Source of the DNA: Gammaproteobacteria bacterium
Lineage (GTDB): Bacteria > Pseudomonadota > Gammaproteobacteria > DSM-19610
NCBI GenBank assembly: GCA_011374975.1
Contig: DRNU01000152.1
Location: 1-39,622, forward strand
Direction of reading: 5' to 3'
DNA length: 39,622 nt
A model generated the notes under the pieces. The model worked only from the letters and a program-made list of their open reading frames with translations, had not been told where the DNA came from and made no database searches. This document shows positions 1 to 39,622 of the stretch, in pieces. Position numbers and translations under genes: made by a program. Position 1 is the stretch's first letter; every line of letters begins with the position of its first letter.

Positions 1-392
1 AAGCTTTGATCGGGAAAGGGCAGCTCCTCGGCGTTGGCCTGCACGAAACTGACATTGCCGGTAATGCCGTGGTCCAGCAGCCGTTCGCGCCCCACGCTCA
101 ACATGGAGCCGTTGATGTCGCCGATGACGACTTCGCCTTCCGGCCCCACCAGGCGTGACAGGCGTTCCGCCAGGTCACCGGTGCCGCCGGCCAGGTCGAG
201 GATGGTCTGGCCGCGGCGCGCACCGCTCTGCTCGATAGCAAAGCGCTTCCACAGGCGGTGTATGCCGAACGACATAACATCGTTCATCAGGTCATAGTTG
301 TCGGCGACCGAGTCGAACACCCCGGCGACGCGTTCCTGCTTCTTGTCCCAGGCGACCTGTTCGAAACCGAAGTGTGTGGTTTTGTCAGCCAT
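1..392 (-). CDS. ubiE: UbiE, ubiquinone/menaquinone C-methyltransferase (3' end outside window)
   Basis: This SAM-dependent methyltransferase methylates the benzoquinone ring during ubiquinone (and, where made, menaquinone) synthesis. Only the first 130 codons lie in the window; the rest runs past base 1. The start is ATG at 390-392 and the N-terminus begins [13 protein letters not shown], typical of the family. The SAM-binding glycine motif [10 protein letters not shown] and the following acidic segment ([10 protein letters not shown]) are readable. The gene starts 7 bases after the DUF971 stop, so it is the distal gene of the hslV-hslU-DUF971-ubiE run seen in other gammaproteobacteria, where ubiJ and ubiB usually follow. 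Family assignment is firm; an intact C-terminus cannot be confirmed. Confidence 0.95.
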
Positions 393-399
393 GCGCCGG

Positions 400-786
400 C
401 TACTTGTTGCCGAGTTGTGAATGCGGAGCGCCGGCTTCTTTCAGGCGTGCCAGGTATTCCTGCCAGTTACTGTCCCGGTTGGCGCCCAGCTTGTACAGCG
501 TCTCCCATGAGTAGATGCCGGTGTTGTGATCGTCATCGAAATAGATCTGTATGGCGTAGTTACCGACCGGTTCGATGGCCTTGATGTTGACGTCTTCCTT
601 GTCCACCTGCAGGATGCCCTCGCCCGGGCCGTGGCCCTGTACTTCGGCGGACGGCGAATGTACGCGCAGGTATTCGCAACTCATTTCGAAATGTGCGCCG
701 TCATCGAAGCTGATTTCCAGCATGCGGGATTTCTGGTGCAGGTTGATCTCGGTGGGATGCGGATGTGTTTTCTGTGCTTGTGCCAT
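400..786 (-). CDS. DUF971 (GBBH-like N-terminal domain) protein
   Basis: A 128-residue conserved protein of the DUF971 family, related to the N-terminal domain of gamma-butyrobetaine hydroxylase. The fold is typified by the segments [22 protein letters not shown] and [22 protein letters not shown] hydroxylase catalytic domain is absent, so it is not itself an oxygenase. No specific reaction is established; some relatives are linked to iron-sulfur protein biogenesis, but nothing here proves that. It sits 18 bases downstream of hslU and 7 bases upstream of ubiE on the same strand, an arrangement conserved in many gammaproteobacteria, which suggests co-transcription. The start is ATG at 784-786. 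Confidence 0.9.
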
Positions 787-804
787 GTCAAACCTCGCAG
801 GCGT

Positions 805-2145
805 CTAGAGTATATACCGGCTCAGGTCTTCATCCTGGGCCAGGTCAGATAACTGGGTATTCACGTAGTCGGCATCCACTGTCACCCTGTCACCGGACTG
901 GTCGGCGGCGCTGAAGGAGACCTGCTCAAGCAGGCGTTCCATGACAGTATGCAGGCGGCGTGCGCCGATGTTCTCGGTGCGCTCGTTGATTTCCCAGGCG
1001 ATGCTCGCGATACGCTCGATGCCGTCTTCAGTGAAGTCGAGTTGCAGGCCTTCGGTATTCAACAGCGCGCTGTATTGCTCGGTGAGCGAGGCGTCCGGTT
1101 CGGTCAGAATGCGTACAAATTCCTTCACCCCGAGCGCCTGTAACTCCACGCGGATCGGCATGCGGCCCTGCAGCTCCGGGATCAGGTCGGAGGGTTTGGA
1201 CATGTGGAAGGCGCCGGAGGCGATGAACAGGATATGATCGGTTTTCACCATGCCGTGCTTGGTCGTGACAGTACTGCCTTCCACCAGTGGCAGCAGGTCG
1301 CGCTGCACGCCCTCGCGTGACACGCCCGGGCTGCCACCCTGCTCGCCGTGCTGGGTGACCTTGTCGATTTCGTCGATGAAGACAATGCCGTTTTGTTCAA
1401 CTGAATTCAGCGCACTGAGTTTCAGTTCTTCTTCGTTGATCATCTTGCCGGCTTCTTCATCGCTCAGCGCTTTCATGGCATCGGCGATGCGCAGCTTGCG
1501 GGTCTTGGTGCGCCCGCTGCCGAAATTCTGGAACATGCCCTGTAACTGGCTGGTCATTTCTTCCATGCCGGGCGGCGCCATGATCTCAACGCCGACCGGG
1601 GCGGCGCTGACTTCGATTTCGATTTCCCTGTCGTCGAGTTTGCCCTCGCGCAGCATCTTGCGGAATTTCTGTCGGGTGTCGCTGTTATCCGTGTCCGCTT
1701 CCGGCTCGGCGTTGAAGCCCACACTGCGCGGTTTCGGCAGCAGTACGTCGAGGATGCGTTCCTCGGCGGCGTCTTCGGCGCGGTTGCGTACCCGGGCCAT
1801 TTCATGTTCACGCGCCATTTTGATGCCGACGTCGGCGAGATCGCGGATGATGGATTCCACGTCACGGCCGACATAACCGACTTCGGTAAACTTGGTGGCT
1901 TCCACTTTGATAAAGGGCGCATGGGCGAGCTTTGCCAGGCGTCGTGCGATTTCGGTCTTGCCCACCCCGGTGGGACCGATCATGAGGATATTCTTGGGCG
2001 TGATTTCGCCACGCAGCGGCTCATCCACCTGCTGCCGGCGCCAGCGGTTGCGCAGCGCAATGGCGACGGCGCGCTTGGCGTCGTCCTGGCCGATGATGTG
2101 TTTGTCCAGTTCCTGGACAATTTCGCGTGGGGTCATTTCGGACAT
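805..2145 (-). CDS. hslU: HslU, ATPase subunit of the HslVU protease
   Basis: This 446-residue AAA+ unfoldase forms hexamers that cap HslV and feed unfolded substrates into it in the cytoplasm. Visible hallmarks are Walker A GPTGVGKT at residues 57-64, the pore loop GYVG at 90-93, an inserted I-domain at about 110-240, Walker B FIDEID at 256-261, and the C-terminal tail ending DLSRYIL, which docks into HslV. Length is normal for the family (E. coli about 443). The start is ATG at 2143-2145, 42 bases after the hslV stop. The hslV-hslU order and close spacing indicate one operon and equal supply of the partners. Confidence 0.98.
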
Positions 2146-2187
2146 AAGCGTATTCAGTCTATCCGTTAGCCGGTGCCGGGCGTGTCT

Positions 2188-2727
2188 TCAACACTCCAGC
2201 TCTTCCAGGGTCAGGTTGTTGTTGGTGTAGACACAAATGCTGGCAGCGATCTGCAGACCCTTTTCAACGATGCCGCGTGCATCCATCTCCGTGGTGTCGA
2301 GCATGGCGCGCGCCGCCGCCTGGGCGAACGGGCCGCCCGAACCGATGGCCATCAGGCAGTCTTCCGGCTCGATGACATCGCCGTTGCCGGTGATAATCAG
2401 CGAGCTTTCCCGGTCCGCCACCACCAGCAGGGCCTCCAGGCGGCGCAGCATGCGGTCGGTGCGCCAGTCCTTGGCCAGTTCCACCGCCGAGCGCACCAGG
2501 TGGCCCTGGTGTTTTTCCAGCTTGGCCTCGAAACGCTCGAACAGGGTGAAGGCGTCGGCGGTGCCACCCGCGAAACCGGCCAGTACCTTGCCGTGGTACA
2601 GGGTGCGCACCTTGCGCGCATTACCCTTCATCACCGTATTGCCCATCGATACCTGCCCGTCGCCGCCGACCACGACGTGGCCATTGCGTCGCACGGAAAG
2701 AATGGTTGTACCTCGATACTGTTCCAC
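2188..2727 (-). CDS. hslV: HslV, peptidase subunit of the HslVU protease
   Basis: A 179-residue proteasome-beta-like threonine peptidase forming the double hexameric core of HslVU. It contains [45 protein letters not shown] and [15 protein letters not shown], all diagnostic. The start is GTG at 2725-2727. The catalytic Thr follows a six-residue leader MEQYRG, so maturation must remove a short propeptide by Gly-Thr cleavage rather than only the initiator Met, as in E. coli HslV (MTTI...). A TACAAT -10-like element lies at 2760-2765 (minus strand), but the -35 is poor and I see no clear heat-shock sigma-32 promoter. The xerC gene lies upstream with an 86-base gap, so read-through from xerC is also possible. 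Confidence 0.97.
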
Positions 2728-2813
2728 ACCAAACCCGGGATTATCTGAAAGGGCCTGAAATTGTACACCAAGACGGTACCGGGAAGCAGGCTAAAACCCG
2801 CGGGCTGAGGCGG

Positions 2814-3725
2814 TTAGCTGCCTTTGCCGGGTTTTCGTGCGCGTGGATGGGCCTTGTCGTAGACCCGTGCCAGGCTCTGGAAATCGAGGTGGGTGTAGAT
2901 CTGGGTGGTGCTCAGGTTGGCGTGACCGAGCAATTCCTGCACGGCGCGCAGGTCACCGCTGGATTCCAGCACGTGGGTGGCAAAGGAATGGCGCAGCATG
3001 TGCGGGTGCAGCCGGCTGTCCAGGCCCTGTTGCAGGGCCCAGCGGCGCATGCGCTGCTGCACACTGCGCGCGCCAAGGCGTTTGCCGCTGCGGTTGATAA
3101 ACAGCGCCGTTTCGCCATCGGCACAGTGCAGGGCGCGGGTTTTCAGCCAGTTACGCAGTACTTCCAGCGCGGTACGCCCGACCGGCACCACGCGCGTCTT
3201 GCTGCCCTTGCCGAGCACCCGCACCTGGCCCTGCTGCAGGTCGAGCTGTTGCAGGTCGAGGCCGACCAGCTCGGCGAGGCGCAGGCCGGAGGAATACATC
3301 AGTTCCATCATGGCCAGGTCGCGCTGGCCCAGCCAGTCGCCGGGTTTGCCGTTCAGCAGGCGTTGCACGCGGTCGACATCGAGGCTGTGCGGCAGCCGGC
3401 GGGGTGTTTTGGGTGCGCGAATGTCCTGCGCCGGGTTGCCGGCCAGCACCCCCTCGCGGATCAGGTAGCGGCAGAAGCTGCGCAGTGCCGACAGCCGGCG
3501 CTGGATACTGCTGCCGCCCAGCCCCTGCCGGTGCTGTTGGGCGGCGAAGGCGCGCACCTGCTGCGGGTGCAGTTCCGACCAGCGTTCGATGCCCTGTTCG
3601 TCACAGAAACGTACGGCGGATTCGAGGTCGCGCCGGTAGCTGCTCAGGGTGTGTGGCGACAGGCGCCGCTCATCGCGCAGGTGGCTGGCAAAGTCGTCCA
3701 GGCGAGCCAGTTCGCGCTGTTGCAC
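2814..3725 (-). CDS. xerC: XerC, site-specific tyrosine recombinase
   Basis: A 303-residue tyrosine recombinase that, with XerD, resolves chromosome dimers at dif. The N-terminal SAM-like DNA-binding domain spans about 1-90. The catalytic set is complete: R149 (SSGLRL), K173 (GKGSKTR), H242 and R245 (HPHMLRH), H268 (LLGHAN) and nucleophile Y277 (TQIYTH). The start is GTG at 3723-3725, two bases after the DUF484 stop, so translation is probably coupled. The dapF-DUF484-xerC order is the same as in E. coli and Pseudomonas, which supports XerC rather than XerD or an integron or phage integrase. Nothing suggests mobility. Confidence 0.95.
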   Translation of the reverse strand: MQQRELARLDDFASHLRDERRLSPHTLSSYRRDLESAVRFCDEQGIERWSELHPQQVRAFAAQQHRQGLGGSSIQRRLSALRSFCRYLIREGVLAGNPAQDIRAPKTPRRLPHSLDVDRVQRLLNGKPGDWLGQRDLAMMELMYSSGLRLAELVGLDLQQLDLQQGQVRVLGKGSKTRVVPVGRTALEVLRNWLKTRALHCADGETALFINRSGKRLGARSVQQRMRRWALQQGLDSRLHPHMLRHSFATHVLESSGDLRAVQELLGHANLSTTQIYTHLDFQSLARVYDKAHPRARKPGKGS

Positions 3726-3727
3726 GA

Positions 3728-4432
3728 TTACTTGCTGTCGTGTTTCTGCAGCAGGCGCACCATCAGTTCGCCGAGGTGGCTGAGGAACAGGGTGCCCATC
3801 CCGGGATGGAAGCGGTTCACCTCACGGCTGCCGATGGTGAGCAGGCCGGCGCAGGCGTGTTCGCCAAGCGGAATGACAGCGGCGGACTCGATGGCGGCGG
3901 CCTGTTCCTGGAACAGGAAGTCCAGTTGTTCCTGGCGCAGGCGGCCGCACTGCGGCTTGCTTTCGCCAATCGGTGTGGGGAACAGTTCCCTGACGCTGTC
4001 ATCGATAACCAGTTCGGCGGCACCGGTCTCGCGTTGCCGGGTTTCATCCAGGCCGGGCAGGTGCAGGTTAATCGTGTCGGCGTTGAATTCGTTGCGCAGG
4101 TGGGTTTCCAGTGTGTCCAGCAGTTCGATCAGCGAACCGGCACGCAGCAGGTCAAGGGTCATCTGGTGCATGCGTTCATTGAGACGGTCATTGTCGCGCG
4201 CCACGTCGACCAGCTCCAGCAGCTTGTTTTTCAGGCCCTGGTTCTGTTCGCGCAACAGTTGCACCTGGCGCTCGATCAGGGAAACGGCAGTCCCGCTGGG
4301 ATGCGGCAGTTGCAGTTCTGTGAGCAGCTCGGGGTGCTGGTCAAAAAAATCCGGATGTTGTTTCAGAAATGCGGAGACCTGTCCGGCATCGGTTTCCCGG
4401 GCACGGGGTTCGGCATTGGCTGTGCTTGTCAT
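3728..4432 (-). CDS. DUF484 protein, GAF-like
   Basis: A 234-residue DUF484 protein of the family found between dapF and xerC in many Proteobacteria. The N-terminus contains the family signature [19 protein letters not shown] (about residues 19-37), then a predicted coiled coil (about 50-90), then a GAF-like domain with the [41 protein letters not shown] region. The start ATG overlaps the dapF stop by four bases (ATGA), indicating translational coupling. The biochemical role is unknown; the conserved position suggests a link to cell envelope or chromosome maintenance, but that is only contextual. Confidence 0.92.
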
Positions 4433-5259
4433 AGTTGTATTTTACCCTCAAAAACAAATGTGGCTGGACCCGTCATCAGCACTGGCTGACCTTCGCCTGC
4501 CCAGCTTACCACAAGATCTCCGCCGCGCAGTTCGACGCTGACGGTTTCATCCAGCTGGCCCTGCAGGCGGCCGACCACCACGGCTGCACAGGCACCTGAA
4601 CCGCAGGCCAGCGTTTCACCGACACCGCGTTCGAAAACGCGCAGGCGGATGCGGTCACGCGCGACAACTTCCATGAAGCCGACGTTGACGCGGTTGGGGA
4701 AGCGCGGGTGTGCTTCCAGCTGCGGCCCGAGTTTTGTCACGGGTGCTGAATCGGCATGCGGTACCTGGAGCACCGCGTGCGGGTTGCCCATGGAGACGGC
4801 GCCGAGTTCGACGGTCTCGCCTGCGACAGACAGCGCGTAGCGTGTCGCACGTACCGTTGCCTGGAACGGGATCTGTTCCGGTTCCAGGCGTGGTGCACCC
4901 ATGTCGACAGTGATGCTCTCGTCGTCCTCGACGATCAGCTCGATGCGCCCCGCCGGGGTCTGTACCGGGATACGGTCGGAATCGGTCAGGCCCCTGTCGC
5001 GTACGAAGCGGGCAAAACAGCGCGCGCCGTTACCGCACTGTTCCACTTCCGTGCCGTTGGCATTGAAAATACGGTAGCGGAATTCAGCGTCGGGGCTGTC
5101 GGACTTTTCCACCAGCAACAGCTGGTCGCAACCGACACCCATGCGGCGGTCGGCGAGGTGGCGAATCTGTTCAGTACTCAGTTCAATCGGCTGGCTGAAG
5201 GCGTCGATGACCACGAAGTCATTCCCCAGGCCGTGCATTTTGCTGAAAGCCAGTTCCAT
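4429..5259 (-). CDS. dapF: DapF, diaminopimelate epimerase
   Basis: This enzyme converts LL- to meso-diaminopimelate, used for peptidoglycan and, after LysA, lysine. The 276-residue length is standard. The two catalytic cysteines are C75 in QCGNGARC and C219 in LACGSGACA, and the N-terminal KMHGLGNDF motif is intact. The start is ATG at 5257-5259. In relatives lysA lies directly upstream; here a methyltransferase and a convergent HExxH gene (5380-6558) intervene, so dapF needs its own promoter in or near the 120 bases between it and the HExxH gene. Downstream it overlaps DUF484 by four bases. Confidence 0.97.
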
Positions 5260-5379
5260 GCGTGAAGGTTACGGGGTGAACGGTAATTTGCAAGCGCCGC
5301 GCAAGCCGACCAGAATTCACACCATGAGAAAAAGTTGCCACGTATCTGCCTGCCGGCGTGTGGCCGGGCAAGGCTGCAC

Positions 5380-5904
5380 ATGAGTACTGCCCGCGCCGGG
5401 GCCTTGCCGGATGTGCTGCGCATGCGGCAACTGGGAGTGCCCGCCATGGCCGGGCTGCTGGCGCATTACGGCCTGGTCTGCGAGGCGGTTGCGGACGGGG
5501 TGGCGATTCCCGGCAGTTTCTGGGGTGACGAAGAGGCCGGCCTGATCGGCAGGCGCCTGCTGGTACGTGGCGATACGCCGGTGCACTCCGCCCTGCACGA
5601 AGCCTGTCACTGCATCTGTATGACACCGGCGCGACGCGCCGGCCTGCATACCGACGCCGGCGGCGACTATGATGAAGAAAACGCGGTCTGCTACCTGCAA
5701 ATTCTGCTGGCGGACCAGCTGCCCGGGGTCGGCCGCGAGCGCCTGATGCGCGATATGGATGCCTGGGGCTACAGTTTCCGGCTGGGGTCTACCGCTGCCT
5801 GGTTTGAGGGCGATGCCGATGACGCCCTGCAATGGTTGCTGCTGCGCGGACTGGTCAATGACGACGGGCAACCGGTCTGGCGACTGCGTGACAGTGAACT
5901 ATAA
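5380..5904 (+). CDS. Uncharacterised protein with HExxH metallopeptidase-like motif
   Basis: I do not recognise a named family. The frame is open from a TTG at 5335, but the ATG at 5380 (after a short AAGG about 8 bases upstream) is the better start, giving 174 residues. The protein contains H73-E74-A-C-H77 (sequence SALHEACHCIC), matching the HExxH zinc-binding helix of metallopeptidases, and 22-23 residues later DYDEENAVCYLQILLAD, whose Glu99/Glu100 could be the third ligand as in gluzincins. No signal peptide or membrane segment is obvious, and there are several cysteines (C76, C78, C80, C104). It sits on the opposite strand to the flanking lysine genes and its last 6 bases overlap the 3' end of the convergent methyltransferase. 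A zinc-dependent hydrolase is plausible but unproven. Confidence 0.7.
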   Translation: MSTARAGALPDVLRMRQLGVPAMAGLLAHYGLVCEAVADGVAIPGSFWGDEEAGLIGRRLLVRGDTPVHSALHEACHCICMTPARRAGLHTDAGGDYDEENAVCYLQILLADQLPGVGRERLMRDMDAWGYSFRLGSTAAWFEGDADDALQWLLLRGLVNDDGQPVWRLRDSEL

Positions 5905-6558
5905 GCGGCCGTGGACGATGAAATGGCGGTCGCTGACAACCTCGACCTGTAGCTGTTCGAGCCCCTGTTGGGCGAGCTGCGCGCGGACCTCATCCGGCCG
6001 GTAGGCTGCCAGCAGCGAGTTATAGAAATCCTGTCGCAGAACCTCCGGCTCGTCGGCCGCGTAAGTCTGTTGAAGATGTGCGGCCTGTTCCAGGCTGTCA
6101 GGGCGCATCAGGTCCATGATGAATACGCCTGTGCCGGGACGGCCATGCGCGGTGCAGGCCTGCCACAGCACTGCGGGGTCAGCGAGGTGATGCAGCAGGC
6201 TGTTGGACATGATGAACGCGTAGTGCCGGCGCGGCAGTTGCGCCTCCGGCAGGTAGCCGTGGAAATACTCGATACAACTATCCAGCCCCTGCGCCACGGT
6301 TTCGCTGCGTGCCAGAGTCAGCATAGCCTCGGCGGCATCGACGGCGTGGATATGGCAGTCCGGAAAGCGGCGCGCAAAGCGCCTGCAGATATCGCCCGGG
6401 CCGCAGCCGAGATCCAGCACATGACCGGGTGCTGTGATGCCACCGTGTTGTTCGAGCAGTTCGATGAAATGGTTGTGCGGTTCGCTGAAATCAGCCTGTG
6501 CATAGGCCTGCGCCTGCGCCGGATCGTCCATGAGTTCCGCTTCGGGGGTGCGCTGCAC
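5899..6558 (-). CDS. Class I SAM-dependent methyltransferase
   Basis: A 219-residue Rossmann-fold methyltransferase. Motif I is VLDLGCGPGDICRRFA (about residues 46-61), the acidic residue closing the adenosine site is in IHAVDAAEAML, and the motif IV region reads FIMSNSLLHHLADP. The substrate cannot be read from the sequence; it resembles the small-molecule UbiE/CmoA-like methyltransferase superfamily without specific diagnostic residues. It lies 10 bases downstream of lysA on the same strand, so it is probably the last gene of an lptM-lysA-methyltransferase unit. Its 3' end overlaps the convergent HExxH gene by 6 bases. Confidence 0.85.
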   Translation of the reverse strand: MQRTPEAELMDDPAQAQAYAQADFSEPHNHFIELLEQHGGITAPGHVLDLGCGPGDICRRFARRFPDCHIHAVDAAEAMLTLARSETVAQGLDSCIEYFHGYLPEAQLPRRHYAFIMSNSLLHHLADPAVLWQACTAHGRPGTGVFIMDLMRPDSLEQAAHLQQTYAADEPEVLRQDFYNSLLAAYRPDEVRAQLAQQGLEQLQVEVVSDRHFIVHGRL

Positions 6559-6568
6559 GGCGAATGAC

Positions 6569-7816
6569 CTAGAGTGCCGGGATAATTTCGTTTTCGAACA
6601 GGTCGGTTACGCGTTCGCGGGCACGAATCAGGTGTGCCGTGTCGCCGTCCACCAGGATCTCCGCCGCACGCGGGCGGCTGTTGTAGTTGGAGCTCATGGT
6701 AAAGCCGTAGGCCCCGGCGGAACGCACCGCGAGCAGGTCGCCCTGCCGGATCGCCAGCGCCCGGTTTTTGCCGAGAAAATCACCGGTTTCACAGACCGGG
6801 CCGACCACGTCCCAGTGGCGCGCCTCGTCCTGGCGTGGAATAACGGGGACAATGTCCTGCCAGGCGGCGTACAGCGCGGGCCGGATCAGGTCGTTCATGG
6901 CCGCATCGACAATGGCGAAATTCCGTTCTTCGCTTTCCTTGAGATACAGCACCTCGGTGACCAGGATTCCCGCGTTGGCGGCGATGGCGCGCCCCGGTTC
7001 AATAAGAATTTCCCGGCCGCTGCCGGCCAGTCGCGCCAGTAGCGGGCGCACATACTGCCCGGGTGAGGGCGGATGCTCATCCTGGTACTGCACGCCGAGC
7101 CCGCCGCCCAGGTCGAGGTGGTGAATGGCGATACCCTGCGCCTCCAGGCGCTCGACCAGTTCCAGCACCCGGTCCAGCGCATCGACAAAGGGTGCGATTT
7201 CGGTGAGCTGGGAGCCGATGTGGCAGTCCATGCCGGTGACCTGCAGGCTACTGGCATCCGCCGCCTGCCGGTAGCAGTCCAGCGCGCTGTCGACCGCGAT
7301 GCCGAACTTGTTTTCACGCAGGCCGGTGGAAATATAGGGGTGCGTGTTGGCGTCCACGTCCGGGTTGATGCGTAATGACACCGGCGCGACCACGCCGTGG
7401 GCGCGCGCCACGCTGTCCAGCTGTGTCAGCTCGGCCCCGGATTCCACGTTGAAACAACGGATGCCGGCTTCCAGCGCCTGTTCCATCTCCGCCACGGTCT
7501 TGCCGACACCGGAAAAAATGACCTTTGCCGGGTCGCCGCCGGCGCGCAACACGCGCGCCAGTTCGCCGCCGGAAACAATGTCGAAGCCCGAGCCCAGCCG
7601 TGCCAGCAATGCCAGTACCGCGAGGTTGGAGTTGGCCTTGACGGCATAGCACACCAGGTGCGGATGATCGCCCAGCGCGGCATCGAAGGCGCTCCAGTGG
7701 CGTTCCAGCGTGGCACGTGAATACACGTACAGCGGTGTGCCGTGTTCGGCGGCCAGCTGCTGTACGTCAACCTGCTCGGCCAGCAGGCGACCGTTCCGAT
7801 AATCGAAAAAATCCAT
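6569..7816 (-). CDS. lysA: LysA, diaminopimelate decarboxylase
   Basis: A PLP enzyme that decarboxylates meso-diaminopimelate to lysine in the last step of the pathway. It is 415 residues from ATG at 7814-7816 (MDFFDYRNG); the frame is open further upstream but that extension overlaps lptM and is not credible. PLP-binding K60 lies in CYAVKANSN, followed by the alanine-racemase-like barrel with HIGSQ, HLDLGGGLG and LIEPGRAIAANAG, and the C-terminal dimer-interface cysteine in CETGDFLG. It follows lptM by 5 bases, the usual lptM-lysA pairing. The usual next gene, dapF, is displaced about 1.3 kb downstream. Confidence 0.97.
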   Translation of the reverse strand: MDFFDYRNGRLLAEQVDVQQLAAEHGTPLYVYSRATLERHWSAFDAALGDHPHLVCYAVKANSNLAVLALLARLGSGFDIVSGGELARVLRAGGDPAKVIFSGVGKTVAEMEQALEAGIRCFNVESGAELTQLDSVARAHGVVAPVSLRINPDVDANTHPYISTGLRENKFGIAVDSALDCYRQAADASSLQVTGMDCHIGSQLTEIAPFVDALDRVLELVERLEAQGIAIHHLDLGGGLGVQYQDEHPPSPGQYVRPLLARLAGSGREILIEPGRAIAANAGILVTEVLYLKESEERNFAIVDAAMNDLIRPALYAAWQDIVPVIPRQDEARHWDVVGPVCETGDFLGKNRALAIRQGDLLAVRSAGAYGFTMSSNYNSRPRAAEILVDGDTAHLIRARERVTDLFENEIIPAL

Positions 7817-7821
7817 GGTTG

Positions 7822-8019
7822 TTAGTTCTTGTCCGGTTCGTCCTGCGCGGCGGGCGGGTTCTGCACAGCGGGCTGCTCCTGCGGCGCAGGTGGGTCCGGC
7901 TGCGCAGGTTGCTCCGGCAGGTACAAGCCGCCTTCCTGTCCGCAGCCGGACAGAATGGCGCCGGTGCCGGCCAGTGCAATGACCAGCCACAGCAGGTAGT
8001 GTGCCCAGCAGGGTTTCAT
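7822..8019 (-). CDS. lptM: LptM (YifL/LppL) small lipoprotein
   Basis: A 65-residue lipoprotein. A hydrophobic signal segment (about residues 8-23) ends in the lipobox LSGC with the lipidated cysteine near residue 26, followed by the family signature GCGQEGGLYLP and a Pro/Ala/Gln-rich tail. In E. coli LptM assists assembly and disulfide maturation of the LptD/E lipopolysaccharide translocon at the outer membrane; the same role is inferred here. It immediately precedes lysA, as in Pseudomonas. The ATG at 8017-8019 has AGGAC just upstream, and a sigma-70-like promoter is visible at 8050-8078. Confidence 0.9.
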   Translation of the reverse strand: MKPCWAHYLLWLVIALAGTGAILSGCGQEGGLYLPEQPAQPDPPAPQEQPAVQNPPAAQDEPDKN

Positions 8020-8049
8020 GGTGGTGTCCTGAATCAGATGTTACGCAGG

Positions 8050-8078
8050 AGTATACGAAGCCCGGCCGCAAAGCCCAA
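8050..8078 (-). promoter_or_regulatory. Probable sigma-70 promoter for lptM-lysA
   Basis: On the minus strand a TATACT -10 hexamer (8050-8055) lies 17 bases from a TTGGGC -35-like hexamer (8073-8078). Spacing is ideal and the -10 has five of six consensus bases, while the -35 is weak. It points toward lptM, whose start is at 8019, leaving a leader of roughly 25 bases. Based on motif reading only. Confidence 0.4.
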
Positions 8079-8151
8079 ATCCGCTGCATCGTGCCAGAGG
8101 GCGGGCGAGCGGGTAATATGGCGCGTTTAACCCCGCGGACAGGAGTGCAAC

Positions 8152-8817
8152 ATGCTGGAGATGCTGGAAATCGAGCCTCGTGAACCGGCCCGCTGTGCGG
8201 TGATCTGGCTGCACGGGCTGGGCGCCAGTGGCGATGATTTTGTACCATTGATCCAGCAATGGGGCCTGGCCGACGAGCTGGGGGTGCGTTTTGTACTGCC
8301 GCATGCCCCGCATCGGCCGGTTACCCTTAATGGTGGCATGGTTATGCGCGCCTGGTACGACCTGTATGACCTGGGTTTCGGGCGCGGGGAAGACAGTGCC
8401 GGCATCGGGCAGGCGCAGCAGCAACTGCTGGAACTGATCGACCGCGAGCGGCAACGTGGAATTCCCGACGCACGTATTCTCCTGGCGGGGTTCTCGCAGG
8501 GCGGCGCCATTGCCCTGTATACCGCGCTGCGTCACCCGCAGCTGCTGGCCGGCGTACTGGTGCTGTCCGGCTACCTGCCGCTGGCGGAGCGGCTGGCGGC
8601 GGAGAAACGCGCCGCTGATTCGCTGCCGATCCGTATTGACCACGGCAGGCAGGACCCGGTGGTCCCGTTCGCGGTGGCACAGGCCACGCGGCAAAAGCTG
8701 GAAGCCGAGGGCTACACGGTGGAATTTCATGCCTATGAAATGGAGCACAGCCTGTGCCCGCCCCAGATTGAAACTTTACGGCACTGGCTTGTCGAACATC
8801 TGGGCGGGGCGGATTGA
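8152..8817 (+). CDS. Alpha/beta hydrolase, carboxylesterase/lysophospholipase family (Abhydrolase_2)
   Basis: A 221-residue cytosolic serine esterase. The catalytic triad is readable: S115 in GFSQGG, D168 in HGRQDPVVP and H199 in MEHSLCP; the oxyanion region is LHGLGASGDDF (about 20-30). Length and motifs match bacterial carboxylesterase II / acyl-protein-thioesterase-like enzymes such as Pseudomonas EstB. The natural substrate is unknown. The ATG at 8152 follows AGGAG with good spacing. It is divergent from lptM and lies 46 bases upstream of the diheme cytochrome gene, so co-transcription is possible but a functional link is not evident. Confidence 0.92.
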   Translation: MLEMLEIEPREPARCAVIWLHGLGASGDDFVPLIQQWGLADELGVRFVLPHAPHRPVTLNGGMVMRAWYDLYDLGFGRGEDSAGIGQAQQQLLELIDRERQRGIPDARILLAGFSQGGAIALYTALRHPQLLAGVLVLSGYLPLAERLAAEKRAADSLPIRIDHGRQDPVVPFAVAQATRQKLEAEGYTVEFHAYEMEHSLCPPQIETLRHWLVEHLGGAD

Positions 8818-8863
8818 TGCATATCAACGACAGGGCTGCGGCCAATCACGGATAATTCAGTAT

Positions 8864-9901
8864 ATGAATATATTAGTCATTATTGTTATTGCTCTGGCGG
8901 GCCTGTTGCCGGGACGGTCATCGGCGGCGCCGGACGGGGCTGAGCTCTACCAGCAGCACTGTGCGGTATGCCATGGTGTCGATGGTAACGGTGGCGTCGG
9001 TATCCCGCTCTACCTGCCGGATTTCCTGGCCGTCGCCAGCGATAATTACCTGCGCAGCACCATCCGCGAGGGGCGTCCCGGGCGCGTGATGCCGGCATTT
9101 CCCGGCCTGAGCGATGCAGAAGTCGATGCTATCGTGGCCTATATACGTGCCTGGCCGACACAGCCGGCCCCGGTTTACAGCAGCACGGCCCTGCGCGGGG
9201 ATGCCGAACACGGCAAGGCCCTGTTTGAGCGCCATTGCGCGACCTGCCACGGCGACCACGGTCAGGGCGGTGCCGGCACCGGTGTGACTTTCTCACGGCC
9301 GCGCGAGACACCTGTCGAGGCCCCGGCGCTGAATAACCCGGGTTTCCAGAAATCGGTCAGTGACGGGATGCTGAAGGCGACGTTGCTGCGCGGGCGTGAA
9401 GGGACGCCGATGCCGTCGATCAAGTCGCTCGGCCTGCACGAACAGGACGCGGACGACCTGGTTGCCTACCTGCGCACCTTGAAAGGCCCGGACCTGGAAA
9501 GAGTGACCGGTGATCCCGAACCCGTGATCCGGTTCGAGTCGTCATACGATCTTGCCCAGACGCTGGAGAACCTCAAACAGGCCGTGGTGGGCCGTAACTT
9601 CCGCATCATTCGTGTCCAGTACCTGGATGCAGGTCTGGCGGAACCCGGCAAGGAAGACAAGCGCAAGGTGATGCTGTATTTCTGTAATTTTGCCTTCCTC
9701 AACGATGCGCTGGCCATCGACCCGCGCGTCGGCCTGTTCCTGCCCTGTCGCATCACGCTGCTGGAATCCGATAACGGTGTGGAGGTAATGAGCATCAACC
9801 CGAAAAATCTCAGCCGCCTGTTCAATAACAGCAAGCTCGATGACTACTGTGAACAGATGCATGATGTGTACGCGGAAATCATGGAGGAGGCGACGCTGTG
9901 A
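8864..9901 (+). CDS. Diheme cytochrome c fused to a DUF302 domain
   Basis: A 345-residue exported protein. The start is set at ATG 8864 because it gives a signal peptide (MNILVIIVIALAGLLPG, cleavage near SSAAP); the frame is open upstream inside the esterase gene but that part is a shadow. Two class I cytochrome c modules follow, with heme sites CAVCH (33-37) and CATCH (125-129) and candidate axial Met residues in RVMPAFPG and GTPMPSI. Residues about 215-340 form a DUF302 domain containing FCNFAFLNDALAIDPRVGLFLPC. The protein probably acts in periplasmic electron transfer; its partner is unknown. The last four bases (GTGA) overlap the next gene, which is a free-standing DUF302 protein, so the two are translationally coupled. 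Confidence 0.9.
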   Translation: MNILVIIVIALAGLLPGRSSAAPDGAELYQQHCAVCHGVDGNGGVGIPLYLPDFLAVASDNYLRSTIREGRPGRVMPAFPGLSDAEVDAIVAYIRAWPTQPAPVYSSTALRGDAEHGKALFERHCATCHGDHGQGGAGTGVTFSRPRETPVEAPALNNPGFQKSVSDGMLKATLLRGREGTPMPSIKSLGLHEQDADDLVAYLRTLKGPDLERVTGDPEPVIRFESSYDLAQTLENLKQAVVGRNFRIIRVQYLDAGLAEPGKEDKRKVMLYFCNFAFLNDALAIDPRVGLFLPCRITLLESDNGVEVMSINPKNLSRLFNNSKLDDYCEQMHDVYAEIMEEATL

Positions 9902-10341
9902 AAAAGTTATTGATGTTATGGCTGTTGCTGGTCTCACCGGTGTCGTTCGCCGAGGACCTGTTCATGGCACGTTCCCAGCTGCCGTTTCCGGAAGCCATGT
10001 CGGTGTTGCAGCAGGCGGTGCGGGAGAATGGCTACACGGTATCGCGCGTGCAGCGTGTCGATATCGGCCTGACAAAAATGGGCTACAAGACGGACAAGTA
10101 CCGGGTGGTGTTCTTCGGCAATCTCGATGAGCTGCACGCCATCACCGACCAGTACCCGGATCTGGTGCCCTATCTGCCGCTCAAGATCGCGATTTTTGCC
10201 GAGAACGGTGAAACTATTTTACTGGCATCCAGTTTCAAGCACCTGCGCCCGTTTTACATGGAACCCGCCTTGCAGGCGCGTTTCGATCAATGGGAAAAAG
10301 CGATCCGGGCTATCCTTGACCAGGTACGGCTTGCGGAATAG
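9898..10341 (+). CDS. Exported DUF302 protein
   Basis: A 147-residue protein with an N-terminal signal peptide (MKKLLMLWLLLVSPVSFAED, cleavage likely after SFA) and a single DUF302-like domain over most of the mature chain (YKTDKYRVVFFGNLDELHAITDQYPDLVPYLPLKIAIF region). The start codon is GTG at 9898, overlapping the stop of the cytochrome-DUF302 gene (GTGA), so both are made from one message and probably act together in the periplasm. It lacks heme motifs. DUF302 domains have no settled biochemical function. The gene ends 17 bases before the convergent cyaA stop. Confidence 0.87.
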   Translation: MKKLLMLWLLLVSPVSFAEDLFMARSQLPFPEAMSVLQQAVRENGYTVSRVQRVDIGLTKMGYKTDKYRVVFFGNLDELHAITDQYPDLVPYLPLKIAIFAENGETILLASSFKHLRPFYMEPALQARFDQWEKAIRAILDQVRLAE

Positions 10342-10358
10342 CACATGCCGGTACCGCT

Positions 10359-13292
10359 CTACTGTTCCTGCCGGTGTTTTTGCAAGGCTTCGTTGAGCAG
10401 GCTCTCGATACGTTTTTTGTAGTTCAGGAAGTGGATGGTCTGCACGCCGCCATCGGGATTGTCCCTGACGAGCATGCCGGGGTTGACGTCGATGTCGGTA
10501 ATGTATATCGGGTAGTTGCTGCCACTGCCGCGTTTGCGGGTGATATGTTCGGCGGCTTCCTGGAAGATGCGGTCGCCGAATTCCAGTGCCGAGAATTCCC
10601 GCTTGCCGCAGAAGATACTGAATGACCCGTGGTTGTTGTCTTCCAGGTCACCGATGACCTGTACATCCATGTAGCAATGTGTGTCGCTGTAATAGGCGGC
10701 ATTCACGGGTTCCAGCACGTACTGGTCCTGGCTGTCGCGGCAGACCTGGAAAAACTGGAAGTCCTCGTCCCCGGCCAGGCTGTTCGGCAGGCTCATGTTG
10801 CGCAGCCGGTAGCGAATGCTGTCGAGGAAGTTATGGAACTGGCCCAGCAGCGTTTGCCGGTCGTGGAAGGCAACGCTCTGGTGAAACAGTGAGCCGCGTT
10901 CATCCAGGATATAGACCTGCGCCCGTCCGCCGCGCAGCAGGTAGAACATCTGTACGATGCCCTCGCGGTTTTTTTCCAGTACCGGGCCCGGCAGCGAGTC
11001 TTCCAGCATCGGCCCGTCCATGCGGATCGGGCTGAACGCCGCCTGCGGCTGGCCAAGGTAGTTGAGCAGTGCACTGTGTGAATCGAGTTCATGGTGGCGC
11101 GGTACATTGTGCTCGCATTGCAGAACGAAGTAGGTCTGCCCGATGCGCAGCGCAAAGCGCGCATGTCTGCGCCAGTGGTTGCGGTAGAAAAAGCTGCTGA
11201 TCTCGCTGAACAGTTCTTCCAGGCGGCGCGCGATGATGGGGCCGCGCGAGGAGGAAAAACTGAAACAGGGGACCGGTGGCGGTATTTTCCCGGCGTCGAC
11301 CGGCAGCCAGGCGAAGAAGTCGCACAGGCAGTCGAGTAACGCGGTGCGGCCGGTGTAGCGGAATGTCAGCACTTCCCCCCAGGTAGTCACCAGCACCATT
11401 TCAAAGCTGATGGCGAGGTTTTCCCACTGGCCGCCGTAGCTCAGCGGGTCGATACGTTCGCTGACCAGGTGCATGCCGCTACGGGTGAGCTTGGACATGG
11501 GGTCGTGCGCAAGGTTGATAAACAGTCCGGCCTGGCGCACGGTTGCCTGTTCGGCCAGCGCCTGCATGTCGCTCTCCCGGGCCTTGCCGCGCGGGAACAT
11601 CTGTTGCAGGCAGTCGAGGATACAGCGCAGCTCCCACTGGCCGAGGCTGGAATCGGGTGGTTGTACGCTGAGGGTCGACGGGTTGCGGTTTATCAGGCCG
11701 TTGAAGTGGCACCAGGCCAGCAACTCCAGCAGGCTTGCAGTGCGTTTCAGCGGCGTGTGTTCAGCGGCTTCGCGCACCAGGACATTGCCACGGTAGATAG
11801 CCCAGCCGTGCCGGTCTTCCGCCTCGATATGGTGCAGCGAAAGCCGTTCTTCGGACAGGTCGCGGGAGACCCCGGGGTTGATCATCTCCACCTTGCCGGC
11901 CTTGCGTTCGAAGGCGACATAGAGTTTGCGGCCCAGCAGGTTGAGGTCGGCGGAATTGATGGCAAGATCACAGTTCTGTTCACGGCCGAACTGGGACAGC
12001 GCGCGGTAACTGCGCGTCAGTTCGTCCACCAGCATGTGCCGCTCTTCCAGCACGCGCTTGATTTTCCATTGCCGGCGCTGGTCCAGCGAGACCAGCTTGG
12101 CGCGGCCCCAGCCCCAGGTCTCGACCAGTTCCCGCACCGCTTCCCGGCGCCAGGACTGTTCACGTCCCCGGTCCGGCTTGCTCATGGGTTCGTTGACCTT
12201 GAAATAGAAGCAACGCCGTGCCAGGTCGAGGCGTTCCATTTCCTTGCGCGAGAACAGGTACTCTTCGACGGTGTTACACATCATCACGTAGGGGTCGAGC
12301 TGGTCCAGCTGGGCGTCGGCGTTGTGCACGGCCTTCTTGAAGCGTATGGCGAGTATCTCGATATCCGGGTACTGGTTGGCATAGGCTTCCATCAGCAGGA
12401 TCTTGAGGATGGATTTGTACGGTGAGTCGACCGCCTTGTAGAGCTGCCACAGCGTGGCGCCGAAAAACTCTTCGCTGGGCAGGTGTGACAGGCCGCCGAA
12501 GTCGACGATGTCGTTGGCCTTGATAAAGCGGTTGACGATCAGCCGGTCGACATAGGCCTCGTAGTCCCGTTCATGCTGTGCCGGTACCAGCCACCAGACC
12601 GGGTAGCGCCCGGCCACCAGCAGTCCGGTGCGGTAGAACTCGTCCAGCAGCAGGTGGTGCTGGGAACTGCCGGCGTTCTCATTGGACAGTTGCTGGTGTT
12701 GCTGCTGGCGGAACGAAGCATCGTCCATGAGGAAGAAATGCACTTCCAGGCCGAGCGATTCGGCCCAGCTCTGTACCCCGTCGGCCTTTTCCTGCAGGGC
12801 GGCGATATCCACATCCGACAGGCCCGGGCGATGACAGATCCAGATATCGAAGTCGCTGGTCCTGGAGTAGGCGATGGTCCCGGTGCTGCCCATCAGGAAC
12901 AGCGCATGTATCGAATAGCGGCGCTGGGCGCGACGCCGGTAACTGAAACTTTTGGCGAGTTTGCGCGCGCTCTGTATGTGGCGTTTGCCGGGTGTGTAGT
13001 CAGAGATACCGCACGGCGTCTTGTTGGACAGGTAGCCCGGCAGCATCGGGTGGTTGATATGGAACAGCAGCGGCAGCAGCTGAATGAAAACCCGCTGCCG
13101 GTTTTCCAGCGATTCCTGTACACGCCGCAGCCGGTCCTTGTTCAGCGACAGGAAGCGGCGTTTGACGGCGCGCAGCTGGAGCGCATCGATTTCGAATTTA
13201 TGCCGTTGTCCGAAATCCGCCGTGACGACACGCCGCGTGTCGCCGCTCGGCGCTGTGTGTGTGGCAGGAACCTGTTTGCCGGGTGTGGCCAT
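10359..13292 (-). CDS. cyaA: CyaA, class I adenylate cyclase
   Basis: A 977-residue class I adenylate cyclase that makes cAMP for Crp/Vfr-type regulation. The N-terminal catalytic half shows the nucleotidyltransferase-type motif GSTGT (135-139) with D147 and D149 in SDFDIW, plus the conserved HNLNK-type and GGLSHLPSEEFFGATLWQLYK segments. The C-terminal regulatory half is long, as in Pseudomonas (E. coli is about 850). The start is ATG at 13290-13292, 14 bases after the stop of the PAS/GGDEF-like gene on the same strand, so they likely form an operon. Its neighbourhood with lptM-lysA-dapF-xerC parallels the E. coli cyaA region, though cyaY is missing here. Confidence 0.96.
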   Translation of the reverse strand: MATPGKQVPATHTAPSGDTRRVVTADFGQRHKFEIDALQLRAVKRRFLSLNKDRLRRVQESLENRQRVFIQLLPLLFHINHPMLPGYLSNKTPCGISDYTPGKRHIQSARKLAKSFSYRRRAQRRYSIHALFLMGSTGTIAYSRTSDFDIWICHRPGLSDVDIAALQEKADGVQSWAESLGLEVHFFLMDDASFRQQQHQQLSNENAGSSQHHLLLDEFYRTGLLVAGRYPVWWLVPAQHERDYEAYVDRLIVNRFIKANDIVDFGGLSHLPSEEFFGATLWQLYKAVDSPYKSILKILLMEAYANQYPDIEILAIRFKKAVHNADAQLDQLDPYVMMCNTVEEYLFSRKEMERLDLARRCFYFKVNEPMSKPDRGREQSWRREAVRELVETWGWGRAKLVSLDQRRQWKIKRVLEERHMLVDELTRSYRALSQFGREQNCDLAINSADLNLLGRKLYVAFERKAGKVEMINPGVSRDLSEERLSLHHIEAEDRHGWAIYRGNVLVREAAEHTPLKRTASLLELLAWCHFNGLINRNPSTLSVQPPDSSLGQWELRCILDCLQQMFPRGKARESDMQALAEQATVRQAGLFINLAHDPMSKLTRSGMHLVSERIDPLSYGGQWENLAISFEMVLVTTWGEVLTFRYTGRTALLDCLCDFFAWLPVDAGKIPPPVPCFSFSSSRGPIIARRLEELFSEISSFFYRNHWRRHARFALRIGQTYFVLQCEHNVPRHHELDSHSALLNYLGQPQAAFSPIRMDGPMLEDSLPGPVLEKNREGIVQMFYLLRGGRAQVYILDERGSLFHQSVAFHDRQTLLGQFHNFLDSIRYRLRNMSLPNSLAGDEDFQFFQVCRDSQDQYVLEPVNAAYYSDTHCYMDVQVIGDLEDNNHGSFSIFCGKREFSALEFGDRIFQEAAEHITRKRGSGSNYPIYITDIDVNPGMLVRDNPDGGVQTIHFLNYKKRIESLLNEALQKHRQEQ

Positions 13293-13306
13293 GTGAATAA
13301 CCGCAG

Positions 13307-14131
13307 TTACAGTGCGATGGCGTGTTCGCCCTGCTCGGAGCGTGCCTGTGACAGCGCCATGCCGGCACGTTTCAGCAGGCTGGTGGCATTGTCGTTCCTG
13401 CGCCAGTCGGTGACGCCGTAACAGGTGTTGATGTGTTCGCCGCCCGGCATCTCCTCGCCCAGTGCGAGCAGGCGCTGCCGCAGCTTGTCGGCCAGTCGCA
13501 GCGCTGCATCGGGCGCGGTTTCCGGCAGTACCAGGATAAATTCATGCCGCTCGTTGCAGCCGATCAGGTCTGCCCAGCGTAACTGGTCCTTGAGCAGACG
13601 GGCGACCTGCTGCAGCAGGCGGTTATGCTGCTGTTCCCCGTGGACTTCCATCATCAGCACCGAGATGGTGCTGTTATAGCGTCGTGAACGCGCCACCTGG
13701 GGTTCCAGCGCCAGCATCATGCCGCGCTGGTTCAGCAGGCCGGTCACGCTGTCGGTCATGACCTGTTGTTTGAGTTCCAGGTCCAGCCTGGCGTGCGCCT
13801 GCTCCAGCTGCACCTGCCGGTCGATACCGATAAACAGGCGGGCCCGCGTTTCGCCGTCAAGCTCGAAGTTGTGGACTTCGAAATGGTGTTTGATATCCTC
13901 GGGGTCGGTCCAGCAGACGGATTTTTCGTTCCTGAGCAGCGCCTGCAACGGGTGCTCCCTGAGTGCCGGGAGGCATTTTCCGTGCAGATTCATGGCCCGG
14001 GCTCTTCCCACCAGTTGCTCGAAGCCGTGGTTATAGCTGATGACACAGTCCTGTTTGTCCAGCACCAGTAGCGCAAACGGGCAATTGTCGACGATAGCCA
14101 GGGCCTGGGCAGGCGAGAGGAATTCCGTCAT
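13307..14131 (-). CDS. PAS protein with degenerate GGDEF domain
   Basis: A 274-residue cytosolic protein: PAS domain at about 8-105 (IVDNCPFALLVLDKQDCVISYN start), a short helical linker, then a GGDEF-fold domain from about 125 (TDSVTGLLNQRG). The active-site motif is replaced by ERHEF (194-198, in GCNERHEFILVLPE), and the usual metal-binding D-x-D-x-F segment is replaced by MEVHGE, so diguanylate cyclase activity is unlikely. It may be a binding or regulatory domain. It lies 14 bases upstream of cyaA in the same direction, suggesting a possible link to adenylate cyclase control. The start is ATG at 14129-14131; the 130 bases upstream hold only AT-rich sequence around 14200-14215 that could contain a promoter. 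Confidence 0.85.
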   Translation of the reverse strand: MTEFLSPAQALAIVDNCPFALLVLDKQDCVISYNHGFEQLVGRARAMNLHGKCLPALREHPLQALLRNEKSVCWTDPEDIKHHFEVHNFELDGETRARLFIGIDRQVQLEQAHARLDLELKQQVMTDSVTGLLNQRGMMLALEPQVARSRRYNSTISVLMMEVHGEQQHNRLLQQVARLLKDQLRWADLIGCNERHEFILVLPETAPDAALRLADKLRQRLLALGEEMPGGEHINTCYGVTDWRRNDNATSLLKRAGMALSQARSEQGEHAIAL

Positions 14132-14261
14132 CGGGTCGATTCTCCAGAACAGGTGATAAATACGTGGTGCTTACCAGTCTGTGTAACGGAATTTGTGACA
14201 GATTCTTTATATAGAGTGAGGCCTGTTTCACGTCCCCGGCGGGGAGGCCCCGGGTTCCGGT

Positions 14262-14639
14262 TCAGTCGTATTCTTCAGCGCGCAGCGCTTTTCCATGAAC
14301 TTTTTCAGCAGGATAGCGTTGCTCGTTGATCACGATCTTGTCTTTTGCCGCGGCGATCAGGTCAATATCGAGCTGGTCGGCGGTGCGGATCAGGTAAATC
14401 AGGATATCGGCCAGCTCCAGGGCCACGGCGTTTTTCTTGTCAGGCTTCAGGTCCCAGCTTTGTTGCTCGGTAAGCCATTGAAAATGCTCGACCAGCTCGG
14501 CCGCTTCCGCAATCAGCGCCATGCTCAGGTTTTTCGGGGAGTGAAATTGCTGCCAGTCGCGGGTGGCTGCGAAGGCCGCCAGTTGCAAGCGCAGTTGTTC
14601 CAGGCTGTCGGGCTGTTTTTTGTCGCTCACAATGTTCAT
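14262..14639 (-). CDS. MazG-like nucleotide pyrophosphohydrolase
   Basis: A 125-residue all-alpha NTP pyrophosphohydrolase of the MazG/RS21-C6 (dCTPase) type that hydrolyses non-canonical or excess dNTPs to monophosphates. The metal-binding signature E-x-x-E with a distal E-x-x-D is visible in IAEAAELVEHFQW and ALELADILIYLI, with NEQRYP near the end. Length matches the small single-domain homologs rather than full MazG. The start is ATG at 14637-14639, divergent from the cupredoxin gene. A CCCCGGCGGGG hairpin lies about 25 bases beyond its stop but has no T-tract, so transcription may continue into the PAS/GGDEF-like gene. Confidence 0.88.
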   Translation of the reverse strand: MNIVSDKKQPDSLEQLRLQLAAFAATRDWQQFHSPKNLSMALIAEAAELVEHFQWLTEQQSWDLKPDKKNAVALELADILIYLIRTADQLDIDLIAAAKDKIVINEQRYPAEKVHGKALRAEEYD

Positions 14640-14709
14640 TAAATCACACTACTTGCCGCTATCACCAGGACCGGAGACAGGAAATCACGACAGGCATAAT
14701 AATCGGGGC

Positions 14710-15417
14710 ATGACCGCCAAACCGAAAATTCGAATCCTTGTGGCCCTTGTGGCGCTGCTTGCCTGCCTGCAACCGCTTGCGGCTGCCGAGGTAAAGGGTA
14801 CGGTTACGGTCGATTATCGTGGCCTGTTCAGCGCCGACAGCGGGGCGCAGAGTTACCCCGTGTCCGTTGCGCTGGAGCCTGCCGCGGGGCAGAAGACGAT
14901 CCGTCGTGCTGCCCGCCGCCAGGTTATCGAGATTATAGATAACCGCATGCGTCCTGCTTTTATTACAGTACAGAAGGGTGACCACATCAGATTTATCAAC
15001 CGTGATTCGGTGTTCCACGAGGTATTCTCGCTGTCGCCCGGTGAGCCGGTATCGGTACGCCTGGGCAAGACCAAAGAGCACAATGCCAGCACCGAGCTGG
15101 TCCTGGACCAGGTCGGCACCACGCATTTTTTCTGTCGCATTCACAACAAGAGTTACGCGCGTGTCGACGTGGTCGATACGTCCTACCTGCAAATGATACA
15201 GCCGGGCCAGGTGTTTCATTTCGTCGGTTTGTCACCCGGCAAGTGGACCTTGCGTCTTGCCTCTCCGGCGGGTGAAACGCGCCGGGTTCCGGTGACGGCG
15301 ATGACTTCGCCGCCGCCGTTACAGCTGACGATCGCCTCGCGCGATGGCGGCTTCGCCGACAGCAGGCTCAAGCCGCAGGCAGGCATCGAACAGTTGTACC
15401 CGGTATCGGAGTGGTGA
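14710..15417 (+). CDS. Exported cupredoxin-like protein
   Basis: A 235-residue secreted protein. The start is ATG 14710 because it opens with a signal peptide (basic MTAKPKIR, hydrophobic LVALVALLACLQPLA, cleavage near AAA). A cupredoxin-like domain spans about 70-160: FINRDSVFHEVFSL supplies a candidate His ligand and HFFCRIHNKSYARV a C-x2-H pair, the usual type 1 copper pattern, although a clear Met ligand is lacking. Proteins of this type are often annotated as methylamine utilisation or plastocyanin-like; no methylamine genes are present here. The C-terminal part (about 160-235) resembles a carboxypeptidase-regulatory-like beta domain. It is followed after 9 bases by the GGDEF/EAL gene, whose ribosome-binding GAGG overlaps this gene's stop. 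Confidence 0.82.
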   Translation: MTAKPKIRILVALVALLACLQPLAAAEVKGTVTVDYRGLFSADSGAQSYPVSVALEPAAGQKTIRRAARRQVIEIIDNRMRPAFITVQKGDHIRFINRDSVFHEVFSLSPGEPVSVRLGKTKEHNASTELVLDQVGTTHFFCRIHNKSYARVDVVDTSYLQMIQPGQVFHFVGLSPGKWTLRLASPAGETRRVPVTAMTSPPPLQLTIASRDGGFADSRLKPQAGIEQLYPVSEW

Positions 15418-15426
15418 GGTTGTTAC

Positions 15427-18186
15427 GTGAATATTGAACAGAAAAATACCCTGTTCATTATATCGCTGGTGCTGGTGGTGCTGTTCGGCGTTGCCGGTGC
15501 GGCATTCCTGCTGGTGCGCGACCACGTCGAGGTCAGTATCAACGACGAGCTGGAGCGGGCCCGCAAGGTGTTCGTACAGTCGCAGAAGAACCGCTTCGAT
15601 AACCTGCTTACCGTGGCACGCAGTGTACGCGATGAGCCGAGCCTGATTGCGGCGACCCTGACCGGGGATATTGCCACGGTGCGCAGCATGCTCGACGACC
15701 TCTACCCGCGTCCGGGTTCGGACTTTATGGCGGTCTACCTCGATACCGGTCCCGGGGGTGTGGCCGGCGCCGGCAACAAGCCGCACTATACCTCGCCCCA
15801 GGTGCTGAGTTCCCCGGTGCTGATCGACCTGGTACGAGGCCTCACCAGTGGTGAGCCGATCAGTTTCGGCAATGCCCTGCTATACGACAGCTGGCTGCAG
15901 CTGGTGGCGGTGCCGATCGAAAATCCGCTCGGTGGCCGGGTCGGCGCGCTGGTGGTTGGCGAGCGTTTCGATGTGGCGGACCTGCATGACCTGCGCCAGC
16001 TGGTGTATGCCGATTTGGCGGTTTTCAACGGCAGCCAGTTGCTGGCCAGCAGTATCAAGAACCTGCAGCCTGCGCTGCACCAGGTCAACGGCCTGTCGGA
16101 CCCGGCAGGTACCGGCCTCCTGGACCTGGACGGGGAGCGCTACAGCTTCCGTATTCTGCCCGCGCTGAACCGGGTCGGTAGCGATGAGCAATCAGTCAGA
16201 ATACTGCTTGCGGTAAAACATTCGACCTACTGGGGCCCCTACCGGGTGCTGGGCGGAAATGCCCTGTATTTCTCCGCCATTATCCTGCTGCTGGCGGCCC
16301 TGTTCGGCATCAGTATCAGCCGCCACACCCTGACCCGGCCAATCCGTCTGCTGGCGCGTGCCACCCGGGCCATCGCCAGTGGCGACATGAGTCTCAATGT
16401 ATCGATGAAGCGCAATGACGAGCTGGGTCAACTGGGCGATTCGCTCAATACCATGCTGGGCGCCCTCAATGCATCGCGCGGCGAACTCGAACACGGTCGC
16501 CAGCGGTTCCGGGATTTTGCCGCCAGCTCCTCGGACTGGTTGTGGGAAACCGATCGCGGCGGGCATTTTACTTTTGTTTCCAGCAGTGTTTCCGAAACCC
16601 TGGAGATGCCGGCCGAGACCTGGCTGGGGCGTACCCCGGCCGAAATTTTCCCTGGCAGCAACCTGTCCGAGCTGATGGAGGCGTTGCGCCAGTCAGACCG
16701 GAAACAGCGCAAGTTCCGCGATGTGGAAATCTGGGTGCATGCGCAGAATGCCGACCAGCATTGCCTGCGGCTGAACGGTGTGCCGGTATTCAGTAACAAG
16801 ACCTTCAAGGGCTACAGGGGCACAGCGAGCGATATTACCAAGCTGAAACAGGATGAGAAACGCATGGTCATCCTGGCCAACCAGGATCATTTGACCGGCC
16901 TGTCGAACCGGCGCCATTTCCTGGAGGACCTCAACCACGAAATACGCCGTGTGGAACGGCACGGCCAGCTGGGTGTGCTGTTGCTGATCGACCTGGATCA
17001 TCTCAAGCTGGTCAACGATACCGCCGGTCATGCCGCGGGCGACCAGATTATCGTGCAGGTGGCCGGGCTGCTGAAACGCGCCTCGCGCGAGCAGGATTTC
17101 CTGGCGCGTATCAGTGGCGACGAATTCGCGGTCGCCTATTCGGCCATGAGCGAAGAGCAGGGTATGGAAAAGGCACACCAGTTGCTGGAACGTATCAATG
17201 CGCTGAAGCCCCGCTACGGTGGCCGCACGCTGAACATTTCCGCCAGTGTCGGTGTCGTGACCTTCCCGCAGCAGGGCAAGGTGCCGGTTGAACTGATGGC
17301 CAAGGCCGATGCAGCCATGAGTGTCGCCAAGAGCGGCGGGCGTAACCGCGTCCACCGTTACAAGGAATCCGACATGATGCGCGAGCGCATGGATAACCAG
17401 CTGGTATGGAAAGACCGCCTGCTGGAAGCGCTGGAATGTGACGAGTTGCGGCTGGTATTCCAGCCTATCGTCGGCGTGGCCAGTGGCAAGGTGCACCATT
17501 TCGAAGTACTGGTGCGCATGCAGGAACCGGATGGCACCCTGATCGCGCCGGGTAAATTCATCCCGGCCGCCGAGCAGTTCGGACTGATCCAGCAGCTTGA
17601 CCGCCAGGTCGTGACCAAGGCTATCCGTCACCTGGCGGACCTGCCCGCGGAAATGAAGGACATCGGTTTTTCCATCAACCTGTCGGGTCTGTCGGTAGGC
17701 CTGCAGGCCATGTATGAGTTGATTGAGCAGGAACTGCGCGAGGGGGGTGTCGATCCCGGTCGTGTCACGTTCGAGATCACCGAGACCGCGGCCTGCGAGC
17801 AGATCAGTACCGCCATGGAGTTTATCCAGAAGGTACGCCAGCTGGGTTGCCTGGTCTCGCTGGATGATTTCGGCGTCGGATTCTCATCCTTCTCCTATCT
17901 GAAGCACCTGCGTGCCGACATCCTGAAAATCGACGGCAGCTTTATCCGCGACATCCACAACAATAATGCCGACCAGCTGTTCGTGAAGGCGCTGGTCGAC
18001 GTGGCGAGTGGCATGGGTATGCGCACCATCGCCGAGTTCGTGGAGAACGAGCAGGTGTTCGAACGCGTACGCAGCCTGGGTGTCGATTATGTGCAGGGCT
18101 ACTATCTGGGCAAGCCGCAGACCAGCCTGGAAACCTCCATGCCCGAAACCGGCGTGGAAACGGGCGCCAGCGCCTCGGTCGCCTGA
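15427..18186 (+). CDS. Membrane GGDEF-EAL protein (Cache-like, HAMP, PAS)
   Basis: A 919-residue c-di-GMP turnover protein. Order: TM1 (about 8-30), periplasmic Cache-like sensor (about 35-270), TM2 (about 278-297), HAMP (about 300-350), PAS (about 358-475), GGDEF (about 480-645) and EAL (about 655-905). The cyclase motif is SGDEF (563-567), an accepted active variant, with the inhibitory RxxD site at R554-D557. The phosphodiesterase signature is EVL (692-694) instead of EAL, but the catalytic Glu, DDFGVGFSS, KIDGSFI and AEFVEN segments are kept, so dual function is possible. The start is GTG at 15427 with GAGG 9 bases upstream overlapping the cupredoxin stop. Coupling to an exported copper-type protein suggests periplasmic redox or metal sensing. 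Confidence 0.93.
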   Translation: MNIEQKNTLFIISLVLVVLFGVAGAAFLLVRDHVEVSINDELERARKVFVQSQKNRFDNLLTVARSVRDEPSLIAATLTGDIATVRSMLDDLYPRPGSDFMAVYLDTGPGGVAGAGNKPHYTSPQVLSSPVLIDLVRGLTSGEPISFGNALLYDSWLQLVAVPIENPLGGRVGALVVGERFDVADLHDLRQLVYADLAVFNGSQLLASSIKNLQPALHQVNGLSDPAGTGLLDLDGERYSFRILPALNRVGSDEQSVRILLAVKHSTYWGPYRVLGGNALYFSAIILLLAALFGISISRHTLTRPIRLLARATRAIASGDMSLNVSMKRNDELGQLGDSLNTMLGALNASRGELEHGRQRFRDFAASSSDWLWETDRGGHFTFVSSSVSETLEMPAETWLGRTPAEIFPGSNLSELMEALRQSDRKQRKFRDVEIWVHAQNADQHCLRLNGVPVFSNKTFKGYRGTASDITKLKQDEKRMVILANQDHLTGLSNRRHFLEDLNHEIRRVERHGQLGVLLLIDLDHLKLVNDTAGHAAGDQIIVQVAGLLKRASREQDFLARISGDEFAVAYSAMSEEQGMEKAHQLLERINALKPRYGGRTLNISASVGVVTFPQQGKVPVELMAKADAAMSVAKSGGRNRVHRYKESDMMRERMDNQLVWKDRLLEALECDELRLVFQPIVGVASGKVHHFEVLVRMQEPDGTLIAPGKFIPAAEQFGLIQQLDRQVVTKAIRHLADLPAEMKDIGFSINLSGLSVGLQAMYELIEQELREGGVDPGRVTFEITETAACEQISTAMEFIQKVRQLGCLVSLDDFGVGFSSFSYLKHLRADILKIDGSFIRDIHNNNADQLFVKALVDVASGMGMRTIAEFVENEQVFERVRSLGVDYVQGYYLGKPQTSLETSMPETGVETGASASVA

Positions 18187-18203
18187 GTACTGCCGGTCGG
18201 GGA

Positions 18204-19598
18204 CTAGTCTTCCATTCTTTCGCGCGCGCGCGCAATGGCGGCCCTGACCTGTGCCGGTGCGGTGCCGCCGAAATGATCGCGCGCCGCCACCGAACCCTCC
18301 AGTGTCAGTACCTCGAAGACATCATCCTCGATAATCGCCGCGAGATCCTGTAACTCCGGCAGGCTCATTTCTGACAGGTCACGCCCGCTGTCGATACCCA
18401 GTCGCACGGCGCGGCCGACAACTTCATGAGCGTCGCGGAATGCCATGCCCTTGCGCACCAGGTAGTCGGCCAGGTCGGTCGCGGTGGAATAGCCGCTGGC
18501 GGCGGCGCGACGCATGTTGTCGCTTTTGCATTGCAGCGCGGGGACCATGTCGGCAAAGGCGCGCAGGCAGTCCAGCAGGGTGTCCACAGTATCGAACAGC
18601 GGTTCCTTGTCTTCCTGGTTGTCCTTGTTATAGGCCAGCGGCTGGCCTTTCATCAGCATCAGCAGCCCGAGCAGGTGTCCGGCGACGCGGCCGGTTTTGC
18701 CGCGCACCAGTTCCGGGACATCCGGGTTTTTCTTCTGCGGCATAATGCTGGAGCCGGTGCAGAAGCGGTCCGGCAGGTCGATGAAGTCGAACTGCGCGGA
18801 GGCCCACAGGATCAGTTCCTCGGAAAAGCGCGACAGGTGGGTGAGTATCAATGCCGCCGCCGCGCAGAATTCGATGGCGAAGTCACGGTCACTGACCGCG
18901 TCCAGCGAGTTCTCGGCCGGTGCCTCGAAGTCCAGCAGTTCGGCCGTGTAATGCCGGTCGATGGGAAAACTGGTGCCGGCCAGCGCCGCGGCGCCCAGCG
19001 GCATGACGTTGACCCGCTTGCGGCAGTCCAGCAGGCGCTGGTGGTCGCGCTGCAGGTTTTCGAACCAGGCCAGCATGTGGTGGCCGAAAGTAACCGGCAT
19101 GGCGACCTGCAGGTGGGTGAAGCCGGGCAGCAGGGTATCCGCCTCGCGTTCGGCCAGTTCCAGCAGACCCTGTTGCAGGCGCCGCAGTTCCCGGCAGGCG
19201 TCATCGATGCGGTCGCGCAGGTAGAGGCGCATGTCGGTTGCCACCTGGTCGTTGCGCGAACGCCCGGTGTGCAGCTTTTTGCCGGCCTCGCCGATCAGCG
19301 CCGTGAGCCGTGCCTCGATGTTCATGTGCACGTCTTCCAGGCTCACCGACCATTCGAAGTCGCCCTGTTCGATAGACGCCTCGATCCGGTCCAGCCCGTC
19401 CAGGATGGCCGCGCACTCGTCGTCGCTGATGACCGCGACTTTCGCCAGCATGCGCGCATGGGCGCGCGAGCCCTGGATATCGTAGCGGTACAGGCGCCGG
19501 TCGAAGCCGACCGAGGCGGTGAAGGCCTCGACAAAAGCATCGGTGGATTCTGTGAATCGCCCCCCCCAGGGTTTGGCGCTGTTCGAATGGTCTGTCAT
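18204..19598 (-). CDS. argH: ArgH, argininosuccinate lyase
   Basis: This enzyme cleaves argininosuccinate to arginine and fumarate, the last step of arginine synthesis. At 464 residues it is full length. Catalytic H162 (GFTHLQ) and S283 in the signature loop [11 protein letters not shown] (282-292) are present, along with TGRSRNDQV (111-119). The start is ATG at 19596-19598. A TATACT -10-like element (19631-19636, minus strand) lies upstream without a good -35. It is divergent from algZ, the arrangement conserved in Pseudomonas (argH | algZ-algR-hemC). Its stop lies 17 bases from the convergent GGDEF-EAL gene. Confidence 0.98.
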
Positions 19599-19714
19599 AA
19601 CGGGTCCGGTACTGTTTTCAACAGCGCCCGAGTATACCTCAAAGTACTGTCAGGGCCGGCCGATATTCCCTGAACAGGCCTTAAACCGCCACTCACAAGG
19701 GATGCCTCAGCCGG

Positions 19715-20758
19715 ATGCCACAGGGAAACATCACCAGCCGCAGCCAGCGCGAAGCGCTGTTTCTGCCCAGTTTTTGCGATATCCGCCTGGTGTTCGCCGT
19801 GGTGGTGATCGCCGAGCTGCTGGCTTTCGTGCTGGTGCTGGCCAACAGTCACAACAATCCCTGGAGTGAACTGGGACTGGTTTCATTGTTCCTGCAATGG
19901 ATCGCGTTGTGCAGTGCCGCCATCCTGTGCATGGCGCGGCCGATGCTGGCCCGGCTCAGCAATACCGCTGCGGCGCTGACCGGTTACCTGCTGCTGTTGC
20001 TGACCACGGCGGTGATCAGCGAGCTGGCGTTCCGTGCCGGCGCACCGCTGCGTGGAAGCGACCATGCCGGCTTCCTGTTCCGCAACCTGGGCATCAGCGC
20101 GATTCTCAGCGCGCTGGTACTGCGCTACCTGTACGTTCAGCACCAGTGGCGCCAGCAGATCCAGGCCGAGGCGCAGGCCCGGGTGCAGGCCCTGCAGGCG
20201 CGTATCCGGCCGCATTTCCTGTTCAACAGTATGAACAGTATCGCCGCGCTGACGCGCAGTGACCCGGTGCGCGCCGAACAGGCGGTGCAGGATCTGTCCG
20301 ACCTGTTCCGCATTTCACTGCACGAGGCGTCGGAGCGCGTCACCCTGGAACAGGAACTGGATATTGCGCGGGGCTACCTGCGGCTCGAAGCGCTGCGCCT
20401 CGGCGAGCGCCTGCGGGTCGAATGGGATATCGAACGCCTGCCGCGCAAGCGTCTTGTGCCCTCGCTGATCCTGCAACCGTTGCTGGAGAATGCCGTTTAC
20501 CACGGCGTGGAACCGTTGCCGGCGGGTGGCCTGATCACCATCAGCGGAACTGCCGAGGGGCGGCGTATTGCCATCACCATCCGCAATCCGCGTGTTCCGG
20601 ATACCCGTGGCGGCCACCCGCAGGGCAACCGTATCGCGCTGGAGAATATCCGTTTGCGCCTGCAACTGGCGTTTGGCTCACAGGCCGGCGTGGCCTTGCG
20701 CGAAGTTGGTGACGAGTTTGAAACCACGCTGTATTTCCCGAGGGAGAAGATGCAATGA
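19715..20758 (+). CDS. algZ: AlgZ-like LytS-family sensor histidine kinase
   Basis: A 347-residue membrane kinase. The N-terminal half has several hydrophobic segments (about 24-44, 55-74, 87-104, 124-140), then the LytS-type His kinase domain with phospho-acceptor H167 in RPHFLFNSMNS, an N-box LQPLLENAVYHGVEP and a C-terminal GNRIALENIRLRL segment. In Pseudomonas AlgZ (FimS) acts with AlgR to control alginate, type IV pili and virulence; the signal is unknown. The start is ATG at 19715. The stop overlaps the algR start (ATGA at 20755-20758), so the pair is translationally coupled. Position between argH and hemC supports the AlgZ name. Confidence 0.9.
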   Translation: MPQGNITSRSQREALFLPSFCDIRLVFAVVVIAELLAFVLVLANSHNNPWSELGLVSLFLQWIALCSAAILCMARPMLARLSNTAAALTGYLLLLLTTAVISELAFRAGAPLRGSDHAGFLFRNLGISAILSALVLRYLYVQHQWRQQIQAEAQARVQALQARIRPHFLFNSMNSIAALTRSDPVRAEQAVQDLSDLFRISLHEASERVTLEQELDIARGYLRLEALRLGERLRVEWDIERLPRKRLVPSLILQPLLENAVYHGVEPLPAGGLITISGTAEGRRIAITIRNPRVPDTRGGHPQGNRIALENIRLRLQLAFGSQAGVALREVGDEFETTLYFPREKMQ

Positions 20759-21492
20759 AATGCCTGGTTGTCGATGACGAAGCCCTGGCCAGGGAACGCC
20801 TTGTGCGCCTGCTTGATGAGCTGGGTGAATGGCAGTTGAGCGGCGAGGCGGCCAGCGGCGAACAGGCGCTGCAGCAGGTACAGCAGTTGCAGCCCGACCT
20901 GGTGCTGATGGATATCCGTATGCCCGGCATGGACGGTCTTGAGGCGGCGCGGCATATGGCCCAGCTGGAACAGCCGCCGGCAGTGGTGTTTACCACGGCC
21001 TATGGCGACCATGCACTGGAAGCGTTCGAGACCCAGGCGGTCGACTACCTGCTGAAACCGATTCACCCGGAGCGCCTGCAACAGGCGCTGGAAAAAGCGC
21101 GACGTCTCAGCCGGGCGCAACTGGAGGAACTGCAGCAGGCACAGACCGGCAGCCAGCGCACGCACCTGTGTGCGCGCAATCGTGGCAACCTGGAACTGAT
21201 TCCGGTGCCGGAAGTGGTATACCTGCAGGCCGATCACAAATACGTCACGGTATGTGCGCCGGGCCGCCAGATTCTGATCGAGGATTCCCTGAAATCGCTG
21301 GAGCAGGAATTTTCCGGCTGTTTCATCCGCATTCACCGCAATGCACTGGTGGCGATCCATGCGATCCGGGGTCTTGAGAAGGATGCCGAAGGCCATCACT
21401 GCGTGGTCCTGGCCGGCGTCGACGAACGGCTGGAAGTCAGTCGGCGTTTGTTGCCGGAGGTGCGCAAGCGTATCAGGGCCGGGGTGGTCTAG
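20755..21492 (+). CDS. algR: AlgR-like LytTR response regulator
   Basis: A 245-residue regulator with an N-terminal receiver domain (acidic D7/D8, phospho-acceptor D53 in LMDIRMPGMDG, T80, K101 in LLKPIHPERL) and a C-terminal LytTR DNA-binding domain (about 140-245, with HLCARNRGNLELIPVPEVVYLQADHKYV and FIRIHRNALV). It should be phosphorylated by the overlapping AlgZ and bind DNA as a dimer. Targets cannot be told from this window, though hemC-D-X-Y lie just downstream. The stop shares a CTAG palindrome (21489-21492) with the stop of the convergent thioredoxin-like gene. Confidence 0.93.
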   Translation: MKCLVVDDEALARERLVRLLDELGEWQLSGEAASGEQALQQVQQLQPDLVLMDIRMPGMDGLEAARHMAQLEQPPAVVFTTAYGDHALEAFETQAVDYLLKPIHPERLQQALEKARRLSRAQLEELQQAQTGSQRTHLCARNRGNLELIPVPEVVYLQADHKYVTVCAPGRQILIEDSLKSLEQEFSGCFIRIHRNALVAIHAIRGLEKDAEGHHCVVLAGVDERLEVSRRLLPEVRKRIRAGVV

Positions 21493-21992
21493 TGCGGTGC
21501 TTCACACCCCGTCTGTTCGCGTAATTTATCCTGCGCCGCATCCAGTGCCTGGTCCAGGTACCCGCCATAGAATTCCAGCGTCGTGACCCCGACCATACGT
21601 TCAGCCAGTTCCCTGCCCTGTGCGTCGACAAACAGTAATGTCGGTGTAACGAAGACCTTGTAGCGTCCGGCCAGTTGCGCTGCGCTGACCGGCTTGCCGG
21701 TGAAGTCGCGTAATTCGAGGTCGCGGTCCAGCACCAGCTTGCGCATCAGTACACGCCGGTCGTAATCCCGGTTCAACAGCGTAGGCGCGAGAATCTCGCG
21801 TTCCAGCAGAACGCAGTAATCACAATCATCGGCGGCAAACTCCAGCAACAGCGGTACACAGCTGCGTTCGGCCTGCTGCCCGGCCTGTGCCAGGCTGTCC
21901 GCCAGCGGCACGTCGGCCAGGGCGTGACTGGCAGAGAAGATCATTGTCGCAGCCAATACCCGGGCTACCCACTTGCGTCTGTTGTACTTCAC
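21489..21992 (-). CDS. Exported thioredoxin-fold protein (CxxC)
   Basis: A 167-residue protein with an N-terminal signal peptide ([26 protein letters not shown], cleavage after ALA) and a thioredoxin fold. The redox motif is C57-D-Y-C60 in [11 protein letters not shown] and the cis-proline loop is [15 protein letters not shown]. It resembles SoxW/thioredoxin-like disulfide reductases acting in the periplasm; the partner is unknown. It lies on the opposite strand inside the conserved algR-hemC gap, with its start only 42 bases from hemC, so the two share a divergent promoter region. Its stop overlaps the algR stop. Confidence 0.87.
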
Positions 21993-22034
21993 TCGCTATG
22001 CTCCCTGATCGTTTCTTCGAGTGGCCAAATCCGT

Positions 22035-22979
22035 ATGTCTGACTCCACACTCCGTATTGCAACCCGTAAAAGCCCCCTGGCCCTGTGGCAGGCCAACCAT
22101 GTGCGCGATGCGCTGCTGGCAAGGAATCCCGGACTGGATGTCGAGTTGCTCACTATGACAACACAGGGCGACAAAATACTCGATACCCCGCTCGCCAAGG
22201 TCGGAGGAAAAGGCCTGTTCGTCAAGGAGTTGGAGCTCGGCATGCTGGAGGGACGGGCTGACCTGGCGGTGCATTCCATGAAGGATGTCCCGGTGGAGTT
22301 CCCTGACGGCCTCGGCCTGGCGGCCATTCTGCCGCGCGAAGATCCGCGTGATGCATTGATTTCAAACAACTTTTCCAGTATCGACGCGCTGCCGCAGGGA
22401 GCCCGGGTGGGGACTTCCAGCCTGCGCCGCCAGTGCCAGCTGCGCGCGCGCCGGCCGGACCTGGTGATACTGGACCTGCGCGGTAACATTAATACCCGCA
22501 TTGGCAAGCTGGACAACGGTGACTACGACGCCATCCTGCTGGCCGCGGCCGGCGTCAGGCGCATGGGCTGGGAAGCGCGTATCACCGAATTGTTGGCGCC
22601 GGAACAGTTTGTGCCGGCCATTGGCCAGGGTGCCATCGGTATCGAGATCCGCAACGACGATGCGCGCGTACGCGCCCTGGTGGAGGCGCTGAATGATGCG
22701 CAGACCGCGACCCGGGTTGCCGCCGAACGGGCGCTCAACGAGGCGCTGCAGGGCGGTTGCCAGGTGCCCATCGCGGGTTATTCGGAAATCAGCCACGGCG
22801 TCATCCTGTTGCGCGCCGTGGTGGGCCGCCCGGATGGCAGCGAGCTGGTGCAGGGCGTGATCAGCGGCCGCCCGGAAGACGCCGAAGAGCTGGGACGGGT
22901 GCTGGCTGAAGACCTGCTGTCGCGCGGCGCCCGGGAGATTCTGGACGCAGTGTATGACGAAGCGGCGGATGAACACTGA
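22035..22979 (+). CDS. hemC: HemC, porphobilinogen deaminase
   Basis: This enzyme polymerises four porphobilinogen units into hydroxymethylbilane. It is 314 residues from ATG at 22035 ([20 protein letters not shown], the family N-terminus); the frame is open upstream but that overlaps the divergent gene. The dipyrromethane cofactor cysteine is C242 in [12 protein letters not shown], and catalytic D84 lies in HSMKDVP, both at the E. coli positions. It overlaps hemD by 11 or 26 bases depending on the hemD start, so hemC-hemD are translationally coupled. Confidence 0.98.
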
Positions 22980-23757
22980 CGAGCTGCCGTTGAACGGGGC
23001 CGGGGTGCTGGTGACGCGCCCGGCCGCGCAGGCCGATGCCCTGTGCCGGCTCATCGAGCAGCAGGGTGGTGAGGTATACCGCTTCCCGGTGCTGGAAATC
23101 CGGGCCAGCGACCGGCCCCAGGCGCTGGCCGATGCCATCGAACGGCTGGATGACTATGACTGGGCATTCTTCGTCAGCGCCAATGCCGTCGACATGGCGC
23201 TGACGCGTATCCTGGAACAGCGTAACTGGCCGGATGCCCTGAATATTGCCGTGGTCGGCAAGCGTTCCGCCACCGAGCTGGAGCGCTTTGGCCTGACAGC
23301 TGACCTGGTTCCGGAGCACAAATTCAACAGCGAGGCGCTGCTGGCCATGCCACCCATGCACGAGGTGGAAGGCCTGCGCTGCGTGATTTTCCGCGGCAAT
23401 GCCGGGCGTGAGTACCTGGCCGATACCTTGCGCGAGCGTGGTGCGGAAGTCGACTACGTGGAGGCTTACCAGCGCGTGCGCCCGAGCGGCGATGCCGAGG
23501 CCCTGTTGCAGCACTGGCGCGCGGGGAAAATCGATATCGTGCAGGTGAACAGCGAGGAAAGCCTGCAAAATCTTATCGCCATGCTGGGTGCGGCAGGCCA
23601 GTCACTGTTACGTGCCACGCCGCTGCTGGTGGTCAGCGAACGTATGCTGCCGCGCGTCAGGGCGCTGGGTTTTGAACAACCGCCACTGCTGGCGGCCAAC
23701 GCCACTGACCAGGCGGTGCTGGATGCGCTGCTGGCATGGCGCACGAGCCAGGTGTGA
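22954..23757 (+). CDS. hemD: HemD, uroporphyrinogen-III synthase
   Basis: This enzyme closes hydroxymethylbilane with inversion of ring D to give uroporphyrinogen III, the branch point to heme, siroheme and cobalamin. The coordinates give 267 residues from ATG 22954; an in-frame ATG at 22969 would give 262, and neither has a clear ribosome-binding site because the start lies inside hemC. The bilobed HemD fold is recognised from [34 protein letters not shown] and the [13 protein letters not shown] segment. Sequence divergence is normal for HemD, and position right after hemC secures the call. Confidence 0.95.
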
Positions 23758-23833
23758 AAGCCGCTCCAGTAGCCAACCGACTGCGCCTGCACACCACACT
23801 GGTACCTGTAATGCCATCGGGTACAATGCTTCC

Positions 23834-25042
23834 ATGAATGAATCGAGTGCAACACCTCCCGTGCCCGTTTCTGAACCGACAGCAGAGCCGGAATCTCAAC
23901 CCGGGCCTGAAATCCGGCCTGAATCTCCGTCCGAAATACCGCCCGAAACACCGCCGCCGGCGAAGTCCGGCAGCGTTGCCGCATTGGTCCTGGCACTGCT
24001 GGCACTGGGCTTGTCCATCGGACTGGCCGCAGCCGCCTGGTTCTCCTGGCACCAGTTGCAGCGGGTCAGCAATGACCTGGACGGTATCGAGACGCGCCTG
24101 GACCAGCGCCTGCAGCCGCTGCGCAGTTCCCTGAGCGATATCGACCGGCTGGTCCAGGACCAGCGCCGGCAGCTGGATACGCGGCTGGAGTCGCTGGCCG
24201 GGGAGCAGGCACGTGTGGCGCAGCGGGTCAGTGTCCTGGCATCGCTGGTGGGCCGCAGCGAGCAGGGCTGGACGCTCGCCGAGGTGGAATACCTGTTGCG
24301 TATCGCCAGCCAGCGCCTGCAATTACAGCGTGATACCGGTACCGCGCGCGTGGCGCTCGAGGCAGCGGATGCACGGCTGCGTGATCTGGCCGACCCGCAT
24401 TTCCTGGTCGTGCGTGAACAGATCGCAAAAGAACTGGACGCCCTGGCGCGGGTGCCGGCGGTGGACCGTGACGGCATCTCGGCAACGCTGACGGCATTGA
24501 TGGCGCGCATCGACGCGCTACCGGTGGCGGGCAGTGATTACCAGCCGGTTGCGGCACGGGAGACGGCTGAGTCTGAAAAAGAAACCGGGGCTCCGACGGT
24601 ACAGGACTGGCGCGAACTTCCCGCCTTGCTGTGGTCGGTCGTCTCCGACCTGTTCCGCATCCGCGAACACGAACAGCAGATCAAGCCGATGTTGCCGCCC
24701 GAGCGCGAGTATTTCCTGCGTGAAAACCTGCGCCTGCAATTATCCGCCGCGCGCCTTGCGCTGCTGCGCGATGACAGCGCGCAGTACCGTCTGTCACTTG
24801 AGACAGCGGCCGGCTGGCTGGAAGACTATTTCGCCAGTGACGACCAGGTGCACGGGATGCAGGCGCAGCTGGAAAAACTGGCCGCTGTCGCGATCACGCC
24901 GGATCTGCCCGATGTGTCCGCCGCGCTGCGCCTGTTGCGCCGGCAGCTGAAAATCGAGACGCCGGCCGCGCCGTCCGACACGCAACCCGGGTCGGAAGCG
25001 GAACCGCCACAGGACAACGAAAAGCAGGACAGTAATCCATGA
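23834..25042 (+). CDS. hemX: HemX-like membrane protein
   Basis: A 402-residue inner-membrane protein encoded after hemD in gammaproteobacteria. From ATG 23834 there is a Pro/Glu-rich cytoplasmic N-terminus (1-43), one transmembrane helix (about 47-70, AALVLALLALGLSIGLAAAAWF), a coiled-coil stretch (about 75-150) and a helical C-terminal domain ending in an acidic tail. Many HemX proteins are annotated as putative uroporphyrinogen-III methyltransferase, but I see no SAM-binding motif here, so that activity should not be assumed. The frame is open upstream inside hemD, a shadow. The stop overlaps the hemY start (ATGA). Confidence 0.92.
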   Translation: MNESSATPPVPVSEPTAEPESQPGPEIRPESPSEIPPETPPPAKSGSVAALVLALLALGLSIGLAAAAWFSWHQLQRVSNDLDGIETRLDQRLQPLRSSLSDIDRLVQDQRRQLDTRLESLAGEQARVAQRVSVLASLVGRSEQGWTLAEVEYLLRIASQRLQLQRDTGTARVALEAADARLRDLADPHFLVVREQIAKELDALARVPAVDRDGISATLTALMARIDALPVAGSDYQPVAARETAESEKETGAPTVQDWRELPALLWSVVSDLFRIREHEQQIKPMLPPEREYFLRENLRLQLSAARLALLRDDSAQYRLSLETAAGWLEDYFASDDQVHGMQAQLEKLAAVAITPDLPDVSAALRLLRRQLKIETPAAPSDTQPGSEAEPPQDNEKQDSNP

Positions 25043-26292
25043 AATGGCTGCTGCTGGGACTGCTGGCGCTGGTCGCCTCGGTAACGGTTGCGCTGGTGGC
25101 CCTGCCGGACCCGGGTTATGTCCTGCTGGGCTATGGCAAATACAGTGTCGAGACCTCGCTGCTGGTGCTGGTGGTTGTGCTGCTGCTGGCCTATGTTGCG
25201 CTGCGTCTGCTGGCGGGTATCTGGCATACGCCTGCGCGCCTGCAGCACTGGGAGCGCCAGCGGCACCTGCGCCGGCTGCACAGGCAGTTTGACCGGGCCG
25301 TGATCGAGATGGCCGAGGGTCGCCTGGAACGCGCCGAACGGCGTCTGGCGCGGGTACTGAAATCACCGGCGGCGCCCCTGCAGGCTTACCTGCTGGCGGC
25401 GCACGCTGCCAGCAGAACCGGCGCCGACCTGCGTTGCGACAGTTACCTGAACCTGGCCGGCGAACGCATGCCCGATGCGCAGACGGCCATTGCCCTGACC
25501 CGCGCCGAACTGCTGTTGCACAGCGCACGCCTGGAGCAGGCACAAACCGTGCTGACACAGTTGCGTGCCCGCCTGCCACGTAACAGCAAGGTGCTGCGCC
25601 TGTCGATGCAGCTCTGCCTGCAGCAGCAGGACTGGCAGAAATTGCGTGAGTTGCTGCCGGAACTGCGCCGCGGCCAGGTTCTGGATGAACCGCAATGGCA
25701 GCAGCTGGCGGTACAGGTCTATCGCGAGCAGGTGCTGGCTCTGTCCTCGGCCAGCGATGTCGAGGCGTTGCAGGCGAGCTGGAAACAGTTACCGCCCCCG
25801 GTGCAGCAGGACCAGGATTTGCTGGCCGTCTATATCGAACAACTGCTGCGCCTCGGCGAGCACGAGCAGGCCGGGCAACTGCTGACGGCGCGGCTCAAGC
25901 AGGACTGGAACCAGCGCCTGGTGCACCTGTTCGGCGAATTGCAGGGCGCCGACAGCATGGCACAACAGACACAGGCCGAACGCTGGCTTGAACAGCACGG
26001 GCAGGACCCGGTGTTGCTGCTGAGCCTGGCCAGGATCAGCCTGCACAACAAGCTGTGGGGCAAGGCACGCAGCTATCTTGAAGCCAGTATCGAAATCCAG
26101 CCGAGTGCGGAAGCCTGGCGCCTGCTGGGCAACCTGCTGGAACAGCTGGAGGAGCCGGACAAGGCTGCCGACTGTTACCGTCGCGGGCTGGAGCTGGTGG
26201 ATCGCGGGCGCCCGGGGGCGGCATTGCCGGCACCCCTGGCGGACGCGGAATGGCCGGAGGATACCGTGCCGCTGGTCAGCCGTTCTGTTTGA
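25039..26292 (+). CDS. hemY: HemY, TPR membrane protein of the heme cluster
   Basis: A 417-residue protein with two N-terminal hydrophobic segments (about 2-22 and 35-62), the HemY_N domain, then TPR-like helical repeats over most of the remaining chain (for example LERAERRLARVLKSP and AKSYLEASIEIQPSAEAWRLLGNLLEQ-type units). This proteobacterial HemY is unrelated to the protoporphyrinogen oxidase also called HemY in Bacillus; it probably scaffolds heme-pathway proteins at the membrane. It is translationally coupled to hemX (ATGA overlap). Its 3' end overlaps the convergent reductase gene by 17 bases. Confidence 0.93.
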   Translation: MKWLLLGLLALVASVTVALVALPDPGYVLLGYGKYSVETSLLVLVVVLLLAYVALRLLAGIWHTPARLQHWERQRHLRRLHRQFDRAVIEMAEGRLERAERRLARVLKSPAAPLQAYLLAAHAASRTGADLRCDSYLNLAGERMPDAQTAIALTRAELLLHSARLEQAQTVLTQLRARLPRNSKVLRLSMQLCLQQQDWQKLRELLPELRRGQVLDEPQWQQLAVQVYREQVLALSSASDVEALQASWKQLPPPVQQDQDLLAVYIEQLLRLGEHEQAGQLLTARLKQDWNQRLVHLFGELQGADSMAQQTQAERWLEQHGQDPVLLLSLARISLHNKLWGKARSYLEASIEIQPSAEAWRLLGNLLEQLEEPDKAADCYRRGLELVDRGRPGAALPAPLADAEWPEDTVPLVSRSV

Positions 26293-27310
26293 TTTTGTCC
26301 AGCACGTCGCTGGCGAATTCAAAAGCGTCCGAATACATTTTATCGACCGCTGCGCCCTGCGCGACCAGCGCCGGCATGGCTGACTCGATCATTACCGGCG
26401 GGCCGCTCATATAAATATCATGCCCGGAAAGGTCGGCGTAGCCGGCCAGCAGTGCCTCGCTCACCAGTCCCGTCGCACCCTGCCAGTCATCACCCTGCTC
26501 CGGGTCTGACAGTACCGGCGTATAGCTGAAATTCGGGTGTTCCTGCTGCCACTTGCGCGGTAGCTCATCCATGTACAGGTCGCGCCTGGCGCGTACCCCC
26601 CAGAACAGGTGGATGGGTTGGTCCAGGCCGGTATGAAAGGCATGTTCCAGCATGCCTTTCAGCGGTGCGATGCCGGTACCGCCGCCCATCATCAGGATCG
26701 GGCGCGAGGAGTTCTCGCGCAGGTAAAAGGAGCCCAGCGGCCCCTTGATGCGCAGCAGTGCCCGGTCCTTCATTTCATCGAACACATGGCCGGTAAAGGA
26801 GCCGCCCGGTACGTGGCGGATGTGCAGCTCCAGGAATTCATCCTGATGTGGCGCATTGGCGATCGAGAAAGCGCGCTGACGTCCGTCCCTGAGCAGGAAC
26901 TCGATGTACTGGCCGGCGAAGAACTGCATGCGTTCCGCTTCCGGCAGCTTGAGCTTGACCAGCATCACATCGTGCGACAGGCGTTCGAGTTTTTCGGCAC
27001 GGCACGGCAGGGTTTTGATGCAGATATCCTGTTCCGCCTGGACTTCACGCACGCTGAGGGACAGGTCACTGGTGGCGTGGGCCTGGCAGATAACCACCTG
27101 GTTGCCGGCATCTTCGTCGAGGACCTCCGGCTCTCCGTCCGGGTAGTGCAGGTGGCCTTTCTCCAGCGTCGCGATACAGGTGCCACAGGCACCGTTGCGG
27201 CAGCCGTAGGGCAGGCCGATACCGTGCCGCAGCGCCGCATCGAGGATGGTCTCATGGGCCTCGATGGGAAAACGGTGACCGCTGGTTGTGATCTCGACCT
27301 GGAAAGTCAT
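26276..27310 (-). CDS. Ferredoxin-domain NAD(P)H:flavin reductase (CDP-6-deoxy-delta-3,4-glucoseen reductase-like)
   Basis: A 344-residue reductase with an N-terminal plant-type 2Fe-2S domain (C37, C42, C45 in YGCRNGACGTC and C75 in VICQAHA), a flavin-binding barrel (RAFSIANAP motif at about 151-159) and a C-terminal NAD(P)-binding domain (MMGGGTGIAPLKGML). Database-style naming is CDP-6-deoxy-delta-3,4-glucoseen reductase, but no deoxysugar genes are nearby, so it is better viewed as a Fre-like electron-transfer enzyme. In several gammaproteobacteria a fre-type reductase sits next to ubiD; here ubiD is about 3 kb away on the same strand, with a chemoreceptor pair between. It could supply reduced flavin, which is inference. 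Start ATG 27308-27310. Confidence 0.88.
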   Translation of the reverse strand: MTFQVEITTSGHRFPIEAHETILDAALRHGIGLPYGCRNGACGTCIATLEKGHLHYPDGEPEVLDEDAGNQVVICQAHATSDLSLSVREVQAEQDICIKTLPCRAEKLERLSHDVMLVKLKLPEAERMQFFAGQYIEFLLRDGRQRAFSIANAPHQDEFLELHIRHVPGGSFTGHVFDEMKDRALLRIKGPLGSFYLRENSSRPILMMGGGTGIAPLKGMLEHAFHTGLDQPIHLFWGVRARRDLYMDELPRKWQQEHPNFSYTPVLSDPEQGDDWQGATGLVSEALLAGYADLSGHDIYMSGPPVMIESAMPALVAQGAAVDKMYSDAFEFASDVLDKIKQNG

Positions 27311-27391
27311 GCGGGTTCCAATAGCGAAAGATTCCCATTCTCGTTCATTTCAGGTTGCGGGTAAACGTCTGAAATTATGTTGAAATCAGTA

Positions 27392-27410
27392 CCGGCCTAT
27401 TTCAGGCCGG
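27392..27410 (-). terminator. Inverted repeat at the 3' end of the DUF2892 gene
   Basis: A perfect 7-bp stem (CCGGCCT / AGGCCGG) with a 5-base loop spans the stop codon of the DUF2892 gene. The following minus-strand bases (TACTGATTTC) are only modestly T-rich, so it may be a weak terminator or simply an mRNA-end hairpin. Confidence 0.3.
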
Positions 27411-27789
27411 CCCATTTCATCGCCAGGAACATCGGGCAGACGCCGCTGATACCGGCGCCGAGGATGGCAAAGCCCATGAACCAGGGCACAAACCAGAGGG
27501 CTTCCGGGTAGGCGAAGACCCCGAGGGCCAGCATTGCAGCCACTGTCAGGCGCCAGCCGCGTTCGGCCTCGAACGCGGTACGGGCGTGAAACGGGATACC
27601 GAGCGAGCCCTCACAGGGATCGCCTGTGTTGCCGTAGCGCAGCTTCGATACCACGCGCGGTATGCGCAGATTGGTGACGGCTTCGAACCCGGCCAGGGCG
27701 ATCAGGGCATAGAGTACCGGGAGGGCGTCAAAGTACAGGCCAAGCAGTAACGCGATGCCGAACATCATCCGGTAGAGTCGATTGCTCAC
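27397..27789 (-). CDS. Tandem DUF2892 (YgaP-type) membrane protein
   Basis: A 130-residue inner-membrane protein made of two DUF2892-like hairpins. The first has hydrophobic helices at about 9-20 and 24-37 (MFGIALLLGLYF, LPVLYALIALAGF), then a soluble loop with one Cys (GDPCEGSLG), then a second pair at about 80-95 and 98-115, ending in the family signature GISGVCPMFLAMKWAGLK. DUF2892 domains often occur with rhodaneses (YgaP); here no rhodanese is fused, but an exported rhodanese is encoded about 6 kb away. The start is ATG at 27787-27789, divergent from the chemoreceptor gene. Function unknown. Confidence 0.82.
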   Translation of the reverse strand: MSNRLYRMMFGIALLLGLYFDALPVLYALIALAGFEAVTNLRIPRVVSKLRYGNTGDPCEGSLGIPFHARTAFEAERGWRLTVAAMLALGVFAYPEALWFVPWFMGFAILGAGISGVCPMFLAMKWAGLK

Positions 27790-27884
27790 GTGTTTTTTCC
27801 TGTGGCTGCTGGATCAGACAGAGCGGCGTTACTGTCAATATAGACAATCGGCGTGAAGCCGGCGGAGTTTAGTGCTCGCACCCA

Positions 27885-27911
27885 TAAAGTGCAGGGCCGG
27901 ACAGCCGTTAA
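27885..27911 (+). promoter_or_regulatory. FliA (sigma-28) type promoter of the chemoreceptor gene
   Basis: TAAA (27885-27888), exactly 15 bases, then GCCGTTAA (27904-27911), matching the flagellar sigma-28 consensus TAAA-N15-GCCGATAA at 11 of 12 positions. It is oriented toward the methyl-accepting protein starting at 27957, leaving a leader of about 40 bases that includes the ribosome-binding AGGAG. Strong motif and a fitting target gene. Confidence 0.8.
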
Positions 27912-27956
27912 CAGTTTTGCCATAAGGAAAGCTGTGTTTTATCAGGAGATCCCGGA

Positions 27957-29087
27957 ATGTTTGCATGGTTTGGAAGAACACGCGCAGAGCTGAAAGCTGC
28001 GCAAAGCGAGAACAAAAAACTCAGGGAAGAAATTGCAGGGAAAGATGCCCAGTGCGCGGAACTTGAGCAGCAGCTGGCGCAGGTGTGTGCCGAGTACCAG
28101 ACCGCCGCCCAGGAGACGAAGGTGGCACAGGGGCTGTACCGTAACTTTCACTATTTCGGCGACAGCCTGGTGCAGCTTCAGTCCACGCTGTCCAGCATGG
28201 CTGAAACGCTGGCCAGTGAAAAGCGGGTCGCTGTGGAAGCCTCCCAGGTGTCCGTCACGGCGCGTGAGGGTACGGAAACCATGGTTTCCAACCTCCGGCA
28301 GGTGGTAACCACCGTGGGCGATGCGGTGAGTAATGTCGAGGGCCTCAGCTCACGTGCCGATGCCATCGGCAATATCGTCAGCCTGATCACCGAGATTTCA
28401 GAACAGACTAACCTGCTGGCGCTCAATGCCGCGATCGAGGCTGCGCGGGCCGGTGAACACGGTCGTGGTTTTGCCGTGGTCGCGGAAGAGGTGCGCAATC
28501 TCTCCAAGCGCACCAATGAGGCGACCCAGGAAATTGCCAGCCAGGTGGCCAAGATCCAGGAAGAGACCGGACACACCCGCGACAAAATGCAGACCATGGC
28601 GGAACAGTCCGAACAGCTGCGCGAAATCGGATCCAGTTCCAGATCCGGTATGGGGGCCATACTGAACTTGTCCAAGCAGATGGAGGGCGTTATTTCCGCC
28701 GGGGCGCTGCGCAGCTTCGTGGAACTCGCCAAGACCGACCACCTGGTCTACAAGTTCAACATCTACCAGGTCATGATGGGTGTATCCAGCCTGGGTATAG
28801 ACGACTTTGCCGACCACACGCGTTGCCGGCTTGGCAAGTGGTATTACGAGGGCGAAGGGCTGGGCTGTTTCAGCAAGCTCAGTGGTTACCGTGAACTGGA
28901 AGATCCACACCGTGCGGTGCATCGCCATGCACTGGAAGCGTTGACGCAGCACATGGATGGCAATACGGAAGATGCGTTGCAGGAACTTGAGAATATGGAG
29001 CAGGCCAGCATGGAAGTCCTGCATTGCCTGGAGCAGATGGCGGTGACTGCGGAAGCAGACAGCAGCCTGTTGTGCGTGAACGGCTGA
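27957..29087 (+). CDS. Cytosolic methyl-accepting chemoreceptor with CZB domain
   Basis: A 376-residue chemoreceptor without membrane segments. An N-terminal coiled coil (about 8-60) leads into the MCP signalling hairpin, with the highly conserved tip [32 protein letters not shown] (about 149-180). The C-terminal CZB (chemoreceptor zinc-binding) domain, about 250-345, has [23 protein letters not shown] and [11 protein letters not shown], giving the expected His/Cys zinc ligands. CZB domains are linked to sensing of zinc or hypochlorous acid and to regulation of diguanylate cyclases. The ATG at 27957 follows AGGAG. A sigma-28 promoter drives it, so it belongs to the flagellar/chemotaxis regulon. 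Confidence 0.93.
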
Positions 29088-29146
29088 GCCCGGACGCGTT
29101 TTAGTTTGAGGCGTTCCGCACAGAGGCGGACGTTAACGGAACATTA

Positions 29147-29165
29147 TCAGGTGCGTTGCACCTGA
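29147..29165 (+). other. Perfect hairpin upstream of the DUF5610 gene
   Basis: TCAGGTGC-GTT-GCACCTGA forms an 8-bp perfect stem with a 3-base loop, ending about 6 bases before the GAGGGA ribosome-binding site of the DUF5610 gene. It has no T-tract, so it is not a classical terminator. It could be an mRNA processing or translation-control element in the chemoreceptor-DUF5610 intergenic region. Confidence 0.5.
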
Positions 29166-29183
29166 ATGAGAGAGGGAAACGCC

Positions 29184-30476
29184 ATGGAGGCAACATTATC
29201 CGGTCGTCTGGCCAGTCCATTCAGCCAGGGCGCGTTAGAGGGCCCCGGTCGTTTTATACGGATCGATACTTCGGTGCAAACGTCGTACACGGCGTTGTCC
29301 GACCGTGTTGACCTTGGCAGTGCCGCCGGCTCCCCGCTCAAGGTGCTGGACAGCGAAGTCCTGGACGCCCTGGATGAGGAGCTGAAAGAAAACGGCGTAA
29401 GCCTGGATCGCCAGGCCGACCCGGCCAGCTTCACGCCACAACAGGTTGCCGACCGTATCCTCGGTGTTATCGAGGCTGCGCTCAGCCAGTATGCAGCCGA
29501 TGATCCACAGCGTGCCGGGTTACTGGAAAGGGCGCGCGAAGGTGTGGAACGTGCTTTCGAGGAAGCCAGGGGTATTCTGGAAGGGCTGGGTGTATTGCAG
29601 GGTGAACTGGCTGACAGCATTACAGCAACCAGCGAACTGATACAGGCCGGCCTGGAGCGCCTGTCCACAGGCGAGCCTGCCGTGGTGCCAGGTGATACCG
29701 GCAGTGATGAAACCCCGTTACCCGCCACAGCCGTACAGCAGGTGGCACTGGGTGCTGTCGGTTACAGCACCAGCCAGGTCACGTCACTGGTGATCGATAC
29801 CGTCGACGGTGACCGTATCACCATCGATATCAGCAAGCAGGCCTCGGTATCGCGGGCCGGTGTGCTGGCACAGTCCGACGCTGCACAGTTGCAGGGTTTC
29901 CAGTCCGGTCGCGACGCCAGCGTGACGTTCAGTTTTAATGTCCAGGGTGAACTTGACGCGGATGAGCAGAAGGCCGTCGAGTCTTTGCTCCGGCGCATTG
30001 ACAGGGTCTCCGACAGATTCTTCGAGGGTGATGTGCAGAAAGCCTTTGCCAGTGCTGCGCGCCTGAAATTCGACAGTGAGGAACTGGCCGGCTTTGCGCT
30101 CGACCTGAGATCCACAGAAAGCTATAGCGCAGTGGCGGCTTACCGGCAAACGGCGGGTAGCGATGCCGCTGCCGGCGGGAGCTTGCAGGATGTGGCCGGT
30201 TTCGGCGCTGACATCCGCGGCCTGATCGATACGGCCGCGGCCAATACCCGTTTTGCAGAGCCGGCGCGTGATGTCGCCCGCCTGTTCGGTGCCATGACCG
30301 ATGAACGTGCATCGGGTGCTATTGCGGAATTAAAAGATGAGGCCACGTCGATGCTGCGTGGGCTGGTCAGCAGCATCGTTGCCGGCTTTGGCGGCAAAGT
30401 GGATGACGATGATGCCGGCGGGCATGCAGAGCCGGAGCATGCTGAAGCCGCCGAACACGAAACGGATGACAGCTAG
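29184..30476 (+). CDS. DUF5610-containing protein
   Basis: A 430-residue protein. ATG 29184 is preferred over the in-frame ATG 29166 because GAGGGA lies 8 bases upstream of it. The N-terminal part (about 60-140, [23 protein letters not shown] and the following helical segment) matches DUF5610; a middle region (about 180-290) is beta-rich ([33 protein letters not shown]) followed by a helical stretch and an acidic, His-rich tail ([19 protein letters not shown]). No signal peptide or membrane segment. It probably belongs with the upstream chemoreceptor, but its function is unknown. The stop shares a CTAG palindrome (30473-30476) with the convergent ubiD stop. Confidence 0.78.
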
Positions 30477-31945
30477 TCCAGTTTGATCCCCAGCTGATCC
30501 CACATCGCATCGACCCTGGCCTGCGTGTCAGGGTCCATGCTGATGGGGCGGCCCCATTCCCGCGTTGTTTCACCCTGCCACTTGCTGGTGGCATCCATGC
30601 CGATCTTGCTGCCCAGGCCTGATACCGGTGAGGCGAAATCCAGGTAGTCGATCGGTGTATTTTCCACCAGGGTGATGTCGCGCGCCGGGTCCATGCGCGT
30701 GGTCATGGCCCACACCACGTCTTTCCAGTCACGCACGTTCACGTCATCGTCGGTCACAATGACAAACTTGGTGTACATGAACTGGCGCAGGAAACTCCAC
30801 ACCCCGAACATGACGCGCTTGGCGTGGCCGGGGTACTGTTTCTTCATGCTCACGCAGGCCATGCGGTAGGAGCAGCCTTCCGGCGGCAGGTAAAAGTCGG
30901 TGATTTCCGGAAACTGCTTTTGCAGGATCGGTACGAAAACCTCGTTCAGCGCCATGCCCAGGATCGCGGGTTCGTCCGGCGGCCTGCCGGTATAGGTGCT
31001 GTGGTAGACGGGCGCATCGCGGTGCGTGATGCAGTCGATAGTGAAGACCGGGAATTTTTCCTGTTCATTGTAGTAACCGGTGTGATCGCCGAACGGACCT
31101 TCCAGTGCTTCCTCGCCGGGATGAATGTGCCCTTCCAGCACGATCTCGGCGCTGGCGGGAACCTGCAGGTCAATCGTTTTGCATTGCACCAGTTCGGTTT
31201 TCGAGCCGCGCAGCAGGCCGGCAAAGCCGTACTCGGACAGGCTGTCCGGTACCGGTGTCACCGCGGCGAGAATGGTTGCCGGGTCGGCGCCCAGCGCGAC
31301 TGCGACCGGGAACGGTTCGCCGGGATGCGCCTGTTGCCAGTCGCTGAAATCCAGTGCGCCGCCACGGTGTGCCAGCCAGCGCATGATGACCTTGTTGCGT
31401 GACAGCACCTGTTGCCGGTAGATGCCCAGGTTCTGGCGTTCCTTGCCGGGCCCTTTGGTGACTACCAGCGCCCAGGTGATGAGCGGTGCGGCATCTTCGG
31501 GCCAGCAGGTCTGGATGGGCAGCTTGCCAAGGTCGACATCCTCGCCCTGTATGACATGCTGCTGGCACGCTGCCCGTTTGAGTACTTTCGGTGCCATGTC
31601 CAGCACTTTCCGGAACACCGGCAGTTTCTGCCAGGCGTCCTTCATGCCTTTGGGCGGGTCCGGTTCCTTGAGGAAGGCCAGCAGCTTGCCGATGTCGCGC
31701 AGTGCCGCGACCGAGTCGGCGCCCATGCCGGCAGCAACCCGTTGTTGTGTGCCGAACAGGTTGGCCAGCACCGGCATGTCGAAGCCTTTGGGGTTTTCGA
31801 ACAACAGAGCCGGCCCGCCGGCCCGCAGGGTACGGTCGCAGATTTCCGTCATTTCCAGGTGCGGGTCGACCGGGTGCTGTATACGGACCAGTTGGCCGTC
31901 TTCTTCCAGTTGCCGGATGAAATCGCGTAAGTCCTGGTATTGCAT
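30473..31945 (-). CDS. ubiD: UbiD, 3-octaprenyl-4-hydroxybenzoate decarboxylase
   Basis: A prenylated-FMN-dependent decarboxylase in ubiquinone synthesis. It is 490 residues from ATG 31943-31945 ([22 protein letters not shown], the family N-terminus); an open extension upstream is not conserved-looking. Signatures are [11 protein letters not shown] with the catalytic-acid region, the prFMN-site [26 protein letters not shown] segment and the C-terminal [14 protein letters not shown]. It needs prFMN from UbiX, which is not in the window. A TACAAT -10-like element is at 31977-31982 on the minus strand, with a weak -35. Confidence 0.97.
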
Positions 31946-32078
31946 GGCATCGCTACCGCAGTGGGTCGGAATGGCGATTGTACCGTTTATTCCGGACAGT
32001 TTGCGCTGCCGGTCGCGGTATTTTGCCGTTGCAGCGGGTGCGGTGAGGCGGGATAAAAGCCCTGCGCGTGAATATCCT

Positions 32079-33656
32079 TCAGCCCGTCCAGCGTATGCCC
32101 GGGTCACGGGACTCGCCCCGGGCATCGGTCTCGCTGTATACATGCACCCGGTTACGGCCCTGTTGCTTGGCGATATAGCAGGCTGCGTCAGCAAGACTCA
32201 TGATGCGCGAGGCACTCATGCTGCCGGCATGAATCGGTACCAGTCCGATGCTGACCCCGATCGTGAAGCAGCGGCCCTCCCAGAAAAAGCGGAAGTTCTC
32301 GACGGCCTCGCGGACCTGGTTGGCGATACGCAGTGCATCGTTTGTCGGGCAATGCTCCAGTAACAGCGCGAACTCGTCGCCGCCGATGCGGGCAAACAGG
32401 TCGACGGAACGGATATGTTCACGGAAGACACCGGCCAGTTGTTGCAGCAGCAGGTCGCCCGCGGTATGCCCGCAGCTGTCATTGACGACCTTGAACTGGT
32501 CCAGGTCCAGGTAGCAGAGCGCGTGTGTTTCTTCGTCGTGGGCGCCTGATGCCGCGACCAGGTGCTCCAGGCGCTGCTCGAAATGCAGGCGGTTGGGCAG
32601 TTGCGTCAGCGGGTCGGTCAGGGCCATCTCGTGCAGGGTGGAATACAGTTCCTGCAATTCCGCGAACTCGTGTATGGCGACGAGATTCTGTTCACTGAAG
32701 TCGCCGAGGCGCCGCCCGGTGCCGATACGGCGCAGCTGGCTGCTGAGCTGGTGCAGCGGTTCCAGGATAATTTTGCGTGTGACGTAACGCGCCACCAGCA
32801 TGGTCAGCAGGGTGGCGAGTACCGTGAGCGCAATGATCATGCGCTGAATTTGCGACAGTCGCGCGTAGAAAGGCTGGAAGTCGCCCTGCACGTGAATTTC
32901 AAACAGGGTTTCATCCTGCTTGCCGGTGACGGTGTAACTGCCTTCCAGGCTGGCGTGTGGATCGATGCTTTCCAGCCAGTTCCCGGACCGGTAGAGCACG
33001 TGCCCGCCGGGCCGGTACAGGGTCAGTGGCAGCTGCAGGTGAGGTTCGATAGCCACCAGGTTGCGCGCCGGGTCGGTGACAACAATGACATAGCCATCGG
33101 GCCGCAGGCCGACCGGCAATATCTGCGCGAAGATCGGTTGTCCGCGATGCACGCACAGGTGAGACATGGCCTGCAGGCGTGCATGCCCGGTACGTTGACG
33201 GGCGTCGCTCAGCAGTCCAGGGCATTGCGGGGTCATTGAGGCGGTCTGCGCATTACGGCCGGCAAAGCCGACACTGTTGAAATCCCGGTCCAGCAGCCAG
33301 ACGGCTTCCAGTTTCAGCACACCGGCAGTCACAAAGAAGCGGTTGAACTGGTTGGCGAGGGAAACGATCTCCCGCCCGGTATTATCGAACAGGGCCGCAT
33401 GGATATCCGGGTGTTGCTGGATGTCCAGCCCGAGCCGGCGCGATGTTGCGGACAACTCCTGCAGGGCCTTGTCCGTTTCCACCGCGATCAGTGAAGTCAG
33501 GGTCTGCTGCTGGCTGTCGACAGCCAGTTGCCGGTAGACTTCGCCGGTGACCAGGATCAGTGCAATCGTAAACAGGCCCATCGACAATATTGTCAGGTCG
33601 AGGCCGCGTTTCAGGGGTATGCGCCGCAGGCGGCTGGGGTGTGACTCGATTTTCAT
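32079..33656 (-). CDS. Membrane diguanylate cyclase (GGDEF)
   Basis: A 525-residue c-di-GMP synthase. TM1 (about 20-38) and TM2 (273-291) frame a periplasmic sensor domain of about 230 residues; a short linker leads to the GGDEF domain (about 345-515) with the canonical ARIGGDEF motif (GGDEF at 425-429) and an RxxD inhibitory site (R416-D419). It should be an active, product-inhibited cyclase. The start is ATG at 33654-33656, overlapping the stop of the exported rhodanese gene (ATGA), so the two are translationally coupled and probably share a signal in the periplasm. An open N-terminal extension beyond this start is not plausible. Confidence 0.92.
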
Positions 33657-34108
33657 CGCACCAGCGGGTATTGCCCGGCCGTCCATGCTTCGATACCGCC
33701 GCGGAACCAGTACACCTGGTCGTAGCCGCAGTGTATGGCAATAGCGGCGCTTTTCGCGCTGCGGCCGCACCTGGGACCGTTACAGTAGAATGCCACCGGG
33801 TGATGCAGGGAGGGTATCAGGTGCTGCAATGCCTGGCAGTCGGTCAGGGTATTGGGCAGGCTGACCGAGTATTCGATAAAGCCGTTCTTGCGGTCAGATT
33901 CGATACGCGCATCGATAATCACCAGGTTGCTGAACTGCCCGTACAGGTCCAGCAGGCCCTCCGCGTCGACGCGCTGCGCGCCCGGGATCTGCTCGGGGCT
34001 GACCACCGGCGCGGTTTCCAGCGTGGTATGCGCGGCAAACGCCGGCAGCCAGCTGGCAAGCAGCAGGCAGGCCAGCGTCAAGCCCTTGATTTTCAAGATT
34101 TCAGCCAT
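33653..34108 (-). CDS. Exported rhodanese-like protein
   Basis: A 151-residue secreted protein. A signal peptide (MAEILKIKGLTLACLLLASWLPAFA, cleavage after AFA) is followed by one rhodanese domain, with the active-site cysteine C109 in the loop YCNGPRCGRS and the typical VIIDAR and QVYWFRGGIEAW segments. It may bind or transfer sulfane sulfur in the periplasm. Its stop overlaps the start of the GGDEF gene. It is divergent from gor across a 127-base AT-rich region. A second cysteine (C114) in the active loop is notable. The sulfur donor and acceptor are unknown. Confidence 0.88.
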   Translation of the reverse strand: MAEILKIKGLTLACLLLASWLPAFAAHTTLETAPVVSPEQIPGAQRVDAEGLLDLYGQFSNLVIIDARIESDRKNGFIEYSVSLPNTLTDCQALQHLIPSLHHPVAFYCNGPRCGRSAKSAAIAIHCGYDQVYWFRGGIEAWTAGQYPLVR

Positions 34109-34235
34109 AGCGTGGTTAACGGCCGGGCGGCGGACGAATTAACATGGATATTTGTATATGTATTAATAACTTCCGGTTTCCTTCGGCGGTTTCCGGTAGG
34201 ATGCGCAGCGCACAGTCACAGGAGTCAGCATTGTC

Positions 34236-35585
34236 ATGAGTAAACACTATGATCTGATCGCCATCGGCGCCGGCAGTGGCGGCCTGTCCGTGGCGGAACG
34301 CGCCGCCCGCTACGGCGCAAAATGTGCCGTGATCGAAAAGGGCCGCCTGGGTGGCACCTGCGTCAATGTGGGCTGTGTGCCCAAGAAGGTGATGTGGTTC
34401 GGTGCAGGTATCGCGCATACCCTGAAAGACGCCACAGACTATGGCTTCCAGGTGGGTGAAACCCGTTTCGACTGGGCCGCGCTGAAGGCATCGCGTGATG
34501 CCTACGTGAAGGGCATCAATGACTGGTATCACACCTATTTGTCGGATTCGAACATCGACGAGATCGCCGGTACAGCACGTTTTGTGGATGCCCGGACCCT
34601 GGACGTCGATGGTCAGCGTTACACGGCGGATCACATCGTTATTGCGCCGGGCGGTGCACCGCTGGTGCCGGATACCCCGGGCGCAGAGCTGGGTATTACC
34701 TCGGACGGTTTCTTTGAACTGGAGCAGTTGCCGCCGCGTGTTGCGGTGGTCGGTTCCGGCTATATCGCCGTGGAACTGGCCGGCCTGTTCAATGCCCTGG
34801 GCTCTGACGTCACCATGTTGCTGCGTCGTGAGCACCTGCTGCGCAGCTTTGACGCCATGCTGCGCGAAAACCTGACCGAGGAAATGTTCGGCGACGGCAT
34901 CGACATCCTGGCGCGCACCCAGGTCAAACAGATAACGCGCGAGCCAGATGGCACACTGTGTATAGAGTGCGAAAACGGTCAGCGCCTGGAAGGTTTCGAT
35001 GAGTTGATCTGGGCGATTGGCCGCTACCCACTGACGCAGGACCTCAACCTGGAGGCAGCGGGCGTGGCAATGGATGAAGAGGGCTATATCCCCGTCGACA
35101 AGTTCCAGGAAACCGGTGTTGAAGGGATTTACGCTATCGGTGACGTGACCGGGTGCGCACAGTTGACCCCGGTCGCTATTGCTGCCGGCCGCCGCCTCAG
35201 TGACCGTCTGTTCGGTGGTATGAAAGGCCGCCATTTACCCTATGAGAATATTGCGACCGTGGTGTTCAGCCACCCGCCTATCGGCACCGTAGGGCTGACC
35301 GAGAGCATCGCACGCGACCTGCACGGTGAGTCAGTCAAGGTCTACCAGACACGCTTTACCGCCATGTATAATGCATTGACGGAACGCAAACAGAAGACGG
35401 CAATGAAGCTGGTTACCGTTGGTGCGCAGGAGAAAGTGGTCGGTTGCCATATCATCGGCCCCGGTGCCGATGAAATGTTACAGGGCTTCGCGGTCGCCAT
35501 CCGTATGGGGGCCACCAAGAAAGATCTTGACGATACAGTCGCGATACACCCCACCAGTTCGGAAGAGCTGGTGACCATGCGCTGA
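34236..35585 (+). CDS. gor: Gor, glutathione-disulfide reductase
   Basis: An FAD-dependent disulfide reductase that regenerates glutathione with NADPH. It is 449 residues, as in E. coli. Redox-active C42 and C47 lie in [13 protein letters not shown], the NADPH fold is GSGYIAVE (173-180) with R197, R198 and R203 in LLRREHLLR that select NADPH, and the C-terminal H438/E443 pair is in HPTSSEE. Glutathione reductase rather than lipoamide dehydrogenase is supported by these arginines. The ATG at 34236 has AGGAG about 11 bases upstream. It is divergent from the rhodanese-GGDEF pair. Confidence 0.96.
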
Positions 35586-35602
35586 GGGATGTCTGATAAA
35601 CC

Positions 35603-35630
35603 CGTCATACCGGCTTTTGCCGGCATGACG
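35603..35630. repeat. Palindromic hairpin, likely terminator between gor and aroE
   Basis: CGTCATACCGGC-TTTT-GCCGGCATGACG forms a 12-bp stem with one mismatch in the convergent gor / aroE gap. Similar CGTCAT...ATGACG palindromes are scattered through many proteobacterial genomes. It lacks a strong T-run on either strand and could act as a bidirectional terminator or a dispersed repeat. Only one copy was noticed in this window. Confidence 0.6.
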
Positions 35631-35660
35631 AAAGGCTGATTATTCAGAATTACCCGGGGT

Positions 35661-37576
<1,916 letters not shown>

Positions 37577-37803
37577 TCGGGCTGGCCGAGTCTGCCGTGT
37601 CCACCCGTCAGGGTGAGCGGCTGGTGGCTGACCGACAGTCGCCGGAGTCAGCTCCCGTTGCGCCGATATCCCGTCGCAATCTGACAGCGTTTCGACGATT
37701 GCCGGGTTTTGTCGGGCTGTCAGGCTTGCCAGGGACAGGCGCCTTTTGCCCGGAAACATCATAACACTATGTATTTATTAATATTTAAAAATTGTTTCCA
37801 GAG

Positions 37804-37820
37804 TTGGCATCACGCTTGCA
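37804..37820 (+). promoter_or_regulatory. Sigma-54 (-24/-12) promoter
   Basis: TTGGCAT followed by CACGC and TTGCA: the GG (37806-37807) and GC (37818-37819) are separated by exactly 10 bases, as required for sigma-54, and surrounding bases match TGGCAY-N5-TTGCA. An AT-rich stretch (37764-37797) lies just upstream, where a bending protein such as IHF could bind. Transcription would start near 37831. It points into the GGA-rich region that ends in tandem terminators; no gene start lies between. Confidence 0.7.
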
Positions 37821-38011
37821 TTACCAAGGACAAGGAACGGGAAGCGGTAGCCAGGGGATGGCTAAAGATTTCGCCGCACCGACCGCTAGAAGGGATAAGG
37901 TCGGTATTCCCGATCCAGGGATGGATTTTATTGGGACTGCGTCTTGTCAAGGCAGGGCGCATTCCCAAGCAAGACAGGAACAACGTTGTTGTTATGTGAC
38001 TGACTCCTCCG

Positions 38012-38029
38012 ACGCTGAAAAGCGTTTTT
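38012..38029 (+). terminator. Intrinsic terminator 1 of the sRNA
   Basis: ACGCT-GAAA-AGCGT stem with a GNRA tetraloop followed by TTTT. It lies just ahead of a second, stronger terminator, so the two act in tandem on the plus strand. Confidence 0.65.
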
Positions 38030-38031
38030 CG

Positions 38032-38057
38032 CCCCACCGTTTGGTGGGGTTTTTTTT
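38032..38057 (+). terminator. Intrinsic terminator 2 of the sRNA
   Basis: CCCCACC-GTTT-GGTGGGG forms a 7-bp GC-rich stem followed by eight T residues (38050-38057), a textbook rho-independent terminator on the plus strand. The upstream plus-strand region has no protein gene for more than 450 bases, so it most likely ends a non-coding transcript. Confidence 0.9.
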
Positions 38058-38066
38058 GCCGCGGAT

Positions 38067-38243
38067 TTATGCCCCGCTTTCGATCATCTCGAAGTCCGCC
38101 TTGGAAACACCGCAGTCCGGGCATTCCCAGTCTTCCGGGACATCTTCCCAGGCCGTGCCCGGCGCAATGCCTTCCTCGGGCAGCCCTTTGGCCTCATCAT
38201 AGATAAAGCCACACACCACACATTCCCATTTTTTTGTCGCCAT
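38067..38243 (-). CDS. Rubredoxin
   Basis: A 58-residue rubredoxin. The two metal-binding knuckles are C8-V-V-C11 and C41-P-D-C44, binding one iron; the typical [20 protein letters not shown] and [17 protein letters not shown] segments are complete. It is a small cytosolic electron carrier; partners (such as a rubredoxin reductase or a detoxifying oxidoreductase) are not in the window. ATG at 38241-38243, stop TAA at 38067-38069. It is convergent with the predicted sRNA; its own terminator is not evident. A TATAAT -10 is present upstream. Confidence 0.95.
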
Positions 38244-38287
38244 AACTCGTTCTCAGTCAGCTAGTTGTCCAGATTTACCCGCATATC

Positions 38288-38293
38288 ATTATA
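38288..38293 (-). promoter_or_regulatory. Probable -10 element for rubredoxin
   Basis: A perfect TATAAT on the minus strand about 45 bases upstream of the rubredoxin ATG; no good -35 hexamer is seen at 16-18 bases. The rest of the 216-base gap to the PstS-like gene shows no clear Pho box. Confidence 0.4.
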
Positions 38294-38459
38294 TCAGCCC
38301 GTGGCGTATGACAGCCCGCCGGATATTACGGGTTTAATTTCAGCAGGCAAGTGCCGCTAACACCTTCATATTGCTAGATACACAGGCGGTATCCGTAGAG
38401 TAAACCACGCTGCTGCGACCATAACGTGGCAGCGGCCATTCGTTTCCTGAGGTGATTCG

Positions 38460-39347
38460 ATGAAAAAACTGATTTCGTTTCTGATGCTGGTGCTTTTTTC
38501 GCCGTTGCTGGTACAGCCGGTTCTGGCCGAACAAAAGCCGGCGCTGCACTGGGTAGGCTGTGGTATTTCCAAGAAAGCTTACCTGGTGGCACTGGCCAAG
38601 GCCTATGAAAAGAAGACCGGTATCGTGATTGATGTCCAGGGCGGCGGTGCGACACGCGGTATTCGTGATGTTGCGAATATGTCGGCTGACATCGGTGGCA
38701 GTTGCCGGCGCAGAATGCGCGGGGTCGCCGAGGAAAAAGGCATCGTGCAGGTGCCGGTAGCCTGGGATGCACTGGTCGTCATTGTGAACAAGAACAACCC
38801 GGTGAGTAATATTTCCATCGAGGATTTGCGCAAGGTCTACCTTGGACAGATCACCAACTGGTCGGAACTGGGCGGTAATGATATGCCGCTGCGCCTGCTG
38901 GCGCGCAAGGGCAAGATCTCGGGTGTCGGGAGTACCGCGCGCAAGCTGTTGTTCGATAACTATGATCAGGAGTTTGTCGCCAGTGAACTGTACGACTCCT
39001 CGGGTCCGCTGGAAAAGCAGGTAGTGATTGAAGAGGGCGCCATGGGCATTTCCGGGATCAGCAGCGCGCGCAAGCGTGATGTCAAAATTCTTGACCTGAA
39101 CGGGAAGTCACCCAGTTATGATAACGTGCAGACAGGTAAATACCTGCTGTACCGGCCTCTCTACCTGGTCTACAACGAGAACAGCGAACATGCTGACATG
39201 GTCAGGGAGTTCATCCGCTTTGCCGGCACCAGAGAAGGCCGGGACGTGATCCGGGCCAACAATACAGTGCCTTATCTGGAAGGACTGAACCTGCTGCGTG
39301 TCAAGCTGAACGAGTCAAAAATGGCGCGTGAGGGCGGTCTTCACTGA
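38460..39347 (+). CDS. PstS-like phosphate/anion-binding periplasmic protein
   Basis: A 295-residue periplasmic substrate-binding protein. A signal peptide (MKKLISFLMLVLFSPLLVQPVLA) is followed by the PBP-like fold with GGGATRGIRDVANMSADIGGS (ligand-binding loop), the hinge-region WDALVVIVNKNNPVSNISIEDLRKVYLGQITNWSELGG motif and GAMGISGISSARK. It is shorter than PstS of E. coli (about 346) and of the small PstS-like class. No pstC, pstA or pstB genes are adjacent, so it may act as a solitary binding protein or feed a remote transporter. Start ATG 38460 with GAGGTGA upstream; a strong terminator follows. Confidence 0.88.
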   Translation: MKKLISFLMLVLFSPLLVQPVLAEQKPALHWVGCGISKKAYLVALAKAYEKKTGIVIDVQGGGATRGIRDVANMSADIGGSCRRRMRGVAEEKGIVQVPVAWDALVVIVNKNNPVSNISIEDLRKVYLGQITNWSELGGNDMPLRLLARKGKISGVGSTARKLLFDNYDQEFVASELYDSSGPLEKQVVIEEGAMGISGISSARKRDVKILDLNGKSPSYDNVQTGKYLLYRPLYLVYNENSEHADMVREFIRFAGTREGRDVIRANNTVPYLEGLNLLRVKLNESKMAREGGLH

Positions 39348-39399
39348 CGCGAAAATACACGCCATAACGGGCCGCATCCTGCGGTGCGCCAAACGCATT

Positions 39400-39438
39400 C
39401 GGGCGCCTCTACTCTCGGTAGTGGCGCCCGATGTTTTT
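39400..39438 (+). terminator. Intrinsic terminator of the PstS-like gene
   Basis: CGGGCGCC-T-CTAC-TCTCG-GTAG-T-GGCGCCCG makes a long GC-rich stem (39400-39430) followed by AT and six T residues (39433-39438). It lies 53 bases after the PstS-like stop. On the minus strand (end of hemF) there is no T-tract. Confidence 0.88.
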
Positions 39439-39481
39439 TGTGGCATTCAGTCCTTGCCGGTAAGTCAGGTGTGCTGCCGGT

Positions 39482-39622
<141 letters not shown>

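Follow-up and report, generated by a model that had tools for sequence, protein, structure and literature searches.

A predicted flagellar small RNA gene with sigma54 and sigma28 promoter motifs beside hemB in a gammaproteobacterium

A segment of the plus strand between hemB and a rubredoxin gene (37831–38057) is almost certainly a genuine small RNA (sRNA) gene. When it was compared with related sequences, we observed a conserved gene with two promoter motifs (sigma54 and sigma28) at a preserved spacing, covarying stems, GGA in hairpin loops, and a common 3′ block followed by a terminator. Taken as a whole, the locus is best explained as a dual-promoter sRNA gene of the flagellar regulon, an explanation that we hold with moderate confidence. 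All positions refer to the window, the whole 39,622-nt stretch of DNA that was analyzed.

Conservation and structure of the locus

The window lies on contig C152 of a 3.3-Mb draft genome (88.8% complete). The nearest named relatives are uncultured Gammaproteobacteria labelled Thiogranum or Thiohalobacter, and from these labels the host is taken to be a sulfur oxidizer. Among the 17 genomes of the genus, FliA was found in 15, flagellin in 14, the FleQ domain in all 17, and Hfq in 15; hfq was not found in the present draft, which is 88.8% complete.

Both neighbors of the element are on the minus strand, hemB being divergent and the rubredoxin gene convergent (Table 1). As the initial annotation had stated, there is no coding gene directly upstream on the plus strand, hemB there being on the opposite strand. 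In relatives, rubredoxin, rubredoxin-reductase-like or hemF genes (named from translations) were found downstream of the sRNA locus. A 281-base query recovered the element in 13 of the 17 genus genomes and partially in three more genomes of the family. The four genus genomes with no match are incomplete (71–82%), and FliA exceeds the cut-off in three of these; thus, joint loss of the sRNA and flagella is uninformative.

Table 1. Coordinates of the sRNA gene, its predicted signals and its neighbors in the window
Feature	Position	Strand	Evidence or remark
hemB, divergent neighbor	36503–37519	−	ORF; PF00490 match 36518–37477, E = 1.1e-142; hemB neighbor in many homologous loci
Possible enhancer (activator) site GTCGCAATCTGAC, tentative	37673–37685	+	GTCR-N4-6-YGRC motif
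Predicted sigma54 promoter TTGGCATCACGCTTGCA, near-perfect	37804–37820	+	Predicted +1 at ~37831; sole pattern match in the window, 0.02 expected
Predicted sigma54-driven long sRNA, 227 nt	37831–38057	+	Kept in 13/17 genus genomes; covarying helices; fold z = −5.7
Closing helix around hairpins 1 and 2	37834–37842 / 37908–37916	+	RNAalifold; 3 pairs changed on both sides, 94.6% of cells paired
Hairpin 1, TAGCC-AGGGGAT-GGCTA, candidate CsrA site	37848–37864	+	Loop GGA kept in 14/14
Predicted internal sigma28 (FliA) promoter TAAAGATT-N11-ACCGCTAG (TAAAG-N14-ACCGCTAG)	37863–37889	+	Predicted +1 at ~37896; 12/16 to consensus
Hairpin 2, AAGGGAT in 14-nt loop, candidate CsrA site	37878–37905	+	Stem covaries (helix 3); loop GGA 13/14
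Hairpin 3, ATCC-AGGGAT-GGAT, candidate CsrA site	37913–37926	+	Conserved but shallow
Hairpin 4, long central stem	37930–37969	+	8/16 pairs changed on both sides, 97.3% of cells paired
Invariant block GACTCCTCCGACGCTGAAAAGCG, with anti-Shine-Dalgarno seed CTCCTCC at 38004–38010	38002–38024	+	Identical in all type A copies
Hairpin ACGCT-GAAA-AGCGT, then U run	38012–38029	+	Invariant 14/14
Intrinsic terminator CCCCACC..GGTGGGG + eight U	38032–38057	+	Stem covaries, 2 pairs changed on both sides
Rubredoxin gene, convergent neighbor	38067–38243	−	Read from sequence

The plus strand of the element folded at −95.7 kcal/mol (shuffles, −72 ± 4.2), and none of 200 shuffles folded as well (z = −5.7). Fourteen full-length copies with a GGA-containing body (type A) showed a mean column identity of 74% in the alignment. 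When a six-helix structure was imposed on it, 96.7% of cells paired (90.8% in shuffles) and 17 pairs were changed on both sides (8.8 in shuffles), values reached by none of 500 shuffles and by no slid control. These covariation figures are favorable, since the alignment also supplied the structure and its sequences are related, but the margin is still large. Hairpin 1 is misaligned by MAFFT and was read copy by copy: its stem UAGCC/GGCUA is replaced by AGUC/GACU, AGGC/GCCU, AGCA/UGCU or UUAAG/CUUAA, with GGA in the loop throughout, and three of the 14 stems are weak. Covariation was silent for hairpin 3, because TCCA and GGA.GGA are nearly invariant, and likewise for the 38012–38029 hairpin, because it does not vary at all. 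The loop of hairpin 4 gains AGGGATG in some relatives. The structured RNA that had been proposed from this sequence was thus confirmed by conservation in the genus, by folding and by covarying stems, and the two tandem terminators said to end it correspond to the two elements with hairpin and U run in Table 1.

It is highly improbable that the element is a 5′ leader, an untranslated readthrough region or a small-protein gene. Two long plus-strand frames do cross it (37709–37999 and 37792–38202), but they are mechanical; both neighbors are on the opposite strand, the element ends in a terminator, the stems are conserved as RNA, and one block is common to RNAs with different bodies. A protein origin of that conserved block was considered and not supported, given the mechanical nature of the plus-strand frames, the conserved RNA stems and the occurrence of the block in unlike bodies.

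Promoter motifs, the 3′ block and its wider family

A sigma54 promoter at 37804–37820 is very probable from its sequence. The site was present in all 14 type A copies and also in type B homologs (described below), and its predicted +1 coincides with the start chosen in the initial annotation. Upstream of the −24 element, the motif GTCR-N4-6-YGRC occurred in 11 of the 14 type A copies (1.5 in shuffles). It recalls the FleQ site GTCaNTAAAtTGAC proposed for Pseudomonas aeruginosa, as quoted in PMC6120874. The activator site is tentative, because the motif was chosen by eye from the very sequences in which it was counted, and the sigma54 promoters of fliD lack it.

An internal sigma28 promoter at 37863–37889 is also probable, with slightly less confidence. 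The sigma28 consensus is TAAAGTTT-N11-GCCGATAA, from which the −10 box ACCGCTAG deviates at three places. The genus flagellin genes, including that of this genome, carry TAAAGTTT-N11-NNCGCTAA or a close form at a constant place upstream; thus, a −10 box of the CGCTA form is usual in the genus. Every homologous locus except one (the second copy of genome G001) had a score of 10–15 out of 16 at a fixed place; in the window, scores of at least 12 occurred at 4 of approximately 79,000 positions. The distance between the sigma54 and sigma28 sites was 41–44 bases in type A and 30–33 in type B. The genome-wide count of a strict sigma28 pattern showed no excess over the control; three of its nine matches precede chemoreceptor-like or PilZ-like genes (read from translations).

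Two further observations concern flagellar and chemotaxis genes. A sigma28-like promoter, TAAAGTGCAGGGCCGGACAGCCGTTAA, lies at 27885–27911, 45 bases upstream of a chemoreceptor-like gene (27957–29087). The flagellin mRNA leaders of the genus (L092, L094–L096, L098 and L100) share a hairpin, GGAAGCGGTAAATACC...GGTATATCCGCTA, the start of which resembles GGGAAGCGGTA of the sRNA.

The 3′ end of the element has a 22-nt block, RCTCCTCCGACGCTGAAAAGCG, made of the anti-Shine-Dalgarno stretch and a hairpin and followed by the terminator, which is common to other gammaproteobacterial families. In exact or one-mismatch pattern searches, on which the family spread rests, the 22-mer was found in 30 stretches of an 84,980-species collection (all gammaproteobacterial among the matches listed) and, with one mismatch (and G at the first base), in 11 of 369 genomes of the class. 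Many of the homologous loci adjoin hemB, BASS-type transporter, hemF or rubredoxin-type genes (names read from translations).

The bodies upstream of the block differ. Type A has the GGA body described above. Type B (for example, in Thiohalobacter thiocyanaticus) has a body of approximately 260 nt, TGGCATGAGTCC...GGGCTCATGCCACAG, and a sigma54 site, whereas type C is approximately 135–155 nt long, with no sigma54 site seen. The sigma28 site was present in types A, B and C. GGA was at or near chance in types B and C, except in locus L054. Seven type B loci (L023, L024, L025, L030, L045, L049 and L052) showed a large conserved body with both sigma54 and sigma28 sites; the type B body matched no Rfam family in the six of these seven loci checked, nor in L017. 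The latter is a second, type B-like copy in G001, with a sigma54 site and no clear sigma28 site; a type A copy in that genome has the same 3′ block, of which one genome can thus carry several copies. In one more family (L151), a sigma28 site and a variant of the block were seen next to hemB. Different bodies in front of a common block suggest that the old part consists of the sigma28-like promoter, the CUCCUCC block and the terminator; judged from this comparison, a single lineage has added the GGA domain.

CUCCUCC is complementary to Shine-Dalgarno sequences. The order seen here, an invariant CU-rich stretch ahead of a hairpin and a U-tailed terminator, reads as the anatomy of an Hfq-dependent translation repressor; the terminator tail has eight U, the seed does not vary, and Hfq is encoded in most of the genus but was not found in this incomplete genome. 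In Burkholderia, unpaired CU-rich stretches of RNAs are predicted to mask ribosome binding sites (PMC5688073). We infer that the RNA probably base pairs with mRNAs through CUCCUCC. The predicted accessibility of this seed differed among forms. In the long type A form it was mostly paired (unpaired probability of 0.02–0.31 in 13 of 14 copies); in the sigma28 form it was predicted to be more open in most species, failing in L004, L010, L012 and L013; in types B and C the predicted unpaired probability was 0.36–0.94.

GGA hairpins and CsrA

The initial annotation had described at least eight GGA motifs in approximately 150 nt and had read the element as resembling CsrB/RsmZ. Eight GGA were indeed counted in 37831–37980. 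Their number alone was within chance (5.4 in dinucleotide shuffles, P = 0.09), and the bare count was rejected as evidence. The CsrA-like motif ANGGAY was above chance (3 versus 0.5 in shuffles, P = 0.012). The three GGA-loop hairpins were present with the loops quoted (hairpins 1 to 3), and the loop GGA was conserved in nearly all species. The CsrA consensus from SELEX is RUACARGGAUGU, its GGA sitting in a short hairpin loop (PMC7652899), and the type A arrangement is, by its sequence, what CsrA sites are expected to look like. A csrA gene, on which the annotation had made its proposal depend, was found as four matches in this genome and was present in 15 of the 17 genus genomes. Two conditions named as refuting the proposal, lost conservation of loop GGA in relatives and a genome lacking csrA, thus did not apply. 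Several genus genomes had two to four CsrA-family matches; in this genome (G000) they lie on contigs C48, C71 and C198, and one of the four is a broken fragment.

Rfam gave less to that reading. The search with the CsrB, CsrC, RsmX, RsmY and PrrB/RsmZ models returned no match at the gathering score and none, even weak, up to E = 10, and nothing was above cut-off for any known Rfam family. The exact GacA box TGTAAG-N6-CTTACA occurred once in each of two genus genomes and not at the locus; no convincing Gac-type Rsm RNA was found near these two boxes. With no Csr family match and no exact GacA box, the element was not filed as CsrB/RsmZ. What stood of the original assignment was the conserved sRNA locus, the GGA in loops and the presence of csrA; the family membership did not stand, and the GGA-rich part is restricted to one lineage and lies mostly in the sigma54 form.

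We therefore consider it improbable that the element is an RNA of the CsrB/RsmZ type, with CsrA titration by GGA hairpins as its main job and a 3′ block serving only as terminator or stability structure. The persistence of loop GGA through changes of the stem, the ANGGAY excess and the four csrA matches agree with such a role, but no Csr family or nearby exact GacA box was found, the GGA sites are far fewer than in classical CsrB, and the GGA domain is missing from most type B and C homologs whereas CUCCUCC is invariant in all. In the type A lineage, the element may nevertheless work like CsrB/RsmZ.

The GGATGGA of hairpin 3 has an alternative partner, the CUCCUCC seed. The GGA motifs could be internal decoys that pair with the seed of the same RNA, rather than CsrA sites, and keep the sigma54 form inactive. 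Both RNAalifold and the single-sequence fold pair GGATGGA with UCCUCC, in line with the mostly paired seed of the long form. Pairing between the seed and hairpin 3 exceeded 0.5 in only 4 of the 14 copies, however, and as the pairs never vary, covariation is silent on them. The GGA of loops 1 and 2 was predicted to be unpaired in most type A copies, so self-pairing does not account for it and another reason is needed; CsrA binding would be one. We consider the decoy explanation quite unlikely; as to whether the long form binds CsrA, the chances seem evenly balanced.

Proposed mechanism and comparison with known systems

The conserved core (sigma28-like promoter, CUCCUCC block and terminator) points to a flagellar base-pairing sRNA. 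The product common to the family would be a sigma28 (FliA) transcript, approximately 160 nt here, that exposes CUCCUCC. This short RNA, probably bound by Hfq, would cover the Shine-Dalgarno sequences of its target mRNAs and so repress them. In the Thiogranum-like genus, transcription from the upstream sigma54 promoter would add approximately 65 nt of 5′ sequence, predicted to fold into GGA-loop hairpins that plausibly bind and titrate CsrA, and the long RNA would tend to hide the seed. The mostly paired seed and the open loop GGA of the long form led us to propose that the sigma54 form acts as a sponge and the sigma28 form as a base-pairing RNA.

A stronger version is a promoter-switched riboregulator. 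The long sigma54 RNA would sponge CsrA, its seed being locked meanwhile by the GGA-rich 5′ part of the same molecule, and the short sigma28 RNA would be made later with the seed free; CsrA binding could itself free the seed. If true, one gene would give two signals at successive stages of flagellar assembly. We regard this version as speculative and unlikely to hold in full.

In position and seed, the annotated RNA closest to the element is the Burkholderiales anti-hemB RNA (RF02837), and it is possible, though rather doubtful, that the dual-promoter sRNA is a distant ortholog of it that gained flagellar promoters. RF02837 loci (ncS04 in Burkholderia cenocepacia) are also divergent from hemB in many genomes and have CTCCTCC next to a hairpin and a terminator; the gene order in B. 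cenocepacia is <- -> <- (PMC4603805), and ncS04 is reported to bind Hfq (PMC5688073). The RF02837 RNAs, however, are 80–105 nt long, have CTCCTCC inside the hairpin loop, whereas here the motif precedes the hairpin, and showed no GGA hairpin domain in the RNAs read. Of 30 hemB loci read across the class, only this window and L151 had such a block. Kinship by score was rejected: the element scored 23.1 bits (cut-off, 49.5), which is noise level in a 398-genome search in which the model gave 24–26 bits to many matches in unrelated genomes. RF02837 was retained for its position. An unsystematic reading of the RF02837 loci showed no sigma28 or sigma54 sites. The anti-hemB RNA can be multicopy; genome G597 has six RF02837 matches at several places, four of them above cut-off. 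Shared ancestry would be compatible with a dual-promoter flagellar sRNA.

Another comparison is with the toxic small RNA/double-hairpin RNAs of Betaproteobacteria (RF02278), which gave a weak match at the 3′ end of the element (22.1 bits, below the 50-bit cut-off). We know of no GGA domain in RF02278. The likeness is in an unpaired, CU-rich stretch with a predicted role in masking ribosome binding sites (PMC5688073); in B. cenocepacia these RNAs are approximately 57–92 nt long (PMC4603805).

The CsrB, CsrC, RsmX, RsmY and RsmZ RNAs resemble the element in having GGA in the loops of short hairpins, an intergenic position, a U-tailed terminator and csrA in the genome. They differ in that the element has fewer GGA and an invariant anti-Shine-Dalgarno block, and in place of a GacA box carries sigma54 and sigma28 promoter motifs. 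McaS and GadY of Escherichia coli are base-pairing sRNAs that also bind CsrA (PMC7652899). The element is proposed here to combine the same two features, base pairing and at least two GGA sites, but it has no sequence relation to McaS or GadY by Rfam. To our knowledge, their promoters also differ from those of this sRNA.

UhpU, MotR, FliX and FlgO of E. coli are sigma28-dependent sRNAs (PMC10578931). At the level of motifs, the element shares with this class a FliA promoter in front of the predicted transcript, and expression through the flagellar sigma factor and base pairing with mRNAs are both proposed here. Those four come from untranslated gene regions, whereas the element stands between genes, has a terminator of its own and adds a predicted sigma54 promoter. 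Knowledge of flagellar-sigma-factor sRNAs comes mainly from E. coli and Campylobacter. If the proposal is true, an intergenic sigma28 sRNA exists in several families of sulfur-oxidizing Gammaproteobacteria and may join three layers of control (sigma54, sigma28 and CsrA) in 230 bases. The RCTCCTCCGACGCTGAAAAGCG block offers a sequence handle for an sRNA family that Rfam lacks, and prompts one to ask whether the little-understood anti-hemB RNA of Burkholderia is a relative. The kinds of RNA compared are themselves known; what is new is the probable combination, in one sRNA gene, of a sigma28 promoter with a second, sigma54 promoter and a GGA domain particular to one lineage.
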